NCBI RefSeq assembly: GCF_002940685.1 | Contig: NZ_PNFP01000001.1 | Coordinates: 186,001-250,000, forward strand | DNA: 64,000 nucleotides | Direction of reading: 5' to 3' | Source: Ensifer adhaerens | Lineage (GTDB): Bacteria; Pseudomonadota; Alphaproteobacteria; Rhizobiales; Rhizobiaceae | In this document: positions 1 through 64,000 of the stretch, one piece after another | How the letters are laid out: every line of letters begins with the position of its first letter | How positions within the stretch are numbered: position 1 is the first letter of the stretch | Made by a program: the position numbers and the translations under genes | The notes under the pieces: model-generated | Database searches by the model: none | What the model saw: only the letters and a program-made list of their open reading frames with translations | Told to the model about the DNA's origin: nothing

Positions 1-968
1 CCGAGCGCGATGCCGCTTGCCTCGGGCATGATCGCGAGCGCTGCAAGAAAATCCTCGTCGAGCGGATAGGTCTCGCCATAGACGCGGGCCTTTTCGACCA
101 TCTCCATCTCGAAGCGACGCCGCTGTTCCGTCGCATCCGTCAGTTCGCCGAAGGCATTGGCAAGCTCGACGCCGCAGGCATAGAGCTCGAAGCGTTCGGC
201 AACGCGACGGTCGCGTGCGGCAGGACGCGCCAGTGCCGCCTCGGCGGTCGGATATTCGTCGAGGATCGTCGCGCGGCCGAAGCCGAGATGCGGCTCGATC
301 TTTTCGACGAGCACCCGGCTGAAAAGATCGGCCCAGGTGTCGTCATGGGCGACCCGAAGGCCGGCTGCCGCCATCGCGGCGGCCAGATGGTCGCGGTCGG
401 TTTCGCCATTGGCGGCGATCGAGGCCAATAGGTCGATGCCGGCAAAGCGCTCGAAGGCGTCCGCCACGCTGAGGCGCTCCGGAGCGGCAAAGGGATCGCA
501 GGCCTGCCCCTGGAAAATGAACTGCTTCGTGCCGGTGGTTTCCGCCGCAAGCGCCAGGATCTCGGCGCAATCGCGCATCAGCGCTTCGTAGCTCTCACCG
601 GCGCGGTACCATTCGAGCATGGTGAACTCGGGATGATGCAGCGGCCCGCGTTCGCGGTTGCGATAGACATGGGCGAAACAGGCGATGCGTTGCTCCCCGG
701 CGGCAAGCAGCTTCTTGCAGGCAAATTCCGGCGAGGTGTGCAGAAAGAGCGGATGGCTCGAGCCGTCGTGGTTGAGAGCCTGCGTTTCGAAGGCATGCAG
801 ATGCGCTTCGTTGCCGGGCGAAACCTGCAAGGTCGCCGTATCCACCTCGATGAAGTCGCGCGCCTCGAAGAACCGGCGCAATGCCGATTGGATCCGGTTG
901 CGGCCGAGAAGAAACGGGCGCCGGTCGGCATGGACATCGGGTGTCCACCAGGGTGAGGCATGCGACAT
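1..968 (-). CDS. epmA: EF-P--lysine aminoacylase EpmA (GenX/PoxA), C-terminus off left edge
   Basis: The minus-strand frame is open from an ATG at 968 to the left edge, about 322 codons. It encodes a class II lysyl-tRNA-synthetase-like catalytic core with no tRNA anticodon domain. The class II motif 2 region reads [19 protein letters not shown], and a later segment reads [12 protein letters not shown], both close to E. coli EpmA. The enzyme is known to attach (R)-beta-lysine or lysine to a conserved lysine of elongation factor P. Compared with the roughly 325-residue E. coli protein, only the last 25 or so residues should be missing. It is divergent from efp, its substrate gene, across about 160 bases, which supports the call. 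The overlapping frames on both strands are shadows. Confidence 0.93.
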
Positions 969-1128
969 GATCGGTTCGGTCCAGGCTTTCTTCGTGCAGA
1001 TACCGGCTCAGGCTGGCTATTTGCGCGAAATTAGGGTAGTGGCGGCGCGAAATCCTTCTTTCCGCGTCCTTCAGGGCCCATGTTTCCGGCCCGCGGTGTC
1101 GCGCATACCTCTGTTACAAGGAAGACTA

Positions 1129-1698
1129 ATGGTCAAGGTCATCGCTTCATCTGTCCGTAAGGGCAACGTTCTCGACGTCGACGGCAAGCTCTATGTCGTG
1201 CTCACCGCCCAGAACTTCCACCCGGGCAAGGGCACGCCGGTCACCCAGGTCGACATGCGCCGCATTTCCGACGGCGTGAAGGTCTCCGAGCGCTACCGCA
1301 CGACCGAGCAGGTCGAGCGCGCCTTCGTCGAAGACCGCGAGCACACCTTCCTTTATGAAGATGCCGAAGGCTTCCACTTCATGAACCCGGAAAGCTATGA
1401 CCAGCTGGTCATGACCACCGAGGACATCGGCGATCTCAAGGCCTACCTGCAGGAAGGCATGGCCGTCATTCTTTCGATCCACGAAGGCCTGGCGATCGCC
1501 ATCGACCTGCCGCGCCACGTGATCCTCGAAATCACCGAGACCGAGCCGGTCGTCAAGGGCCAGACGGCGTCGTCGTCCTACAAGCCGGCGGTTCTGTCGA
1601 ACGGCGTTCGCACGCTCGTTCCGCCGCACATCCAGGCCGGCACCCGCGTCGTCATCGCGACCGAAGACGGTTCCTACGTCGAGCGCGCCAAGGACTGA
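1129..1698 (+). CDS. efp: Elongation factor P
   Basis: The product is 189 residues, the normal EF-P length, with an N-terminal KOW-like barrel followed by two OB-fold domains. EF-P binds the ribosome and relieves stalling at polyproline stretches. The modification loop reads HPGKG and places the modifiable lysine exactly at residue 34, as in E. coli. The frame is open further upstream (to about 685), but that extension is antisense to epmA. The ATG at 1129 gives the canonical [13 protein letters not shown] start, with an AAGGAAGA Shine-Dalgarno sequence just before it. The gene is divergent from epmA, so modifier and substrate are neighbours. The partner lysine 2,3-aminomutase gene (epmB) is not in this window. 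Confidence 0.97.
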
Positions 1699-1724
1699 GG
1701 CGAAAGCCGACATCGCATTGGAGC

Positions 1725-1758
1725 GGGGACGGTGGCTTTAGCTGCCGTCCCCGTTTTC
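1725..1758 (+). terminator. Rho-independent terminator of efp
   Basis: GGGGACGG pairs with CCGTCCCC, and the stem extends inward by four pairs including G-U to a TTTA loop. A GTTTTCGTTT tail follows. It lies 27 bases past the efp stop codon. Confidence 0.8.
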
Positions 1759-1860
1759 GTTTCGGCAGGCCTGGATGAGCAACCAGAAATTTAAGGGGCG
1801 CATTTCGAAAAACGGGTGCTAGGATGCCCGCGCTACGACGCGTGTCACGAGAGGGTCTGC

Positions 1861-3102
1861 ATGTTCCCATTGTCGCATATGATGAAGTCGTTCATTCGCA
1901 AGGGTCGCCTGACGGTGATCGACGCCGACGGAAAACGCCACGTCTTTTCCGGAACGCCCGGGCCCGAGGTGACGATGCGGCTCACTGACAAGAAGCTCTA
2001 TCGCAGTCTCGTCTTCAATGCGGAACTCGCCGCCGGCGAAGCCTACATGGACGGCACCATGCGCTTCGAGGAAGGCTCGACGCTCCGGGACTTCCTGACG
2101 CTGTTTTCGATCAACCGCCTGTCGCTTGGCTCCTATCCGATCCAGAAGGTGCTGCGCGCGGTCAAGATGCGCTTCCGCAAGCGCCAGCAGGCCAATCCCA
2201 AGGGCAAGGCGCAAGAGAACGTCGCGCATCACTACGATCTCGGCAACGAATTCTACAAGCTGTTCCTCGACGAGAACATGCTCTACTCCTGCGCCTACTT
2301 CCGCGAACCCAACGAGACGCTCGAGACGGCGCAGCGCAACAAGCTCAGGCTGCTTGCCTCCAAGCTCTGCCTGGAGCCCGGCATGAAGGTGCTCGACATC
2401 GGCTGCGGCTGGGGCGATCTCGCGATGTATCTCGCGCAGCTGGCCGACGTTCAGGTGCTCGGCGTCACCCTTTCCAAGGAGCAGCAGGCGCTTGCCACCG
2501 AACGGGCGCGCAAGGCGGGCCTGGCGGACCGGGTGCGCTTCGAGCTCAAGGACTATCGTGACGTTCAGGGACCGTTCGACCGGATCGTTTCGGTCGGCAT
2601 GTTCGAACATGTCGGCGTGCATCACTATGACGAGTTCTTCAAGAAGCTGAACGCGCTGATGCCGGATGATGGCGTCGCCGTCTTGCATTCGATCGGCCAT
2701 ATGAGTCCGCCCGGCATGGCGAGTTCCTGGCTTCGCAAGTACATCTTCCCCGGCGCCTATTCGCCGGCGCTGTCGGAGGTCTTCGAGGTCGTCGAGCGCA
2801 ACAGTCTCTGGGTCAGCGATCTCGAATTCCTGCGGGTGCACTACGCGACGACGCTCGCCCATTGGGGCGCACGCTTCGAGGCCAACCGCGACAAGGTGAT
2901 CGCCATGTATGACGAGCGCTTCGCCCGCATGTGGGAGTTCTACCTGATCAGCGCCGAGATGATGTTCCGCACCGGCAGCCAGCTCGTCTTCCACATGCAG
3001 CTGTCGCGCTCGCGCGATGCGGCGCCGATCGTGCGCGACTACATCACCGATCGCCAGCGCGATTTCATGGCCCGCGAGCAGGCGCTCGCACTCACCCTTT
3101 GA
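1861..3102 (+). CDS. cfa: Cyclopropane-fatty-acyl-phospholipid synthase
   Basis: A 413-residue SAM-dependent methyltransferase of the CFA/mycolic acid synthase family. It adds a methylene bridge to cis double bonds of membrane phospholipid acyl chains. An N-terminal lipid-binding region of about 110 residues precedes the signature HYDLGNEFY (residues 124-132) and the SAM-binding motif VLDIGCGWG (177-185). C-terminal features include a GMFEHVG segment and SWLRKYIFPGAY. I chose the ATG at 1861, with AGAGGG about 8 bases upstream; the frame is open to 1816 but the extra residues do not look conserved. The 3' end overlaps the convergent gene at 3092 by 11 bases. Rhizobia often carry more than one cfa paralogue, so the copy number in this strain is unknown. 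Confidence 0.95.
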   Translation: MFPLSHMMKSFIRKGRLTVIDADGKRHVFSGTPGPEVTMRLTDKKLYRSLVFNAELAAGEAYMDGTMRFEEGSTLRDFLTLFSINRLSLGSYPIQKVLRAVKMRFRKRQQANPKGKAQENVAHHYDLGNEFYKLFLDENMLYSCAYFREPNETLETAQRNKLRLLASKLCLEPGMKVLDIGCGWGDLAMYLAQLADVQVLGVTLSKEQQALATERARKAGLADRVRFELKDYRDVQGPFDRIVSVGMFEHVGVHHYDEFFKKLNALMPDDGVAVLHSIGHMSPPGMASSWLRKYIFPGAYSPALSEVFEVVERNSLWVSDLEFLRVHYATTLAHWGARFEANRDKVIAMYDERFARMWEFYLISAEMMFRTGSQLVFHMQLSRSRDAAPIVRDYITDRQRDFMAREQALALTL

Positions 3103-3922
3103 ACGCGTGATCGCTGTCGCCGTGCCAGCGCAGCCGTTTGTAGTCGAAGCCGAACTCGAGCGTCGGCTTGACGATCGCGAAGAACGGCGAGAGGTCGAAA
3201 TCCCTGGGCGTGTAGAGCGAATGATGCCGGATGTGCAGGATCTCCTCGCGTGAATAGGTCGAGGTCGCAGCCGCCCGCCCGGGCGCGCGGGTGACCTCCG
3301 GCAGGATCGGGTAGCGGATCTGCTCGAAGGCTGCGGCGATCAGTGTCGAGCAGATCGCCCGTGTCGGATCACCGGAGCCGAAGGCAAGCAGCCGTCGTCG
3401 CCAACGCACCGGCACCGGCGGCGTCGGCAGGAAATAGCGCAGCATGTCGAGGATGTTCTTCAGGTCGTATTTCATCCCGAGCCTGGAGATCATGAAGCCG
3501 ACGAGCGCCGTGCGGTCGTCCGGCGTCAGCGCGATCGGCCGGCAGATGCGCGTGTTGAACGAGGCGTATTTCTTCAGCGGCACGGCGACGCAGCCCTCAC
3601 CGATGTTCACCTCGATCAGTTGCGGCCGCTCGATGACCGGCAATGTCGCCTGATCGAGCGTCAGCGGCATCTGGTCGCCGGCGAAGAAGGCTGCATGCGA
3701 CCAGGTCGATTGCGTCAGATACTTGATCGCCGCCGATACCTTCTGGTTGCCCTCGATCAGGAGAACGTCGCCCGGGCGCAGCGTGCGCGCAAGCGTTTCC
3801 TGGTCGGAGGGCGTGTAGGGTTCGTAGCCCGATGTCTGCGCTTGCAGGCGCGCGGCAAGCCGGGCGCCGAGACGGTCCAGCAGCGTGTCCTTGCTTTCGG
3901 AAAGCGGATAGATGGTCCTCAT
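3092..3922 (-). CDS. YiiX-like permuted papain-fold (NlpC/P60-type) hydrolase
   Basis: A 276-residue protein resembling the YiiX/YebB-like lipo-proteins, permuted NlpC/P60 enzymes. The expected layout is seen: RPGDVLLIEG near residue 50 (strand before the active site), then TQSTWSHAAFF with the candidate catalytic histidine, then a late AICSTLIAAAF segment with the candidate nucleophilic cysteine. Known relatives cleave amide or peptide bonds in the envelope or act on lipid substrates, but no substrate can be assigned here. No clear signal peptide is visible. The gene is convergent with cfa, overlapping it by 11 bases, and divergent from mbfA. The AUG at 3922 was taken because the conserved domain begins about 45 residues later. 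Confidence 0.72.
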   Translation of the reverse strand: MRTIYPLSESKDTLLDRLGARLAARLQAQTSGYEPYTPSDQETLARTLRPGDVLLIEGNQKVSAAIKYLTQSTWSHAAFFAGDQMPLTLDQATLPVIERPQLIEVNIGEGCVAVPLKKYASFNTRICRPIALTPDDRTALVGFMISRLGMKYDLKNILDMLRYFLPTPPVPVRWRRRLLAFGSGDPTRAICSTLIAAAFEQIRYPILPEVTRAPGRAAATSTYSREEILHIRHHSLYTPRDFDLSPFFAIVKPTLEFGFDYKRLRWHGDSDHAFKG

Positions 3923-4055
3923 CGAGGCGATTGCTCCGGGGAGGGGAATGAGATTCGCGAGTGGCCGGCATGGTGGCCGAGCCGCGACACTCTGTCGAGC
4001 GATTGTTACATGATTGCATGGCTTTGGCCTTGACGGTGCGATTCAGGGTTTCTAT

Positions 4056-4072
4056 TTTAGAATCATTCTAAA
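4056..4072 (+). promoter_or_regulatory. ICE box (Irr operator) of mbfA
   Basis: TTTAGAA-TCA-TTCTAAA is a perfect inverted repeat matching the iron-control element bound by the Irr regulator in Rhizobiales. It ends 15 bases before the mbfA start codon, so bound Irr would block transcription. Known mbfA genes of Agrobacterium and Bradyrhizobium are repressed by Irr under iron limitation. Confidence 0.9.
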
Positions 4073-4087
4073 CAAGGTTTTCTCCCA

Positions 4088-5071
4088 ATGTTTTCCCGCC
4101 TCTTCTCCCGTTCCAAACGTCCGTTTCTTTCCTTGAGCGAGCAGGAAATCCTGGCGCTCGCCATCTCCTCCGAGGAGGACGACGGGCGCATCTACCTCGC
4201 CTATGCCGACGCGCTTCGGGTGCAATATCCCCACTCGGCAAAGGTGTTCGAGGAGATGGCGGAGGAGGAAAGCCACCACAGGCAATGGTTGATCGATCTG
4301 CACATCCAGCGCTTCGGCAACCGCATTCCGCTCATCCGCCGCGAGCATGTGCGCGACTTCCCCGAGCGCAAGCCCGACTGGCTGATCGCCGAAATGCCGA
4401 TCGAAAAGGCGCGCGAGGAGGCCGAAGCGATGGAGGAGGCGGCGCACCGCTTCTATGTCGAGGCCGCCGCCAGAACCCAGGATGCGGCGACCCGCAAGCT
4501 GCTCGGCGACCTCGCGATCGCCGAGAAGTCGCATGAATCGCTCGCCCGCCGGCTTGGCGAAGAGCACACGCCCGAAGACGTGCGCGCCGAGGAGGACCAG
4601 ACCTCGCGCCGTCAGTTCATTCTCACCTACGTTCAGCCCGGTCTCGCCGGGCTGATGGACGGCTCGGTGTCGACGCTGGCGCCGATCTTTGCCGCCGCCT
4701 TCGCCACCCAGGACACCTGGCAGACCTTCCTCGTCGGCCTCTCGGCCTCCGTCGGCGCCGGCATCTCCATGGGCTTCACCGAAGCCGCCCACGACGACGG
4801 CAAGCTTTCAGGGCGCGGCTCGCCGATCAAGCGCGGCCTTGCCTCGGGCATCATGACCGCGCTCGGCGGTCTCGGCCATGCGCTGCCCTATCTGATCCCG
4901 CATTTCTGGACGGCGACCGCCACCGCGGCGGGGATCGTGTTCTTCGAACTCTGGGCGATCGCCTTCATCCAGAACCGCTACATGGAAACGCCGTTCCTGA
5001 GAGCCGCATTCCAGGTGGTGCTTGGCGGCGGCCTGGTGCTTGCGGCCGGCATCCTGATCGGCAACGCCTGA
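4088..5071 (+). CDS. mbfA: Membrane-bound ferritin MbfA (erythrin-VIT1 iron exporter)
   Basis: A 327-residue fusion. Residues about 15-170 form a rubrerythrin/ferritin-like four-helix domain with carboxylate and ExxH ligands (EEESH at 59-63 and AEKSH near 150). Residues about 175-327 form a VIT1/CCC1-type transporter domain with several membrane segments, including GLMDGSVSTLAPIFAAAFA. In Rhizobiales this protein lowers intracellular iron by export and protects against iron and peroxide stress. The perfect ICE box directly upstream predicts repression by Irr when iron is low. The ATG at 4088 follows the operator by 15 bases, and the Shine-Dalgarno sequence is weak (AAGG). Transcription ends at a perfect bidirectional hairpin just downstream. 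Confidence 0.94.
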   Translation: MFSRLFSRSKRPFLSLSEQEILALAISSEEDDGRIYLAYADALRVQYPHSAKVFEEMAEEESHHRQWLIDLHIQRFGNRIPLIRREHVRDFPERKPDWLIAEMPIEKAREEAEAMEEAAHRFYVEAAARTQDAATRKLLGDLAIAEKSHESLARRLGEEHTPEDVRAEEDQTSRRQFILTYVQPGLAGLMDGSVSTLAPIFAAAFATQDTWQTFLVGLSASVGAGISMGFTEAAHDDGKLSGRGSPIKRGLASGIMTALGGLGHALPYLIPHFWTATATAAGIVFFELWAIAFIQNRYMETPFLRAAFQVVLGGGLVLAAGILIGNA

Positions 5072-5090
5072 GGCCGCAGGAGCAGATACG

Positions 5091-5119
5091 AAAAAGGGCC
5101 GGTTCGACCGGCCCTTTTT
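5091..5119. terminator. Bidirectional terminator between mbfA and BTLCP gene
   Basis: A perfect 13-bp stem (AAAAAGGGCCGGT / ACCGGCCCTTTTT) with a 3-base TCG loop. It has a run of five T on each strand and sits between two convergent genes. Confidence 0.93.
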
Positions 5120-5141
5120 CAAGCTCTTCGCTATGCTGAAA

Positions 5142-5762
5142 TCAGTTGCCGACCGAGCCGACGACGATTTCCGCGCCGTTCTGGATCGTGACCCAGCGAC
5201 CGCTGTGGTTCGAGGCCTGGCGCTTCAGGTAGCGATAGGGCGTGTTGGTCCAGAGCTTTACGCCGTTTTCGAGATTGTCGAGAATGAAGTCGCCCTGCGC
5301 GGTGCGCACGGTCAGCACCGCATGGCCTTCGCCATCGGGCTTGCGCACCACGGTGATCAGGAGGTCGCTGGCCGAGAAGCCCTTGCTCATCAGGCGCTTG
5401 CGCTTTTCGAGCACGAAGTCCTCGCAGTCGCCGGCATTGTCAGGATAGGACCAGACTTCGTCCCTGCCGTGCAGTTCCAGGTCGGTGATCGGCGTGATCT
5501 CGCGGTTGACGGCGGCATTCACCTGCCGGATCGTCGCCCAGCCACGTTCGGTCACGCGGGCCGCAACCGTGCCCTTGGAGCGCACATTGCACTCGCTCTT
5601 GTACGTCTGGCAGAATTCGTAGTGGCCGATCGGCTGCGATGTGGCTGAGCCGGTCTGCATCCATGGAGAAGAGCCTGCCTGTGCAGGAATTGCCGTGTTT
5701 GCTGAAATGAAAAGTGCGCAGACTGCCGCGATACTTCCCTTAACCCCAGTCCAAGACGCCAT
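5142..5762 (-). CDS. Exported BTLCP-family transglutaminase-like cysteine proteinase
   Basis: A 206-residue protein of the bacterial transglutaminase-like cysteine proteinase family (DUF920, the family that includes LapG). A signal peptide ending near PAQAG (residue 30) predicts export to the periplasm. The catalytic triad is visible as C113 in GDCEDF, H147 in GEGHAVL and D162 in ILDNLENG. LapG-type members cleave large surface adhesins, but no LapD or adhesin gene is nearby, so the substrate is unknown. Rhizobia commonly carry several stand-alone members. I chose the ATG at 5762 because GGGGAC precedes it and it begins the signal peptide; an upstream in-frame start at 5819 would add 19 uncharacteristic residues. 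It shares the terminator with mbfA. Confidence 0.86.
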   Translation of the reverse strand: MASWTGVKGSIAAVCALFISANTAIPAQAGSSPWMQTGSATSQPIGHYEFCQTYKSECNVRSKGTVAARVTERGWATIRQVNAAVNREITPITDLELHGRDEVWSYPDNAGDCEDFVLEKRKRLMSKGFSASDLLITVVRKPDGEGHAVLTVRTAQGDFILDNLENGVKLWTNTPYRYLKRQASNHSGRWVTIQNGAEIVVGSVGN

Positions 5763-6051
5763 ACAAGTCCCCTGCGACGCGGTATGCCGGACGCTCTCTG
5801 TCCGGACGTATTCGCGCAATCCTGAGTTGAAGGCAGCTTGTTTAGGTTCGTCCCCGGCGCTGCTCTAATCGTTAATAAAGAGTTAATAACGTCGGGGCGG
5901 CGGAGTCAATCTCCGGAATCGAGGCATAGGGTTTTATGGTTAAAACCAGGATCGGACGCGCGCGAACCGTTGCGCCGCAGGGGGTCTGCGACGCAGGACG
6001 GCTTTTGTCCTCAAGGTTCGGTCGGAAAGGAAGGAATAGTCCGGCGAGGGC

Positions 6052-6852
6052 TCAGGCGAGCATCGTGCCGATGGCCTGTTTCATTTTAGCGATGTCTTCT
6101 TCACGCGAGAGGCGATGGTCGCCATCGCGAATGAGCGTCATGACGACGTCGTCGGCGGGCAGGTGCTCCATCAGCCGCAAGGCGTGGGTATAGGGCACGT
6201 CGGGGTCGCGCATGCCCTGCAGGATGTGTACCGGGCAGCCGGTCGTGATCGTGCCGTCCAGCACCCGGTTGGCCCGCCCGTCCTCGATCAGCGCGCGGGT
6301 GAAGATGTTCGGCTCGGGGCTGTATTCGGAAGCCTCCTCGAAATAGCCGCGCTCGGCAAGCGAGGCCCTCTCGGCGTCCGACAGGTTGGGCTCGATCAGT
6401 TCGGCGGTAAAGTCCGGTGCCGGCGCGATCAGAACCAACCCGGCGACCCGGTCGCCTTCGCCGCGCTTTCTCAGCTCCTGGATCAGGCGCAGCGCAACCC
6501 AGCAGCCCATCGAAGATCCGATCAGCACAAGGCGCCCCTTGGTCGCGTGCTCGACGACCGCAAGGCTTTCCTCCAGCCAGCGCGAGATCGTGCCGTCGGT
6601 AAAGGCGCCGCCGGAGGCGCCGTGGCCGGAATAGTCGAAGCGTACGCAGTCAGTGCCCCGTTCTATGGCGTAGCGTTCGACCTCGACCGCCTTGGTGCCG
6701 GTCATGTCCGAGCGGTAGCCGCCGAGCCAGACGAGCGTCGGCTGCCCGGAGGGCTTGTCGGCACGCCACACGCGCATGGCGATCCTGCGCCCGGCTCCCG
6801 CCGCGCCGACCTCGATGAAGCTGATTTCCGTCTCGGCTGGCGTATTCTGCAT
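6052..6852 (-). CDS. Alpha/beta hydrolase (ABHD10-like)
   Basis: A 266-residue cytosolic alpha/beta hydrolase. The nucleophile elbow is GSSMG (S114), the acid is D216 or D218 in GMRDPDVPY, and the histidine is H246 in GDHRLS. The segment RFDYSGHGASGG is the usual oxyanion-side loop. The overall layout resembles the ABHD10/palmitoyl-protein thioesterase-like group common in alphaproteobacteria, but substrate specificity cannot be read from sequence. The ATG at 6852 follows GGAGAG at a good distance; a start at 6867 would lack one. It is divergent from infC and appears monocistronic. About 290 bases separate it from the BTLCP gene. They hold an 18-base inverted repeat (5930-5947) and no convincing gene. 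Confidence 0.82.
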   Translation of the reverse strand: MQNTPAETEISFIEVGAAGAGRRIAMRVWRADKPSGQPTLVWLGGYRSDMTGTKAVEVERYAIERGTDCVRFDYSGHGASGGAFTDGTISRWLEESLAVVEHATKGRLVLIGSSMGCWVALRLIQELRKRGEGDRVAGLVLIAPAPDFTAELIEPNLSDAERASLAERGYFEEASEYSPEPNIFTRALIEDGRANRVLDGTITTGCPVHILQGMRDPDVPYTHALRLMEHLPADDVVMTLIRDGDHRLSREEDIAKMKQAIGTMLA

Positions 6853-7072
6853 GCAAATTCTCTCCAAAGGCCGGTTTAGCGGGTGATTTTCTTTCTAAAA
6901 CAGATTCGTCTTGCTATCGACAGGTGGTGATTTTCCTTGCAAGCCGTGCTATTGACTCTGGCGCCGCAATTCACACATTGCCGTCGGTGACAGATTCAGG
7001 CGCTTCGTTTGGGATCGCGCCGGCGATCGAATTAAACAACATTTTTGGAAATAGCTCGAGGAGAGTACGACC

Positions 7073-7609
7073 ATTCGCAGACCGTTCAAAGCGGACGCCC
7101 CCGTCAAGGAGGGGCCGCGCTCAAACAAGGAAATCCGGGTTCCCCGGGTTCAGCTTATCGATGCCGAAGGCCAGAACGTCGGCGTCGTTCCGATCGACCA
7201 GGCGCTCCGCATGGCGGACGAGGCCGGTCTTGATCTGGTGGAAATCGCGCCGAACTCCGAACCGCCGGTGTGCAAGATCCTCGATCTTGGCAAGCTGAAG
7301 TTCGCCAACCAGAAGAAGGCGGCCGAAGCGCGCAAGAAGCAGAAGATCGTCGAAATCAAAGAAATCAAGATGCGTCCCAACATCGACACGCACGACTATG
7401 ACGTGAAGATGCGGGCGATGAACCGGTTCTTCGAGGACGGCGACAAGGTCAAGGTCACGCTGAAGTTCCGCGGTCGCGAAATGGCGCACCAGGAACTCGG
7501 CATGAAGCTTCTGCTGCAGGTCAAGGACGACACCCAGGCGATCGCCAAGGTGGAAGCCGAGCCGAAGCTCGAAGGCCGCCAGATGATGATGGTTCTCGCG
7601 CCGCGCTAA
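7073..7609 (+). CDS. infC: Translation initiation factor IF-3, AUU start codon
   Basis: A 178-residue IF-3. The N-terminal domain runs from about residue 12 to 80 ([20 protein letters not shown]) and the C-terminal domain follows ([15 protein letters not shown]). IF-3 binds the 30S subunit and checks start codon choice. The first in-frame ATG is at 7211, but that would delete 46 conserved residues. An in-frame TAG at 7052 bounds the search, and the only fitting start is ATT at 7073, with GAGGAGA 8 bases upstream. AUU start codons on infC are known in E. coli and other bacteria and let IF-3 repress its own translation. A terminator follows immediately, so infC is not co-transcribed with rpmI here. 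Confidence 0.95.
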
Positions 7610-7640
7610 GCCGCTTGCCGCCCATCCATCGCAATCGACG

Positions 7641-7667
7641 AAAAGCCGCCTCCGGGCGGCTTTTTTT
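7641..7667 (+). terminator. Rho-independent terminator of infC
   Basis: GCCGCC-TCCG-GGCGGC forms a 6-bp stem with a stable tetraloop. AAAA lies before it and seven T after it. It lies 31 bases past the infC stop. Confidence 0.92.
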
Positions 7668-7688
7668 GTTGTCGATCCTTTTGCCTTT

Positions 7689-7729
7689 CCTGACAGAGCG
7701 CTGACAATTGTCCTCAGCGAGCTGTCAGG
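7689..7729 (+). promoter_or_regulatory. Tandem OmpR-type box upstream of the poly-Asp/two-component module
   Basis: CTGACA occurs at 7690 and again at 7701, an 11-base period (6-bp half-sites, 5-bp spacer) typical of OmpR/PhoB-family regulator binding. A third copy in reverse orientation (CTGTCAG at 7722) makes CCTGACAG/CTGTCAGG an 8-bp inverted repeat. It lies 50-90 bases before the start codon at 7779. Binding by the regulator encoded at 9031 is an inference. Confidence 0.5.
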
Positions 7730-7778
7730 CATCCCGTGCCATTCTCTCCGCATCGCATCGGGAGAAGGAGCCGAGATC

Positions 7779-8279
7779 ATGACTTCAGTGCTGCGAAAGG
7801 CCTTGCTCGTTTCTACGGTCGCCGTCTGCGGCCTCGTTTCGGCGCCGATCGGCGCTTCGCTCGTTGCCGGCGGTGCCGCGCATCCTTTCTCGACCATGGC
7901 GTTGGCCGACGACGATGATGACGACGACAACAGTGGTCGCGGTGGTGGTGATGATGACGACCGTGGCGACGATCGCGACGATGACCGAGACGATGACGAT
8001 CATCGCGGCCCCGGTCACCGCGACGACGACGATGACGACATCGACGACGACTTCGACGATGCCCGGGATGACCATGAGATCGAACTGCGGGTTACCGACG
8101 AGAGCCTGCGAGGTCTGCGCAACGGTTCGCTGGTTGCCGTCGACAATCTCGGCCGGGTGCTCGAGGTCGATGTGGAATACGAACGGGGCGTTCGCGTCGT
8201 GACGGTCGAGCCGCGCGACAGCGATATCCGCCGCAATCCCGGACCGATCGGCAGCGTCTCCATCCGGCCGGCATTCTGA
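7779..8279 (+). CDS. Exported aspartate-rich protein (poly-Asp linker)
   Basis: A 166-residue protein with a signal peptide of about 43 residues ending near MALA. It is followed by roughly 60 residues that are mostly Asp with Gly, Arg and His (runs of up to seven Asp). A compact C-terminal part of about 65 residues (from ELRVTDESLRGL) looks like alternating strands. I do not recognise a named family; the C-terminal part could be a short, diverged PepSY-like fold. The Asp tract should bind divalent cations or basic peptides in the periplasm. GGAGAAGGAG precedes the start. It is the first gene of a four-gene module with a second poly-Asp protein and a two-component system, and a tandem OmpR-type box lies upstream. 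Confidence 0.8.
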   Translation: MTSVLRKALLVSTVAVCGLVSAPIGASLVAGGAAHPFSTMALADDDDDDDNSGRGGGDDDDRGDDRDDDRDDDDHRGPGHRDDDDDDIDDDFDDARDDHEIELRVTDESLRGLRNGSLVAVDNLGRVLEVDVEYERGVRVVTVEPRDSDIRRNPGPIGSVSIRPAF

Positions 8280-8373
8280 TCCGGCCGCAATTTGCCCGGC
8301 GCATTAGCCCCACACCATGCGCCGGAGCAATGGTCGGCCGTCACCAGCCCCGCCCGGCGGCCCGACCCGGCAA

Positions 8374-8415
8374 GCGCATGCCCCCTGTGCCCGATACGGC
8401 GCTGGGGGCATGCGC
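8374..8415. repeat. Perfect 12-bp inverted repeat between the two poly-Asp genes
   Basis: GCGCATGCCCCC (8374-8385) and GGGGGCATGCGC (8404-8415) are exact reverse complements around an 18-base spacer. It lies in the 256-base gap between the two exported acidic protein genes. There is no T-run, so it is either a transcript-stability or attenuation hairpin or a protein-binding site. Confidence 0.75.
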
Positions 8416-8535
8416 GCCGCTGGCGTTCCCGTAAAGGCTGGAATAGGCTCGCCCCGGCGATTGCCCGCGGCCTGTTCTGCGAGCGCATTGTGAAGACGGA
8501 ACCGGACCTGAGGAGAGCCGCGACAGGATGAAGCC

Positions 8536-9021
8536 ATGGCGATGACACGTCGAGATCTGATCGCGCTCTTCTGCTGCTCGCTCCTGCTTTCGCTCGCGCC
8601 GCGGCCGGGCGGAATGACGGCCCTCGCCGAGGATGACGACGACGATGACGGCGGTTCGGGTGGCGGAGGCGGTTCGGGGGGCGGCGGCTCCGGAAACGAC
8701 GACGATGATGATGGCGACGACGATGACGATGACGCGGATGAAGATGAAGATGAAGACCTCGGGCCAGATGGCGCGGGCAGCGGCCGCCGCAGCGATCAGG
8801 AGCGCGCCCGCGCCGGCGTCGAAAAGGGCGACATCCTGCCGTTGAAGGAAGTTCTGCAATTGGTCGACGAAGACAGATACGGCACGGTCATCGCGGTCGA
8901 TCTCAAGCGATCGGGCGGCAGCGAGATCTACCGGCTGCGCACCCGCGACCGGCAAGGCACGATCCGCAACCTGCGCATCAATGCACGGACCGGCAAGTTC
9001 GTGAACCTGTTCGGTTTTTAA
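8536..9021 (+). CDS. Exported poly-Asp protein with C-terminal PepSY-like domain
   Basis: A 161-residue protein with a signal peptide ending near ALA (about residue 31). A low-complexity region of Asp/Glu runs and Gly-Ser linkers extends to about residue 85. A folded C-terminal domain of about 75 residues has the PepSY pattern: ILPLKEVLQLVDEDRYGTVIAVDL, then EIYRLRTRDRQG, then LRINARTGKFV. PepSY domains are small extracytoplasmic modules often found beside two-component kinases or peptidases. The gene ends 9 bases before the response regulator and is probably co-transcribed with it. Start codons at 8536 and 8542 are both possible. In organisation it recalls the periplasmic inhibitor FeuN next to FeuP/FeuQ in Sinorhizobium, but homology is not shown. 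Confidence 0.8.
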   Translation: MAMTRRDLIALFCCSLLLSLAPRPGGMTALAEDDDDDDGGSGGGGGSGGGGSGNDDDDDGDDDDDDADEDEDEDLGPDGAGSGRRSDQERARAGVEKGDILPLKEVLQLVDEDRYGTVIAVDLKRSGGSEIYRLRTRDRQGTIRNLRINARTGKFVNLFGF

Positions 9022-9030
9022 AGGAGCAGC

Positions 9031-9696
9031 ATGCGGATTCTTCTGGCAGAGGACGATCCCAACATTGCGGCCCATGTGGCGAGCCGGCTGGAGGCGGAAG
9101 GCTACGGCGTCGACACGCTCGCCCATGGCCCGGATGTCTGGGAACAGGGGGAAACCGGCAACTACGCCTTGGTGATCCTCGATCTCGGCCTGCCGGGCAT
9201 GGACGGGCTGTCGATCCTGAAACGCTGGCGACAGGCGGGACTGGAGACGCCAGTCCTGGTGCTGACGGCGCGCGGCTCCTGGATGGAGCGCGTCGACGGT
9301 TTCGATGCCGGGGCGGACGACTATCTGCCGAAACCCTTCCGGGCCGAGGAGCTGCTGGCGCGGCTGCGCGCGCTGTTGCGACGCGCCGGTCCCCGTCTGC
9401 AGTCGGTGCGCGCGGCCGGACGGTTCACGCTCGACGAAGCCGGGCGTCGGGTGACGTTCGACGGCCAGGCGCTCGACCTCAGTCCGCTCGAATATCGCAT
9501 GCTGGCGCTGTTCGTGGAGCGCAAGGGCCAGGTCGTCACGCCGCTCGAACTGGCAAGCCACGTCCAGGGCCGCGACGACGATGCCGCCAAGAATGCGGTC
9601 GAAGCGATGATCGCCCGCCTGCGCAAGAAGACCGAGAGCGGCGCGATCGAAACGCGTCGCGGATTTGGCTATGTCCTGCCGGACGGTGGCGCGTGA
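9031..9696 (+). CDS. OmpR-family response regulator
   Basis: A 221-residue regulator with a receiver domain (residues 1-115) and a winged-helix DNA-binding domain (about 125-219). The acidic pocket (E7, D8, D9), the phosphoacceptor D51 in LVILDLGLPG, T79 and K101 in YLPKPF are all present. The effector domain shows LSPLEYRMLALFVERKGQVVT and the recognition-helix and wing region NAVEAMIARLRKK...RRGFGYVL. It is preceded by AAAGGAGC. Its stop overlaps the kinase start codon by 4 bases, so translation is coupled. The closest familiar type is PhoP/FeuP. It probably controls its own module through the CTGACA repeats at 7690-7706. Confidence 0.94.
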   Translation: MRILLAEDDPNIAAHVASRLEAEGYGVDTLAHGPDVWEQGETGNYALVILDLGLPGMDGLSILKRWRQAGLETPVLVLTARGSWMERVDGFDAGADDYLPKPFRAEELLARLRALLRRAGPRLQSVRAAGRFTLDEAGRRVTFDGQALDLSPLEYRMLALFVERKGQVVTPLELASHVQGRDDDAAKNAVEAMIARLRKKTESGAIETRRGFGYVLPDGGA

Positions 9697-11060
9697 TCCG
9701 CTCGTTGCGGCTGAGGCTCGCGATCGGCGCGTCGATTGCCATCGGCCTGGTTCTGCTGGTGGTCTGGCTCTCCCTGAGCAGGCTTTTCACCGACTACGTC
9801 GCCGGACGCTACCGCGCCGAAATGGCAACGCTCGTCGATACAGTGGCCGCCCAGGTGCGGGTGCGCAACGGCGAACTGGTGCTGCCGCGCGAGCCCGCCG
9901 ATCCGCGCCTCAGCCTGCCGGCCGGCGGCCGCTACTGGCAACTCGACCGTGACGGTGGGCCTCCCCTGCGTTCGCGCTCTCTGTGGGATACGGTGATCGA
10001 CGTCGATCGACCGTCGGCGCCGCGCCACCTGGACTTCCTGCAAGCGGAGGGGCCCGACGGCGCGCCGATCCTGGTCTACCGGCAAGCCCTGACGCTCGGC
10101 GAAGGCGCGGATGCCAAGCCGTTTGCGGTCACTGCCGGCTTTGCGCGCCGCGAACTCGATGATGCACTTTCCGCCTTTCACGGCCGCATCCGGCTGATGT
10201 TGCTGGCGACCGCCTTCGTGCTTGCCGGCGCCGCATTCCTGCAGGGCGCGCTCGGTCTTCTGCCGCTGGCGCGCCTGCGGGAACGTGCCGCCCGCGTCCG
10301 GTCCGGAGAAGAGAAGGATTTTGGTCTGGCCGGCCCGAGCGAAGTGCAGCCGCTCGTCAGCGAAATCAATCTCCTGCTTGCGGAGCGCGCGACGGCGCTG
10401 GCGCAGGCCCGGGCGCGCGCCAGCGACCTTGCCCACGGGTTGAAGACGCCGCTGACGGTGCTGGCGCAGCTTGCCGAAAACCTGCCGGGGGAGCAGCGCG
10501 ACATCGCCCTCGAACAGGTCGATCTCGTACGCCAGCGCGCCGACCGTCAGCTCCAGGCGGCCCGCATGGGCGTCGAGCGCATGGCAACGACCTTGATCGC
10601 CGATCTCGGCAACAAGCTGGTCAGCGTCCTGCGTCCAGTGACGGCCGAGCGCGCTATCGTCTGGGAGGTCGACATCGATCCGTCGCTCTCGCTCGACGTC
10701 GATCCGGCCGACCTTGCCGAATGTCTCGGCAACCTGCTCGACAATGCCGCCAAATGGGCGCGGGCGCGCATCCGCCTCTCGGCGGACGTGGTCGACGGGC
10801 GCGTGCGGATCACCGTCGGTGACGACGGGCCGGGCATTGCCGAGCGCGACCGCAAGCAAGCGACGCGTCGCGGAGCCCATGGCGCCGATGCCGGGCCGGG
10901 CCAGGTGTCCGGCAACGGCCTGGGGCTGGCCATCAGCGCCGACATAGCAGAAGCCTACGGCGCGAACATGTCGCTTGGGCAGTCGGCTCTCGGCGGCCTC
11001 GAGGTCGCATTGATATTCGACGTCGTTGGCGGCGGCCGTCGCCCGCGCGATCCGGTTTAG
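9693..11060 (+). CDS. PhoQ/FeuQ-like sensor histidine kinase
   Basis: A 455-residue inner-membrane kinase. Membrane segments lie at about 11-29 and 168-190 and flank a periplasmic sensor domain of about 135 residues. The H-box reads DLAHGLKTPLTVL with phosphoacceptor H248, the form typical of the PhoQ and FeuQ groups. The N-box is CLGNLLDNAAKWA (N344, N348), G1 is DDGPGI and G2 is GNGLGLA, so all catalytic elements are intact. The GTG start at 9693 overlaps the response regulator stop (GTGA). With two exported poly-Asp proteins encoded just upstream, a role in sensing cations or cationic compounds in the periplasm is a reasonable inference, but the signal is unknown. Confidence 0.93.
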   Translation: MIRSLRLRLAIGASIAIGLVLLVVWLSLSRLFTDYVAGRYRAEMATLVDTVAAQVRVRNGELVLPREPADPRLSLPAGGRYWQLDRDGGPPLRSRSLWDTVIDVDRPSAPRHLDFLQAEGPDGAPILVYRQALTLGEGADAKPFAVTAGFARRELDDALSAFHGRIRLMLLATAFVLAGAAFLQGALGLLPLARLRERAARVRSGEEKDFGLAGPSEVQPLVSEINLLLAERATALAQARARASDLAHGLKTPLTVLAQLAENLPGEQRDIALEQVDLVRQRADRQLQAARMGVERMATTLIADLGNKLVSVLRPVTAERAIVWEVDIDPSLSLDVDPADLAECLGNLLDNAAKWARARIRLSADVVDGRVRITVGDDGPGIAERDRKQATRRGAHGADAGPGQVSGNGLGLAISADIAEAYGANMSLGQSALGGLEVALIFDVVGGGRRPRDPV

Positions 11061-11147
11061 CGCGCAACGCGTCGTCGCAAAAGGCGGACTATGCATTCGG
11101 CCGAGGCACTCCATCGCCGCTTGCAGCCCGCCTCTTCGATTCCCCAG

Positions 11148-11176
11148 TTGCGCTTTTCGGGATGTGCGGTTATAAG
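11148..11176 (+). promoter_or_regulatory. Candidate sigma-70-type promoter of rpmI-rplT
   Basis: TTGCGC (11148-11153) and TATAAG (11171-11176) with 17-base spacing lie about 105 bases before rpmI. They leave a roughly 100-base leader that could carry ribosomal-protein feedback structure. The preceding gene ends at 11060, so a separate promoter for the ribosomal genes is expected. Confidence 0.45.
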
Positions 11177-11279
11177 CCCCCGTCCGAACGGTCCGGCAGG
11201 GCATGCCGTGGCCGTTCTTAACGCTGGAAATGGACCTCGTCTGTCCGTTTCGATTACTTAAGAACAATGGAGTAGCAAA

Positions 11280-11483
11280 ATGCCCAAGATGAAGACGAAA
11301 TCGTCTGCCAAGAAGCGGTTCAAGATCACCGCCACCGGCAAGGTTCGTGCAGCAGCTGCTGGCAAGCGCCACGGCATGATCAAGCGTACCAACAAGTTCA
11401 TCCGCGACGCGCGTGGAACCATGGTTCTCGCCGAGCCTGACGGCAAGAAGGTCGTCAAGAACTACCTGCCGAACGGTCTCTAA
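11280..11483 (+). CDS. rpmI: Large ribosomal subunit protein bL35
   Basis: A 67-residue basic protein with the bL35 signature ([21 protein letters not shown] and [18 protein letters not shown]). It is a component of the 50S subunit. It is followed after 39 bases by rplT, the standard pairing. In many bacteria infC precedes rpmI directly. Here about 3.7 kb holding a terminator and a four-gene two-component module separates them, so rpmI must have its own promoter; a candidate is at 11148. Confidence 0.98.
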
Positions 11484-11522
11484 GACTTTCAGGCATATTG
11501 GACACGTTAAGGAGATCATGAC

Positions 11523-11927
11523 ATGGCACGTGTAAAACGCGGCGTAACCGCTCACGCCAAGCACAAGAAGACGCTGAAGGCAGCCAAGGGCTTCTACGGC
11601 CGTCGCAAGAACACCATCCGCGCTGCAAAGGCTGCGGTTGACCGTTCGAAGCAGTACGCTTACCGCGACCGCAAGGTCAACAAGCGCAACTTCCGCGCTC
11701 TCTGGATCCAGCGCATCAACGCTGCCGTCCGCGAATTCGGCCTGACCTACGGCCGCTTCATCGACGGCCTGAACAAGGCTGGCATCGAAGTCGACCGCAA
11801 GGTTCTGTCCGACATGGCTATCCATGAGCCGGCAGCATTCGGCGCCCTCGTCGAAGCTTCCAAGAAGGCGCTCGCCTATCTCAAGGAAGCCGGCACGGCA
11901 AACGAGTTTGAAAGCGCTGTTCGTTAA
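11523..11927 (+). CDS. rplT: Large ribosomal subunit protein bL20
   Basis: A 134-residue bL20 with the basic N-terminal extension ([30 protein letters not shown]) that binds 23S rRNA, and the globular domain ([21 protein letters not shown]). It is an early assembly protein of the 50S subunit. It is co-transcribed with rpmI, with AAGGAG before the start. In other bacteria bL20 represses its own operon by binding a leader; I see no recognisable copy of that leader, but the 100-base upstream region of rpmI is long enough for one. Confidence 0.98.
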
Positions 11928-11968
11928 GCCAGCGTTTTCCCAAAACCGTTCTTGAAATTTGTTGGGAA

Positions 11969-11999
11969 ACCCGCGCTGGCAGGGCTGGCGCGGGTTTTT
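11969..11999 (+). terminator. Rho-independent terminator of rpmI-rplT
   Basis: CCCGCGC (from 11970) pairs with GCGCGGG (11988-11994), and the inner bases extend the stem loosely. TTTTTC follows. It lies about 45 bases past the rplT stop. Confidence 0.82.
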
Positions 12000-12072
12000 C
12001 TTGTTCTGCGGGAAGAAAGTGCACCACGATCGAAGGGGACCATCGGCAGTCCCGAAGCTTGATGACGACGAC

Positions 12073-12846
12073 ATGAAGGCTCTGCTGGTAGCGCTAGCCA
12101 CCGGCCGGGGGCGCGTCGAGCGCTGCGACCTCAAGGATCGCATGGTCTGGATCAAGCGCTACCGGCGTCCCGGCCCCCGTCTTGGGCTGCGCGCGCAGGC
12201 CTTCGTCGCCCGGATCGGCGGGATCCCGGTGCTGTCGCCGTCCCCGCTTCTTGATGTCGAGGGCATGATCGAGCGCGAAGTTCGCCAGATCGCGATCTTT
12301 TCGGCGGCCGGTTTCAAGACGCCGGACGTCATCTACCGTGGGCCGAAGGTGCTGGTTCTCTCCCATCTTGGCCTGCCGATCAGCAAGCATATGGGGCCGC
12401 TGCGCGACAGCGATGCCGATGCTCACGATCAGCTTCTGGTGCGCTGCGCCGCGGAACTCGGGCGCCTGCACCGCGCGGGCCTCTGCCATGGACGTCCGCA
12501 TCCACGCGATTTCATCCTTGAGGACGGCGAATTCGGTTTCCTCGATTTCGAGGAGGTGCCTGCAAGCGTGATGCCTCTGGCAACCGCCCAGGCGCGTGAC
12601 CTCTGGCTCCTGTTCCTGCAGGTGGCGAGCCGGGCCTTGCAGCCGCAAACCCCGGCCGCGGCCTTTGCCGCCTGGAAACGCGCAGCCCCGGTGGAAGCCA
12701 CCAGGGCGCTTTGCGAGATCATGCCGCTCTTCATTCGCTTCCTGCCGCTGGCGCGCTTGCTGCTGCGCATCCGGCAGGGCAACGACATCATCCGCTTCGT
12801 CGCTGCCACGGACTATCTGGCGGGTGCAACCCAATCACATTCCTGA
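12073..12846 (+). CDS. Protein-kinase-fold (Kdo kinase/RIO-like) protein with altered catalytic loop
   Basis: About 257 residues resembling small prokaryotic kinases of the InaA/Kdo-kinase/RIO type; such rhizobial genes are often mislabelled serine/threonine phosphatase. The N-lobe lysine region ([11 protein letters not shown]) and a helix-rich C-lobe are visible. The catalytic loop reads [12 protein letters not shown] where a canonical kinase has HGDLHxxN, so the catalytic Asp position is Arg and the metal-binding Asn position is Asp. The DFG-like segment FLDFEE keeps its Asp. It could be a pseudokinase or a family with its own chemistry. The start is uncertain: ATG 12073 is chosen, but GTG 12019 with GGGAAGAA upstream is possible. 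It lies between the rplT terminator and pheS. Confidence 0.7.
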
Positions 12847-12898
12847 ACACAAGAACCGATATAGAACCGAACCCATTCCCGCATCGAGGCAGGACAGA

Positions 12899-13981
12899 AT
12901 GAGCGAACTGGAAACACTGGAACGGACACTGCTGGCGGATATCGATGCCGCTGGCGACGAAGGATCGATCGAGGCGGTGCGCGTCAACGCGCTCGGCAAG
13001 AAGGGCTCGATCTCCGAGCTCCTGAAGACGCTCGGCACCATGACGCCGGAAGAGCGCCAGACCCGTGGAGCGCAGATCAACGCGCTGAAGAACACGGTGG
13101 CCGAAGCGATCGCCGCCCGCAAGTCGGCGTTGAAGGATCAGGCGATCGCCGAGCGCCTGGCGCGCGAGACCGTCGATATCAGCCTGCCGGTGCGCTCGTC
13201 GCCGGCCGAGCGCGGCCGCATTCATCCGATCAGCCAGATCGTCGACGAGATCACCGCGATCTTCGGCGACATGGGCTTCTCGATCGCCGAAGGTCCCGAC
13301 ATCGAGACCGACTACTACAACTTCACGGCGCTGAATTTCCCCGAGGGTCACCCGGCCCGCGAGATGCATGACACCTTCTTCTTCAACCCCGATGAGAAGG
13401 GCGAACGCAAGGTGCTGCGCACCCACACCTCGCCGGTGCAGATCCGCACCATGGAAGCGCAGAAGCCGCCGATCCGCATCATCATCCCCGGCAAGACCTA
13501 TCGCCAGGATTCCGATGCGACCCACTCGCCGATGTTCCATCAGGTCGAGGGCCTGGTCATCGACAAGACCGCGAATGTCGCCAACATGCGCTGGGTGCTG
13601 GAAGAATTCTGCAAGGCCTTCTTCGAGGTCGACCAGGTAACGATGCGCTTCCGCCCGTCGTTCTTCCCCTTCACCGAGCCGTCCTTCGAGGTCGATATCC
13701 AGTGCGACCGCTCCGGCCCGATCGTCAAGTTCGGCGAAGGCACCGACTGGATGGAGATCCTCGGCTGCGGCATGGTGCATCCGAACGTGTTGCGCGCCGG
13801 CGGGCTCGATCCGGACGAGTACCAGGGCTTTGCCTGGGGCATGGGCCTCGATCGCATCGCCATGCTGAAATACGGCATGCCGGACCTGCGTGACTTCTTT
13901 AACGCCGACGTTCGCTGGATGACCCATTACGGCTTCCGCCCGCTGGACATGCCGACCCTGTTCGGCGGTCTTTCGGCCTGA
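12899..13981 (+). CDS. pheS: Phenylalanyl-tRNA synthetase alpha subunit
   Basis: A 360-residue catalytic subunit of the heterotetrameric class IIc synthetase. An N-terminal coiled-coil arm (residues 1-85) is followed by the catalytic core with motif 1 ([19 protein letters not shown]), motif 2 (TSPVQIRTM...[18 protein letters not shown]) and motif 3 ([22 protein letters not shown]). The frame is open further upstream, but ATG 12899 gives the standard MSELETLE start. It is followed 33 bases later by pheT, the usual operon. Confidence 0.98.
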
Positions 13982-14014
13982 TCGCGCAGAAAAAAATAGG
14001 AAACAGGTGAAATC

Positions 14015-16441
14015 ATGAAATTCACGCTCTCCTGGCTCAAGGACCATCTGGAAACCGACGCCACGCTCGACGAAATCTGCGCCCGCCTGACGATGATCGG
14101 GCTTGAGGTCGAAGACGTCGACGACAAGGCCGCCTTCAAGCCCTTCGTCATCGCCAAGGTCGTTTCGGCCGAGCAGCATCCGAATGCCGACAAACTGCGC
14201 GTGCTGATGGTCGACACCGGCAACGGCGCTCCGATCCAGGTCGTCTGCGGCGCGCCGAATGCGCGTGCCGGTCTCGTCGGCGCCTTTGCCGCCCCCGGCA
14301 CCTATGTTCCCGGCATCGACGTGACGCTGGCCGTCGGCACCATCCGTGGCGTCGAAAGCCGCGGCATGATGTGCTCCGAAAAGGAACTGCAGATCTCCGA
14401 CGACCACAATGGCATCATCGACCTGCCTGAAGATGCGCCCGTCGGCACGAGCTATGCCGCTTACGCCGGCCTCGACGATCCGATGATCGAGATCAACCTC
14501 ACCCCCAACCGCCCGGACTGCACCAGCGTCTACGGCATCGCCCGTGACCTCGCCGCCTCCGGCCTCGGCACGCTGAAGGCGCGGCCTGCGCCGTCCTTCG
14601 CCATCGACGGCGACACGCCGGTGAAGCTCGCGCTCGATCTGGGCGAAGACACCCATCTCTGCCCCGGTTTCTCGCTGCGGCTGGTGCGCGGCGTCAAGAA
14701 CGGCCCGTCGCCGAAGTGGATGCAGCAGCGGCTGCTGGCGATCGGCCTGCGCCCGATCAATGCACTGGTCGACATCACCAACTACATGACCTTCGACCAG
14801 GGCCGTCCGATGCACGTCTTCGACGCCGCCAAGGTCAAGGGCAACCTGACCGTCCGCCGCGCCAAGGACGGCGAGACGGTGCTGGCGCTCGACCAGCGCG
14901 AATACAAGCTCGGCCCGACCAATGTCGTCATCGCCGACGAAAAGGCGATCGAATCGATCGGCGGCGTCATGGGTGGCGAGCATTCCGGCTGCGACGAGAA
15001 CACCACCGACGTCTTGATCGAATCGGCGCTCTGGGACCCGATGAACATCGCCAAGACCGGCCGCACGCTCGGCATCATCACCGATGCGCGCTACCGCTTC
15101 GAGCGTGGCGTCGACCCGGAATACATGGTGCCCGGCCTCGAGCGTACCACCGAGCTGGTGCTCGAACTCTGCGGCGGCACGGCGGCCAAGGCGGAAGTGG
15201 TCGGCTATGCCGGCTATACCGCGAAGATCGTCGATTTCCCTGTTTCCGAAGTGAAGCGGCTGACCGGCCTCGAAGTCTCCTCGGAAGAGAGCGTCTCGAT
15301 CCTGAAGAAGCTCGGCTTCGGCGTTGAAGGTTCCGGCGAGCGCTTCAAGGTCTCGGTTCCGTCCTGGCGCCCGGATGTCGACGGCAAGGCCGATCTCGTC
15401 GAAGAGGTCATGCGCATCCACGGCGTCGACAACATCGTCGCCGCCCCGCTGCCGAGCCATGGCACCGTCAACGGCAAGATCCTGACGACGCTGCAGATCC
15501 GCACGCGCCTTGCCAAGCGGGCGCTGGCCAGCCGCGGCATGCTGGAAGCGGTCACCTGGTCGTTCATCTCCGAAGAGCAGGCGAAGCTCTTCGGCGGCGG
15601 TGCGCCGGCGCTGAAGCTCGCCAACCCGATCGCCTCGGACATGTCGGACATGCGTCCGTCACTGCTGCCGGGCCTGTTGACGGCTGCCCAGCGCAATGCC
15701 GACAAGGGCTTCGGCGACGTCGCGCTCTTTGAAGTCTCGGGCACCTATGAAGGCGATACGCCGGAGGCCCAGCGCCGCGTTGCCGGCGGCATCCGTCGCG
15801 GCACGGCCTCGCTCAACGGCGCCGCACGCCTCTGGTCGAATGCGACCAAGGGCGGCGGCAAGCCGGTCGACGTCTTCGACGCCAAGGCCGATGCCATGGC
15901 CGTGCTCGAAGCCTGCGGCGTGCCGATGGGCAACGTCCAGTTCGAGCCGGGCGGTCCCGCCTGGTACCATCCGGGCCGCTCGGGCACGATCAAGCTTGGC
16001 CCGAAGATCGTTCTCGGCACCTTCGGCGAGTTCCATCCGAAGACGCTCGAAGCGCTCGACGTTTCCGGTGCTTTGTGCGGCTTCGAGATCTATGTCGACG
16101 CGATGGCGGAGCCGAAGAAGAAGGCGACCCGCACGAAGCCGGCGCTCGACCTCTCGCCGTTCCAGGCGGTCAAGCGCGACTTCGCCTTCGTCGTCGACAA
16201 GGCGGTGGAAGCGGGCGCCATCCTGCGGGCGGCATCCGGCGCCGACCGCAAGCTGGTGACCGGCGTCAGCGTCTTCGACGTGTTCGAAGGTGCGTCGCTT
16301 GGCGAAGGCAAGAAGTCGATCGCCATCGAAGTGACCATCCAGCCGGTCGAGCGCACGCTGACCGACGAGGATTTCGAGGCGCTCACCGCCAAGATCGTCG
16401 CCAATGTGACGAAGACGACCGGCGGCGTGCTGCGCGCCTGA
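14015..16441 (+). CDS. pheT: Phenylalanyl-tRNA synthetase beta subunit
   Basis: An 808-residue beta subunit of full length. In order it has the N-terminal domain ([14 protein letters not shown]), a tRNA-binding EMAP/OB domain (residues about 40-155), the B3/B4 editing domain ([20 protein letters not shown] through about 400), B5, a catalytic-like core, and the C-terminal ferredoxin-fold anticodon-binding domain ([16 protein letters not shown]). It pairs with PheS to charge tRNA-Phe and to edit mischarged tyrosine. A strong bidirectional terminator follows. Confidence 0.98.
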
Positions 16442-16466
16442 TCCGAAAACGACAAGACGCATGCCG

Positions 16467-16495
16467 AAAGGGCCGCTGCATCGCAGCGGCCCTTT
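16467..16495. terminator. Bidirectional terminator between pheT and the VOC gene
   Basis: A perfect 13-bp stem, AAAGGGCCGCTGC / GCAGCGGCCCTTT, with a 3-base loop. It lies between convergent genes. The T-run is short (3) on each side. Confidence 0.85.
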
Positions 16496-16506
16496 CTCGT
16501 TCGATC

Positions 16507-16908
16507 TCAGCCCATACGCTGCATCAACTCGATGCGGTTGCCGAAGGGGTCGCTGACATAGCACCTGCGGTAGCCGGCAAGCGGCTCACCTTCGCCGATC
16601 GTCACGCCGCCGGCTTCGAGCCTGAGGGTCATCCGCTCGAGATCGTCGACGAGGAACGCCGGATGGGCCTTGCGCGCCGGCACGAACGCCCGGTCGATGC
16701 CGAGATGCAGGCGGATGCTGCCTTGCTCGAACCAGCAGCCGCCACGGGCAAGAAGGTTGGCCGGCTTGGCAATCTCCGTCAGCCCGAGCAGGACGCCGTA
16801 AAAGCCGCGGGCCAGGTCTTCGCCGCCTTCCGGTATCGCGAGCTGCACATGCTCGATGGCGATGAGGCGGCCGGTCGCGGCGGCGGGAGAGGGGCCCGGT
16901 TTCGTCAT
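16507..16908 (-). CDS. VOC-family (glyoxalase/bleomycin resistance-like) protein
   Basis: A 133-residue single VOC fold with paired beta-alpha-beta-beta-beta modules (IEHVQLAIPEGGEDLARGFYGVLLGL near the N-terminus, YVSDPFGNRIELMQ at the end). The metal-ligand positions look partly kept: His in EHVQLAI, His in SIRLHLGI, Glu in RIELM. Such proteins usually bind a metal and act in dioxygenase, lyase or resistance chemistry; no substrate can be named. The start codon overlaps the stop of the upstream NTF2-like gene by 4 bases, so the two are translated together. Confidence 0.85.
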   Translation of the reverse strand: MTKPGPSPAAATGRLIAIEHVQLAIPEGGEDLARGFYGVLLGLTEIAKPANLLARGGCWFEQGSIRLHLGIDRAFVPARKAHPAFLVDDLERMTLRLEAGGVTIGEGEPLAGYRRCYVSDPFGNRIELMQRMG

Positions 16909-17267
16909 CCGGCGTGCAGGTGATAGATCTTGTTGACGATCACCCAGCGCCCGTCGATCTTCACCAGCGACAGATAATCGGAGAAACGCTCGCCGGCAAA
17001 GCTGTCGACGACCTTCACCGTGGCGGCGTCGCCGGTGATGTCGATCATCTGCACGTCCATTTCCGGCTGGCTACCGGGCGGCGAAGCACCGGTGTCGAGG
17101 ATCGCCTTGATGAAGCCGTCACGTGTCATCCATTCGAGCGCGCCCTTGTAGTTGCCGATGATCGCGGCATCGGGATGGAACGCCTTGCGCAGCGCCCCCT
17201 CGTTGGCAAAGGCCATGCCATCGACATAGAGGTGCACCACTGCACTGATCGCCTGCTCGTCGGACAT
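16905..17267 (-). CDS. NTF2-like / lumazine-binding-like protein
   Basis: A 120-residue SnoaL/NTF2-like alpha+beta barrel of the type often annotated as putative lumazine-binding. The order is an N-terminal helix (DEQAISAVVHLYVDGMAFAN), a segment FHPDAAIIGNYKG, and C-terminal strands (VKVVDSFAGERFSDYLSLVKIDGRWVIVNKIYHLH). Members are cone-shaped hydrolases or isomerases, or ligand carriers; no catalytic assignment is possible. It is the first gene of a two-gene operon with the VOC protein (4-base overlap). The upstream aldo/keto reductase gene on the same strand is about 100 bases away, across a hairpin. Confidence 0.82.
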   Translation of the reverse strand: MSDEQAISAVVHLYVDGMAFANEGALRKAFHPDAAIIGNYKGALEWMTRDGFIKAILDTGASPPGSQPEMDVQMIDITGDAATVKVVDSFAGERFSDYLSLVKIDGRWVIVNKIYHLHAG

Positions 17268-17330
17268 CCCCGTGCCTCCCCAGTTGCTTGTAGCTCAGAG
17301 GTAGTGCGTTCGGCGGGAATTTCGATGGGC

Positions 17331-17365
17331 ATTCTCTCCGCTTCGGGAAGCGGAGAGAATTTTTG
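17331..17365 (+). terminator. Strong hairpin with T-run reading rightwards
   Basis: ATTCTCTCCGCTT and AAGCGGAGAGAAT form a perfect 13-bp stem with a CGGG loop, followed on the plus strand by TTTTTGG. The flanking genes are all on the minus strand, where the hairpin is preceded by A and followed by no T-run. It is thus a better terminator for an unannotated plus-strand transcript than for the reductase at 17368. Confidence 0.7.
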
Positions 17366-17367
17366 GC

Positions 17368-18363
<996 letters not shown>

Positions 18364-18605
18364 GTCGTTTCCTGTCTGGCTGCCACGTGTCGGACCATAG
18401 CGCGCTGGGAGCGGGCGTCATTGTCCGAGGCGTGAATTGGTGGTGCCGCGGTGCGCCTCGTCCGGGCAAGCGGCGGTCTCTCGCGTTGCCATTGCAAACG
18501 CGCTCCTTGCTGCGTTCTCGCGTTGGCGACATCCGAAGAATAGGCCCATGCGCATCGGCTGAAAATCACTGTCAATTCTCACGGGCTGTTCTATTATTTC
18601 GATCA

Positions 18606-19496
18606 ATGAACAGAACGCAGCTCTCCCAACTCGCCGTATTGGCCGCCGTTGCCGCCCATGGCAGCTTTCGCGGCGCTGCCCGGGAACTCGGCGTTGCGCC
18701 TTCGGCCGTCAGTCACGCCGTCGGCAGCCTAGAGGCGAGCCTCGGCATTCGCCTGCTGGCACGCACCACCCGCAGCGTCGCGCCGACGGAAGAGGGGCGC
18801 CGGCTGCTCGAACGGTTGGCGCCGGCACTGGACGAGATCGCCCATGCACTGGAAGCGGCCGCCGATGCCCGCGAGCGTCCTGCGGGCAATCTGCGCATCA
18901 CTGCGCCGCGTTTCGCCGCCGATCTGATCCTGGCGCCGCGCCTGGGCGCTTTCCTCGACCTTTATCCAGAGATCGTGCTCGAAATCGCCAATGAGGACGG
19001 TTTTACCGATATCGTCGAAGAGGGTTACGACGCCGGCATCAGGCTCGGCGAGAGCCTGGAGGCGGACATGATCGCCGTGAAGGTCGGTCCCGAACTCGAA
19101 AGCGCCGTCGTCGCATCGCCCGCCTATTTCGAGCGCCATGGCCGGCCGCTGCATCCGCGCGATCTCGCGCGGCATCGCTGCATCCGCCGGCGCTTTTCCA
19201 ACGGCACGCTCTATCGCTGGGAGTTCGAAAAGGACGGCGAGGAACTGACGGTTTCGGTCGAGGGGCCGCTGATCCTCGGGGAGGACCGGCCGATCATCAA
19301 GGCGGCGATCGGCGGGGCCGGTCTCGCCTACCTCTTCCTCTCTCGGGTCGAGACAGCGATCGCCGAAGGGCGGTTGGAGCGCGTCATGGAGGACTGGTGC
19401 GCGCCCTATGCCGGTCCTTATCTCTATTATCCAAGCCGCCGGCAGATGCGGCCGGCGCTGCGCGCCTTCATCGATTTCTTCCGCCATAGCGGATAG
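18606..19496 (+). CDS. LysR-family transcriptional regulator
   Basis: A 296-residue LTTR. The N-terminal winged helix-turn-helix (LAVLAAVAAHGSFRGAARELGVAPSAVSHAVGSLEASLGIRLLARTTRSV) is followed by a periplasmic-binding-protein-like effector domain. It belongs to the group with a C-terminal PYLYYPSRRQMRPALRAFIDF segment, common in regulators paired with reductases. ATG 18606 starts at the conserved first helix; the frame is open for 73 more codons upstream, but those have no conserved features. It is divergent from the aldo/keto reductase, which it most likely controls. An imperfect site (CTGTTC/GAACAG, 18586-18613) overlaps its own start. Confidence 0.92.
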   Translation: MNRTQLSQLAVLAAVAAHGSFRGAARELGVAPSAVSHAVGSLEASLGIRLLARTTRSVAPTEEGRRLLERLAPALDEIAHALEAAADARERPAGNLRITAPRFAADLILAPRLGAFLDLYPEIVLEIANEDGFTDIVEEGYDAGIRLGESLEADMIAVKVGPELESAVVASPAYFERHGRPLHPRDLARHRCIRRRFSNGTLYRWEFEKDGEELTVSVEGPLILGEDRPIIKAAIGGAGLAYLFLSRVETAIAEGRLERVMEDWCAPYAGPYLYYPSRRQMRPALRAFIDFFRHSG

Positions 19497-19575
19497 CGGC
19501 CGGTGGGAAATCGGGTTTCGCGGCTGGGTTGGAAATGAAATGTCTGCGGTTTCGTGTTGCTATGAGAGGAAGCCT

Positions 19576-20211
19576 ATGAAAAAGCCTGGCTCAATGAAGG
19601 GTCTCGAAGATCTCGGCCGAGTGCGGCTCTCCCGCAACTTCTTCTTCCGTGAATTCCTGCATTCGGAAATCGCCGATTTCTACCGCATTCCGAACATTCC
19701 CGATGATCCGGACCTGGCGATTGAGGCAGGGCGGCGCCTGTGCGAGGAACTGCTGGAGCCGCTGGAGGCGACCTTCGGCCGCCTCGTCATCCGCTCCGGT
19801 TACCGCAACCGTGCCGTCAACGGCTTCGGCAACGCCAATGGCCTCAACTGCTCGACCAATGCCGCGTCGGCCGCCGATCATATCTGGGACATGCGCGATG
19901 CCGACGGCTGCATCGGCGCCACCGCCTGCATCGTCATCCCCTGGGTCTGGGACCGGCGCGGCGAAATCGGCGGCTGGCAGTCGATCGCCTGGTGGGTCCA
20001 CGACCATCTGCCCTATGCGTCGCTGTGCTTCTTCCCGAAGCTCTGGGCCTTCAACATCCAGTGGCACGAGCGGCCGGCGCGCCGGATCATGAGCTTCGTC
20101 GAGCCGCGCGGCGTCTTGACCAAGGCCGGCATGGCAAACCAGGCCGGCCGTCACGAGGACGCCTATGCCGGGTTTCCGGATTTGAGGAGCGTGCCGAAAT
20201 TGACCTTGTAG
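19576..20211 (+). CDS. Peptidase M15-family protein
   Basis: A 211-residue protein matching the M15 (D-Ala-D-Ala carboxypeptidase-like) group. LVIRSGYRN is the usual strand and turn before the zinc site, and SAADHIWDM supplies the candidate His and Asp zinc ligands, with further His residues in WWVHDHLPY. No signal peptide is visible. Homologues may act on peptidoglycan or phage-type substrates. ATG 19576 has GAGAGG 5-6 bases upstream; the frame opens at 19408 but that part overlaps the LysR 3' end. The 3' end overlaps the convergent GNAT gene by 49 bases, an unusually long overlap. Confidence 0.75.
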   Translation: MKKPGSMKGLEDLGRVRLSRNFFFREFLHSEIADFYRIPNIPDDPDLAIEAGRRLCEELLEPLEATFGRLVIRSGYRNRAVNGFGNANGLNCSTNAASAADHIWDMRDADGCIGATACIVIPWVWDRRGEIGGWQSIAWWVHDHLPYASLCFFPKLWAFNIQWHERPARRIMSFVEPRGVLTKAGMANQAGRHEDAYAGFPDLRSVPKLTL

Positions 20212-20636
20212 CGCACATGCGCGTCGGTGCCGGAGTAGTGGTCGTAGAGCCGCCGGGCTGTCGTATTGTCGGCCTCGGTGTACCAGTAGAGCCGGTCCCA
20301 GCCCTTGTCCTGGCAATGCGTGATCAGATTGTCGATCATCGCCCGCGCCACGCCCTTTCCGCGGGCCGCGGGATCGACATAGAGATCCTCGATGTAGCAG
20401 ATCGGCTGGCGGAAGAAGGTGGCGAGCTGCTCCTGGCAGATCGCAAAGCCGACCACCTGTCCGTCAAGGATCGCCAGCCGCGCAAAGAGCGGCGCCGCAG
20501 GATCGATCAGCCTCTTCCAGGTAAGCTCGATGATGTCTTCGGCGAGATCGGTGCCGGAAAAGGCGACGTAACCGGCCCAGAGACGGCGCCAGTCGGCCTC
20601 GTCGCCGCCTGTCGCGGCGCGTATGGTCAATGCCAT
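20163..20636 (-). CDS. GNAT-family N-acetyltransferase
   Basis: A 157-residue acetyltransferase with the full GNAT fold: motif C/D at the N-terminus (MALTIRAATGGDEADWRRLW), motif A (YIEDLYVDPAARGKGVARAMIDNL) carrying the acetyl-CoA pyrophosphate loop R-G-K-G-V-A, and motif B (GWDRLYWYTEADNTTARRLYDHY). ATG 20636 begins the conserved domain; the longer frame to 20894 is antisense to the neighbouring reductase. Substrate unknown. It lies 19 bases downstream of the aldo/keto reductase gene and is probably co-transcribed with it. Confidence 0.9.
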   Translation of the reverse strand: MALTIRAATGGDEADWRRLWAGYVAFSGTDLAEDIIELTWKRLIDPAAPLFARLAILDGQVVGFAICQEQLATFFRQPICYIEDLYVDPAARGKGVARAMIDNLITHCQDKGWDRLYWYTEADNTTARRLYDHYSGTDAHVRYKVNFGTLLKSGNPA

Positions 20637-20655
20637 TTTGTTGTTTTTGCTCCCG

Positions 20656-21606
20656 TCATTCACCGACGTCGTTGAGTTTTCGCACCGCTTCGTCCGACAG
20701 CTTGAGTTCTGCGGAGCGGATGAGGCTCTGCAATTGCGCAAGGCTGGTGGCACTGGCGATCGGCGCCGTGACGCCCTTGCGCGTCCGGATCCACGCGAGT
20801 GCGATTTCCGCCTGGGTCGCGCCGGTGGCGGCCGCGATGTCGTCGAGGACGCCAAGGATGCGCATGCCGCGTCCGTCGAGATACTTCTCGACACCGCTGC
20901 CGCGCACGGAGCCCTCGAGGTCCTTGTGCGTGCGGTATTTTCCCGAAAGGAAGCCGCGCGCCAGGCCGAAATAGCTGATGACGCCGATCTCCTCGGTTAT
21001 GCAGAGATCGCGCAGCGGCCCTTCGAACGCGTCGCGGTCGTAGAGATTGTATTCCGGCTGCAACACCTGATAGCGCGGCAGGCCCTGGTTTGCGGAAACG
21101 TCGAGCGCCTCGCGCAGTTGCAGCGAGTTCAGGTTGGAGGCACCGATCGCCCGAACCTTGCCTTCGGTCAGCAACTGGTCGTAGGCGCCAAGCGTCTCCT
21201 CATAGGGTGTGTCCGGATCGGGCCAGTGCGAGAGGTGGAGGTCGATATGGTCGGTCTGAAGCCGTTTCAGCGAATCCTCCACTGCCTGCAGGATCCAGCG
21301 GCGTGAGAGCCCCTTGCGATCGGGGCCGAGCTCCGAGCCGACCTTGGTGACGATGACGGCCTTGTCGCGCGACCGGCCCGACTGTTTCAGCCACTTGCCG
21401 ATGATCGTTTCGGACTCGCCGCCCTGATTGCCGGGTGCCCAGGAGGAATAGACATCGGCGGTGTCGATGGCGTTGAACCCGGCATCGAAGAAGGCGTCAA
21501 GCAGCGCGAAAGAGGTCTTCTCGTCGGCGGTCCAGCCGAAGACATTGCCGCCGAAGACGAGGGGAGCGATTGTCAGGTCGGTGCGGCCAAGTCTCAGTTT
21601 TTCCAT
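20656..21606 (-). CDS. Aldo/keto reductase
   Basis: A 316-residue AKR with catalytic Asp and Tyr in AIDTADVYSS, Lys in IVTKVG and His in LHLSHWPDPD. GASNLNSLQL and the C-terminal APIASATSLAQLQSLI give the NADP-binding side. It resembles the YajO/Tas-like group. ATG 21606 has GGAGC upstream; the longer frame begins 29 codons earlier with hydrophobic residues and is less likely. It is followed by a GNAT gene 19 bases downstream and is divergent from an oxidoreductase gene at 21806. Confidence 0.93.
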   Translation of the reverse strand: MEKLRLGRTDLTIAPLVFGGNVFGWTADEKTSFALLDAFFDAGFNAIDTADVYSSWAPGNQGGESETIIGKWLKQSGRSRDKAVIVTKVGSELGPDRKGLSRRWILQAVEDSLKRLQTDHIDLHLSHWPDPDTPYEETLGAYDQLLTEGKVRAIGASNLNSLQLREALDVSANQGLPRYQVLQPEYNLYDRDAFEGPLRDLCITEEIGVISYFGLARGFLSGKYRTHKDLEGSVRGSGVEKYLDGRGMRILGVLDDIAAATGATQAEIALAWIRTRKGVTAPIASATSLAQLQSLIRSAELKLSDEAVRKLNDVGE

Positions 21607-21805
21607 GGTTTTGCTCCATTGGACTGGAAGAGGGCATGTTGCGATCGGGAGGATTGCGAAGGAAAGATAGGGCAGAAAAGCTGACATTGTCACCCGCCTT
21701 TCGGCAATTTTCTGCGCGCCGCCGTCCCAGCCAATCCGCTGTCTGCCGCTTGCTAGGTACGTACCTCGGCGTTAGTCTCGGCGGCAAAGTTCAGGGAGCT
21801 CCACC

Positions 21806-22792
21806 ATGTTACGTTTCGGAATTCTGTCGACGGCCCGGATCGGCCGCGATCTCGTCGTGCCGGCCATTCAGGATGCGGAAAACGCCGTCGTTTCGGCCGT
21901 TGCCAGCCGCGATTTCGCCAAGGCCCGGGCGATGGCCGATCGCTTTTCCGCGCCTTATGCTTTTGGCTCCTACGAGGAGATGCTGGCCTCTGATGTCATT
22001 GACGCGGTCTATATCCCGCTGCCGACGGCGCAGCACGTGGAATGGTCGGTCAAGGCCGCCAATGCCGGCAAGCACGTGCTGTGCGAAAAGCCGATCGCGC
22101 TGCGCGCCTCGGAGATCGATACGCTGATCGCCGCGCGTGACCGCAACGGTGTCCTGATCGCCGAAGCCTTCATGGTCACCTATAGCCCCGTCTGGCGCAA
22201 GGTGCGCTCGCTCATCGCCGAGGGGGCGATCGGCCGGCTGCGCCACGTCCAGGGCGCCTTCACCTATTTCAACCGCGATCCCAACAACATGCGCAATATC
22301 CCCGCGCTCGGCGGCGGCGGTCTGCCCGATATCGGCGTCTATCCGACGATCACGACGCGTTTCGTCACGGGCAAGGAGCCGGTGCGGGTGCAGGCGAATA
22401 CCGATCGCGATCCGGAGTTCGGCACGGACATCTATTCGAGCGTGCGGGCCGATTTCGGCGACTTCGAGCTGAGCTTCTATATCTCCACCCAGCTCGCCGC
22501 GCGCCAGGTCATGGTCTTCCATGGCGACAAGGGCTTCATCGAGGTGAAGTCGCCGTTCAACGCCGATCGCTACGGCCGCGAGGAGGTGGAGCTCACGAAC
22601 CAGAACCACGCCCAGTCCCAGCTCTTCCGCTTCCAGGATGCGCGCCAGTACAAGCTGCAGGCGGAGGCCTTTGCCCGCGCTGCCAAGGGCGAGGACGAGG
22701 AAGTGGTGACGCTCGAAAACTCGCGCCTCAATCAGAAATTCATCGATGCTATCTACCGCGCCAGCGCCAGGGATGGCTGGGAGGCGATCTGA
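21806..22792 (+). CDS. Gfo/Idh/MocA-family oxidoreductase
   Basis: A 328-residue NAD(P)-dependent dehydrogenase. The N-terminal Rossmann fold ([21 protein letters not shown]) is followed by the hallmark EKP motif in [10 protein letters not shown] and a C-terminal alpha/beta domain that includes [13 protein letters not shown]. Family members oxidise sugars, inositols, trans-dihydrodiols or biliverdin-like substrates. None can be assigned here because no transport or catabolic genes adjoin. GGGAGC precedes the start. A stem-loop terminator follows. Confidence 0.92.
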
Positions 22793-22809
22793 ACCGGACG
22801 AAGAACGCA

Positions 22810-22841
22810 AAGAGGCCCGCCGACATGGCCGGGGGCCTCTT
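22810..22841. terminator. Terminator hairpin after the Gfo/Idh/MocA gene
   Basis: AAGAGGCCC (22810) and GGGCCTCTT (22833-22841) pair, with inner GCC/GGC pairs, between convergent genes. The T-run is short. Confidence 0.65.
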
Positions 22842-22861
22842 CTCGATGCATGGACACCGCG

Positions 22862-23266
22862 TCAGGCGAGCGCCGCCCGTTCCCGCGCGAGGCCCCGCAG
22901 CTTGAGGAACAGGAAGTCGGCGACCGTGATCAGGCCGACGACGATAAAGCCGATGCCTGCGACCGAGAGAAGCGGGTAGGCGGCGAGCAGCAGGGCTACG
23001 CTTGCCACCTGCCAGAACACGTCGCCGGCGATGCTGACGCGTGCCGCGGCCGCCACCGGGCCGCCGTTGCGTGCCGCAGAGAGGTGGAAAATCCCCCAGA
23101 GCACCAATCCGACGCCGAGCACCTTCAACATAGCGGGCGTTGCGGCCGAGCTGAACAGCGCGGCGAGCGGTGCGGCGCCGAGGATCAGCACGGCGCCGAC
23201 GGCCAGCGAGTAGACGCCGTCGGCGAGGAAGGTCTTGTTGAGCAGGCTGCGGTTCGAGAAGGTCAT
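22862..23266 (-). CDS. Four-helix integral membrane protein, function unknown
   Basis: A 134-residue hydrophobic protein with four predicted membrane segments (about 17-38, 48-66, 77-98 and 102-124) and short loops. I do not recognise a characterised family; it resembles small DoxX- or DUF-type membrane proteins common in rhizobia. ATG 23266 is preferred over 23278 because GGAG lies 7 bases upstream. It is divergent from an XRE regulator, and a perfect 17-base palindrome (23326-23342) lies between them, so it is a likely target of that regulator. Confidence 0.75.
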   Translation of the reverse strand: MTFSNRSLLNKTFLADGVYSLAVGAVLILGAAPLAALFSSAATPAMLKVLGVGLVLWGIFHLSAARNGGPVAAAARVSIAGDVFWQVASVALLLAAYPLLSVAGIGFIVVGLITVADFLFLKLRGLARERAALA

Positions 23267-23325
23267 CGTCGGCTCCATCCGTTTGTCGATAACAGGATAC
23301 TTGCGCCGATGAGGTCATCGAGCCA

Positions 23326-23342
23326 ATTACCTCTGAGGTAAT
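23326..23342. promoter_or_regulatory. Palindromic operator between membrane gene and XRE regulator
   Basis: ATTACCTC-T-GAGGTAAT is a perfect inverted repeat in the 130-base divergent intergenic region. It is the obvious binding site for the helix-turn-helix protein encoded at 23397, inferred from position and symmetry. Confidence 0.7.
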
Positions 23343-23396
23343 GGATTTTACCGGCCGCGCGCGCCACTCTGCCGGGCAAATGGAGAATCACGACAC

Positions 23397-24176
23397 ATGC
23401 AGTTTGGCGAACACCTGAAGGAATGGCGCGGACACCGCCGCATGAGCCAGCTCGACCTTGCGGTCGCCGCCGGCATTTCCGCGCGTCACCTTTCCTTCCT
23501 CGAAACCGGCCGCTCGAAACCATCGGAAGGCATGATCCTGCGGCTGGCCTCGGTGTTGGAAGTCCCGGCTCGCGACCAGGGCACGCTGTTTTCGGCAGCC
23601 GGCTATCGGCCGCGCATGGCGACACGGCCGGCCGCGGGGCTGGACGCCATGCCGCCCGTTGTCGCCAATGCGATCAGGCTGATCCTGGCGCGCCACGATC
23701 CCTATCCCGGCCTGGTGCTCGACCACGAGTACACGCTGCTCGTCGTCAATCCGGCGCTGGCGAGACTGGCCGTTGCCGCCGACATTCCGTTCCAGGCGGG
23801 AGAGAACTTCCTCGACACCTTCCTCGGCAACGAAAACGTGCGCAAGCTGGTCGTCAACTGGGAGGCGGCTGCCGCCGATCTCGTGCAGCGGGTGCGCACG
23901 GAAGCCTGGCTGCAGGGACCGCGCAGCCGTCTCGGCAAGCGCCTGGAAAAGGCCGCGTCCAACCCCGCCGTGGCGCGCGCGATCGAGAATCATCCGGATA
24001 CCGACCGCTTGCCGGTGCTGCCGATCGAGCTCGATGTCGGCGGCCTGCGCTTGAGTTTCATCACCACGCTGCAGACCTTCGGCTCGACCCAGGACGCGCT
24101 GGTGGAGGGCGTGCTGATCGAGTCCTTCTTCCCCGCGGACGAGGAAACCAGGTTGTTCTTCGAGCGGAAGGGATGA
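23397..24176 (+). CDS. XRE-family regulator with MmyB-like ligand-binding domain
   Basis: A 259-residue regulator. The N-terminal helix-turn-helix (residues about 5-62, MSQLDLAVAAGISARHLSFLETGRSKPS) is followed by the MmyB-like, PAS-related ligand-binding domain (from about residue 85, PYPGLVLDHEYTLLVVNPAL through VNWEAAAADLVQRVRTEAW and LPVLPIELDVGGLRLSF). In other bacteria members of this group bind fatty-acid-like ligands and control nearby oxidoreductases. The likely operator is the palindrome just upstream, shared with the divergent membrane protein gene. Confidence 0.9.
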   Translation: MQFGEHLKEWRGHRRMSQLDLAVAAGISARHLSFLETGRSKPSEGMILRLASVLEVPARDQGTLFSAAGYRPRMATRPAAGLDAMPPVVANAIRLILARHDPYPGLVLDHEYTLLVVNPALARLAVAADIPFQAGENFLDTFLGNENVRKLVVNWEAAAADLVQRVRTEAWLQGPRSRLGKRLEKAASNPAVARAIENHPDTDRLPVLPIELDVGGLRLSFITTLQTFGSTQDALVEGVLIESFFPADEETRLFFERKG

Positions 24177-24180
24177 GCGA

Positions 24181-24390
24181 CTACCGGTCGCGCTCAAGGC
24201 CGATGGCAAGGGCGCCGCAGATCATCAGCGCGACGCCCATGTTGTAGGCGCCGATCGCCGCGGCTGCCTGGATCCAGTCGCCGGCGGCACCAGCCAGCGC
24301 CAGCAGCGCCGTGCCGGCGAACAGGCAGGCACGTGCCGATCTGAGGCCGCATATGGCAATGCCGAGCAGGAAGGAAACTGTGACGATCAT
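24181..24390 (-). CDS. Small two-to-three-helix membrane protein
   Basis: A 69-residue hydrophobic protein (segments about 2-14, 20-38 and 44-63). Frame and codon use fit the neighbours. It lies 24 bases downstream of the SMR-like gene on the same strand, so it is probably the last gene of the glycosylation-type cluster 24181-26516. No family recognised; a flippase accessory role is only a guess. Confidence 0.5.
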   Translation of the reverse strand: MIVTVSFLLGIAICGLRSARACLFAGTALLALAGAAGDWIQAAAAIGAYNMGVALMICGALAIGLERDR

Positions 24391-24414
24391 GGGGCGCTGA
24401 TCCTGGCCATCCGT

Positions 24415-24783
24415 TCAAGAGTTGATGATGATCATGCCGCCGATGATCAGCGCGGCACCGAAGGCGTAACGCAGCGTCACCGCTTCACCGAGAAAGACGG
24501 CGGCAAGCAGCGGCACGATGCAGAAGGTGAGCGCCATGAAGGAATAGGCGATCGTCAGCGGCACCGATTTGATCGTGAAGATCCAGATGATCGTGCCGAT
24601 GCCGTAGACGGCGAGCGCGACAAGCAGGGTCGGGCTGAGGGCAAGCGCCAGCAGGTTCTGGGCGCTGGCGCTCCCGGTTTTCGCGCTCGTCAGCTTGAAG
24701 AGGATCTGCCCGGCCGAAATCAGCACCGGCGTGAAGAACAGTCCGAACCAGACGGTGGGCGCGAGATTGAGGTTCATCGCCAT
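24415..24783 (-). CDS. SMR/EamA-like four-helix membrane protein (possible lipid-sugar flippase)
   Basis: A 122-residue protein with four membrane helices in the small multidrug resistance/EamA half-unit pattern (FTPVLISAGQILFKLTSA near helix 1, TIAYSFMALTFCIVPLLAAVFLGEAVTLRYAFGAALIIGGMIII at the end). The same fold in ArnE/ArnF flips undecaprenyl-phosphate aminosugars. It lies 3 bases from a methyltransferase gene and in line with a polyprenyl-phosphate-type glycosyltransferase, so a flippase role is favoured over drug efflux. That is inference from context. Confidence 0.75.
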   Translation of the reverse strand: MAMNLNLAPTVWFGLFFTPVLISAGQILFKLTSAKTGSASAQNLLALALSPTLLVALAVYGIGTIIWIFTIKSVPLTIAYSFMALTFCIVPLLAAVFLGEAVTLRYAFGAALIIGGMIIINS

Positions 24784-24786
24784 GGC

Positions 24787-25491
24787 TCACACCGCCTGAG
24801 TTCTGTCTTCGCAATAGAAGATGTCGCGGCCGATATCGATGCAGCTGTGCGCGGCCGGAACGGGATGCATCGCCCGCAGGAAGGAGTGGGTATAGGGGAA
24901 GAAATTGAAGTGCGGGTTGAAGGTGTAGCGATATTCGCGCTCGCGCGGCACGACGATGATCAGCCGCCGGCGGGTGATCCGGCGAAGTTCCGCAATCGCC
25001 TTGCGATAGTCGAGGATGTGCTCGATCACATGGGTGCACACGACCGTGTCGAACTCGCCGTCTGCAAAGGGCAGGTCCTCGATCATCGCGGCGTGATATT
25101 CGATGCCTTCGATCCGGGCTGCGTCGTCGATGGCGAAGTCGACGCCGGCGAGGCGCTTGACGGCAGGGTTGGCCGCGCGAATCCGCTTCAACAGGACACC
25201 GGTTCCGCAGCCGACATCGCAGACGCTGTCGCCGGCGATGCTCGCCGCGATCTTGCGCACGCAGGCCTCGGAATTGTCCGTTCCTTCATGCACCCGCGGA
25301 TGCTTCCTGTAGAGGTCCTCATATTCGCACGCCGAAAGGAACGGCGCCCGTGCGCGAAACTCGGCGAGATGCGCGATGTGCTTGCCCCAGGCGAGGCTGG
25401 CCATGCCCTTGAACAGGCGCGAATCCCGCAGGATCGGCGGGATGACGTCTTCGATGAGGAAGCGGATGCGGTTGGTCGTTTCCCGGTTCAT
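24787..25491 (-). CDS. Class I SAM-dependent methyltransferase
   Basis: A 234-residue enzyme with motif I CDVGCGTGVLLKRI, an acidic residue at the end of strand 2 (AGVDFAID), and motif post-II (FDTVVCTHVIEHILDYRKAIAELRRI) of the type-11 family. The C-terminal part is rich in aromatic residues. The start overlaps the glycosyltransferase stop by 4 bases, so the two are co-translated. This suggests it methylates a sugar, lipid or glycan intermediate, but the acceptor is unknown. Confidence 0.88.
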   Translation of the reverse strand: MNRETTNRIRFLIEDVIPPILRDSRLFKGMASLAWGKHIAHLAEFRARAPFLSACEYEDLYRKHPRVHEGTDNSEACVRKIAASIAGDSVCDVGCGTGVLLKRIRAANPAVKRLAGVDFAIDDAARIEGIEYHAAMIEDLPFADGEFDTVVCTHVIEHILDYRKAIAELRRITRRRLIIVVPREREYRYTFNPHFNFFPYTHSFLRAMHPVPAAHSCIDIGRDIFYCEDRTQAV

Positions 25492-26516
25492 CCGCGGCGC
25501 TCCCGCACGATCCGCGGTGCCGACTGCGGGTCGGCTTCCTGGTCTTCAGTCAGAGACAAGGCGATGCCGCCATTCGCGTTCTCATGGGGCGCGGCGCGCG
25601 ATGGCGTCGCGATATAGTGCAGCCGGAGCTGTTCGGTGCGGGCGCGCGAAACCGAATCGAGGATCAGGCCGGCGGTAAACATCATGATCGACACCAAAAG
25701 CAGCGCGAGCGAGAACACCCAGGTCGGCATGCGCGGCACGAGGCCGGTCGCGAAATATTCGATGAGGACCGGCGTCATGAAGATCGCGCTTGCCGCCAGA
25801 AACATCAGGCTGATGAGGCCGAAGAAAGTGAACGGGCGCGTCTCCTTCATCAGCATCACGAAGGTCCACAGGATCTTTGCGCCGTCCTTGCAGGTCGAGA
25901 GCTTGGAGTGGGATCCTTCGGGGCGCCGGCCGTAGTCGAGCTCGAGTTCGGCAACCGGCAATTTCAGCCGGGATGCGTGCACCGACATCTCCGTCTCGAT
26001 CTCGAAGCCGTTGGAAACGGCCGGAAAGCTCTTGGCGAAGCGCCGCGAGAACACCCGGTAGCCGGAGAAGATGTCGTTGAAATCCGTGCCGAACATCGAC
26101 CGGTAGAGCAGGTTGAAGAGCCTGTTGCCAAGCGCATGCCCCTGCCTGCCGGCGTCGTCGTGAACGCCGCGCCGCGTTCCGACGACCATGTCGGCGCGTT
26201 CGGTGATCAGGGTGCGCACGAGGTCTTCCGCATCGGTCGGGCAATAGGTGCTGTCGCCGTCCGCCATGACATAGATGTCGGCGTCGATATCGGCGAGCAT
26301 GCGGCGCACCACATGTCCCTTGCCCTGCCGGCGTTCACGCACGACGGTCGCGCCCGCGAGCATGGCCTTCAGCGCCGTGCCGTCGGTCGAATTGTTGTCG
26401 TAGACGTAAATGCGCGCCGCGGGCAGTGCCGCCTGGAAACCCTGGACCACTTGTCCGATGGTCGATGCTTCGTTGTAGCAAGGCAAGAGAACGGCGATGT
26501 TGAAGCGGTCGAACAT
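25488..26516 (-). CDS. GT2 glycosyltransferase, dolichol-phosphate mannose synthase-like
   Basis: About 342 residues. A GT-A domain (NIAVLLPCYNEASTIGQVV, YVYDNNSTDGT, VMADGDSTY with the DxD-type metal site) is followed by two C-terminal membrane helices (about 236-258 and 278-300). This is the DPM1/ArnC layout, making polyprenyl-phosphate-linked sugars on the cytosolic face. ATG 26516 is chosen because it lies just before the conserved first strand; in-frame ATGs at 26549, 26552 and 26558 are possible, since no start has a strong Shine-Dalgarno sequence. It heads an apparent operon with the methyltransferase, SMR-like and small membrane genes. Confidence 0.88.
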   Translation of the reverse strand: MFDRFNIAVLLPCYNEASTIGQVVQGFQAALPAARIYVYDNNSTDGTALKAMLAGATVVRERRQGKGHVVRRMLADIDADIYVMADGDSTYCPTDAEDLVRTLITERADMVVGTRRGVHDDAGRQGHALGNRLFNLLYRSMFGTDFNDIFSGYRVFSRRFAKSFPAVSNGFEIETEMSVHASRLKLPVAELELDYGRRPEGSHSKLSTCKDGAKILWTFVMLMKETRPFTFFGLISLMFLAASAIFMTPVLIEYFATGLVPRMPTWVFSLALLLVSIMMFTAGLILDSVSRARTEQLRLHYIATPSRAAPHENANGGIALSLTEDQEADPQSAPRIVRERRG

Positions 26517-26689
26517 CCTGAAGGCTCGGTTGCTGTTGGATCGCGCCATCATAGGCATCAGGGTGTTAACAAGACGCCAAGCCACCCTGCATCGGGGGGC
26601 CGATAGGCCCGGCCCTGTTGCTTGGCGCTTTACGCTTTCTTGATCGCGCCGGCGTAGCATGCCCGCAGGATCGAGAAGGGCGGGAACCT

Positions 26690-28507
26690 ATGTCGAGCGG
26701 CGCGGCGGCACTACCGGAAATGGCAGCGACAGAGAGGCAGAGGCAGCTCTGGTCGAGTCTGCGTTGGATGCTGCTCGCCTATGGTGCACCGACTGTCCTT
26801 TTCCTTGTCGTCCAGTTCCTGCGGGCACCCGATTATGTCGGGCGTGACAATGACGATGCCATGCGGCTGGTGCAGGTGCGCGACCTCATCGCCGGCCAGA
26901 GCTGGTTCGATCTGACGCAGACCCGTCTGGGGCTCGATGGCGGTACGCTGATGCACTGGTCGCGCTTGATCGACCTGCCGATCGCCGGGCTCATGTCCAT
27001 GCTCCGACCCCTTGCCGGTGCAATGCAGGCGGAGGTTCTGGCGCTGGCGATCTGGCCGATCTCGCTGGCCGTTGTGCTGCTGGCGGCCATGGGGTTGGCC
27101 GGACGCCGTGCCGGCGGCACCCCCGCCATGCATTTCTGCCTCGGACTGACCGTGATCTTCATCGCCACGTCGAACCGTTTCCTCGGGGGCGCGATCGATC
27201 ACCACAATCTGCAGCTGGTCCTGGTCGCCATCATGACGGCGATGCTCGTCGATCGACACTATCGTGCCGCAAGCTATGCGCTCGCCGGATTGGCGGCCGC
27301 GCTCGCCATCGCTGTCGGTGCCGAAACGACGCCGCTCGTTGCCGTCGTGTGCGCCATTGTTACCTGCCAATGGCTCTGGGTGGGTCAGCCGGTGCGGAGC
27401 GCGACCGTCGCCTTTGGTCTGTCGCTGGCAGCCAGCCTGAGCGCCATCTTCTTTGCGACCGTGCCGCCGCGCCTCTATTTCGTCGCGACCTGCGACAATC
27501 TCTCGATCGCCTTCTATTCGCTGGCGCTGACGGGAGGCGTGCTGCTGGCGCTTGCTGCCGCCACGGCAAGCCGCCGCACTCCGGCGGTGCGCTTCGGCGC
27601 GCTCGTTCTCTGCGGCTTCGGTGTTGCCGCCGTCGCGCTGGCTGTGGCGCCGCAATGCCTGGGCAATCCGCTGGCTAGCCTTGATCCCCTGCTTGTCGAG
27701 CTATGGCTCGATCGTGTCACCGAAGCGCGTTCCTTCGCCGCCGTCGCCGCGCAGGAGCCCGCCAATATCGGCGCCTACTATTTCACCGGCGCCTTTGCTT
27801 CGGCCATCTGCCTCTGGCGCATCTGGCGCGGTGACAGGGTCGGCCTCAATCTCGTTCTTCTCGCTCTGGTGCTTTCGAGCCTGTCGATCGCCCTCGTCCA
27901 GCTCCGCGGGATGGCATTCTCCAACCTTTTGGCCATCGTGCCGCTCGCGCTGCTGCTTGCCGATCTCCGTGCCCGCTCCAACGGCGGCACGGCCGGAACG
28001 CGTGCCTCCCTCCTCTATGTCGGCGCGCTCATCATTTCGGTTCCGGCGACCTGGGCCGTTGCCGGCACACTCGCTGCAAAGGGGATCGGGGGATTGACGG
28101 CGGAAACCGCAGCCACGAACGGCGGAGCGTGCCTGACGGAGGCGGCCGTTGCCGATCTCAAGGGGCTGGCGCCGTCGCTGGTCGTCGGGCCGTCGGATAT
28201 CGGCGTGACGCTCCTTCGCCGCACCGGGCACCGCGTGCTGAGTGCGCCCTATCATCGCAATGCCGGCGGCCTCATTCAGGAATTGAAGATCGGCCTCGCC
28301 GAGCCCGAAGCCGCCGGCGCCATGTTGCGCCAGCTCGGGCAGCCGGTGCTGGCCTTCTGCGCGCGCGAGGTTCAAACGCAGGTCATTGCCGCCCGCGCTC
28401 CCGCCGGCCTCTACGCGCAACTGGCCGCCGGACGCGTGCCGGCGTTCCTCTCGCCCCTCCCGGTTTCGGCAGGCTCGCCCATGCGGCTCTATGTGCTGAC
28501 GCCGTGA
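26690..28507 (+). CDS. Polytopic GT-C-type membrane protein, STT3/AglB-like
   Basis: A 605-residue protein with about 11-13 membrane helices in the first 460 residues and a soluble C-terminal domain of about 130 residues. A first-loop acidic motif [15 protein letters not shown] (about residue 48) and a later IDHHNLQL resemble the catalytic Asp loop and the DHH motif of STT3/AglB/PglB oligosaccharyltransferases and other GT-C enzymes that use polyprenyl-phosphate sugars. The protein is therefore a candidate periplasmic glycosyltransferase. It is divergent from a DPM-like synthase with an SMR-like gene, which would supply and flip the donor. The family assignment rests on motif resemblance only. 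Confidence 0.65.
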
Positions 28508-28580
28508 GCGCCATGCCTTTGGCGCGTGGAAAGCACGATGGATGTGCTGGCCTTCGGCGAAGGGTGCGGTAAAAGAGGCT

Positions 28581-30185
28581 ATGGCCTCTTTCTTCGACAA
28601 CGATTCTCCGAGCAACCTCACCGAATATTCGGTGTCCGAGCTTTCGGGCTCGATCAAGCGAACGGTCGAGCAGGCCTTCGACCAGGTGCGCGTGCGCGGC
28701 GAGATCTCCGGCTATCGCGGTCCGCATTCGTCGGGCCACGCCTATTTCGCGCTCAAGGACGATCGTGCGCGTATCGATGCGGTGATCTGGAAAGGCACCT
28801 TCTCGCGGCTGCGCTTCCGCCCGGAAGAGGGCATGGAAGTGATCGCGACCGGCAAGGTGACGACCTTCCCGGGCTCGTCGAAGTACCAGATCGTCATCGA
28901 GACGATGGAGCCGGCCGGCGCCGGCGCGTTGATGGCGCTTCTCGAAGAGCGCAAGCGCAAGCTTGCGGCCGAGGGCCTGTTCGATGCCGGCCGCAAGCGG
29001 CCGCTGCCCTTCATGCCGCGGGTCATCGGCGTCGTGACCTCGCCGACCGGCGCCGTCATCCGCGACATCCTGCACCGCATCGCCGATCGCTTTCCGGTGC
29101 ACGTCGTCGTCTGGCCGGTCAGGGTGCAGGGTGATGGCTCGGGCGACGAGGTGGCGGCGGCCATCCGCGGCTTCAATGCGATCGAGCCCGGCGGCCCGGT
29201 TGCGCGGCCGGACGTGCTGATCGTCGCGCGCGGCGGCGGCAGCCTCGAAGACCTCTGGGGCTTCAACGACGAGGCCGTCGTTCGCGCCGCGGCCGCCTCG
29301 GAGATCCCGCTGGTTTCCGCCGTCGGGCACGAGACCGACTGGACGTTGATCGACTACGCCGCCGACCAGCGCGCGCCGACGCCGACGGGCGCTGCCGAAA
29401 TGGCGGTGCCGGTCAGGGCCGACCTCGAGGCTGCGGTCTCGGGCCTCTCGGCGCGTCTGAAGGCGGCCGTCGGGCGCCAGATGGACAATCGCCGCCAGGC
29501 GGTGCGTTCGCTGGCGCGGGCGCTGCCCTCGCTCGATCAGTTGCTGGCGCTGCCGCGCCGGCGTTTCGACGAGGCAGCCCTCGGCCTCGGACGCGGCCTC
29601 GCAATGAACACCGCCAACAAGCGCCGCCAGTTCGAGCGGGTCTCTGCCGAACTGCGCGCCGATCTGCTCAAGGGCAAGCTTTCCGAGCGCCGCCAGCGCC
29701 TGGCCGATGCCATGAACAAGGCCGAGCGCATCGTCGAGCGGCAGGTGCATCGCGGCGAGGCGCGGGTATCGGCGGCGGATGCAGCGTTGCGCGCACTGCC
29801 GTCGCGCCTCCTCGGCCAGATCCACCGTGCGTCCGATCGTGTCGCCGGGCTTGCGGCCCGGTCCGATGTCGCGGTGCGCGCTGACGTGCGCCGTCTGCGC
29901 AGCGTCATCGTCGCCCAGGACCGCATCCTGCAGTCGCTCTCCTATCGCAACGTCCTGCAGCGCGGTTTTGCGCTGGTCCGGGATGGCGAGGGCGGCCCGG
30001 TGCGCCAGGCTGCGTCCGTTTCGGTCGGCATGGCGCTGAGCCTCGAATTTGCCGACGGTCGCGTTGCGGCCATTGCAGGGGAAGGCGAGGGCGAGCCGGC
30101 CGCTCTGCCCTCGGCGCCGCGCAAGAAGCAGACGAAACCCGTAGAGCCGACCGGTGGCACGCCGAAGCAGGGCAGCCTGTTCTAG
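28581..30185 (+). CDS. xseA: Exodeoxyribonuclease VII large subunit
   Basis: A 534-residue subunit of the single-strand-specific exonuclease. An N-terminal OB domain ([33 protein letters not shown]) is followed by the catalytic core ([66 protein letters not shown]), a long coiled coil (about 300-420) and a C-terminal strand domain. ATG 28581 starts the conserved sequence. The small subunit gene xseB is not in this window. The C-terminus has a Lys/Pro-rich tail ending in GSLF. Confidence 0.96.
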
Positions 30186-30250
30186 GTCGCCGAACGACAA
30201 CTAAATCCGGCAAAGCGTCTCAGTGTCCCGCTTGGGCGATATGGAGAAAC

Positions 30251-30841
30251 ATGCGTATCCTGCTCGTGCTTGCCCACCCGCTTGAAGACAGTTTCGCCGC
30301 GAGCGTCGCGCGGGAAGCGTGCGCGGCTTTGGAGGCGAATGGCCATTGGGTCGATTTGCTCGATCTCTACCGCGAGGACTTCGATCCGCGTCTCACCGTT
30401 GTCGAGCGCGGCAGCTACTTCACCGACGCCTATGATCGCGCGGCGGTCGCCGGCTGGATCGCCCGCTTGCAGGCGGCCGACGGGCTCGTGCTCGTCTTTC
30501 CGCAGTGGTGGTTCAATTTTCCGGCGATCCTGAAAGGTTTCTTCGATCGCGTCTTTGCGCCGGGCGTCGCCTTCGACAACGATCCGGCCGGCGGTCGCAT
30601 CATCCCGCGGCTCCACAACATCAAGCTCTTCTGGGCGCTGACCACGACCGGTTCGCCCTGGTGGGTGGTGCACCTCTATATGGGCAATCCGGTGAGGCGG
30701 CTCTTGAAGCGCGGCATCGCCGCCTTCTGCGCCAAGGGGCTGAATTTCCGCATGCTCGCGCTGCATGACATGGACAGGGCGACCGATGCCAAACGCAGGG
30801 CACATCTGCAGCGCGTCCGCCGGCTTGCCTCCAGTCTGTGA
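30251..30841 (+). CDS. NAD(P)H quinone oxidoreductase-type flavodoxin-fold protein
   Basis: A 196-residue protein of the KefF/MdaB/NQO group. MRILLVLAHPLEDSFAASVA is the flavin phosphate-binding start, and FPQWWFNFPAILKGFFDRVFAPGVAF is the family signature around the active site. It likely reduces quinones or other electrophiles using FAD or FMN. GGAG precedes the ATG. It is convergent with a MarR regulator gene 6 bases away. Confidence 0.92.
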   Translation: MRILLVLAHPLEDSFAASVAREACAALEANGHWVDLLDLYREDFDPRLTVVERGSYFTDAYDRAAVAGWIARLQAADGLVLVFPQWWFNFPAILKGFFDRVFAPGVAFDNDPAGGRIIPRLHNIKLFWALTTTGSPWWVVHLYMGNPVRRLLKRGIAAFCAKGLNFRMLALHDMDRATDAKRRAHLQRVRRLASSL

Positions 30842-30847
30842 TCGCGG

Positions 30848-31330
30848 CTATTCGAACGCCGCGAGATATTTGCGCAGCAGTGCGTTGAGCACCAGGCGTT
30901 CCTCGGGCGAGAGGTCGGAAACGACACGATGCTGGTTCGCCACATGCGCTGTCGCGGCTTCGTCGACGCGGCGCAGGCCCTCTTCCGTGAGCGCGATGAT
31001 CACGCTGCGGCGGTCCTCGGGGTTGGCGATCCGTTCGACGAGCCCCGCCTTCTCCAGCTGATCGATGCGGTTGGTCATCGTTCCGGAGCTGACCATGGTC
31101 GTATCCAGCAAGTCGCTCGGCGACAGCCGATAGGGCGGCCCCGACCGGCGCAGCGTTGCAAGTACGTCGAAGCTCGAGGCGTTGAGGCCACGTTCGGAAA
31201 AGCTCTTGTCGATCTCCCGGGCAATATGCGCCGAAAGCCTTGAAAGTCGGCCGAGCAGGCCCATGGCCGACACGTCGAGATCCGGCCGCTCGCGGTTCCA
31301 CTGGGCCAATATCTTGTCGACGCGATCCAT
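30848..31330 (-). CDS. MarR-family transcriptional regulator
   Basis: A 160-residue regulator with a winged helix (SERGLNASSFDVLATLRRSGPPYRLSPSDLLDTTMVSSGTMTNRIDQLEKAGLVERIANPEDRRSVIIALTEEG) between dimerisation helices. The perfect Shine-Dalgarno sequence AAAGGAGG before ATG 31330 fixes the start over the longer frame to 31495. It is divergent from an EamA exporter gene. Two copies of an 18-base operator lie in the shared 100-base gap, so it most likely represses both itself and the exporter. Confidence 0.94.
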   Translation of the reverse strand: MDRVDKILAQWNRERPDLDVSAMGLLGRLSRLSAHIAREIDKSFSERGLNASSFDVLATLRRSGPPYRLSPSDLLDTTMVSSGTMTNRIDQLEKAGLVERIANPEDRRSVIIALTEEGLRRVDEAATAHVANQHRVVSDLSPEERLVLNALLRKYLAAFE

Positions 31331-31361
31331 CTGGTCCTCCTTTGTTTTTCTCACCATAGAG

Positions 31362-31379
31362 TATCTTGACGTAGAGATA
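31362..31379. promoter_or_regulatory. MarR operator copy 1
   Basis: TATCTTGACGTAGAGATA is imperfectly palindromic (ATCT..ACGT..AGAT) and is repeated 37 bases further on. It lies next to the MarR start codon at 31330. Confidence 0.75.
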
Positions 31380-31398
31380 AACCGTGATAGGCTTAATT

Positions 31399-31416
31399 TA
31401 TCTTGATGTAGAGATT
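31399..31416. promoter_or_regulatory. MarR operator copy 2
   Basis: TATCTTGATGTAGAGATT matches copy 1 at 16 of 18 positions. It lies 15 bases before the EamA start codon at 31431, so a bound regulator would block the exporter promoter. Confidence 0.75.
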
Positions 31417-31430
31417 CTTTAGGTGGAGAT

Positions 31431-32309
31431 ATGAGTTCGAACCGCAGCATCGACCTTGCCCTGACCGCGCTTGCACCGGCCATCTGGGGCAGCACTTATC
31501 TCGTCACCACGCAGTTCCTGCCGGCCGGTTATCCCTTGACGGTCGCCATGCTGCGCGCACTGCCGGCGGGGCTGCTGTTGCTGCTCATCGTCCGGCGCCT
31601 GCCGGAGGGCATCTGGTGGCCGCGGACCTTCGTGCTCGGCGCGCTCAACTTCTCCTTCTTCTGGGCGATGCTGTTCGTCTCGGCTTACAGGCTGCCGGGC
31701 GGCGTTGCCGCCACGGTCGGTGCTGTCCAGCCGCTGATCGTCATTCTGTTGTCGCGCGTCTTCCTCGGTTCGCCGATCCGCCTGCTCAGTGTCGTCGCCG
31801 GTCTCGCGGGTATCGTCGGCGTCGCCCTGCTGGTGCTGACACCCGGGGCCAAGCTTGATCCGCTCGGGGTGCTCGCCGGTCTCGCCGGCGCCGTCTCCAT
31901 GGCCTTCGGCACGGTGCTCAGCCGCCATTGGGCGCCGCCGGTGCCGCCGCTCACCTTCACCGCCTGGCAGTTGGCGGCCGGTGGCCTGCTGCTCGTGCCG
32001 GTGGCGCTGTTCTTCGAACCGTCGTTGCCGCCGCTGACCACGGCCAACGTGCTGGGTCTTGCCTATCTCGGCCTGATCGGCGCTGCCTTCACTTATCTGC
32101 TCTGGTTCCGGGGCCTCTCGCGCCTCGAACCGTCGGCCGTCTCGCCGCTCGGCTTCTTAAGCCCAGTCGTCGCCATCCTGCTCGGCTGGGGCGTGCTCGG
32201 CGAACAGCTGACGCCGGTCCAGGCGCTCGGCATCCTCGTGGTCTTTGCCAGTGTCTGGCTCAGCCAGCGGGCGCAGCTCGTCCCCAGGGTGCGGCCGGCC
32301 AGAGCCTGA
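31431..32309 (+). CDS. EamA-family (DMT) transporter
   Basis: A 292-residue inner-membrane protein with ten predicted helices in two EamA repeats (first from ALAPAIWGSTYLVTTQFLPAGYPLTVAMLRALPAG, second from GAVSMAFGTVLSRHW). The family exports amino acids, nucleosides or drugs. It is under likely control of the divergent MarR regulator through two operators directly upstream, which favours a role in efflux of a small toxic or aromatic compound. AGGTGGAG precedes the start. It is followed by a sigma-like gene on the same strand. Confidence 0.92.
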   Translation: MSSNRSIDLALTALAPAIWGSTYLVTTQFLPAGYPLTVAMLRALPAGLLLLLIVRRLPEGIWWPRTFVLGALNFSFFWAMLFVSAYRLPGGVAATVGAVQPLIVILLSRVFLGSPIRLLSVVAGLAGIVGVALLVLTPGAKLDPLGVLAGLAGAVSMAFGTVLSRHWAPPVPPLTFTAWQLAAGGLLLVPVALFFEPSLPPLTTANVLGLAYLGLIGAAFTYLLWFRGLSRLEPSAVSPLGFLSPVVAILLGWGVLGEQLTPVQALGILVVFASVWLSQRAQLVPRVRPARA

Positions 32310-32384
32310 AATCAGGGCTTGCAAACACCGGGCATGCGCTTCACATTGCCGGCAACGTCAATCCTCAAAGAAGCGCATGTCCTG

Positions 32385-33017
32385 ATGACCGAGCATCTGA
32401 CGCCGGCGCATTATTCCGATCTCCTCCGCTTCGCCAGGCGCCAGACCCGCCGCGCCGCCGAAGCGGAGGATTTGCTGCACGAGGCGCTGATCGTGGCGCT
32501 CAAGGCCGGGCGCTTTCCGCCTACTGGCGATCGCGCCTGGTTCTGCGGCGTCATCCGCAAGCTTGCGACGATGCAGGCGCGTACGGCGGCCCGACGCTTC
32601 CGGCGCGAACAGCAGCTGGACTTGCCGGAAGCCGAGGAGGATGTGCGCTCCAATGCTCCGCTGGCCCTTGCCGCGACGCTGGCGCCCAGCCTCAGGGTCT
32701 TAATGCTCCTTGCGATCGCCGGTCACAACCGTCCCGAGATCCGTCATCTCCTCGGCATTTCCGACGAGGCACTGCGCCAGCGCATCCTGATGCTGCGCCG
32801 CGCCTGGCGCGATGCCGGCCACGCCGAGCCCATCCGCGAACTGACCGGGCTGCGTTACCCGCTCGAAAGCGGCCGCATCCGCCAGGCGCTTTTACCGGTG
32901 ACGCGGAGCGGTCGCGCCGCCTTTGCCAGCCACGATCCGGACGGGCATCTCTTCGCGGTCAATTTTTCTGCACCTGCGCCTCACAAAACGACAACCGGCG
33001 GCAACAAGCCGGCGTAA
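32385..33017 (+). CDS. ECF-type sigma-factor-like protein
   Basis: About 210 residues. A region 2-like segment (SDLLRFARRQTRRAAEAEDLLHEALIVALKAG...WFCGVIRKLATMQARTAARRFRRE) and a region 4-like segment (SLRVLMLLAIAGHNRPEIRHLLGISDEALRQRILMLRRAW) are followed by a C-terminal tail of about 55 residues not found in simple ECF factors. ATG 32385 is chosen; the frame is open from 32319. The next gene, a VOC protein, starts 21 bases after the stop and is probably co-transcribed. No anti-sigma gene adjoins, so control may lie in the C-terminal tail or the VOC partner. Confidence 0.72.
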   Translation: MTEHLTPAHYSDLLRFARRQTRRAAEAEDLLHEALIVALKAGRFPPTGDRAWFCGVIRKLATMQARTAARRFRREQQLDLPEAEEDVRSNAPLALAATLAPSLRVLMLLAIAGHNRPEIRHLLGISDEALRQRILMLRRAWRDAGHAEPIRELTGLRYPLESGRIRQALLPVTRSGRAAFASHDPDGHLFAVNFSAPAPHKTTTGGNKPA

Positions 33018-33038
33018 CCAACAGAAAGGGATGAACCA

Positions 33039-33440
33039 ATGCTGTCGAAGATCCGTATCGGAAACATTTGCTACTATGTCACGGACATCGCCCGGACGGA
33101 GGCCTTCTACCGCGATGTGCTCGGCCTCGAAGTCCAGCGCATGGGCGATGACGGCGCCGGCAACGACTGGCTGATGGCGAGCATCGAGAACAACATCGAC
33201 CTGATCTTCTTCGTCGCCGAATGCAAACCCGGAAACTCGCCGATCGTCGTCTTCGATCTTGCCGAAGGCGGTATCGACGATGTCGTGGGTGGCCTTGCCG
33301 AGAAAGGGGCGACGATCGTCACGCCGGTGAGCCATGCGCCCGGCGGCTGGTCTGCGGAATTTGCCGATCCCGATGGTCACGTCCTGTCGCTCTACCAGTC
33401 GGCGGAGGCGCCGCGCCTGAAGCGCGCCGCCAATCGCTGA
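33039..33440 (+). CDS. VOC-family protein (glyoxalase-like)
   Basis: A 133-residue single-domain VOC fold (NICYYVTDIARTEAFYRDVLGLEV at the start, FADPDGHVLSLYQ at the end). It is preceded by AAAGGGATG and co-directional with the sigma-like gene 21 bases upstream. Substrate unknown. The pairing of a sigma-like gene and a VOC gene suggests that the VOC protein is either a target or a ligand-binding partner of the sigma factor. Confidence 0.87.
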   Translation: MLSKIRIGNICYYVTDIARTEAFYRDVLGLEVQRMGDDGAGNDWLMASIENNIDLIFFVAECKPGNSPIVVFDLAEGGIDDVVGGLAEKGATIVTPVSHAPGGWSAEFADPDGHVLSLYQSAEAPRLKRAANR

Positions 33441-33463
33441 CGGGAAGATCCGACAACAGAAAC

Positions 33464-33490
33464 GGCCGCCGCAGGGGCTGCGACGGCCGC
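33464..33490. terminator. GC-rich hairpin between convergent VOC and aminopeptidase genes
   Basis: CGGCCG-C-CGCAG pairs with CTGCG-A-CGGCCG with one mismatch and a GGG loop. It has no T-run, so termination efficiency is uncertain. Confidence 0.45.
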
Positions 33491-33529
33491 AAGGTACTGA
33501 GGAAGACGAGCGCCCGAGAGCGCTCTCGA

Positions 33530-34783
33530 TCAGGCCCACTCGCCCTTTCGCATGACCGGAACGCGGCTGCCGTCGGCGCGCACGCCGTCGATATCGACCG
33601 CACCCGAGCCGATCATCCAGTCGATGTGGATCAGGCTCGAATTGCCGCCCTGGGCGCGGATCTGTTCCGGCGTCAGCTTGGTGTCGTCGACGAAGCAGCC
33701 CGAATAGCACTGGCCGAGCGCGATGTGGCACGAGGCGTTTTCGTCGAACAGCGTGTTGTAGAACAGGATGCCGCTTGCCGAGATCGGCGAGGAATGCGGC
33801 ACCAGCGCCACTTCGCCGAGCCGGCGCGCGCCTTCATCGGTGTCGAGCACCTTGTTCAGCACTTCCTCGCCGCGCGAGGCCTTCGCCTCGACAATCCGGC
33901 CGCCTTCGAAACGCACCTGGATGTTGTCGATCAACGTGCCCTGGTGCGACAGCGGCTTGGTCGAAGAGACGTAGCCCTCGACGCGCAGCGCATGCGGTGT
34001 GGTGAACACTTCCTCGGTCGGGATGTTCGGATTGCAGGTGATACCGTTCTTGGCTTCCGACGCGCCGCCGCACCACAGGTGCCCGTCCGCCAGCCCAACG
34101 GTCAGGTCGGTGCCGGGGCCGGTAAAGTGCAGCGCCGCGAAACGCTCGCCGTTGAGCCAGGCCGAACGCCGCGCGAGATTGGCATTGTGTTCCTTCCAGG
34201 CGGCGACCGGATCGGCGACGTCGACGCGCGAGGCGGCGAAGATCGCATTGGCGAGCTTCTCGACGGCAACGTCTTCCGGGTCGTTCGGGAAGACCAGCTT
34301 CGCCCAGTTGGGGTTCGGGTAGGAGACGATGTTCCAGTTGATATCGAAGTTCGAGATCTTTTCGAGCGCCGGCTTGTAGGCGATCGAGTTCGCCTTGTTG
34401 GCGCGCGCGACCTTGGCCGGGTCCTGCGCCGAAAGCATCATCGGATTGTCGCCGGAAATCGCAAGCCGTGCAGCGCCGCCAGCAAAGGCTTCGGCCATGC
34501 CCTTGAACAGCCAGTCGCTCGCCCGGTCGAAGCTTTCGTCCGGTGCGTAGGCATAACGCGACAGCGTCGTGTCCTCGTCCGAGTAGAGCGTCGTCACCAG
34601 GCCGGCGCCGGCCTTGTAGGCGTGTTTGGTGATGAGACGGACGAGCGGCATCGCGGCGACCGGCGCCGTCATCACCAGGTCCTGGCCGCGCTGGAGCTGC
34701 AGGCCGACCTGGATCGCGACTTCAGCGAGCTTGTCGAGTTTTGCCGGATCGATCGGATTGGGCGTATTTGCAGGATAGGTCAT
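33530..34783 (-). CDS. Aminopeptidase, M29 family (AmpS/PepS-like)
   Basis: A 417-residue metalloaminopeptidase of the thermophilic-type M29 family. The C-terminal catalytic part carries the conserved segments EVALVPHSSPISASGILFYNTLFDENASCHIALGQCY and SLIHIDWMIGSGAVDIDG, which hold the acidic and histidine metal ligands. The N-terminal part includes GDNPMMLSAQDP. It releases N-terminal residues from cytosolic peptides. ATG 34783 fits the family start (MTYPANT...DKLAEVAIQVGL). It is downstream of an MBL-fold gene on the same strand with an 87-base gap. Confidence 0.94.
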   Translation of the reverse strand: MTYPANTPNPIDPAKLDKLAEVAIQVGLQLQRGQDLVMTAPVAAMPLVRLITKHAYKAGAGLVTTLYSDEDTTLSRYAYAPDESFDRASDWLFKGMAEAFAGGAARLAISGDNPMMLSAQDPAKVARANKANSIAYKPALEKISNFDINWNIVSYPNPNWAKLVFPNDPEDVAVEKLANAIFAASRVDVADPVAAWKEHNANLARRSAWLNGERFAALHFTGPGTDLTVGLADGHLWCGGASEAKNGITCNPNIPTEEVFTTPHALRVEGYVSSTKPLSHQGTLIDNIQVRFEGGRIVEAKASRGEEVLNKVLDTDEGARRLGEVALVPHSSPISASGILFYNTLFDENASCHIALGQCYSGCFVDDTKLTPEQIRAQGGNSSLIHIDWMIGSGAVDIDGVRADGSRVPVMRKGEWA

Positions 34784-34870
34784 GATCTGCCTGTCTTTTG
34801 AAATCGGAAGAAGAAGACTTAGAGCGCTTTGCGGCGAAAATGAAGGCTGAGCGCCGGAGGTTCGCTGCAA

Positions 34871-35758
34871 TCAGCGCGCGCCGATGACAGAACGCAGCCG
34901 CTCGACGTTGCTCCTGTGCACTGCCTCGTAGGGCGCGAAATAGAGGATCGCCCCAGAGGCGATCTCATCGGCAGCGAATTCCTTGAGCGGAGCGACCGGC
35001 ATGCCCTTCTCTATCGCATCCGTCAGCCGCTCGATGTAGCGCCGGTTGGCATCGATCAGCTCCGGCCCGTAGCCGCCCGTGGCGATCCGCTCGCGGTCGC
35101 CGTGGCTCGGCAGGATCCTTTCGATCGGCCATTGCCGCAGGCGTTTGAGTTCCGCGACGTGCGTCTCCGTTTGGTCGGCCTCGCTGATGAAGGTCGTCGT
35201 GTCCTCAAGCGTATCGCCCGCAAGCAGCAGCTTCTCCTCGGGCAGCCAGATGACATTGCCGTCGGCGCTGTGGATCGCGAAGTGATGCAGTTCCACCCGG
35301 CGCTTGCCGACGGTCAGGACGAGCGTCTTATCGAACAGGCGATTGGGCATGATAAGGGGCTCGATCGGTGGGGTCGCCGTTTCGATGCGTTCGCGATTGT
35401 CCTCGAGCCTCTGCGCCGTCAATGTCAGCGCGATGATCTCGCAATCGGCAAAGACCGCGTTCCCGGCCACATGGTCCTTGTGCCAATGGCTGAGCACGAC
35501 GCGGATCGAGGTGACGCCAAGGCCTTCGAGGTGCGTGCGGATCGCACGGGCATGGTCGAGCGAGATATGCGTGTCATAGACCAGCGCATCACGGCCGTCG
35601 ACGATGGCGTAGGAGGCGACGCCGAGTTCGTAGGCGCCATCATCCAGCCAGTTCGCCGCCGGCGAATACAGCCGTATCCCGGCGGCACGCCCGTCATAAT
35701 AGGCATAGACGCCGGCACAGGGCTCCAGAATCGTCAGGGTCGAGGTCATGTCCGTCAC
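34871..35758 (-). CDS. MBL-fold metallo-hydrolase
   Basis: A 295-residue metallo-beta-lactamase-fold protein. The dinuclear metal motif is H91-W-H93-K-D95-H96, followed by a later LLAGDTLEDT and SHGD segment that provides the third ligand set. The N-terminal YYDGRAAG... and DTHISLDHARAIRTHL segments are typical of stand-alone hydrolases. Substrate unknown. The GTG at 35758 has GGAG 6 bases upstream; an ATG at 35749 is the alternative. It probably shares a transcript with the M29 aminopeptidase gene. Confidence 0.88.
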   Translation of the reverse strand: MTDMTSTLTILEPCAGVYAYYDGRAAGIRLYSPAANWLDDGAYELGVASYAIVDGRDALVYDTHISLDHARAIRTHLEGLGVTSIRVVLSHWHKDHVAGNAVFADCEIIALTLTAQRLEDNRERIETATPPIEPLIMPNRLFDKTLVLTVGKRRVELHHFAIHSADGNVIWLPEEKLLLAGDTLEDTTTFISEADQTETHVAELKRLRQWPIERILPSHGDRERIATGGYGPELIDANRRYIERLTDAIEKGMPVAPLKEFAADEIASGAILYFAPYEAVHRSNVERLRSVIGAR

Positions 35759-35841
35759 AAGGTGCTCCTCCAGCTTGGCGTGCGTCCTCTCATAGAGCAG
35801 GCGCGCGCCAAACTGAAGGACGGCATGGCCCGCGCGCTTCG

Positions 35842-36513
35842 CTATGCCTTCCGGGCGCGCAGCAGATAGGCGTCGTGCTCCCTGAGGAAGGTCATCAGCC
35901 GCTCGCCATAGTCCGGCGTCACGGCCGCCTTGACGCTCGGCCGCGCGGCGAGCGCCGTGCGCCAGGCGCCGACACGATCGAGCCCGTCGAAGATGCCGTG
36001 ATCGGCGAGCGTGTCGAAGAGGTCGAAGTAGCGGAAGATCGGCGCAAACACCGCATCGACGAGTGAAAACTTGGCGCCGGCAAAGTAGGGGCCGTCGCCG
36101 AGCGCAGCCTCGACCGTCACAAATTTTGCGGCGATCGCCTTTCCCTTCTGTTCATAGGTTTCCCGGTCCTTCGCAGTCTCGAAACCCCAGAGATCCGAAA
36201 GGATCGACGAGCCGAACTCCATCCAGCCGCGATGGCGGGCACGCTCCAGTGCATCCCCGGGATGAAGCTTCGGGCCGGCTTGGCTTTCCTCGACATATTC
36301 GGCGATGACGGAGCTTTCGAAGAGCACGGTCTCGCCGCCGTGCTGCGGCACCTGCAAGAGCGGCACCTTGCCGAGCGGCGAGACCTTCAGGAACCAGTCG
36401 GGCTTGGCCTTGAGGTCGATATAGGTCCGCTCGAAACGGACGCCCTTTTCGTCGAGCGCGATCGAGGCGCGCTGCACATAGGGGCAGAGATGGTGGCTGA
36501 CGAGGGCAAGCAT
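35842..36513 (-). CDS. Glutathione S-transferase family protein
   Basis: A 223-residue GST. The N-terminal thioredoxin-like domain has LCPYVQR with a potential catalytic Cys, PLGKVPLLQV (cis-Pro) and ETVLFESSVIAEYVE (glutathione gamma-Glu site). The helical C-terminal domain begins at about residue 90. It conjugates glutathione to electrophiles. GGGAG precedes ATG 36513. It is divergent from a MarR regulator, and two palindromes lie between the genes, so it is the likely regulatory target. Confidence 0.93.
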   Translation of the reverse strand: MLALVSHHLCPYVQRASIALDEKGVRFERTYIDLKAKPDWFLKVSPLGKVPLLQVPQHGGETVLFESSVIAEYVEESQAGPKLHPGDALERARHRGWMEFGSSILSDLWGFETAKDRETYEQKGKAIAAKFVTVEAALGDGPYFAGAKFSLVDAVFAPIFRYFDLFDTLADHGIFDGLDRVGAWRTALAARPSVKAAVTPDYGERLMTFLREHDAYLLRARKA

Positions 36514-36540
36514 GGCGATCTCCCGGTTGAAGCAAAGTAG

Positions 36541-36552
36541 ATGCAATTGCAT
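36541..36552. promoter_or_regulatory. MarR operator copy 1 (GST side)
   Basis: ATGCAATTGCAT is a perfect 12-base palindrome in the 84-base gap between the GST and MarR genes. Confidence 0.72.
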
Positions 36553-36582
36553 GTATGTGGGCTTGCCTCGACTTTCAAGATG

Positions 36583-36596
36583 GATGTAATTGCATC
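36583..36596. promoter_or_regulatory. MarR operator copy 2 (MarR side)
   Basis: GATGTAATTGCATC is palindromic at all but one pair and repeats the ATG-AATTGCAT core of copy 1, 43 bases away. It ends 1 base before the MarR start codon, consistent with autorepression. Confidence 0.72.
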
Positions 36597-36597
36597 T

Positions 36598-37053
36598 ATG
36601 GCAGACGAGACGAAAAATGACGCAAAGCGTCCCGGACCGGAAACGACCGAGGCCTGGATCGGGCTGATGCGCGCGCGGGAACGCGTGCTTGCGCGGATCG
36701 AAGCCGACTTCAAGGCCGCCGGCCAGCCGCCGCTTGGCTGGTACGACGTCTTGTGGGAACTGGTTCGGGCCGACGACGGCCGGCTGCGGCCCTTCGAGAT
36801 CGAGGCACGTACCTTGCTTGCGCAGTACAACCTCTCCCGCCTGATCGACCGTCTGGTCAAGGAGGGACTCGTTCGCCGGGAGGCTTTCGATGCGGATGGG
36901 CGTGGACAATGGGTTGTCATCACCGAGGCCGGTCGGGCGATGCGCGAACGCATGTGGCGAACCTATGGCCCGTCGATCGAGGTGCATGTCGGAGCGAGAT
37001 TGAGCGTAGCCGAGGCACGGCAACTGGCAGTGCTGCTGGCGAAGTTGAGGTAG
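36598..37053 (+). CDS. MarR-family transcriptional regulator
   Basis: A 151-residue winged-helix regulator (PPLGWYDVLWELVRADDGRLRPFEIEARTLLAQYNLSRLIDRLVKEGLVRREAFDADGRGQWVVITEAG). ATG 36598 is chosen: the open frame begins at 36541, but that segment is taken up by two operator palindromes. It is divergent from a GST gene. The symmetric sites between them indicate repression of both genes, relieved by an electrophile or aromatic ligand. Confidence 0.92.
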   Translation: MADETKNDAKRPGPETTEAWIGLMRARERVLARIEADFKAAGQPPLGWYDVLWELVRADDGRLRPFEIEARTLLAQYNLSRLIDRLVKEGLVRREAFDADGRGQWVVITEAGRAMRERMWRTYGPSIEVHVGARLSVAEARQLAVLLAKLR

Positions 37054-37109
37054 AGCATTGCAGCTCAAGGAGAGCTTAACGGCGGACAATCGGATGGTGA
37101 TCGCGGCGC

Positions 37110-37277
37110 TTGGATGGCCACTCACCCTGGCTCTCTCCCCGCGGCCAGGGAGCGGGGACGCGCGTCGCTCGTAGCGCCGTAGAACGGAGCGTAGTTGTTG
37201 AGGCGAGCGGGTGCCACGAGTCTCCTTCGCCCCGCCTGCGGGGAGAAGGTGGCCGGCAGGCCGGATGAGGGGGGCCG
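37110..37277. repeat. Rhizobial GC-rich mosaic palindromic intergenic element (RIME-like)
   Basis: The gap holds CTCTCCCCGCGGCCAGGGAG, GAACGGAGCG stretches, then TTCGCCCCGCCTGCGGGGAG followed by AAGGTGGCCGGCAGGCCGG and ATGAGGGG. These nested palindromes (CCCCGC/GCGGGG; GGCCGGC-AGGCCGG) match the style of the short mosaic elements scattered between genes in Rhizobiales. No gene is supported in 37054-37311; the long minus-strand frame through it is an artefact. Confidence 0.75.
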
Positions 37278-37311
37278 ATGGGCCGAGCGCCAATCTGGAC
37301 GCCGTCGACGC

Positions 37312-37899
37312 CTAGCTGCTCAGCCCGAACGACTTCTCGAGGGCTTCCCAGGTCTCGTCCATGGCGAAGGTGCCGGAGAGGTAGGGAACGGCCACATGAC
37401 CGTAGAGCGGCGAAAGCTGCCACTCTGCCGTCTCCTCGTCGACGCCGGCGATCTGCTGCAGGTAGATGGTCGAGACGAGGCCGGTGCGGTCGGCGCCGGC
37501 CTTGCAGTGGATCAAAAGCGGTTTCGGCGCGTCCCTGAGGACCGCCATCAGCGCGTCGGTTTCCTTGCGGTCGATCTCCGCCGAGGCGGACATGGGGAAG
37601 TTGATGAGCCGGATACCGTTGCGCGCGGCAGCGGCGACCTCGTCGCGATACCAGCGCTCGCCCGGCTTCTCGCCGCGCAGGTTGAGAATGGTGCGGATAC
37701 CGTAGGCCTTCGAATAGGTAGCGATCGCCTCCGGCGTCGGCTGTGCCGAACGGTAAACCTCGCCGGCCACGAGCGTGTGGAAATTGCCGGTCCACTGCAG
37801 GCCAACGAGGTAGAGAAGAAGGGCCGCGACGAGCGCAACCGTGCCGACGGCGAGGCGCTTCAGCAGACGCTTCGCGGTGAGAAAACCTGCAGACACCAT
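37312..37899 (-). CDS. Membrane-anchored dual-specificity/tyrosine-type phosphatase
   Basis: A 195-residue protein. An N-terminal membrane anchor (about 16-34) precedes a DSP-like phosphatase domain, and the signature HCKAGADRTG holds nucleophile C132 and R138 (C-X5-R). The general-acid loop is probably near FPMSASAEID. The catalytic part would face the periplasm or cytoplasm depending on topology; the Lys/Arg before the helix suggests a periplasmic domain. Substrates may be phosphotyrosine or phosphoinositide-like. ATG 37899 is chosen over the longer frame to 37971. It is the third gene of an apparent minus-strand run with ybaK and the ArsC-like gene. Confidence 0.86.
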   Translation of the reverse strand: MVSAGFLTAKRLLKRLAVGTVALVAALLLYLVGLQWTGNFHTLVAGEVYRSAQPTPEAIATYSKAYGIRTILNLRGEKPGERWYRDEVAAAARNGIRLINFPMSASAEIDRKETDALMAVLRDAPKPLLIHCKAGADRTGLVSTIYLQQIAGVDEETAEWQLSPLYGHVAVPYLSGTFAMDETWEALEKSFGLSS

Positions 37900-38007
37900 G
37901 AGACAGACCCGACGCCGTTCGTGCGCGGGTCTGCCTGCGCTTGCACAGCTGTCGTCCCGCCAGTTCGGCACGTATTCGGTATCTGTGATGTTTTGATGGC
38001 GGCTGTT

Positions 38008-38481
38008 TCAGGCGATCAGCGGTGCCGCGACCGCCTTCAGCGCCGCCTGGGCGTCGCGGGGTGCCAGCCGCACCTGCAGGCCGCGCTGACCGCCGTTGAT
38101 GTAGACCAGCACTTCAATAAGTGCTGTCTCCTCGATCGCCGTCGGTACCAGCTTCTTCTGGCCGAACGGGCTGATGCCGCCGACATGGTAGCCGGTCAGG
38201 CGCTCGGCGTCCGCCGGCTTCATCATCGCGGCGGATTTGCCGCCGAAGGCGGCGGCCAGCTTCTTCATGCTCACTTCGCGATCGGAGGGCACGACGCAGC
38301 AGACCGGCTTGCCGTCGACCTCGGCCATCAGCGTTTTCAGCACCCGGCTCGGATCCTCGCCAAGCGCTTCCGCCGCCTGCAGGCCGACGCGTTCGGCGTT
38401 GGGATCGTAGTCATAGCTGTGCACGCTGAAGGCGACGCCGGCCTTCGAAAGCATCTGCGTGGCGCGCGTGGTCTTCGACAT
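38008..38481 (-). CDS. ybaK: Cys-tRNA(Pro) deacylase YbaK/EbsC
   Basis: A 157-residue single-domain trans-editing protein (MSKTTRATQMLSKAGVAFSVHSYDY, VLKTLMAEVDGKPVCCVVPSDREVSMKKLAAAFGGKSAAMMKPADAERLTGYHVGGISPFG). The conserved Lys in VLKTL and the GGISPFG loop identify the YbaK branch. It hydrolyses Cys mischarged onto tRNA-Pro. It is 21 bases downstream of the ArsC-like gene and probably co-transcribed. Confidence 0.94.
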   Translation of the reverse strand: MSKTTRATQMLSKAGVAFSVHSYDYDPNAERVGLQAAEALGEDPSRVLKTLMAEVDGKPVCCVVPSDREVSMKKLAAAFGGKSAAMMKPADAERLTGYHVGGISPFGQKKLVPTAIEETALIEVLVYINGGQRGLQVRLAPRDAQAALKAVAAPLIA

Positions 38482-38502
38482 CGTCTGGCTCCGGATCCGG
38501 CG

Positions 38503-38847
38503 TTACAGCGCTGCCTCGTAGAGATCCGGCTTGAAACCGATCAGCAGATTGCCGCCGGCTTCCAGCACCGGACGCTTGATCATCGAGGGCTGGGCGAGCA
38601 TCAGCGCAATCGCCTTCTGTTCGTCGAGATCCTGCCTGTCGGCCTCGTCCAGCTTGCGGAACGTCGTACCGGCGCGGTTCAGCACCGTTTCCCAGCCGGC
38701 CTCCTTGCACCAGCGCTCGAGATGCGCGCGGTCGATGCCTTCGGCCTTGTAATCGTGGAAGCGATAGGCGATGCCCCGGCCGTCGAGCCAGGTGCGTGCC
38801 TTCTTCATCGTGTCGCAGTTCTTGATGCCGTAAATCGTGACCGTCAT
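38503..38847 (-). CDS. ArsC-family reductase (YffB/Spx-like)
   Basis: A 114-residue thioredoxin-fold protein. MTVTIYGIKNCDTMKKARTWLDGRGI carries a single N-terminal cysteine of the YffB type, and later MIKRPVLEAGGNLLIGF is the ArsC/Spx Arg-Pro segment. It is likely a glutathione-linked thiol reductase rather than a true arsenate reductase, since no ars genes adjoin. ATG 38847 has GGAG 7 bases upstream; 38853 is an in-frame alternative. It is the first gene of the run with ybaK and the phosphatase. Confidence 0.9.
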   Translation of the reverse strand: MTVTIYGIKNCDTMKKARTWLDGRGIAYRFHDYKAEGIDRAHLERWCKEAGWETVLNRAGTTFRKLDEADRQDLDEQKAIALMLAQPSMIKRPVLEAGGNLLIGFKPDLYEAAL

Positions 38848-38971
38848 TCCCATGCTCCAGACCGCAGCGCGCAATTCCCGAACGGATCGCGCCGCCGGGA
38901 ATCGCGCAATTTCAAAGAGTGGCAGGAGTGATAGCCGCCCGATGCGCGGGAGGGAAGACCGAGACCCTGCT

Positions 38972-39607
38972 TCAGGTCACGCCGACATAACGCCCGGGCT
39001 TGTGATTGATCGCCAGCGTCATGTTCACGACCGCCGCCCCGATCACCGAAAGTGCCAGGTTCGATGGCGGCAAGACGAAGAAAGCGGCAGCGAGGATCGC
39101 GAGATCCACGCCAAGCTGGAAGTAGCCGGCCCGAATGCCGAATTTTTCCTGGAGATAGATCGCCACGATGTTGATGCCGCCAAGCCCGGTGCGGTGGCGA
39201 AAGAGGATCAGGAGACCCATGCCCATCAGCCCGCCGCCAACGACGGCCGCATAGATCGGATCGAGCCGGGCGATCTCCACCCAGCCGGCCGTCAGCCGAG
39301 AAAACAGCGAGACGAGGCTGACGGCGATGAAGGTGCGCAGCGCAAACATCCAGCCGAGCCTTCTGACCGCCAGGACGTAGAAGGGCAGGTTGACGAGCGA
39401 AAAGACCAGCCAGAACTCGGCGCCGGTCGCATATTGCAGAAGCAGTGCCAGGCCCGACGTGCTGCCCGTGAGCAGCATCGCCTTGCTGTAAATGATGATG
39501 CCGAGCGACATGATCAGCGTGCCCGTCAGGATCGCCAGCGCATCCTCGTAGAGGCGATGGCGTTCAGTTGGGGTTTCTGTCGCGTCGATGCTGTGCTCGG
39601 CCATCAT
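38972..39607 (-). CDS. YitT-family (DUF161) membrane protein
   Basis: A 211-residue integral membrane protein with about six helices in the YitT pattern (TGTLIMSLGIIIYSKAMLLTGSTSGLALLLQYATG, VGGGLMGMGLLILFRHRTGLGGINIVAIYLQEKFGIRAGYFQLGVD). The glycine-rich GSTSG and GLGGINI loops are family hallmarks. The transported substrate is unknown. It lies 5 bases downstream of the aminotransferase gene and so is probably co-expressed with it, and would then fall under the same Lrp-type control. Confidence 0.9.
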   Translation of the reverse strand: MMAEHSIDATETPTERHRLYEDALAILTGTLIMSLGIIIYSKAMLLTGSTSGLALLLQYATGAEFWLVFSLVNLPFYVLAVRRLGWMFALRTFIAVSLVSLFSRLTAGWVEIARLDPIYAAVVGGGLMGMGLLILFRHRTGLGGINIVAIYLQEKFGIRAGYFQLGVDLAILAAAFFVLPPSNLALSVIGAAVVNMTLAINHKPGRYVGVT

Positions 39608-39612
39608 GGTCC

Positions 39613-40782
39613 TCAGAGGTTCTTGAACTTGGCGATAACGCCGTCGACTTCCGCCGTCTTCAGGCCGGCAATATTGATGCGGCCGGAACCGGGCATGTAG
39701 ATGCCGTGCTCGTTGCGAAGCCGCATGACGTCGGCCTCGGCAAGCGGAAGCAGCGAGAACATGCCTTCCTGGCTGGCGACGGCGCCGAGCGCCTGCCAGC
39801 GATCACGCAAGCCTTCGGCGAGCGCGCGGCGGATGTTGGTGATGCGCAGCCGCATGGTTTCGAGTTCTTCTTGCCAGTCACGCTTGAGCTCGGCGTCGGA
39901 AAGGATCATCCGCACGATCGCTGCACCGTGATCCGGCGGCATCGAGTAGCTGGTGCGGGCAAGGCCGGCGAGGTTGGAGCGGACCGTATCGGCCGAAGAC
40001 GACGAGGCCGTCACCGCGAAGATCGCGCCGGCGCGCTCGCGATAGAGCCCGAAGGACTTGGAGCAGGAAACGGCAACCAGCGCTTCCGGAACGACGCCGA
40101 TCAGGTGGCGGAGACCGGCGACATCTTCGTCGAGACCGCGGCCGAACCCCTGGTAGGCAAGGTCGACGAGCGGCAGCAGGCCGCGCTCGGCGATGACGGC
40201 GGCAAGCTCCATCCACTGCGCTTGCGTGATGACGCCGCCGGTCGGGTTGTGGCAGCTCGCATGCAGCAGCACGGCATCGCCGGCGGCGGCACCCTGGAGC
40301 GCCGACAACATGGTGTCGAAGAGCACGGTCTGCGTGGGCACGTCGAAGAACGGGTAGCCGGCGGTTTCCAGGCCGGCCGTCTTGAAGATGCTCGCATGGT
40401 TCGGCCAGCTTGGCAGGCCGATCCAGATGCGCTTGCCGCCCATCTGGTGGATGAGGTCGGCGGCGAGCCTCAGAGCGCCGGAACCGCCCGGCGTCTGCAC
40501 GCCGGCAATGTGGCTGCGATCGATGGTATCGCCACCGACCAGCGTCCAGAGATGATCGATGAAGACGAGATCGCCCTCGGGGCCGACATAGGACTTGCTG
40601 TCCTGTATTTCGAGCAGGCGCTTCTCCGCTGCCTTGACGGCGCGGAAGATCGGCGTATGGCCGGTTTCGTCGCGGTAGACGCCGACGCCGAGATCGACCT
40701 TTCCGGGGCGCTCGTCCTTGCGGTAGAGCCCGATCAGGGCGAGCAACGGATCGTCGGGTTGGCGGGTCAGAGCGTCGAACAT
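39613..40782 (-). CDS. Aromatic/aspartate aminotransferase (class I)
   Basis: A 389-residue PLP enzyme of the aspartate/tyrosine aminotransferase subgroup Ia. The segments are KVDLGVGVYRDETGHTPIFRAV, SYVGPEGDLVFIDHLWTLV, HASCHNPTGG, VDLAYQGFGRG and the PLP-lysine region VSCSKSFGLYRERAGAI. The C-terminus ends near RINIAGL. It transfers amino groups between aromatic or acidic amino acids and 2-oxoglutarate. It is divergent from an Lrp/AsnC gene with inverted repeats between, implying amino-acid-responsive control. Confidence 0.95.
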   Translation of the reverse strand: MFDALTRQPDDPLLALIGLYRKDERPGKVDLGVGVYRDETGHTPIFRAVKAAEKRLLEIQDSKSYVGPEGDLVFIDHLWTLVGGDTIDRSHIAGVQTPGGSGALRLAADLIHQMGGKRIWIGLPSWPNHASIFKTAGLETAGYPFFDVPTQTVLFDTMLSALQGAAAGDAVLLHASCHNPTGGVITQAQWMELAAVIAERGLLPLVDLAYQGFGRGLDEDVAGLRHLIGVVPEALVAVSCSKSFGLYRERAGAIFAVTASSSSADTVRSNLAGLARTSYSMPPDHGAAIVRMILSDAELKRDWQEELETMRLRITNIRRALAEGLRDRWQALGAVASQEGMFSLLPLAEADVMRLRNEHGIYMPGSGRINIAGLKTAEVDGVIAKFKNL

Positions 40783-40888
40783 GCCGGAAATTCCCCCTTG
40801 AGTGGCAGCGAAACGAGGTCGGTCGAGAAGCTTTCGGGCCGCCGATCCTCCGGCTGCCCTGCGGCTTCCTTCTTAAGTCAGCAAAGGC

Positions 40889-40910
40889 GCAAAATCGATG
40901 CGATTTTTGC
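40889..40910. promoter_or_regulatory. Inverted repeat, candidate Lrp site 1
   Basis: GCAAAATCG-ATG-CGATTTTTGC is a near-perfect inverted repeat (one base indel) about 110 bases upstream of the aminotransferase start. It is AT-rich like Lrp sites. Confidence 0.5.
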
Positions 40911-40940
40911 CACGGAGACAATATCGACAGCGTGCTATTT

Positions 40941-40975
40941 GCGCAAAATTCTGCAATTGATTTGCTGATTTGCGC
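40941..40975. promoter_or_regulatory. Inverted repeat, candidate Lrp site 2
   Basis: GCGCAAA and TTTGCGC flank a 21-base AT-rich spacer and end 14 bases before the Lrp start codon. The GCAAA half-site is shared with site 1. Confidence 0.5.
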
Positions 40976-40989
40976 GTGGAGGCTCGGCG

Positions 40990-41463
40990 ATGGTTGAGAA
41001 GATGGCGACGGAACTGGATCAGATCGACCGGCGGATCATTCGTCTGCTGGTCGAGGACGCGTCGCTCAGCAACAATGCGCTTGCGGCGAGGGTCGGTCTG
41101 TCGCCGGCGCCGCTGTCGCGCCGGCTTGCCAGGCTTTATGCAGCCGGCGTCATCCGCCAGACGGTGGTCGTCGATCCGAAGGCGGCCGGGATCGGTTTGC
41201 AGGCCTTTGTCGAGGTGACGCTGGAGCGGACCGCAAGCAAGGTCGGCCAGCGGTTCATCGAACTCGTGTCGCGCATGCCGGAGGTGGTGGAATGCCACAC
41301 GGTTGCCGGCGACTTCGATTTCCTCCTGAAGATCGCCGTGCGCGACGTCGCCGATTACAAGCGCTTGCTCTGGAGCGAATTCGAACAGATCGCCGAGATC
41401 AAGACCTTGCGCTCGACCATCCTGCTCGACAGCCCGAAGATGACGGCCGCCACGGCGGGATGA
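40990..41463 (+). CDS. Lrp/AsnC-family regulator
   Basis: A 157-residue regulator. The N-terminal helix-turn-helix (LDQIDRRIIRLLVEDASLSNNALAARVGLSPAPLSRRLARLYAAGVI) is followed by a RAM ligand-binding domain (FVEVTLERTASKVGQRFIELVSRMPEVVECHTVAGDFDFLLKIAVRD). GGAGG 7 bases before ATG 40990 sets the start. It is divergent from the aminotransferase and probably activates it in response to an amino acid. Confidence 0.95.
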   Translation: MVEKMATELDQIDRRIIRLLVEDASLSNNALAARVGLSPAPLSRRLARLYAAGVIRQTVVVDPKAAGIGLQAFVEVTLERTASKVGQRFIELVSRMPEVVECHTVAGDFDFLLKIAVRDVADYKRLLWSEFEQIAEIKTLRSTILLDSPKMTAATAG

Positions 41464-41490
41464 CGGCCGCACATTCGCTGGACATGATTG

Positions 41491-41519
41491 CGGGCGGAAG
41501 CCGTTGGCTTTCCGCCCGA
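41491..41519. terminator. Hairpin between convergent Lrp and desuccinylase-like genes
   Basis: CGGGCGGAA-GCC-GTT-GGC-TTTCCGCCCG has 12-13 pairs with one bulge. No long T-run follows. Confidence 0.55.
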
Positions 41520-41527
41520 CATGGCAC

Positions 41528-42586
41528 TCAGGCTTCGAGCGGTCCGGGCTTGCGCACGGCGCTTGAGGGCGCGGCGCAGGCGATCTTCATCAGGTCTGCG
41601 CGGCGCCGCGCAAGGCGCGTCGAGACGCGGGTGACGATCAAGCCGTCCTGCGGCGCACGCACCTCGGTGGCGCCGTTCACCTGGCCGGGACGCGCAAGAA
41701 TGGTCGCGAGCAGGTCGCCGGCCTTCACGCTCTCGCCGATATCCCGGTGGAACAGGATAGCGCCGGCTTCCGGTGCCCGGATCATTTCGATGTTGTCGAG
41801 CGGCGCGACAATGCCGGCGAAGGGTGCGACCGGCTCTTCGCCGCCGGCAACGACGCCACGGGCGACGAGAAAGCGGAAGACGCCCTCTGCATCCTTGCGG
41901 GCGAGCTCCGGATAGACGTCGCGCGTGCCGCGAAGTTCCACCGTCACCGACAGGCGGCCGGGAAGCCGCGTCTTCTTCTGCCCGGTCTCGTATTTCCAGG
42001 CATAGGCCACGGCCTCCTCGAAGGCGGAGCTTTCGCCGTCCGAAAGGAACACCGCTTCCATGTCGAGCGCCGCCGCAAGGTCGCCCGCCTCCGGCCAGAA
42101 GGTCTCGTCGATATAGGCGTATTGCAGCGCCTCGTCGTCGCAATGAAGGTCGAGCATCAGGTCGGCCCCGAGCGCCATGTGCAGCAGCTGCCGCTTCAGC
42201 CGGTCGGTTGCCGAGTAACGATCGAGGTCGTCGATGAGGCTGTCGCGGTCGGCAAGAGAAATCAGCGGGAAGTCGCGGTTGAAATTGGTGCGCGAGCCGA
42301 GATCGAAGCGTCCCTGCAGCTCGCCGAAATGCGACTGCGCGGTGCCGATCGGGTTTGCCTGCGGCACGACGGTGATGTCGCCGAGGATGGCGCCGTCTTT
42401 CTCCGCCTGCTGCAGTCGCTGCAGCAGGAAATGCGCGAGCGCGGTGCCCGGCAGCTCGTTGGCGTGCAGCGCCGCCTGGATATAGGTCTTGGGTGCGGCG
42501 GCCGTTCTGCCCTTGAAGCGGAAGACTGGCAGCCGCCATTCGATGCCTGCCGTATCCCCGGCGATGATGATTTCGGAAATGTCCAT
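41528..42586 (-). CDS. Succinylglutamate desuccinylase/aspartoacylase-family protein
   Basis: A 352-residue M14-like zinc hydrolase. AALHANELPG provides ligands H41 and E44, and LMLDLHCDDEALQ provides the third His. The C-terminal extension (from about 250) has GIVAPLDNIEMIRAPEAGAILFHRDIGESVKAGDLLATIL, a lipoyl-like beta barrel found in many aspartoacylase-family proteins. It cleaves an N-acyl amino acid, but the substrate cannot be assigned; no arginine succinyltransferase genes adjoin. A 10-G tract (42659-42668) lies upstream. Confidence 0.9.
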   Translation of the reverse strand: MDISEIIIAGDTAGIEWRLPVFRFKGRTAAAPKTYIQAALHANELPGTALAHFLLQRLQQAEKDGAILGDITVVPQANPIGTAQSHFGELQGRFDLGSRTNFNRDFPLISLADRDSLIDDLDRYSATDRLKRQLLHMALGADLMLDLHCDDEALQYAYIDETFWPEAGDLAAALDMEAVFLSDGESSAFEEAVAYAWKYETGQKKTRLPGRLSVTVELRGTRDVYPELARKDAEGVFRFLVARGVVAGGEEPVAPFAGIVAPLDNIEMIRAPEAGAILFHRDIGESVKAGDLLATILARPGQVNGATEVRAPQDGLIVTRVSTRLARRRADLMKIACAAPSSAVRKPGPLEA

Positions 42587-42658
42587 GGGCTCCTCCCGTA
42601 TCGTTCGTTGGGAGCGCTTATCGGCATTCCCTAGGCGCTCCGCAAGTCGCTAAGAACC

Positions 42659-42668
42659 GGGGGGGGGG
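42659..42668. repeat. Homopolymeric G tract
   Basis: Ten consecutive G in the 173-base gap between two divergent genes, about 75 bases upstream of the desuccinylase-like start (as poly-C on its strand). Confidence 0.8.
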
Positions 42669-42759
42669 CGGTTTCGGGTTGCGCCGGTGTCGCTATCGCT
42701 TTCATCATGGGAACGCCTATGGTTCTGTGAAGCATTGAGCACAGGTGGGAGACTGCAAG

Positions 42760-43386
42760 ATGATCCTGATCGGCCAGTATGACTCACCCTTCGTCCGCCG
42801 TGTGGGCATCGCGCTCAGCCTTTACGGCATGCCGTTCGAACATCGCCCCTGGTCCTCCTTCGGCAATGCCGACGAGCTTCGGGCCTATAATCCCTTGACG
42901 CGCGTGCCGACCCTCGTGCTCAACGACGGGACGGCGCTGACCGACAGCCACATCATCCTCGATTATCTCGACGGTCTCGTTTCCGACGATCGGGTCATGT
43001 TCCCGCGGACAGAGCCGATGCGCCATCGGGCGCTCAGGATCGCCACGCTTGCGACTGGGCTCGGCGACAAGGCCGTCAGCCTCTTCTACGAGAAACGGCT
43101 GCATGGACAGGTCTCTGACCTCTGGGTCGGTCGGTGCCGCAGGCAGATCGAGGAAACACTCGGCGTGCTCGAGGCGAGCCGTGCCGAAAGCAGGACCGAA
43201 TTCTGGTTGGGCGAGCGCATCGGCCATGCGGATATCGCCGTTGCGGCCGTACTGCGATTCCTGAACGACGTGCACGCCGATCTCGTGACGATCGCAGACT
43301 ACCCGCGGCTCAGGGCGCATGCGGAGAAACTGGAAGCGCTTCCGGTGTTCCAGGCGATCAGCCAGCCCTTCGTCCCGCCGGCATGA
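42760..43386 (+). CDS. Glutathione S-transferase family protein
   Basis: A 208-residue GST. The N-terminal domain has MILIGQYDSPFVRRVGIALSLYGMPFEH, with SPFVRR at the active-site helix, NPLTRVPTLVLNDGTALTDSHIILDYLD as the glutathione-binding segment, and a helical C-terminal domain. GGTGGGAG precedes ATG 42760. It is probably a zeta- or YfcF-like enzyme; substrate unknown. It is not the same subtype as the GST at 35842. Confidence 0.92.
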   Translation: MILIGQYDSPFVRRVGIALSLYGMPFEHRPWSSFGNADELRAYNPLTRVPTLVLNDGTALTDSHIILDYLDGLVSDDRVMFPRTEPMRHRALRIATLATGLGDKAVSLFYEKRLHGQVSDLWVGRCRRQIEETLGVLEASRAESRTEFWLGERIGHADIAVAAVLRFLNDVHADLVTIADYPRLRAHAEKLEALPVFQAISQPFVPPA

Positions 43387-43494
43387 GTTGCCTTTAGGAC
43401 TTCAGCCGGAAGGGCCGGCGCCTGGCTGGGCATGATGCTTGCGCCAGCCTTGGGCTGCCTGCTTCTTCACCCCAATCGTTCCATGCTTGCATTT

Positions 43495-43510
43495 ATATAA
43501 CAAGTTATAT
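43495..43510. promoter_or_regulatory. Palindromic operator of the MarR-GNAT operon
   Basis: ATATAAC-AA-GTTATAT is a perfect inverted repeat 29 bases before the MarR start. A partial second copy (CGAGTTATGTAA) follows, giving MarR two adjacent sites. Confidence 0.75.
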
Positions 43511-43539
43511 ATCGAGTTATGTAAATAGAGATCAGATGC

Positions 43540-44034
43540 ATGGAAGACGTGGTTCGGCAGCTCGGTTACCTCTGTCTCGGCAGTCGCCTGAAGCGGATCG
43601 CGGAGCGCTTGCAAGCGGATGTCACCCGGTTCGGCGAGGGCGTCGGCTTCGACATTCCGGCCGGACAATATCCCGTGCTCGCCGCCCTGGATCGCCATGG
43701 CGCGCTGTCGGTCGGCGACCTGGTTCAGGCGCTTGGCGTCAGTCAGCCCGGCGTTACCCGCAGCCTGGCGCTGCTCGCCGAAAAGGGGCTGATTGAGATC
43801 GAACGGAATGAGCGCGATCGCAGGCAGAAAGCGGTGGTGCTGAGCTGTGAGGGCCGAAACATCGTCGAACGGTCGAAGCGTGACGTTTGGCCGCATGTGG
43901 AGACGGCCGTCACTGGCCTTTGCGCCGGGCTCTCGGGTTCGCTGCTGGACCAGCTTGACGCCATCGAGGCGGGGCTTGACGAGATGTCGCTCGACCGGCG
44001 GGCGCTGGAAGAGAAGGCGCACCAACGTGGCTGA
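43540..44034 (+). CDS. MarR-family transcriptional regulator
   Basis: A 164-residue winged-helix regulator (DIPAGQYPVLAALDRHGALSVGDLVQALGVSQPGVTRSLALLAEKGLIEIERNERDRRQKAVVLSCEG). Its last codons overlap the GTG start of a GNAT gene by 8 bases, so the two are translationally coupled. The AT-rich palindrome just upstream predicts autoregulation. This regulator-acetyltransferase pairing resembles the natural MarR-GNAT fusions. Confidence 0.93.
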   Translation: MEDVVRQLGYLCLGSRLKRIAERLQADVTRFGEGVGFDIPAGQYPVLAALDRHGALSVGDLVQALGVSQPGVTRSLALLAEKGLIEIERNERDRRQKAVVLSCEGRNIVERSKRDVWPHVETAVTGLCAGLSGSLLDQLDAIEAGLDEMSLDRRALEEKAHQRG

Positions 44035-44737
44035 CCATCCGCTCGACCGGCCGGACTGGCACGCGCTCCAGTCACGCCAGGCACAATTCTCCCTCGGCGG
44101 CAGTCTTGCGAAGCGCTACGTTGCCGATGTTTCGATCTTTGCGGCTGCGCGCGACGACAGACCGGAATCGCATGCGGCGTTTCGTGAGCTCATTCCCGCG
44201 GACGGGACCGTCATCCACCTGCGGGCGGGCGAAGGCCCGTTGCCGGCCGGAACCCACACCGAAAAGACGGCACCTGCCGTTCAGATGGTCGCCACCGAAA
44301 TGCGTGCCGGCGGAGGGACCGCGCCGATCGAGCCGCTCGGCGAGGCGGATGCGGCGGAGATGCTGGCGCTCGCCACGCTGACCAGGCCGGGGCCGTTCTT
44401 CGAAAACACCCACAGGCTCGGCTCCTTCTGGGGCATCCGGCAGCATGGGCGCCTTGTTGCCATGGCCGGTGAACGGATGAAGCTCGACGGCTTTACCGAG
44501 CTGAGCGGCGTCTGCACCCATCCCGATTTTCGCGGTCGCGGTTATGCCGCGGCTCTTTCCCGCGTGGTCTCCGACGCAATCCTCAGGCGCGGCGAAACGC
44601 CGTTTCTCCATGCCTATGCGGCAAACACGGTGGCGATCGATCTCTACCGATCCTTGGGCTTTGCAGTTCGCGCGCCCTTCGTGGTTACCGTCCTCTCGCG
44701 CGCAAGGAACGATTGGGACGCAGAGGGGCAACGCTGA
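44027..44737 (+). CDS. GNAT-family N-acetyltransferase, GTG start
   Basis: About 236 residues. The C-terminal half has the FR47-like GNAT motif A (ELSGVCTHPDFRGRGYAAALSRVV) and motif B (FLHAYAANTVAIDLYRSLGF). The N-terminal 100 residues form a second, degenerate domain (IPADGTVIHLRAGEGPLP). GTG 44027 with AGAAGGCG upstream lies in the end of the MarR gene. Substrate unknown; co-translation with a MarR suggests detoxification. Confidence 0.88.
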   Translation: MADHPLDRPDWHALQSRQAQFSLGGSLAKRYVADVSIFAAARDDRPESHAAFRELIPADGTVIHLRAGEGPLPAGTHTEKTAPAVQMVATEMRAGGGTAPIEPLGEADAAEMLALATLTRPGPFFENTHRLGSFWGIRQHGRLVAMAGERMKLDGFTELSGVCTHPDFRGRGYAAALSRVVSDAILRRGETPFLHAYAANTVAIDLYRSLGFAVRAPFVVTVLSRARNDWDAEGQR

Positions 44738-44742
44738 ACCGC

Positions 44743-45309
44743 TCAGCCAAGCGGCCAGCGGCCGACGATCCTTGCGGTGCCCGCTCCCTTCTGGGCATGG
44801 ATCAGCACGAGTTCGCGCGCGGTCCAGGCGATCGCGTTAGCGATGTCGATTGCCGGTGCCGGCCGGTCGGCCCGGTAGAGCGTCATGTGCGGGATCGCCT
44901 CGATCGCGCCGTCGCTCGTTTGTCCGATCTGCTGCACCAAGGCGCCAAATCCCGGCGATGCCTCGCGCGACAGCAGCGCCCTTGGCCAATTCGTGCCGTT
45001 GCCGCTGCTTCTCAGTTGATCGAACCGGATCTCGAAGGGGGATAACGCTACCCGCGCGCCGCGCCTCATCGCATCCGCCATGGCAAGGTCCGGCACGCCG
45101 CGGCCTTCCCAGCGCTTGTCGACGGAAACATGCAGCCGGTCCGGCCTGTAGACGAAGCCGCAGGCGTCCTGATCCGCGAAGTCTCGTTTGGCAACCGCAA
45201 TTGCCCGCCTTGCGGCTTGTTTATCGGGCAGCAGTGCGAAGTAGAGGATGTCGATTGCCGGCGCCTTTCCGGAAGCACCGAGATCGAGGGCGAATTGGCT
45301 CGACGACAT
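44743..45309 (-). CDS. 2H phosphoesterase (2'-5' RNA ligase-like, ThpR/LigT group)
   Basis: A 188-residue protein with the paired HxT/S motifs of the 2H superfamily: H60-V-S62 in DRLHVSV and H141-M-T143 in AIPHMTLY, set symmetrically in the duplicated fold. Bacterial relatives hydrolyse 2',3'-cyclic phosphodiesters of RNA. AGGAGG precedes the ATG. It is convergent with the GNAT gene (5-base gap). Confidence 0.86.
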   Translation of the reverse strand: MSSSQFALDLGASGKAPAIDILYFALLPDKQAARRAIAVAKRDFADQDACGFVYRPDRLHVSVDKRWEGRGVPDLAMADAMRRGARVALSPFEIRFDQLRSSGNGTNWPRALLSREASPGFGALVQQIGQTSDGAIEAIPHMTLYRADRPAPAIDIANAIAWTARELVLIHAQKGAGTARIVGRWPLG

Positions 45310-45438
45310 GCATTCCTCCTCGGCCCGGGCCGCGTCACCATGTTTGGCCTCAACCGGAAATGGGGATACCAGGCGATGATGCCAAGGACGCCTGGCGGGC
45401 GAGGGGAGAGTTTGTGCTTTGGCGGAAGCCCCGCGACG

Positions 45439-45852
45439 CTAGTCCGGCGGCATCCGCTCGAATTTCTGCAGGGCCGGATCGAGGCGGTCCCAGCCGTGGC
45501 CACGCACCGTGTAGGTCACCGCCTGGGGTCTGTAACGGCCGGGATCGTCGAGGCTCGCTGCGCGAACGCTGAAGAATTCCGGCATGGCCGAGAAGGTCAT
45601 ATAGACCGGCGAGCCGCAGGTCGGGCAGAAGCCGCGCGTCTTCACGTGGCCGCTGTCGGCGACCATGTCCCAATGGGTGGCCTGGCCTTCGAGCTTCACG
45701 CCGTCGCGGCGGAAGGTCATGTGCGATCCATGCCCGGTCCCGCTCTCGTGCTGGCAGTCCCGGCATTGGCAGTCGTTGGAAAAGACCGGTTCTCCCGAGA
45801 TCTCGTAGCGGATCGCACCGCAGGCGCATCCGCCGATATAGGACTTGCTCAT
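45439..45852 (-). CDS. GFA-family (glutathione-dependent formaldehyde-activating-like) zinc protein
   Basis: A 137-residue protein with the zinc-binding cysteines of the GFA fold: C9 and C11 (GGCACGAIRYE), C28, C30 and C33 (NDCQCRDCQ), C76 and C79 (GFCPTCGSPVY). Most members are not proven formaldehyde enzymes. AGGAGG precedes ATG 45852; the long open frame upstream to 46473 is antisense-type noise through the SRPBCC gene. It lies downstream of the ArsR-SRPBCC pair but is separated by a hairpin and a poly-G tract. Confidence 0.9.
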   Translation of the reverse strand: MSKSYIGGCACGAIRYEISGEPVFSNDCQCRDCQHESGTGHGSHMTFRRDGVKLEGQATHWDMVADSGHVKTRGFCPTCGSPVYMTFSAMPEFFSVRAASLDDPGRYRPQAVTYTVRGHGWDRLDPALQKFERMPPD

Positions 45853-45931
45853 GCATTCCTCCTGTAGCGGGCATGGCAAAGCCTTGCGCGGCCGCAAGCG
45901 CGGCGCCGACCCGTCACTTTGCCTGTCTCTT

Positions 45932-45962
45932 GGGGGGGGGCGGATCGCCGTGGCGATCCGCC
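45932..45962. terminator. G9 tract and 11-bp hairpin after the SRPBCC gene
   Basis: Nine G (45932-45940) run into GGCGGATCGCC-GT-GGCGATCCGCC, a perfect 11-bp stem directly after the SRPBCC stop. On the gene's strand the stem is followed by poly-C rather than T. Confidence 0.6.
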
Positions 45963-45968
45963 TGGGTT

Positions 45969-46436
45969 TCAATGCTGCTCGTCGGTGACGGTGCCGAGCC
46001 GCGACAGGACCTTCGGCCAGCCATTGCTCATGTTCGCATAGGCGCTGTCGTTCTTTGGCGTGACAAAGCCGGAATGCACAAGTCGGAGGCGGGTGCCGTT
46101 GTCGACCTTCGTCAGCGTCCAGGTGACGATGGTGTCGAGACGGGAGCCGTAGCCGGTATTGCCCTCGTCGCCACCTTTCCAGGAATAGACGAAGCGCTCG
46201 TGCGGGCGCACCTCCAGCACCTGGCAATGGATCGTGCCATCCCAGGCGCCGGCCGGCGTCGTCTGGAAGCTGAAGCGGGTGCCTTCGACCGCCTGGAAGC
46301 CAGCCGGCGGCATGATCCACCGGCCCATCAGTTCGCCGTTGGTCAGCGTTTTCCAGATCGTTTCGGGCGTATGCGGAAACACTTCGTCGACGACGATGTC
46401 CTGGGTCTCGAGTTTCAGGGCGGCTGCGTCGGTCAT
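45969..46436 (-). CDS. SRPBCC/AHSA1-family protein
   Basis: A 155-residue START-like domain (IVVDEVFPHTPETIWKTLTNGELMGRWIMPPAGFQAVEGTRFSFQT, VLEVRPHERFVYSWKGG, TIVTWTLTKVDNGTRLRLVHSGF). This family is usually paired with a small ArsR regulator, as here: the start overlaps the ArsR stop by 4 bases. It probably binds a hydrophobic ligand; function unproven. Confidence 0.92.
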   Translation of the reverse strand: MTDAAALKLETQDIVVDEVFPHTPETIWKTLTNGELMGRWIMPPAGFQAVEGTRFSFQTTPAGAWDGTIHCQVLEVRPHERFVYSWKGGDEGNTGYGSRLDTIVTWTLTKVDNGTRLRLVHSGFVTPKNDSAYANMSNGWPKVLSRLGTVTDEQH

Positions 46437-46765
46437 GGATCGATCTCCTTGAGAAGGGTGCGCAGATTGGCAAAGCGGTCGCGCCAGAAGATGCCGTAAT
46501 GGCTCATCCAGTCGACGAGCGGCGCCAGGCCCTCAGGCTCGGCGCGGTAATAGACGTTGCGGCCCTCCGGTCGCTCGGCGACCAGGCCCGCCTGTTTCAG
46601 CGATTTGAGGTGCTGCGAAATCGCGCCCTGGGTCACGCCGCTGCCGCGGGTTAACTCGACGACGGTAATTTCGTCGGCATTGGCGATGCGCTCGAACACG
46701 GCGCGCCGTGTCGGGTCGGCAAGGGCGCGCATGACGGCGGTGACGGGGGCGGTTTCGATCATCAT
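46433..46765 (-). CDS. ArsR-family transcriptional regulator
   Basis: A 110-residue winged helix (VMRALADPTRRAVFERIANADEITVVELTRGSGVTQGAISQHLKSLKQAGLVAERPEGRNVYYRAEPEGLAPLVDWM). It lacks the classical metal-binding CxC of ArsR/SmtB and belongs to the SRPBCC-paired subgroup. ATG 46765 or 46762. An imperfect palindrome ATTGA-TTAG-TCAAT (46789-46802) lies 24 bases upstream and may be its operator. Confidence 0.92.
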   Translation of the reverse strand: MMIETAPVTAVMRALADPTRRAVFERIANADEITVVELTRGSGVTQGAISQHLKSLKQAGLVAERPEGRNVYYRAEPEGLAPLVDWMSHYGIFWRDRFANLRTLLKEIDP

Positions 46766-46788
46766 GGCTAAGTCATTAGCGCATGCTG

Positions 46789-46802
46789 ATTGATTAGTCA
46801 AT
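46789..46802. promoter_or_regulatory. Candidate ArsR operator
   Basis: ATTGA-TTAG-TCAAT inverted repeat in the AT-rich stretch just upstream of the arsR-like gene. Confidence 0.45.
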
Positions 46803-46871
46803 ACTATTGATTCGAGCGTGGCGCTCGAAGCGTGCCTCTTCTCGCCGGAACGATCGCCACCGAAGGGCGCC

Positions 46872-47606
46872 TCAGTGCGGGCTTGCCGTCGGGCGTACGA
46901 CGATCTCGCTGACGTCGACATCGTCGGGCTGGCCGATGGCATAGGCGATAGAGGCTGCGACGGCGTCCGGGCTGATGCAGATGGCCCGCCATTCTTTCAT
47001 CGCCTCTCGCGCAGTCGTATCGCTGATCGTATCGGCGAGTTCGGAGGTCGTCGTTCCGGGCGAGATGACGGTGACGCGGATGCGGTCGGTCTCCTGCCTG
47101 AGGCCGTCCGAGATCGCCCGCACCGCGAACTTGGTCGCGCAATAGACGGCGGCCGTCGGCGACACCGAATGACCGCCGATCGAAGAGACGTTGATGATCT
47201 GCCCGGACCCTTGCGCACTCATGATCGGCAGGGCGGCTGCGATGCCGTTGAGAACGCCCTTGATGTTCACGTCGACCATGCGGTCCCACTCGTCGACCTT
47301 GAGGGCTGCCAGCGGCGACAGCGGCATGACGCCGGCGTTGTTGACGATGACATCGAGGCGGCCGAATTCGGTGTGCGCAAAACGGGCGAAGGCGGAAACG
47401 CTCTCCCGGTTCGTCACGTCCAGCGTGCGAAAGCGGACCTCTCCGCCAGCGGCGGCGATTTCGCCGGCGATGCGCTCCAGCCGATCGGACCGGCGTGCGC
47501 CGATCACGACCTTGGCTCCGGCTGCTGCCAGCCGCTTGCCGGTGGCTTCGCCGATGCCACTGCTTGCGCCGGTGATGGCAACGACTTTTCCCTGAACATT
47601 TTCCAT
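46872..47606 (-). CDS. SDR-family oxidoreductase
   Basis: A 244-residue classical short-chain dehydrogenase with cofactor motif [12 protein letters not shown] in VIVNNAGVM, catalytic Ser in INVSSIGG and Y-x-x-x-K in YCATK. Substrate unknown. It is upstream of the ArsR gene on the same strand with a 106-base gap and is probably transcribed separately. About 260 bases upstream hold only the terminator of the next gene. Confidence 0.94.
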
Positions 47607-47816
47607 GGCTATCGCTCTTTCGAAAGGTTCGTTTTCTGATCGCGTTTGGCTCGGGCGCTGGCTTGGCGCCGGTGAGACAGAAGATAGAAAAGGCGATCCG
47701 TTCGATCGAGCTGCCGATCGGGGATGACGTGGTGAGAAACTCTAACCAATGATGGCGACAGTGGAGCCGGGTTCCAGGCGGATCGGTCTTTAGGTTGGCC
47801 CTGGAGACAAGCGAAA

Positions 47817-47843
47817 GGGGGCGAAGCTTCGCGCTTCGCCCCC
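47817..47843 (-). terminator. Terminator of the exported hydrolase gene
   Basis: GGGGGCGAAGC and GCTTCGCCCCC form a perfect 11-bp stem with a TTCGC loop, followed on the minus strand by TTTCGC. It lies 26 bases past the hydrolase stop. Confidence 0.8.
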
Positions 47844-47869
47844 TCTGTGTCGCTGTCAGCTGATCTCGC

Positions 47870-48628
47870 TTATTCGCTCGCCTGCGCGGCCTGCTCGATG
47901 ATCGCTGCGACCGCCTCGGGCTTGGAGACGTAGATGGCGTGGCTGCCTGATGTTTCGACCACGGTGGAGCCTGCGCGTTTTGCCATCTGGCGCTGGGCGG
48001 CCGGCGGGATCATGTGGTCGTCGGTCGCGACCAGATAGAAGCTCGACTTCTCCTTCCAGGCCGGAGCGGTGACAGTGCCGGTTGTCGCTTCAATGCCCCA
48101 CGGAACCTGGGAGTCGGCCATGAAGGCGGCAATCTCGGGATCGACATCGGCCGCGAAGGCGGCGGCGAACTTTTCCTTGTCGAGCGAGAGGAAGCCGTCG
48201 ACCGGCGGCAGGATCGGCGGAACGGGCGCGCCGGCCGGCGGGTTGGCGATGAGCGAGGAAACGGACTCGCCCTTATCCGGCGCGAAGGCGGCGATATAGA
48301 CGACGGATTTCACCTTCGCGTCGGTGCCAGCTTCCGAAACGACCACGCCGCCATAGGAGTGGCCGACGAGCACGACCGGGCCGTCCTGGGCGGCGATCGC
48401 GCGCTTGGTAGCCGCGACATCGCCGGCAAGCGTCAAGGTCGGGTTCTGCACGATGGTGACGTTGTAGCCGTCCTTCTTCAGGATGTTGTAGACGCCCTGC
48501 CAGCCCGAACCGTCGGCAAAGGCGCCGTGAACGAGCACGACATTCTTGCTGGCAGAGGCGGCCTGGGCCGGGGTCAGCGCGCTTGCGGAGAGGGCGAAAG
48601 CGGCGGCGGCGATGAGGGACTTGAGCAT
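47870..48628 (-). CDS. Exported alpha/beta hydrolase
   Basis: A 252-residue alpha/beta hydrolase with a signal peptide ending near PAQAA (residue 23). NVVLVHGAFADGSGWQ holds the oxyanion loop, LVGHSYGGVVV the nucleophile Ser, YLVATDDHMIPP the acid and SGSHAIYVSKPE the His. This is the EstC/hydroxynitrile-lyase-like group often induced by stress. AAGGAG precedes ATG 48628. It is divergent from an OhrR-like MarR with composite operators between them, so it is very likely controlled by that regulator. Confidence 0.92.
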   Translation of the reverse strand: MLKSLIAAAAFALSASALTPAQAASASKNVVLVHGAFADGSGWQGVYNILKKDGYNVTIVQNPTLTLAGDVAATKRAIAAQDGPVVLVGHSYGGVVVSEAGTDAKVKSVVYIAAFAPDKGESVSSLIANPPAGAPVPPILPPVDGFLSLDKEKFAAAFAADVDPEIAAFMADSQVPWGIEATTGTVTAPAWKEKSSFYLVATDDHMIPPAAQRQMAKRAGSTVVETSGSHAIYVSKPEAVAAIIEQAAQASE

Positions 48629-48651
48629 TTCGGGTCTCCTTCGATGTGTTG

Positions 48652-48681
48652 TTTTCGCGAAAATAATTATCGCGATAATCA
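48652..48681. promoter_or_regulatory. Composite MarR/OhrR-like operator A (hydrolase side)
   Basis: Two palindromes in tandem, TTTTCGCGAAAA (48652-48663) and ATTATCGCGATAAT (48666-48679), with centres 15 bases apart. They lie 24 bases upstream of the hydrolase start. Confidence 0.8.
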
Positions 48682-48716
48682 TCGTATACGCCGACTCGTT
48701 TTTCTTGTAAAGATAC

Positions 48717-48742
48717 TTATTATCGCGATATTGATTTTCGCG
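48717..48742. promoter_or_regulatory. Composite operator B (regulator side), inverted copy of A
   Basis: Read on the minus strand this segment begins CGCGAAAATCAATATCGCG and matches operator A at about 21 of 24 positions. It has the same 15-base spacing of the two CGCG cores, so each divergent promoter has one copy. Confidence 0.8.
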
Positions 48743-48775
48743 GCATGAAACGCAGCGCGCCGCAAGGAGGCCGAA

Positions 48776-49222
48776 ATGCCCGACGAACCGACAACGCTGC
48801 CGCTCGACAGCCAGCTCTGTTTTTCGATCTACTCCGCGTCGATCGCCATCCACCGCGTCTATAAGCCGATGCTCGACGCGCTCGGCGTGACCTATACGCA
48901 GTACCTCGTCCTAAGCACGCTCTGGGAAAGGGATGGACTGACGATCTCCGCGATCGCCGACAGGCTGGGCCTGGAGTCGAGCACCATCACGCCGGCCGTC
49001 AAACGGCTGGAGGCAGCCGGTTTCCTCGGCCGGCACCGCAGCGTCACCGACGAGCGGCAGGTGGAGGTCCACCTCACCGGGAAAGGACGCGACCTGCATG
49101 TCAATACCGGCTGTCTGACCGATGCGCTCCTGGAAAACTCCGGCTTCACCGTGCCGGAAATGGTCGACCTCAACGAACGGATCCGCAAGCTGCGTGACGG
49201 CATGCGCGACGCGGCCAAGTAG
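48776..49222 (+). CDS. MarR-family regulator, OhrR-like with conserved Cys15
   Basis: A 148-residue OhrR-type regulator. LDSQLCFSIYSASIAIHRVYKPMLDALGVTYTQYLVLSTLWERDGLTISAIADRLGLESSTITPAVKRLEAAGFLGRHRS holds the peroxide-sensing C15, the following Tyr/helix and the winged helix. OhrR proteins release DNA when this Cys is oxidised by organic hydroperoxide or hypochlorite. Here the divergent gene is an exported alpha/beta hydrolase instead of the usual ohr peroxidase. AGGAGG precedes the start. Confidence 0.93.
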   Translation: MPDEPTTLPLDSQLCFSIYSASIAIHRVYKPMLDALGVTYTQYLVLSTLWERDGLTISAIADRLGLESSTITPAVKRLEAAGFLGRHRSVTDERQVEVHLTGKGRDLHVNTGCLTDALLENSGFTVPEMVDLNERIRKLRDGMRDAAK

Positions 49223-49282
49223 CGGCAGCGCGCATGCGTGCATCCTGAGGCGCGGAAGCCCTGGAGGTCACCTGCGGCGCGC

Positions 49283-50032
49283 CTATAGCCGCCGGCCGAT
49301 CGGGATGATCTCGGGCGCGGACATTTCGAACGGCCTGCCGTCCCAGCCGCCAAGCCAGGTTTCGACGACCAGCCCCGCTTCGTCGATCATCGCGACGAGA
49401 TCCTCATGGGAAGGGAAGGCGATTTTCGACCGGGCCTCGTAGACGCGTCCGTCCGATGCAGCCCGGTAGAAGGTTCCATATTCCACGACGCCGGTCTCGG
49501 GATCATGGCGGACGTCGTTCCAGGCGAGAACCCGGCCGAGGGCCGGATGAACGATATCCCGCTCGGATTCCTCCGGCGTCCATTCCCGCCATTCCTCGAC
49601 AAGCGGGTTGCGACTGTCGAAGATGAAGCGCCCTTCGGGCGAAAGATGCGCGGCGATGGTCCGGAGCGTGGCGAGCTGATCTTGCCGGGTCAGGAAGACC
49701 TGAAAGGCATGACCGCTCAGCAGCACCATGTCGAAGGTCTCGCCAAGCCGGATGGTCCGCCCGTCGCCTTCGACCCAGCGCACCCGGTCGCCGCCCGGCC
49801 TTTGCCTTGCGACGTCGAGCATGGCCGCTGCCGGATCGACGCCGACGACCCGCTTGCCCGTCTCCGCAAGCGCAGCCGTGAGCATGCCGGTGCCGCATCC
49901 GAGATCGAGGATCGAGGCGCGGCCTTCGGCCATGGTCTTCAGATATTGCGAATCGGCGGTCCAGCCGTTCTCGATGTCGTAGAACGCCACGAGACCTGGA
50001 TCGTTATAGAGCTTGTCCGACGGCATCGACAT
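49283..50032 (-). CDS. Class I SAM-dependent methyltransferase
   Basis: A 249-residue enzyme with YNDPGLVAFYDIENGWTADSQYLKTM at the start, motif I SILDLGCGTGMLTAALA, and GVDPAAAMLDVARQR. The C-terminal part is a small beta-rich lid. Acceptor unknown. GGGGAG precedes ATG 50032. It is downstream of the MFS gene on the same strand (114-base gap). Confidence 0.9.
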   Translation of the reverse strand: MSMPSDKLYNDPGLVAFYDIENGWTADSQYLKTMAEGRASILDLGCGTGMLTAALAETGKRVVGVDPAAAMLDVARQRPGGDRVRWVEGDGRTIRLGETFDMVLLSGHAFQVFLTRQDQLATLRTIAAHLSPEGRFIFDSRNPLVEEWREWTPEESERDIVHPALGRVLAWNDVRHDPETGVVEYGTFYRAASDGRVYEARSKIAFPSHEDLVAMIDEAGLVVETWLGGWDGRPFEMSAPEIIPIGRRL

Positions 50033-50146
50033 GGTGGTTGCTCCCCGCTCAATTGTGGGCCGTTGAAATTTATCCAATTGCGTCAATAGCTTATAGCGCC
50101 TCAAAACAAAAGGGCAGTGAAGCCGGCGCCGTCGTGACACGCTCGC

Positions 50147-51331
50147 TCATCGCGGTCGCAAGCGTGAGATCCAGGCCGTGAGCAGAATGGCCACGGCCGC
50201 AATGCCCGTAGCGACGTAACCGATGCTTTCCAATCCCCACTGCGGAATCACCAGGCCACCGATGATTGCGCCGAAGCCTGTCCCCGCATTGGCGGCGGAC
50301 ACGTTCAAGGTTCCGGCCAGAGCTTGGGCGTGTGACGCGGACTTCATCACCCGCACCTGGCAGATGGGAAAGAGCGCGGTATAGGCGATGCCCCACACCG
50401 AAAGCGCCAATCCCAGCAAGACGAAGGAACCCGCCAGCGGTACGCTGGCCGCCATGCCGACGCCCAGCAGCAGCGAGAATGCGGCGGTGGCAGCGAGCGG
50501 GCCGCGATCGACAAAGCGTCCGCCCAACCAGTTGCCGATGAGGCCAACGGCACCGAAGCCCATGAGCCACCACCCCACATGCGCCGGGGCCACGCCGGCG
50601 ATCCGTTCCAGCGTGTCGGCCAGATAGGTGTAAGCGGTGAACATGGCGGTGAACACCACCACCGACAGCGCGACATTGCCGACGAAATACGGGTCTTTGA
50701 GGATGCGGGCCTGTTCCGCCAGGCGCAGCCGCCTGGGCAGTGCCACGGTCGGCATGAAAACGGCCAGAGCCAAAGCCATTGCCAGAGAAAGACCTGCCAG
50801 GACCCAGAAGGTGCCGCGCCAGCCGACGGCATCAGACGCGAGCGTACCCAGCGGAATGCCGAACAGCAGGGCGGCGGAAATGCCGAGATACACTTGCGAG
50901 ACAGCGCGACCGGCACGCGCTGGCCCTACGATTTGCCCGGCCGTTTCGCTCGCCGTGCCCCAGAACACCGGCAGCACCAGCGCCGGAACGAACCGGGCGA
51001 TCGCAAGAACCCAGACGTCAGACGCGATTGCGGCGAGCGCATTGGAGACGGCAAAGATCAGAAGAATGGCGATGAACAGGCGCTTGCGTTCGACATGCGA
51101 CAGCATCGCTGTCAGCGCAGGGCCGAACAGCATGACCGTGAAGGCGAACAGGGTGACGAGCTGACCGGCGGCCGAAATCGAAATCTTGAGATCACGTGCC
51201 AATGCCGGCAGCAGCCCGACGATCAGATATTCGGTGGTAACGATGACGAAGGCCGCGACCGCGAGGATGGCGATGGAGAGGCTGTCGCGGCTGGCCGGAG
51301 CCGCGTCGCCTGGTGCTGCGAGGGATGACAT
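50147..51331 (-). CDS. MFS transporter (DHA1 family)
   Basis: A 394-residue protein with 12 membrane helices (AFVIVTTEYLIVGLLPALARDL in helix 1, GRAVSQVYLGISAALLFGIPLGTLASDAVGWRGTFW around helices 4-6). This is the AraJ/YdhP-like drug:proton antiporter group. It is divergent from a LysR regulator, which probably controls it. Confidence 0.93.
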   Translation of the reverse strand: MSSLAAPGDAAPASRDSLSIAILAVAAFVIVTTEYLIVGLLPALARDLKISISAAGQLVTLFAFTVMLFGPALTAMLSHVERKRLFIAILLIFAVSNALAAIASDVWVLAIARFVPALVLPVFWGTASETAGQIVGPARAGRAVSQVYLGISAALLFGIPLGTLASDAVGWRGTFWVLAGLSLAMALALAVFMPTVALPRRLRLAEQARILKDPYFVGNVALSVVVFTAMFTAYTYLADTLERIAGVAPAHVGWWLMGFGAVGLIGNWLGGRFVDRGPLAATAAFSLLLGVGMAASVPLAGSFVLLGLALSVWGIAYTALFPICQVRVMKSASHAQALAGTLNVSAANAGTGFGAIIGGLVIPQWGLESIGYVATGIAAVAILLTAWISRLRPR

Positions 51332-51441
51332 CAGAAGATCCTGTGTGAATTCAATGCCATCACTCTATTCAAGAATTTCATTCTTATCTCGGATATGTTT
51401 TCCTTCAATTCATGAACTGAAGTCCGCAATGGGTGAGAAAC

Positions 51442-52347
51442 ATGATTTCGGCGGAGCGCCTGAAGGGCATCGAGACCTTTGTGGCAACGGCTGCCGCAGG
51501 CAGTTTCACGGCGGCGGCGGAACGTCTGCACTTGACCAGTTCCGCGGTGAGCAAGAGCGTGGCGCGCCTTGAGGATCGGCTTGGCACCCGGTTGTTCGAG
51601 CGCACGACCCGTCGCCTTGCTCTGACGGACGCCGGCGTGGCGTTCTACAGCACCTGCTTGCGTGTCCTCGCCGATCTGGAAGAAGCCGAGGCTGTACTCG
51701 CCGCGCAGCGCAGCGAGCCGGTGGGGCGCCTGAGGCTCGATGTGCCGACGACGTTTGGGCGTCTGCGCGTCTGGCCGCTATTGCTGCGGTTCGCGCAGCA
51801 GCACCTGCAACTGCGCCCGCACGTTACCTTCACCGACCGTTTCGTTGATCTGCTCGAGGAGGGCGTCGACGTGGCGGTACGCATCGGCGGTCCGGATCAC
51901 TGGCCCGCCTCCGTGGGGCATCGTTCCCTTGGCCGCGAACGCCTGATCTTCTGCGCCTCGCCCGATTACCTCACCAGGCGGGGCACGCCGCTGTCGTCGG
52001 TCGAGCTCGCCCGGCACGATGCCGTGCTCTATGGCAAGGCCGATGGCACCACCAGCCCATGGCTGATTGCGCATGCCCCCGATGCGGTCGAGCGGCGGAC
52101 GATGGAGGGCCGCATGACAGTTGGCAATGCCGAGGCGCTGGTCGCCGCGGCCAAGGCCGGATGCGGCATCGCGCAACTGGCGACGTGGCTGGTCGGCGAC
52201 GAGATAGAACGTGGCGAACTCGTGCAGATTCTGCCGGAACTGACGACGGAAGGGCTGCCGCTCAATCTGATCTGGCCCGTCGGACGGCAGTTGCTGCCCA
52301 AGGTGGACGCCATGCTGGAACTGCTGGCCGACTTGCAGATCACTTGA
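51442..52347 (+). CDS. LysR-family transcriptional regulator
   Basis: A 301-residue LTTR with an N-terminal helix-turn-helix (LKGIETFVATAAAGSFTAAAERLHLTSSAVSKSVARLEDRLGTRLFERTTRRLALTDAG) and an effector-binding domain (GRLRLDVPTTFGRLRVWPLLLRFAQQHLQLRPHVTFTDRFVDLLEEGVDVAVRIG), the CrgA/DsdC-like group. ATG 51442 is preferred to GTG 51433. It is divergent from the MFS exporter. An AAGAAT-TTC-ATTCTT inverted repeat (51371-51385) in the gap is a possible binding site. Confidence 0.93.
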   Translation: MISAERLKGIETFVATAAAGSFTAAAERLHLTSSAVSKSVARLEDRLGTRLFERTTRRLALTDAGVAFYSTCLRVLADLEEAEAVLAAQRSEPVGRLRLDVPTTFGRLRVWPLLLRFAQQHLQLRPHVTFTDRFVDLLEEGVDVAVRIGGPDHWPASVGHRSLGRERLIFCASPDYLTRRGTPLSSVELARHDAVLYGKADGTTSPWLIAHAPDAVERRTMEGRMTVGNAEALVAAAKAGCGIAQLATWLVGDEIERGELVQILPELTTEGLPLNLIWPVGRQLLPKVDAMLELLADLQIT

Positions 52348-52497
52348 AGCATGGCGCGCAAGAGTGTGCAGCGGCTTTGCGGCGAAAAACCAGAAACCTG
52401 AAGCGCACGTCGCGATCGTTCGCACGCGCTTTCCGGGCTTCAAGTTCTTGAGCTGTAACCGCGCGCTGGCCAGTCAGCACGGGGTCGAGAATGAGAA

Positions 52498-52519
52498 AAG
52501 CCCGCAGTTACGCGGGCTT
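52498..52519 (-). terminator. Rho-independent terminator of guaA
   Basis: AAGCCCGC-AGTTAC-GCGGGCTT forms an 8-bp stem. On the minus strand TTTTCTC follows. It lies 36 bases past the guaA stop. Confidence 0.85.
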
Positions 52520-52554
52520 GGCTCAGTTTTCGTGCCATGCGGCGGGACGCGGGA

Positions 52555-54117
52555 TTATTCCCACTCGATCGTGCCCGGCGGCTTCGAGGTGACGTCGTAG
52601 ACGACGCGGTTGATGCCGCGCACCTCGTTGATGATGCGCGTTGCCGCGCGGCCGAGGAATTCCATGTCGTAGTGGTAGAAGTCCGCCGTCATGCCGTCGA
52701 CCGAGGTGACGGCGCGAAGGGCGCAGACGAACTCGTAGGTGCGGCCGTCGCCCATGACGCCGACGGTCTGCACCGGCAGCAGCACGGCAAACGCCTGCCA
52801 GATGGCATCGTAGAGACCGGCCTTGCGGATCTCGTCGAGATAGATCGCATCGGCTTCGCGCAGGATCTCGAGCTTCTCGCGGGAGATGCCGCCCGGGCAG
52901 CGGATGGCAAGGCCCGGACCCGGGAAGGGGTGGCGGCCGATGAAGCTGTCGGGCAGGCCGAGTTCGCGGCCGAGCACGCGCACTTCGTCCTTGAAGAGTT
53001 CGCGCAGCGGCTCGACGAGCTGCATGTTCATGCGCTCCGGCAGGCCGCCGACATTGTGGTGCGACTTGATCGTCACCGACGGGCCGCCGGTGAAGGAAAC
53101 GCTTTCGATCACGTCGGGATAGAGCGTGCCCTGGGCGAGGAAGTCCGCGCCGCCGAGCTTCTTTGCCTCTTCCTCGAACACCTCGATGAAGAGCCGCCCG
53201 ATGATCTTGCGCTTGGTCTCGGGATCGCTTTGGCCCTCGAGTTCGCCGATGAAGCGGTCGGAGGCGTCGACGTGCAGGAGGTGCAGGTTGTAGTGCTCCT
53301 CGAACATCGCAACGACGTTCTTCGCCTCGTCCTTGCGCATCAGGCCGTGGTCGACGAGGATGCAGGTGAGCTGGTCGCCGACGGCCTCATGGATAAGCAG
53401 TGCCGCGACCGAGCTGTCGACGCCGCCCGAAAGCGCACAGATGACCTTCTTGTCGCCAACCTGCTTGCGGATCGCCTCGACCGCCTTGGCGCGATAGGCC
53501 GACATCGACCAGTCGCCCTTGATGCCGGCGATCTTGTGCACGAAGTTGGAAATCAGCTTGGCGCCGTCGGGCGTGTGCACCACTTCCGGGTGGAACTGCA
53601 CGGCGTAGTACTTGCGCTTCTCGTCGGCGATGAAGGCGAAGGGGGCGTTGGCCGAGGTCGCGACGACCTCGAATCCTTCGGGGATCGCGGTGACGCGGTC
53701 GCCATGCGACATCCAGACCTGATGGCGCGAGCCGACCGACCAGAGGCCTTCAAACAGCGGGCAGTCCTTCTCGACTTCCAGGAAGGCGCGGCCGAATTCG
53801 CGGTGGTGTCCGCTTTCGACCTTGCCGCCGAGCTGGGCGCACATGGTCTGCTGGCCATAGCAGATGCCGAAGACCGGAAGACCGGAATCGAAGATCACCT
53901 GGGCCGCGCGCGGCGAACCGATATCGAGTGTCGAGGCCGGGCTGCCGGAAAGGATCACCGCCTTGGGCTTCAGGCGCTGGAAGCCTTCTTCGGCCGACTG
54001 GAACGGTACGATTTCGCAGTAAACACCGGATTCGCGCACGCGGCGGGCGATGAGCTGCGTCACCTGGCTGCCGAAGTCGACGATGAGGACGGTGTCGGGA
54101 TGGGCTGTCTGGGTCAT
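52555..54117 (-). CDS. guaA: GMP synthase (glutamine-hydrolysing)
   Basis: A 520-residue two-domain enzyme. The class I glutamine amidotransferase domain (1-200) has the nucleophile in GICYGQQ and the HPE segment in QFHPEVVHT. The ATP pyrophosphatase domain carries the P-loop [12 protein letters not shown], and the C-terminal dimerisation domain ends in PPGTIEWE. It converts XMP to GMP in purine synthesis. All active-site elements are intact. Confidence 0.98.
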
Positions 54118-54211
54118 TGGAAGCCTTCAAACAAGCTTGATCATGGCGAGCCTTTAATGAAAGCCCGCCATCAGCGCAACGATTACATTGCACCCCGACA
54201 ATCCCGGGGTT

Positions 54212-54850
54212 TCAGACCCGGATTTCGCCGGTCGAAACTGCATTCTCCAGCCGGTCGATCACGGCTGCAAGCTTCTCGTCGATGACATGGAGATATTCCG
54301 TCCAGTCGTTGACGTGCTTGAGTTCGGCCTTGCCGTCGGAAATGCCGCGCAGCGCAATCAGCGGCACGTCGAAGGACTGGCAGGCGCGAAGCACGGCGAA
54401 GGTCTCCATCTCGACCATGTCGGCGTCGATCGTATCATAGGTCGCGCCCGAGACGATGTTGGCGCCGGTCGAAAGCCGCGCTTGCGGAACACCGGGAACC
54501 TTAAGCGGCAGCGGCACCACGGCGGGCAGGTCGAGAAACGGCGTGCGACCCTTCTCGAAGCCGAGCGGCGAGGCGTCCATGTCGCGGTAGCCGACCGAGA
54601 CCGCCTGGTAGACTTCCGTCTGTTCGAGTTTAGCGGCACCGGCCGACCCGAGCGAAACGACGAGATCGGGCAGCGACCGCTCTGCCGCAAGTTCGGCGAG
54701 CGTGCGCGTCAGCACGACGGCGGCCTCGACCGGGCCGACGCCGGTCATCAGCGGCTTGATCCGTTGTTTCAGGTGCGGTCCGTATTCGGCGTCTACGGCC
54801 ATGACGTAGAGCACCCTGCGTCCGGCAACGTCCTTGATCCCGAAACTCAT
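54212..54850 (-). CDS. mtnN: 5'-methylthioadenosine/S-adenosylhomocysteine nucleosidase-type protein
   Basis: A 212-residue PNP/UDP-fold nucleosidase (VLYVMAVDAEYGPHLKQRIKPLMTGVGPVEAAVVLTRTLAE, SLGSAGAA, DMVEMETFAVLRACQSFDVPLIALRGISDGKAEL). The catalytic Asp lies in GISDG and the ribose-binding Glu in EMET. It recycles MTA and SAH, releasing adenine. The start overlaps the thioesterase stop by 4 bases. The protein is slightly shorter than E. coli MtnN (232). Confidence 0.9.
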   Translation of the reverse strand: MSFGIKDVAGRRVLYVMAVDAEYGPHLKQRIKPLMTGVGPVEAAVVLTRTLAELAAERSLPDLVVSLGSAGAAKLEQTEVYQAVSVGYRDMDASPLGFEKGRTPFLDLPAVVPLPLKVPGVPQARLSTGANIVSGATYDTIDADMVEMETFAVLRACQSFDVPLIALRGISDGKAELKHVNDWTEYLHVIDEKLAAVIDRLENAVSTGEIRV

Positions 54851-55299
54851 CCTTCGATCCCTTCGCGTCCGCGCACCACCATCATCGTTCCCGTCATCGA
54901 GGCGATCAGCTTGGCCGGCCCGTCGGAGCGGATCGCATAGCCGCGTCCGTCTGAGACGATGATCGTCGAACCGGGCTTCGTCACCTCGCCGCGAAACAGG
55001 AAACGCTCGCCGCGCCCCGGCGACAAGAGATTGACCTTGAACTCGATCGTCAGGATCGAGGCATCCGGGTCGATCACCGAATAGGCCGCATAGGTGCCGG
55101 CCGAATCCAGCGCCGCCGAGATCACGCCCGCATGCAGGAAGCCGTGCTGCTGCGTCAGCTTGTCGTCGAAGGGCAGTTCGATCTCGACCGTGCCCTGCTC
55201 GACCAGCGTCAGTTCGGCGCCGATCGTGCGCATGGCCGCCTGCCGCGCAAAGCTGTCGCGGATGCGCTTGCGGAAATCGGGGGGATCACGCTCGTCCAT
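54847..55299 (-). CDS. PaaI-type hotdog thioesterase
   Basis: A 150-residue hotdog-fold protein (GTVEIELPFDDKLTQQHGFLHAGVISAALDSAGTYAAYS); the HGFLHAGVISAALDSA segment has the PaaI/YbgC active-site pattern with Asp at the helix. It hydrolyses an acyl-CoA. It is translationally coupled to mtnN through a 4-base overlap, an unusual metabolic pairing. Confidence 0.9.
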   Translation of the reverse strand: MDERDPPDFRKRIRDSFARQAAMRTIGAELTLVEQGTVEIELPFDDKLTQQHGFLHAGVISAALDSAGTYAAYSVIDPDASILTIEFKVNLLSPGRGERFLFRGEVTKPGSTIIVSDGRGYAIRSDGPAKLIASMTGTMMVVRGREGIEG

Positions 55300-55376
55300 C
55301 AGTCCATGGGCCTTTTTTGTCGGGCGGCATCATTATGCACGGCGGAGAGTGGCACGGTCGTGAAGGTCGGACAAGT

Positions 55377-55829
55377 TCAATTCATGAGCAATATCGAGCT
55401 GTTGAGCACGGTCGCGAACGCCACCCAGGCGAAATAGGGCAGGAAGAGCAGCGCCGAAATGCGATCCCGCTGCCAGCTTGCGATGACGAATGCGGCAACC
55501 GCTATCAAGAGCGCGATGATCACGATCAGGGCCGAAGAGATGTCCTGCATGCCGAAGAACAGCGGCGACCAGAGGAAGTTGAGGATCATCTGCGCCAGCC
55601 AAAGACGCATGGCGGCGGTGTGGCGAAAAGCGAGAAACATCCGAGCGCCGACGACGCCGATCACCACGTAGAGGATCGACCAGACCGGGGCGAAGACCCA
55701 GTTGGGTGGGTTGAAGGTGGGTTTTGCCAGCGACTGGTACCATTCGCCGGGGATGTTGTTGGTGCCGATGAGAAGGCCGAGGCTAAGAACGGCGGCGATG
55801 AAGACGGTGTAGACGGCAGTTCTGTTCAT
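55377..55829 (-). CDS. tspO: TspO/MBR-family membrane protein
   Basis: A 150-residue five-helix protein with the TspO pattern (KPTFNPPNWVFAPVWSILYVVIGVVGARMFL, LWLAQMILNFLWSPLFFGMQDISSALIVI, LPYFAWVAFATVLNSSILLMN). It binds tetrapyrroles and cholesterol-like ligands; in Rhodobacter and Sinorhizobium it affects stress-responsive gene expression. ATG 55829; GTG 55838 is an alternative. Confidence 0.93.
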   Translation of the reverse strand: MNRTAVYTVFIAAVLSLGLLIGTNNIPGEWYQSLAKPTFNPPNWVFAPVWSILYVVIGVVGARMFLAFRHTAAMRLWLAQMILNFLWSPLFFGMQDISSALIVIIALLIAVAAFVIASWQRDRISALLFLPYFAWVAFATVLNSSILLMN

Positions 55830-55914
55830 TGCTGCCACAGATAGAACAGACTTTCAGGCTTTCCAGCAGTGGACGCTGTTTCGAAGCCGCGATGTGCCAC
55901 CTATATCATCTGCC

Positions 55915-56469
55915 ATGAAGACCATCCAACGCATCGACATCCGGCCGGCCGGCCCGGATGACATCATGATGATCGCCTCCGTTATCGTCGAAACCTGGCG
56001 ATCGACCTTCCACGGGCTGATTTCCGATGGCTTCCTCGACGCCATGACTGTCGAGGAACAGGCGCTGCGCCATGCAAGGCGCATGCGCATCGCCGACGTC
56101 TTCCATCTGGTCGCGGTGGACATGAGCAGCAACCGCGTGATCGGCTTTGCCAACTATGGCAAGGCGCGTTCGATGCCGCCGCGTTTCGATCGCGAACTCT
56201 ATGCGCTCTATATCCTCAAGGAGTTCCAAGGGGCTGGCATCGGTTCGGCGCTGGTGCGCAGCGTCGCTGGCCATTGCCGGGAGCTGGGCGGCAAGTCCCT
56301 GTTTGCCTGGGTGCTTTCCAGCAACCCGAACCGGGCCTTCTACGAGCATCTCGGTGCCGTCGCCGTCGGACAAGGGCAGGTCAGCCTCGGCGGCGAAAAT
56401 CAGGAGCAGACCGCCTACCGTTGGAACGACCTCGCCACACTTGCGGGCGAGGGCCGCCTTTCGGCCTGA
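55915..56469 (+). CDS. GNAT-family N-acetyltransferase
   Basis: A 184-residue acetyltransferase. The N-terminal part (IDIRPAGPDDIMMIASVIVETWRSTFHGLISDGFLD) is typical of the RimI/YesJ-like group, motif A is ELYALYILKEFQGAGIGSALVRSVAGHC and motif B is FAWVLSSNPNRAFYEHLGA. ATG 55915 begins the domain. Divergent from tspO; substrate unknown. Confidence 0.92.
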   Translation: MKTIQRIDIRPAGPDDIMMIASVIVETWRSTFHGLISDGFLDAMTVEEQALRHARRMRIADVFHLVAVDMSSNRVIGFANYGKARSMPPRFDRELYALYILKEFQGAGIGSALVRSVAGHCRELGGKSLFAWVLSSNPNRAFYEHLGAVAVGQGQVSLGGENQEQTAYRWNDLATLAGEGRLSA

Positions 56470-56511
56470 AGGGTGCACGCAAGACCGCGGCGGCTCCCGG
56501 TTGCGGTGCGC

Positions 56512-57603
56512 CTAGCGGCGGTCGAGCCGCACGATGTGCTGGTCCCAGGCGACGCGGCTCTGGCTATTCTTGAAGCGGCCGTCATAGGAGGACACCGCAA
56601 AGCCGTGATCGGCCGCGGCCACGCCGGCGGCGTCGGCGACGCGCTCCTCCTTCAGCACCGCGCCGGTTCGGGCATCGAGCGTCACGGCGACATTGCCCTT
56701 CGGGGAAGTCAGGCCGATCAACCCTTCGTTCCGGTTGACGGCGATGGCGCCGACATAGTTCGCCAGCGCTTCCGTTGTATCCTCGGGCAGCGACAGGAAT
56801 TTCAGATCCTCTCCTTCGGTGAAGGATCCGACGAGGGGCGGCAGGTCGTTGCGCGCGCCCTCGTATTGGCAGGCAAACCAGATCTCGCCCTTCGGGCCGA
56901 TATCGACATGGCGGGTCGACAGGCGGCTGAGGTCATCCGGCAGGCCGTGCTTCTGAACGAGCGCGCCGGTCGCGGTATCGACCAGCGTCAGGCTCGGCTC
57001 CATATGGTCGAGATTGAGCTTGGTGCGGCCGAAATCCGGATGGGTCTCGATGCCGCCATTGGCGATCGCAAGCAGGCGGCCGTCGGCTGTCAGCGTCATG
57101 TCGTGCGGGCCGATGCCATAGGTCGGGAACTCGCCGATGCGGGCAAATTTGTTGGTGCCGTCATAGATGCCGACCATGCCGCGATTGGTCGCAAAGTCGT
57201 TCTCCGTGGCGTAGAGCAGCTTGCCGTCGGCCGAAAAGCAGCCGTGGCCATAGAAATGGCGGCCCTCCGCCGCGGCAATAACAACAGGTTCGACCCTGCC
57301 GTCGGTCGCAAGGATCATCGCATAGGTGCCGGGCCGGCGGGCAAAGGCGACGGCCCGGCGCGTCACCGGCGAGTAGGCCATGCCGTGAGCGCGCGCGGGC
57401 AGCGCCGTGCGGTCGATGATCTCGCCCGCTTCCGTCAGCGTCGCAACGCCGTAGCTTCCGTCCTGTGCCATGAAGGCCGAGGCGAAGACCGCATCCGCCC
57501 TCGCAAGTGCAAAGGCGCGATCGGGCGCAAGGCTCGCCACCCAGGCCGCACCCGCCATCTTCAGGAAACTGCGCCGGTCGATCAGGTCTGTCGCGGCCCG
57601 CAT
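56512..57603 (-). CDS. DUF1513 protein with Tat signal
   Basis: A 363-residue exported protein. The twin-arginine motif DRRSFLKMAG near residue 9 predicts Tat export. The mature part is a beta-propeller-like repeat protein (HFYGHGCFSADGKLLYATEND, GIGPHDMTLTADGRLLAIANGG, RHVDIGPKGEIWFACQYEG) of the DUF1513 family. In many proteobacteria this gene ends a four-gene iron-linked operon (imelysin, di-heme DUF1111, imelysin, DUF1513). Here corA lies between it and the second imelysin gene. GGAGG precedes ATG 57603. Confidence 0.92.
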   Translation of the reverse strand: MRAATDLIDRRSFLKMAGAAWVASLAPDRAFALARADAVFASAFMAQDGSYGVATLTEAGEIIDRTALPARAHGMAYSPVTRRAVAFARRPGTYAMILATDGRVEPVVIAAAEGRHFYGHGCFSADGKLLYATENDFATNRGMVGIYDGTNKFARIGEFPTYGIGPHDMTLTADGRLLAIANGGIETHPDFGRTKLNLDHMEPSLTLVDTATGALVQKHGLPDDLSRLSTRHVDIGPKGEIWFACQYEGARNDLPPLVGSFTEGEDLKFLSLPEDTTEALANYVGAIAVNRNEGLIGLTSPKGNVAVTLDARTGAVLKEERVADAAGVAAADHGFAVSSYDGRFKNSQSRVAWDQHIVRLDRR

Positions 57604-57637
57604 GCCATGGCCTCCAGCCACAAGATTAATCGCGAGA

Positions 57638-57657
57638 CGGCGGCTCTTGCGCCGCCG
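57638..57657. repeat. Hairpin between corA and DUF1513 gene
   Basis: CGGCGGC-TCTTGC-GCCGCCG perfect 7-bp stem with no T-run, in the 76-base gap between the two same-strand genes. Confidence 0.6.
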
Positions 57658-57679
57658 CCTCGGCTTGCCATTCAAGCGT

Positions 57680-58669
57680 TCAGAGCCAGCCCCGCCGCTT
57701 GAAGTAGAAATAGGGCACGATCGCCGACATCACCATCAGCATCAGTGCCGCAGGGTAGCCGAACTGCCATTGCAGCTCCGGCATCACCTCGAAGTTCATG
57801 CCGTAGATCGAAGCGACCAGCGTCGGCGGCAGGAAGACGACGGCAGCGACCGAGAAGATCTTGATGATCTGGTTCTGCTCCAGATTGATGAGGCCGAGCG
57901 TCGCGTCGAGCAGGAAATTGATCTTGTTCGACAGGAACAGCGCGTGGTCGCCGAGTGAGGTCGCATCCCGCTGGATCAGCTTGATCCGCTGCCGGCTCTC
58001 CTTGGCCGCCTTGCGCGGGCCCATGCCCTCGAGCGCCACGTGATAGGCAACGAGCCGCCCGATGCTGACGAGGCTCTCGCGGATGACCGTCAAGAGATCG
58101 CCCTTCTGGCCGATCTGCTCGATCAGCGACTGCAGGTCGCGCGTCTTCTTGGTGGCGCTGGCATTGGTCTTGCGGAACACGTCCCGCGAAATGCCGTCGA
58201 CCTCGCTGCCGGCGCGTTCCAGCGCATCAGCGGTGCGGTCGATGATCGCTTCCAGCAGGCCGAGCATCACCAGTTCGCCGCTTTCGCAGATCTGGCCATT
58301 GGCCTTCTGGATGCGGTGGGAGAAGGTCTGGAACGGCTTCGGGTCGGCATGGCGCACGGTAACCAGCGTCGTGCCCTTGAGGATGAAGGTCACCGGCACC
58401 TTGACCGGGTAGTCGCTGTCGAGCTTGGCAGCCGCCGTCATCGTCATGAACTCGGCGCCGTTTTCCTGGTAGAGGCGGTCGGAAAGCTCGATCTCCTGCA
58501 TCTCGTCGCGGGTCGGGATCTCGATACCGAGCTGGCCCTCGACCAGGCGCGTTTCCTCAGGCGACGGATTGAGAAGGTCGTACCAGATGGCAGGGGTGGG
58601 CAGGGCGATGCCATCGAGCATGTCGACAAGCACGAGGTGGCTGTTCTGGCTTTTGAAGATGCGCAGCAT
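57680..58669 (-). CDS. corA: CorA-family magnesium/cobalt transporter
   Basis: A 329-residue CorA. A large cytosolic N-terminal domain with a long stalk helix is followed by two C-terminal membrane helices, the hallmark YGMNF pore motif in SIYGMNFEVMPEL, and a basic tail. It admits Mg2+ (and Co2+). GGAG 6 bases upstream supports ATG 58669. It sits between two parts of what is usually one iron-linked operon, with about 207 bases upstream and 76 downstream, so it probably has its own promoter. Confidence 0.95.
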   Translation of the reverse strand: MLRIFKSQNSHLVLVDMLDGIALPTPAIWYDLLNPSPEETRLVEGQLGIEIPTRDEMQEIELSDRLYQENGAEFMTMTAAAKLDSDYPVKVPVTFILKGTTLVTVRHADPKPFQTFSHRIQKANGQICESGELVMLGLLEAIIDRTADALERAGSEVDGISRDVFRKTNASATKKTRDLQSLIEQIGQKGDLLTVIRESLVSIGRLVAYHVALEGMGPRKAAKESRQRIKLIQRDATSLGDHALFLSNKINFLLDATLGLINLEQNQIIKIFSVAAVVFLPPTLVASIYGMNFEVMPELQWQFGYPAALMLMVMSAIVPYFYFKRRGWL

Positions 58670-58876
58670 ATTGGGCTCCATAGGGCGAGTCATCCGACCG
58701 CCTGAAGCCCTGATCAATCAGGACCGGACGGCCGTGAGCGTGAAGGCTCGACTTCGACTGTCGGGGTTCATTGTGAGTTGGTCCTTGTGGTGAAACGTGC
58801 CCGCGAGAGCGGACACGGGAAGCGCTTTGCGCCCAAAAATCGTCATTGTCAACACCCGGTCGAAGAGCCGGATTTC

Positions 58877-59989
58877 TCAATCGCCGTCGGCAAAGGAGAA
58901 GCCGGCACCAAGCCCGATCGCGCCGCCGAAATCCTTGTTCAGGCGGTCGAGCAGATCGTTGGTGTTGAGCGAGAGGAAGGCGAGCTTGGCGCGCTTGTTT
59001 TCATCGGCAAGCGCCTGATCGATCGGTCCGTCGATATTGCCGGCCATGCCGATCACCGACTTGAACACGAAGTCGGCGGAGCCGGCGACCGAGCGGCTGT
59101 CTTCCGGCAGCAGGCTCTGCATGTCGGCGACGTCGAACAGGGTCTTCAATCCCCGCACATTGCCGGCGATCGACGCCATGGTGTTGCCGGAGCGCCAGTA
59201 GATCGCGAGCTTCGGACGGCCCTTGTCGTCCGTGCCCTCGTAGAACGGCTTCAGCCGCTGGTCCTTCACCGTCTCGACGCCATGGACGAGAATGCCGAGA
59301 AGCTCGGTCGCCGCCTCGCGGCTGTCGCGAAACTCCGGATTGTCGGGGCCTGGATGTTTCCAGGCGGCCTGAACGCCGTCGGGCTTCTGCCAGGCGGCCA
59401 GGAACTCGTTGGCGATGGTGTCGAGGTTTTTGGTGATCGCCAGGCCGTAGCGGCAGCGGAAGTCGCCCTCCTTGCTCAGGAGCGTTTCGGCGCCCGTACC
59501 GTAGAGCACATATTCGAGCGCGCCCAACCCTTGCGCGGCGACGCTCTTGCCCTTGAGCCTGGCCTCGTCGGTGGCGCTTTCGTCCTTTTTCGAAAGGATC
59601 GCCTGCACCTGCTTCAGGCCCGTGCTCTTGCGGTCGGGATAAAAGAGGAAGCGTTCGAAGCGGTTCTGTTCGAGCGCCGGACCGAGCCTGACGATTTCGA
59701 TCGCCGACCAGGCGCCGACCAGGTCGGAAAACGCGCCTTGAGCGGTCTCGAGCGCCGGCTGCGACGGTGCAGCGCAAAGCTTGGCCGTCGCGGCGTTTGC
59801 GGCCGCCGCCTTCTCGGTGAGGTTGCGGTAGCCGGGGATGATGAAGGCCTCGACGGCCTTGGCCATGACCGTGGGCACGGCCGCTTCGTTGACGACGCGC
59901 GGCGAGAGCGCGCTTCCTTCCTGGGCCACGGCGGGGAGGGCGAAGGTGCTCAAGGCGAGCGCGAGGGCAAGTTTGCGTAGGTGAGGCAT
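58877..59989 (-). CDS. Second imelysin-family (M75-like) periplasmic protein
   Basis: A 370-residue exported protein (signal peptide to about residue 22, PAVAQ). The fold is imelysin-like, but at the GxHxxE position it reads G154-L-G156-A-L-E159 (AAQGLGALEYVLYG), so the His ligand is replaced by Gly while Glu is kept. Its ATG overlaps the DUF1111 stop by one base (TGATG), which indicates translational coupling. It is the third gene of the iron-linked operon; corA follows. Confidence 0.9.
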   Translation of the reverse strand: MPHLRKLALALALSTFALPAVAQEGSALSPRVVNEAAVPTVMAKAVEAFIIPGYRNLTEKAAAANAATAKLCAAPSQPALETAQGAFSDLVGAWSAIEIVRLGPALEQNRFERFLFYPDRKSTGLKQVQAILSKKDESATDEARLKGKSVAAQGLGALEYVLYGTGAETLLSKEGDFRCRYGLAITKNLDTIANEFLAAWQKPDGVQAAWKHPGPDNPEFRDSREAATELLGILVHGVETVKDQRLKPFYEGTDDKGRPKLAIYWRSGNTMASIAGNVRGLKTLFDVADMQSLLPEDSRSVAGSADFVFKSVIGMAGNIDGPIDQALADENKRAKLAFLSLNTNDLLDRLNKDFGGAIGLGAGFSFADGD

Positions 59990-61518
59990 CACAAAGACTC
60001 CAGGAAGGCAAGGAGATCGCGGCGATCGTCTGCGGCAAGGGCGGCAAAGGCGTCGCGGGCCTTTTGCCCCTCTCCCCCGTGCCAGAGGATCGCTTCGGTG
60101 AAATTGCGGGCGCGTCCGTCGTGCAGCAGGAAAGTGTGCCCGCTGACCGTCTTCGTCAAGCCGATGCCCCAGAGCGGCGGCGTGCGCCATTCGCGGCCGC
60201 TGGCAACGCCCACCTGCTGGCCGTCAGCGAGACCTTCGCCCATGTCGTGCAGCAGGAAATCTGAATAGGGCCAGATGAGCTGGAAGGACTGCGCCTTGTT
60301 GGCCGCATCCCGGCGCGTGACGAATTTCGGCATGTGGCAGCTGATGCAGCCAAGGTCGTTGAAGGCCTTCTTGCCGCGCAGCGTCTCAGTAAAGCTCGCC
60401 TTGCGCCGCGCCGGCACGGCAAGGTTCTCCGAGTAGAAGGTCACGAGGTTCAGCACCGGATCGGGTGCCTCGGTCGGTCCGAGACGCGCCTGCTCGCCGG
60501 TCGGCATCGTCAGGCATTTTTCCTGCGCTGCAGTGCAGTCGCCGTGCGGTCGGTCGGCGTCGGGAGAGGAAATGCCGATATCGGTCGCGAAGGCATCGGC
60601 GCTCTGCTGCCGCACGGTGGCGTTCTGCGCCTTCCAGCCGAAGCGCCCGAGCAGCAGCTTGCCGGTCCTTTGATCGCGCGCCAGCGCCGGTCGCCCGCTG
60701 ATGCCGTCCCTATTCGTATCGTCAGGATCGGCAAGCGCGAGGATATCCGCCTCGTGGATCGCCTCGATCAGACCGAGGCCAATCATCGGCTGTGCGACCC
60801 GGGGCGACAGTGTCGTTTCAGGATCGAGCGGACCATAGGCGAGGTCTGCGACGGAATAGCTGGGCCGGCGCAGAGATGCGGTTTCGCCGTCGGGGAAGGT
60901 GAAGGGCTCTTCGGTGTAGCTGACCTTCAGATGGCCTTCGGCGGCAAGGCCGGGCACGGCGCTGTCCTGAAGCTGGGCGCCATAAACAGGGTCGCCGAAG
61001 TTCACCACCTCGTGCGCCGCAACCATCCGGCGCTCCTCGTCGTCGCGGGGCGGCCGCGCCAGGCGGAAGAACATCGAGGTCGTATCGGCGGCACCCTCGG
61101 GCGGGCGCCCGCGCCCGTCCTTCAGGTGACAGCTCTGGCAGGCTCGGGCGTTGTAGAGCGGGCCGAGCCCGTCGGAGGCCTGGGTCGAGGACGGGGAGGA
61201 AACCCAAAGCTTGCGAAAGAGCGCGTTGCCGAGCTTGAAGCCCTCTTCCTCCTGGAAGGTCAGGTTGGCCGAGAATTGCGAGAAACTGTCGGCATTGACG
61301 GGCGCGATCGAGGTGGCAGCACCGCCGGACATGGCTTCGAAGGTTTCCGCCTTGGAAAAATCCGTCGCCGGCCGCGTCACCGCTGCGACGCGGTTGCGGT
61401 CCTTGCTGTCGAGGTCGGTGCGCGTGGTTGCAAGATCGTCGCCGGCCGCAGCGGGCAAGGCAAGAAAGAGTGCCTGGGCGAGAAGCAGCACAGGAAGGCG
61501 AGATGCGCCAGGTTTCAT
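59989..61518 (-). CDS. Di-heme cytochrome c-type oxidoreductase (DUF1111)
   Basis: A 509-residue exported protein with a signal peptide (LPAAAG, residue 26). Two heme-binding motifs are seen: C127-QS-C130-H131 in NARACQSCHLKDGRG and a second, CISCHMPKF, near residue 390. This is the family annotated di-heme oxidoreductase or thiol oxidoreductase, regularly encoded between two imelysin genes. It may handle iron redox chemistry in the periplasm; this is inferred from context. ATG 61518 is chosen (GTG 61539 is possible). Confidence 0.92.
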   Translation of the reverse strand: MKPGASRLPVLLLAQALFLALPAAAGDDLATTRTDLDSKDRNRVAAVTRPATDFSKAETFEAMSGGAATSIAPVNADSFSQFSANLTFQEEEGFKLGNALFRKLWVSSPSSTQASDGLGPLYNARACQSCHLKDGRGRPPEGAADTTSMFFRLARPPRDDEERRMVAAHEVVNFGDPVYGAQLQDSAVPGLAAEGHLKVSYTEEPFTFPDGETASLRRPSYSVADLAYGPLDPETTLSPRVAQPMIGLGLIEAIHEADILALADPDDTNRDGISGRPALARDQRTGKLLLGRFGWKAQNATVRQQSADAFATDIGISSPDADRPHGDCTAAQEKCLTMPTGEQARLGPTEAPDPVLNLVTFYSENLAVPARRKASFTETLRGKKAFNDLGCISCHMPKFVTRRDAANKAQSFQLIWPYSDFLLHDMGEGLADGQQVGVASGREWRTPPLWGIGLTKTVSGHTFLLHDGRARNFTEAILWHGGEGQKARDAFAALAADDRRDLLAFLESL

Positions 61519-61566
61519 CCGTTTAGGATCGGGCCGCACCGGTTGGGAGCGGCCCGCCTTTTCAGC

Positions 61567-62847
61567 TTATTGGAAGACGGCGTTAGGATTATCCAGGCTG
61601 TCGGACCCTTCAAGCTCGACGGTGCCGAGATCCAGCGACGCAATGACGCGCTGCACGGTCTTTGCCTGGGCGATCAGGCCGTCGATCGCCGCCTGCACCG
61701 TGGCGTTGCCCTCGGCATTGCCTTCGCCGATCATCTGGTCGTAGGCCTCGGTCGTTTCCGCGCGCTTGGCCATCGCCTGCATCTTCTCGACGGTGGTCGC
61801 AAGGTTGGCCACCATCTCCTTGTCGAGCGCTGCATCCTTGGCGGCGACGAGTTCGGAGAGCGACGGGCCGGTCATCTTCGTGCCGTCGACGCGGGTGTAT
61901 TCGCCCGTATAGGCCGACTGGATGCCGATCGCGTCGTGCAGATGCGAGTTGTGGGTGTTGTCGGAGAAGCAGTCATGCTCCTCTTCCGGATCGTGCAGCA
62001 GCAGGCCGAGCTTCATGCGCTCGCCGGCAAGCTCACCATAGGAGAGCGAGCCCATGCCGGTGAGGATGGCAACGAGCCCGGCCTTCGGATCGGCCTCGAC
62101 GGCCTTGGTGGCGGCACCATCCGGGGTCCAGTTGGCGACCATTTCCTTGAGGTCGGAAACGAGCAGCTCGGAAGCGGCCTTCAGATAGGCGGCGCGGCGG
62201 TCGCAATTGCCGCCGGTGCAGGCCTTGGTGTCGTAGTCCGTATAGGGGCGGTTGCCGGCGCCGGCCTTGGTGCCGTTCAGATCCTGGCCCCAGAGCAGGA
62301 ACTCGATTGCGTGGTAACCGGTCGCGACGTTCGCCTCGATGCCGCCGGCTTCCTGCAGCGTGCCCGCCAGGAATTCCGGCGTGATGTTGGAAGCGTCGAC
62401 GTCCTTGCCGTCGATCTTGATCGTCTTGTTGGCAATTACGTTGGCGGTGAAGAGGGCGTTTTCGTCGCTCTCGCTGCCGTAGCTCGGATCGACATAGTCG
62501 ATCAGGCCTTCGTCGAGCGGCCAGGCGTTGACCTTGCCTTCCCATTCGTCGACGATCGCGTTGCCGAAGCGGTAGACTTCGGTTTCCTGATAGGGGTTGC
62601 GGGCCTTGAGCCAGGCTTCGCGCGCAGCCTTCAGCGTTTCTTCGCTCGGCGTCGCGATCAGCGCGTCGACGGCCTTGTGCAGCGCTTCCGCGGTCGTCAG
62701 CGCATCTTCGAACTTGGCGTGGGCGACGGCGGTGTAGTGCTTCACCACGGCGGCGGCATCGGTTGCGGCATGGGCCGGCTGCAGGGCGAGCGCCGACGTC
62801 GCCGTCATCAGCGCCAGCGCGGCGCCGCGGAAGAAATTCTTGGTCAT
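61567..62847 (-). CDS. Imelysin-family periplasmic protein (IrpA/M75-like)
   Basis: A 426-residue exported protein with a signal peptide ending near PAHAA (residue 28). The hallmark GxHxxE motif is intact at G177-Y-H179-A-I-E182 (ATGYHAIEFLLWG), and a LHDPEEEHDCFSDNTHNSH segment rich in His and acidic residues follows. Relatives are iron-regulated proteins involved in iron uptake. AGGAGAGG precedes ATG 62847. It heads the operon. An Irr/ICE-like half-site lies about 140 bases upstream (62986-62999). Confidence 0.93.
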   Translation of the reverse strand: MTKNFFRGAALALMTATSALALQPAHAATDAAAVVKHYTAVAHAKFEDALTTAEALHKAVDALIATPSEETLKAAREAWLKARNPYQETEVYRFGNAIVDEWEGKVNAWPLDEGLIDYVDPSYGSESDENALFTANVIANKTIKIDGKDVDASNITPEFLAGTLQEAGGIEANVATGYHAIEFLLWGQDLNGTKAGAGNRPYTDYDTKACTGGNCDRRAAYLKAASELLVSDLKEMVANWTPDGAATKAVEADPKAGLVAILTGMGSLSYGELAGERMKLGLLLHDPEEEHDCFSDNTHNSHLHDAIGIQSAYTGEYTRVDGTKMTGPSLSELVAAKDAALDKEMVANLATTVEKMQAMAKRAETTEAYDQMIGEGNAEGNATVQAAIDGLIAQAKTVQRVIASLDLGTVELEGSDSLDNPNAVFQ

Positions 62848-62985
62848 GACCCTCTCCTGTTGCTCCTTCGGCGCAGCCGAGCGAGCCCGCAAATGCGGCG
62901 TCGTTCAGGCGTTGGGGCCACATGACGAGGCCCGGCCGAGCCTGCCTCTCATGAACCAAAAGCAAACTTGTGTCAAAGTGTATAG

Positions 62986-62999
62986 TTTAGAACGTTTTC
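62986..62999 (-). promoter_or_regulatory. ICE-like (Irr) half-palindrome upstream of imelysin operon
   Basis: TTTAGAA-CGT-TTTCAA matches one ICE half-site perfectly and the other partly. It lies about 140 bases before the imelysin start, in an AT-rich stretch. A short inverted repeat TTGAC-CAAT-GTCAA (63018-63031) is nearby. Confidence 0.4.
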
Positions 63000-63036
63000 A
63001 ATCTGATGCGCGTATTTTGACCAATGTCAAACGGCG

Positions 63037-64000
63037 TCAACCCTTGCGTTGCATCAGGCAGAAGAAGAAGCCGTCCGTGCCGGTCGAGGCGGGCGTCAGC
63101 GTCACTGTCTTCATGTCGGCCGACCAGGGCTGCGGCTTGTCGGTGCCGAACAGCGTCGCCCAGATGTCGGCGGCCGACAGGATCTCGAATTCCGGGTTGT
63201 CCTCGCAGAAGCCGTAGACCTGCGCCTCGTTCTCCTCCGGCAGAACCGAGCAGGTGACGTAGATCAGGTGTCCGCCGGGCCGGACGAACTGGGCGGCACT
63301 CGCCAGCGCTTCTTCCTGCTGGGAGATGCGCTCTTCGAGGTTCTTCTGGTTGAGCCGCCACTTGGTGTCGGGCCGCCGGCGCCAGGTGCCGGTGCCGGTG
63401 CAGGGCGCGTCGACCAGAACGCGGTCGAAGCGGCCGGCAAGCGGCGCGAGGCTGTCGGTCGATTCATGCACCTGGACATTGCGGGTGCCGGCGCGCTTCA
63501 GCCGCTCGATGATCGGGGCAAGCCGCTTGCGGTCGGTGTCGTAGGCGTGCACCTGGCCCTTGTTGTTCATCGCCGCCGACATGGCCAGCGTCTTGCCGCC
63601 GCCGCCGGCGCAATAGTCGAGCACCTGCTCGCCTTCCTGCGGGTAGGCGAGATCGGCGACGATCTGCGAGCCTTCGTCCTGGACCTCGAACCAGCCCTTC
63701 TGGAAGGAGAGTTCGGCCGTGACGTTCGGCAGGCGCGATGCGCCTTCGCCGGCCGGAATGCGGATGCCGTTGCGGGCGATCGTTGCAGGTTCTGCACCGC
63801 TGCGCTCGAGCGCCTTCAGCACCTTGGCGCGCGAGGCCTTCAGCGTGTTGGCGCGCAGGTCGAGCGTCGGTCGGCCGGCGAGCGCCTTGGCTTCCTCCAG
63901 CCAGTCGTCGGAGAAGTTCTCTTCGAAGGAGGCCTGGACCCATTCGGGGATATCGCCCTGCACGTGGGCCGGCGCGTCTTCGATCCGGCGCGACGTGAAG
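63037..64000 (-). CDS. RsmB/NOP-type rRNA m5C methyltransferase, N-terminus off right edge
   Basis: The minus frame is open from the stop at 63037 to the right edge, about 321 codons. SAM-binding LDYCAGGGGKTLAMSA, the Pro-Cys motif in VDAPCTGTGTWRRRPDTKW, and the catalytic TCSVLPEENEAQV (Cys in YVTCSVL) identify the RsmB/Nop2/Sun family. It methylates a cytosine of rRNA. Family length is about 430, so the N-terminal 100 or so residues are beyond the window; an internal GTG at 63963 is not the start. The first visible part (DIPEWVQASFEENFSDDWLEEAKAL) is the RNA-binding region. Confidence 0.93.
   Translation of the reverse strand, partial: FTSRRIEDAPAHVQGDIPEWVQASFEENFSDDWLEEAKALAGRPTLDLRANTLKASRAKVLKALERSGAEPATIARNGIRIPAGEGASRLPNVTAELSFQKGWFEVQDEGSQIVADLAYPQEGEQVLDYCAGGGGKTLAMSAAMNNKGQVHAYDTDRKRLAPIIERLKRAGTRNVQVHESTDSLAPLAGRFDRVLVDAPCTGTGTWRRRPDTKWRLNQKNLEERISQQEEALASAAQFVRPGGHLIYVTCSVLPEENEAQVYGFCEDNPEFEILSAADIWATLFGTDKPQPWSADMKTVTLTPASTGTDGFFFCLMQRKG

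What the first reader, a model, noticed from the sequence alone, without database searches (positions are those of the whole stretch)
7689..11060. Four-gene poly-aspartate/two-component module inserted in the translation cluster
Two exported proteins made of a signal peptide, long poly-Asp tracts and a small folded C-terminus (the second PepSY-like) lie directly before a coupled OmpR-type regulator and a PhoQ/FeuQ-like kinase. The order, 4-base regulator/kinase overlap and 9-base PepSY/regulator gap mean the parts are expressed together. A plausible idea is that the Asp-rich proteins bind cations or cationic peptides in the periplasm and modulate the kinase, as FeuN inhibits FeuQ. I do not recognise this combination as a described system.
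Basis: partly seen in the sequence, partly recalled or inferred. Interest (0 to 1): 0.75.

Follow-up and report, generated by a model that had tools for sequence, protein, structure and literature searches.

The report
Rhizobial PepSY sensor with acidic output
In soil bacteria of the Ensifer group, a membrane sensor pair that is probably held in check by a small exported protein sits behind a gene for a second, very acidic exported protein of a new family, which looks like the thing the sensor switches on.

Summary
The four genes are real and conserved. AcA (7779-8279) and AcB (8536-9021) are exported-looking proteins with Asp-rich linkers; an OmpR-type regulator and a PhoQ-like kinase follow. 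AcB is a PepSY protein, so AcB-regulator-kinase is a rhizobial case of the published DbfQRS-like modules, where DbfQ binds its kinase and favours phosphatase output. It is not the FeuNPQ-like locus, which lies elsewhere in this genome. New is AcA: a 70-residue domain with no convincing Pfam, PDB or viral-structure relative. AcA tracks one kinase clade (13 of 297 family genomes, all among the 19 with that kinase; 14 of 16 genus genomes, 2 having neither). CTGACA-N5-CTGACA precedes AcA in 14 of 14 genus copies and 6 of 8 others. Each of 25 AcA-AcB spacers holds a hairpin, 19 beyond all 60 shuffles. AcA therefore looks like the system's main, separately terminated output. Acidity is typical, not essential. 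Four AcA relatives outside the module lie near a NarL-type pair or an ECF sigma factor. New variant of a known kind, with one new protein family; signal, kinase binding and cation binding are inferred.

The parts
7640..7665 (+). intrinsic-terminator-like hairpin after infC
   Evidence: 11-pair stem, then a T run; consensus match only, 3 found in the region against 2.2 in shuffles
7690..7728 (+). probable regulator box of the AcA promoter: CTGACA (7690), CTGACA (7701), CTGTCAG (7722-7728)
   Evidence: the three elements keep their spacing in 14 of 14 genus copies
7779..8279 (+). AcA: acidic protein with Sec-like signal to about residue 43, Asp-rich linker and a new C-terminal domain
   Evidence: export is read from the sequence
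8067..8276 (+). AcA domain, 70 residues, AlphaFold2 mean pLDDT 87.7
   Evidence: no convincing Pfam family, no solved or viral fold match at E<=0.001
8296..8325 (+). first spacer hairpin (9-bp stem, 12-nt loop)
8374..8415 (+). second spacer hairpin (12-bp perfect stem, 18-nt loop), terminator- or attenuator-like, without a T run in this copy
   Evidence: 0 of 60 shuffles reach it
8536..9021 (+). AcB: PepSY protein with acidic Gly/Asp linker and a twin-arginine-type N-terminus (TRRDLIA)
8836..9003 (+). PepSY domain of AcB (residues 101-156)
9031..9696 (+). OmpR-family response regulator
   Evidence: Response_reg 1.4e-25, Trans_reg_C 4.4e-17
9693..11060 (+). PhoQ-like sensor histidine kinase with GRYWQ...RSRSLW in the sensor part and DLAHGLKTP at the H-box
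   Evidence: motifs read; domains; best NCBIfam model PhoQ, 120.1 bits against a cut-off of 497

Best explanation
AcB, regulator and kinase form a DbfQRS-type envelope sensor: exported AcB binds the periplasmic domain of the kinase through its PepSY domain and keeps it in the phosphatase state; a stimulus (most likely a change in cations, cationic peptides or the outer membrane) relieves this, and the phosphorylated regulator binds the CTGACA repeats. Its main target is AcA, exported as a polyanionic, linker-rich envelope protein and made in excess because a terminator-like hairpin lies between AcA and the signalling genes; AcA then buffers or shields against the stimulus and so closes a negative loop. 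Shown: gene order, PepSY homology, co-conservation with one kinase clade, conserved promoter repeats, hairpins at the same place in different genera, a confident AcA fold prediction. Inferred: export, AcB-kinase binding, direction of control, regulator binding to the box, AcA excess, the ligand and the buffering role.
For: AcB is PepSY and is encoded directly before the regulator and kinase, as dbfQ is before dbfR and dbfS; DbfQ binds the DbfS sensory domain with Kd 30 nM (PMC12714742). The 28 clade kinases form one supported clade (100/99) with AcA in 22 rows; the label needs 4 changes on the tree, which fits early gain and later losses. AcA is in 13 of 297 family genomes, all within the 19 of 297 that carry this kinase (hypergeometric 1.6e-18, kinship not corrected); in the genus 14 of 16 have both and 2 of 16 neither. 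The box stands at a fixed distance in 14 of 14 genus copies, as an exact double box before 6 of 8 other AcA genes, and a double box of the same type (CTGWCA, either strand) stands upstream of the regulator in 10 of 22 related loci without AcA and nowhere else in those 22. Exact sites in the 16 genus genomes: 37 against 3 for the reversed control pattern; in the window's genome two, here and before a tctC-like gene. Each of 25 spacers (22 after AcA, 3 after a domain-less acidic protein) has a perfect stem of 8-16 bp; 19 of 25 exceed all 60 shuffles.
Against: No experiment or complex prediction shows AcB touching this kinase. Charge is lost in some members (L060 AcA -3, AcB +1; L166 AcB +5), so a cation sponge cannot be the universal role. 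The same box type precedes modules without AcA, so it may mark autoregulation in general, not AcA alone; 2 of 8 non-genus AcA genes, 2 of 3 domain-less ones and all 3 clade loci without AcA lack the double box. The window's second hairpin has no T run; 13 of 25 spacers have 4 or more T in the 8 bases after the stem. In L043, L045, L046 and L047, 3 to 15 of 60 shuffles equal the best stem, and in L044 and L161 one does. Covariation in the spacer is slight (-0.34 kcal/mol). With one mismatch the box gives 18 sites in the window's genome against 10 for the control, many of them PhoB-like, so further targets may be hidden. Six of the 19 kinase-clade genomes lack the AcA domain: 3 keep an acidic protein without it, 3 have none found. 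AcA also occurs without this module (L152, L158, L160, L228).
Confidence: 0.5

Rival explanations
1. Both acidic proteins are inputs: AcA and AcB jointly bind Ca2+, Mg2+, Fe, lanthanides or cationic peptides and report occupancy to the kinase, as two DbfQ-like proteins may do for BqsS in Pseudomonas aeruginosa.
For: Some PepSY proteins bind metals (lanpepsy: passages of PMC11899968). AcB's best solved relative by profile is a double-PepSY protein (9vy3), which I recall, unverified, as lanpepsy. PA2658/PA2659 precedent. Acidic linkers in 14 of 14 genus copies of both proteins, and a twin-arginine motif in 24 of 26 AcBs, which would fit export of a folded, perhaps metal-loaded protein.
Against: Acidic charge absent in some members. 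AcA is set apart from AcB by hairpins. Of the two P. aeruginosa proteins only the one next to the two-component genes was predicted to bind BqsS. AcA relatives occur without PepSY or this kinase.
Confidence: 0.25
2. AcA and AcB are structural or adhesive envelope proteins that travel with a two-component system; the low-complexity tracts are spacers that carry the folded ends through the peptidoglycan layer, and charge is incidental.
For: Linkers vary freely in sequence and sometimes in charge while the end domains are conserved.
Against: Asp recurs in most members, with acidic runs up to 18; tight link of AcA to one kinase clade.
Confidence: 0.2
3. The box belongs to PhoB or another OmpR-family regulator and the module is part of its regulon.
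For: The repeat resembles the reverse complement of the PHO box as I recall it; several one-mismatch sites that recur between genomes look like PHO boxes.
Against: The seventh base of the repeat is G rather than T as in the recalled PHO box, and double boxes of this type stand upstream of the regulator in 10 of 22 related loci and nowhere else in them.
Confidence: 0.1

Closest known systems
DbfQRS of Vibrio cholerae and DbfQRS-like modules (PMC12714742, Nat Commun 2025; abstract, passages and section 8 read)
   Same: small exported PepSY protein directly before a regulator and a kinase; described as widespread, with some cases of two small proteins upstream
   Different: long, usually acidic linkers, twin-arginine-type N-terminus on AcB, and an extra non-PepSY AcA gene with its own promoter box and terminator-like hairpin
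FeuN-FeuP-FeuQ of Sinorhizobium meliloti (passages in PMC12486126, PMC5929573, PMC5539429; the FeuN paper itself is not held)
   Same: periplasmic small protein that binds and restrains a kinase, in rhizobia
   Different: a separate FeuNPQ-like locus lies in the same genome (L075); its 84-residue FeuN-like protein has no Pfam match and its kinase is 30% identical and outside the clade
PA2658/PA2659-BqsRS of Pseudomonas aeruginosa (from PMC12714742)
   Same: two small proteins encoded before one two-component pair
   Different: both are called PepSY proteins there; AcA is not PepSY by Pfam, and profile comparison is weak (probability 29%)
ExoR-ExoS-ChvI, CpxP-CpxA, MgrB-PhoQ (recalled; CpxP and MgrB papers seen as listing, ExoR)
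   Same: envelope protein acting on a sensor kinase
   Different: unrelated accessory proteins
Lanpepsy (passages in PMC11899968)
   Same: PepSY protein with affinity for cations, predicted periplasmic
   Different: two PepSY domains, lanthanide response; no metal binding tested here

Membership tests
DbfQRS-like module | small PepSY protein within four genes of a kinase or regulator | tested here: met
   AcB directly upstream; PepSY by its relatives, though the window's own copy is below Pfam's cut-off
DbfQRS-like module | N-terminal export signal on the small protein | tested here: inconclusive
   twin-arginine-type, hydrophobic N-terminus read from sequence; no signal-peptide predictor available
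DbfQRS-like module | small protein binds the kinase's periplasmic domain and favours phosphatase activity | not testable with these tools
   needs binding and phosphorylation assays
FeuNPQ | kinase groups with the genome's FeuQ-like kinase | tested here: not met
   30% identity; outside the 28-row clade. The FeuQ label rests on similarity, gene order and size; S. meliloti sequences were not compared
PhoPQ | reaches the NCBIfam PhoQ and PhoP cut-offs | tested here: not met
   PhoQ 120.1 of 497 bits; PhoP 134.3 of 336 bits; the best regulator model is PmrA, 180.8 of 330
Pfam PepSY (PF03413), for AcB | score above the gathering cut-off in the window copy | tested here: not met
   17.1 of 24 bits; homology nevertheless shown by relatives and profile
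Pfam PepSY, for AcA | sequence or profile match | tested here: not met
   PepSY is not among the 4 families that any of 15 members match at E<=1; hhalign probability 28.8%, E 0.0006, 45 columns, so distant kinship stays open
Tat substrates, for AcB | twin-arginine motif / TIGR01409 above cut-off | tested here: inconclusive
   RR motif in 24 of 26 clade AcBs read (of 28 clade loci); TIGR01409 below cut-off in 2 of 6 relatives tested (14.1 and 13.8 against 16.7), not listed for the other 4 nor for the window copy

The most novel reading that the evidence does not exclude
The AcA domain defines a new family of secreted, low-complexity, usually acidic envelope proteins that alphaproteobacteria have wired several times to different local envelope-signalling systems (PepSY/OmpR-type pair, NarL-type pair, ECF sigma factor with a possible anti-sigma partner), each time as the dedicated output of its neighbour: a reusable polyanionic shield or cation buffer.
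Probability: 0.3. Interest if true: 0.65.

Novelty: new variant of a known kind. Interest (0 to 1): 0.5.

Why it matters
Accessory periplasmic proteins that set kinase output are a current question, and what DbfQ-like proteins sense is not settled. This module offers a compact, testable rhizobial case: modulator, sensor, regulator, box and apparent output in one 3.4-kb stretch of a soil bacterium. It also gives a new small domain found here only near signalling systems, and natural losses (two genus members without the module, one with a kinase remnant) for comparison.

Tried and rejected
FeuNPQ identity: rejected. S. meliloti SMc02366/02367 as the counterpart: followed in passages; that pair lies downstream of degP1, so dropped; whether S. 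meliloti has this module was not tested. Regulon search with one mismatch in 4 genomes: only about twice the control, with PHO-like sites and one recurrent site that may be a tRNA promoter, so no further target is claimed. AcA as a PepSY: weak only. AcA fold search: no match at E<=0.001 in PDB or viral models. Weak hints towards OB-type folds (Pfam TOBE_2 in 4 of 15 members, best E 0.007; one solved sequence named 170_h_ob at E 0.094) were not pursued. First AcA structure model was poor (pLDDT 69); a more diverse 18-row alignment gave 87.7. RNA families in 7000-12000: none up to E=1. A promoter before AcB: no consistent candidate. The spacer in plasmid records: no match. Alignment A7, with the S. 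terangae spacer added, did not align its hairpins.
Full report
1. Observation. The four genes are present at the stated coordinates. AcA has 31 Asp in its 64-residue linker; AcB has 23 Asp and 4 Glu in 57 (linkers cut crudely by position). Pfam finds Response_reg and Trans_reg_C in the regulator, and HATPase_c with a sub-threshold HisKA in the kinase; the best NCBIfam kinase model is PhoQ, far below its cut-off. The host is probably close to Ensifer adhaerens: the named collection returns E. adhaerens L18 with a 97% identical AcA domain, on a contig of the same length as that of genome G002.

2. Conservation. In the genus, 14 of 16 genomes (the window's own included) carry the AcA domain and this kinase, and 2 of 16 carry neither intact. 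In the 13 module loci fetched from the 15 other genus genomes the order AcA-AcB-regulator-kinase-rpmI holds in 13; infC lies directly upstream in 12, and in L050 it fell outside the fetched stretch (the named locus L154, whose contig has the same length, has it about 2.5 kb before the AcA domain). Of the two genomes without the module, G014 keeps a kinase C-terminal remnant between infC and rpmI; none was detected in G009. In the family sample, 13 of 297 genomes have AcA, and these 13 are all among the 19 of 297 whose kinase scores 336 bits or more; the next kinases score 240 or less. One search scored at most 19 candidates per genome, so misses are possible. The 6 kinase-clade genomes without an AcA hit were read for Gly/Ser/Asp/Asn-rich reading frames: 3 (L161, L162, L165) have an acidic protein without the domain, and in 3 (L163, L164, L166) none was found; in L163 AcB was not detected either. 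In an order-wide sample 3 of 397 genomes have AcA (at most 15 candidates scored per genome), so the family is narrow. Of the 14 clade loci outside the genus, 9 are flanked by infC and rpmI, 2 show one of these flanks and 3 neither. The kinase tree has the 28 clade rows together (100/99), with the FeuQ-like kinase outside. So the place in the translation cluster is old, with losses and moves.

3. AcB. Relatives make it a PepSY protein (15 of 17 members at E<=0.1, PepSY_2 in 3; solved PepSY protein 9vy3 at 4.7e-14). In 24 of 26 clade AcBs read (of 28 clade loci) an RR motif opens the N-terminus (exceptions L115, L117); the three AcB-like proteins from outside the clade in that call lack it. A sub-threshold TAT model match in 2 of 6 relatives agrees weakly. 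Of 49 kinases of such loci, 42 match a sensor pattern G-x-Y-W...R-S-x-S-L-W that I wrote from these sequences and 7 match its first part; the FeuQ-like kinase also matches the first part, and two other kinases of the genome match neither.

4. AcA. Its 70-residue end domain has no convincing Pfam family: TOBE_2 in 4 of 15 members, best E 0.007. With 18 diverse rows AlphaFold2 gives mean pLDDT 87.7 and pTM 0.70, order E-H-E-E-E-H-E. Foldseek finds nothing at E<=0.001 in PDB or viral models. A profile comparison with PepSY gives probability 29% over the strand part, so distant kinship stays open.

5. Regulation. Upstream of AcA stand CTGACA-N5-CTGACA and CTGTCAG at fixed spacing in 14 of 14 genus copies. 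The exact double box occurs before 6 of 8 other AcA genes (not L116, L118) and 1 of 3 domain-less acidic genes, in none of the 3 clade loci without AcA, and a double box of the same type (CTGWCA, either strand) upstream of the regulator in 10 of 22 related loci without AcA, 9 of them 349-404 bases before it; those 22 loci hold no other. Across the 16 genus genomes the exact pattern gives 37 sites against 3 for the reversed control; in the window's genome there are two, here and before a tctC-like gene near a TctD-like pair (the tct names are my reading). Between AcA and AcB each of 25 spacers (3 of them after a domain-less acidic protein) has a perfect stem of 8-16 bp; 19 of 25 exceed all 60 shuffles, 2 are equalled once, and 4 genus copies are equalled 3 to 15 times; 13 of 25 have at least 4 T in the next 8 bases; the sequences differ between genera. 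In 8 genus copies 6 of 78 predicted pairs show a two-sided change, 2 of these 6 in the two hairpins named in parts, and the covariation term is only -0.34. This is what one expects if AcA ends on its own terminator or attenuator and the signalling genes get read-through or an unseen promoter.

6. AcA elsewhere. Besides 22 loci with PepSY-regulator-kinase (14 genus, 8 other) and the S. terangae locus (L150), four AcA-domain loci were found outside the module: L152 (recorded as Candidatus Phyllobacterium onerii), whose AcA domain is 73% identical, with a second low-complexity protein and a convergent NarL-type regulator and kinase; and L158, L160 and L228, within about 1.2 kb of a divergent ECF-type sigma factor and a protein with a 17-kDa-antigen-like end that may be its anti-sigma partner (my reading; in L228 that match is below Pfam's cut-off). 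So 27 of 27 distinct AcA-domain loci examined lie near a signalling system. The other ten loci have contig lengths equal to those of G genomes already counted, so they are not counted again; nine show all four genes, and in L159 (Oricola) AcB was not detected at that cut-off.

7. Reading. AcB-regulator-kinase is best filed as a DbfQRS-like module (PMC12714742). AcA is its probable dedicated output. The linker charge is strongly acidic in the genus but lost in Oricola (L060) and, for AcB, in L166, so a polyanion role is likely for Ensifer, not for the whole family.

8. Literature. Searches on FeuN/FeuQ, PepSY with kinases, PepSY with metals, SMc02366/7, aspartate-rich/PepSY/sensor kinase, BqsS/PA2658, lanpepsy, Ensifer with PepSY, PepSY with Rhizobium and Asp-rich with Sinorhizobium showed no listing that names this four-gene module; only open-licence papers are held, and most hits were seen as listings only.

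Noticed in passing
L096:4880-5011 (G014): A genus member without the module keeps a kinase C-terminal remnant between infC and rpmI, which suggests a loss.
   Followed up: partly
L152:4632-5928: AcA relative followed by a second Gly/Ser-rich protein with no Pfam match, next to a convergent NarL-type two-component pair.
   Followed up: partly
L228:4187-7148; L158:3253-5393; L160:3114-5399: AcA relatives near a divergent ECF-type sigma factor and a 17-kDa-antigen-like protein; L228 also encodes another acidic low-complexity protein between them.
   Followed up: partly
L076:741-757 (G000:C3:74740-74756): The only other exact CTGACA-N5-CTGACA site in the genome, before a tctC-like gene near a TctD/TctE-like pair; a near-identical site string appears in 16 of 16 genus genomes.
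   Followed up: partly
window 8296-8325 and 8374-8415: Two strong hairpins in the AcA-AcB spacer, conserved in eight aligned genus copies with few two-sided changes.
   Followed up: yes
window 7211-7609: infC read from the first ATG/GTG/TTG lacks the start of the IF3 N-terminal domain (profile 31-70 only), so its true start is probably an unusual codon upstream.
   Followed up: no
window 4088-5071: Rubrerythrin fused to a VIT-family domain, also present beside infC in several fetched loci.
   Followed up: no
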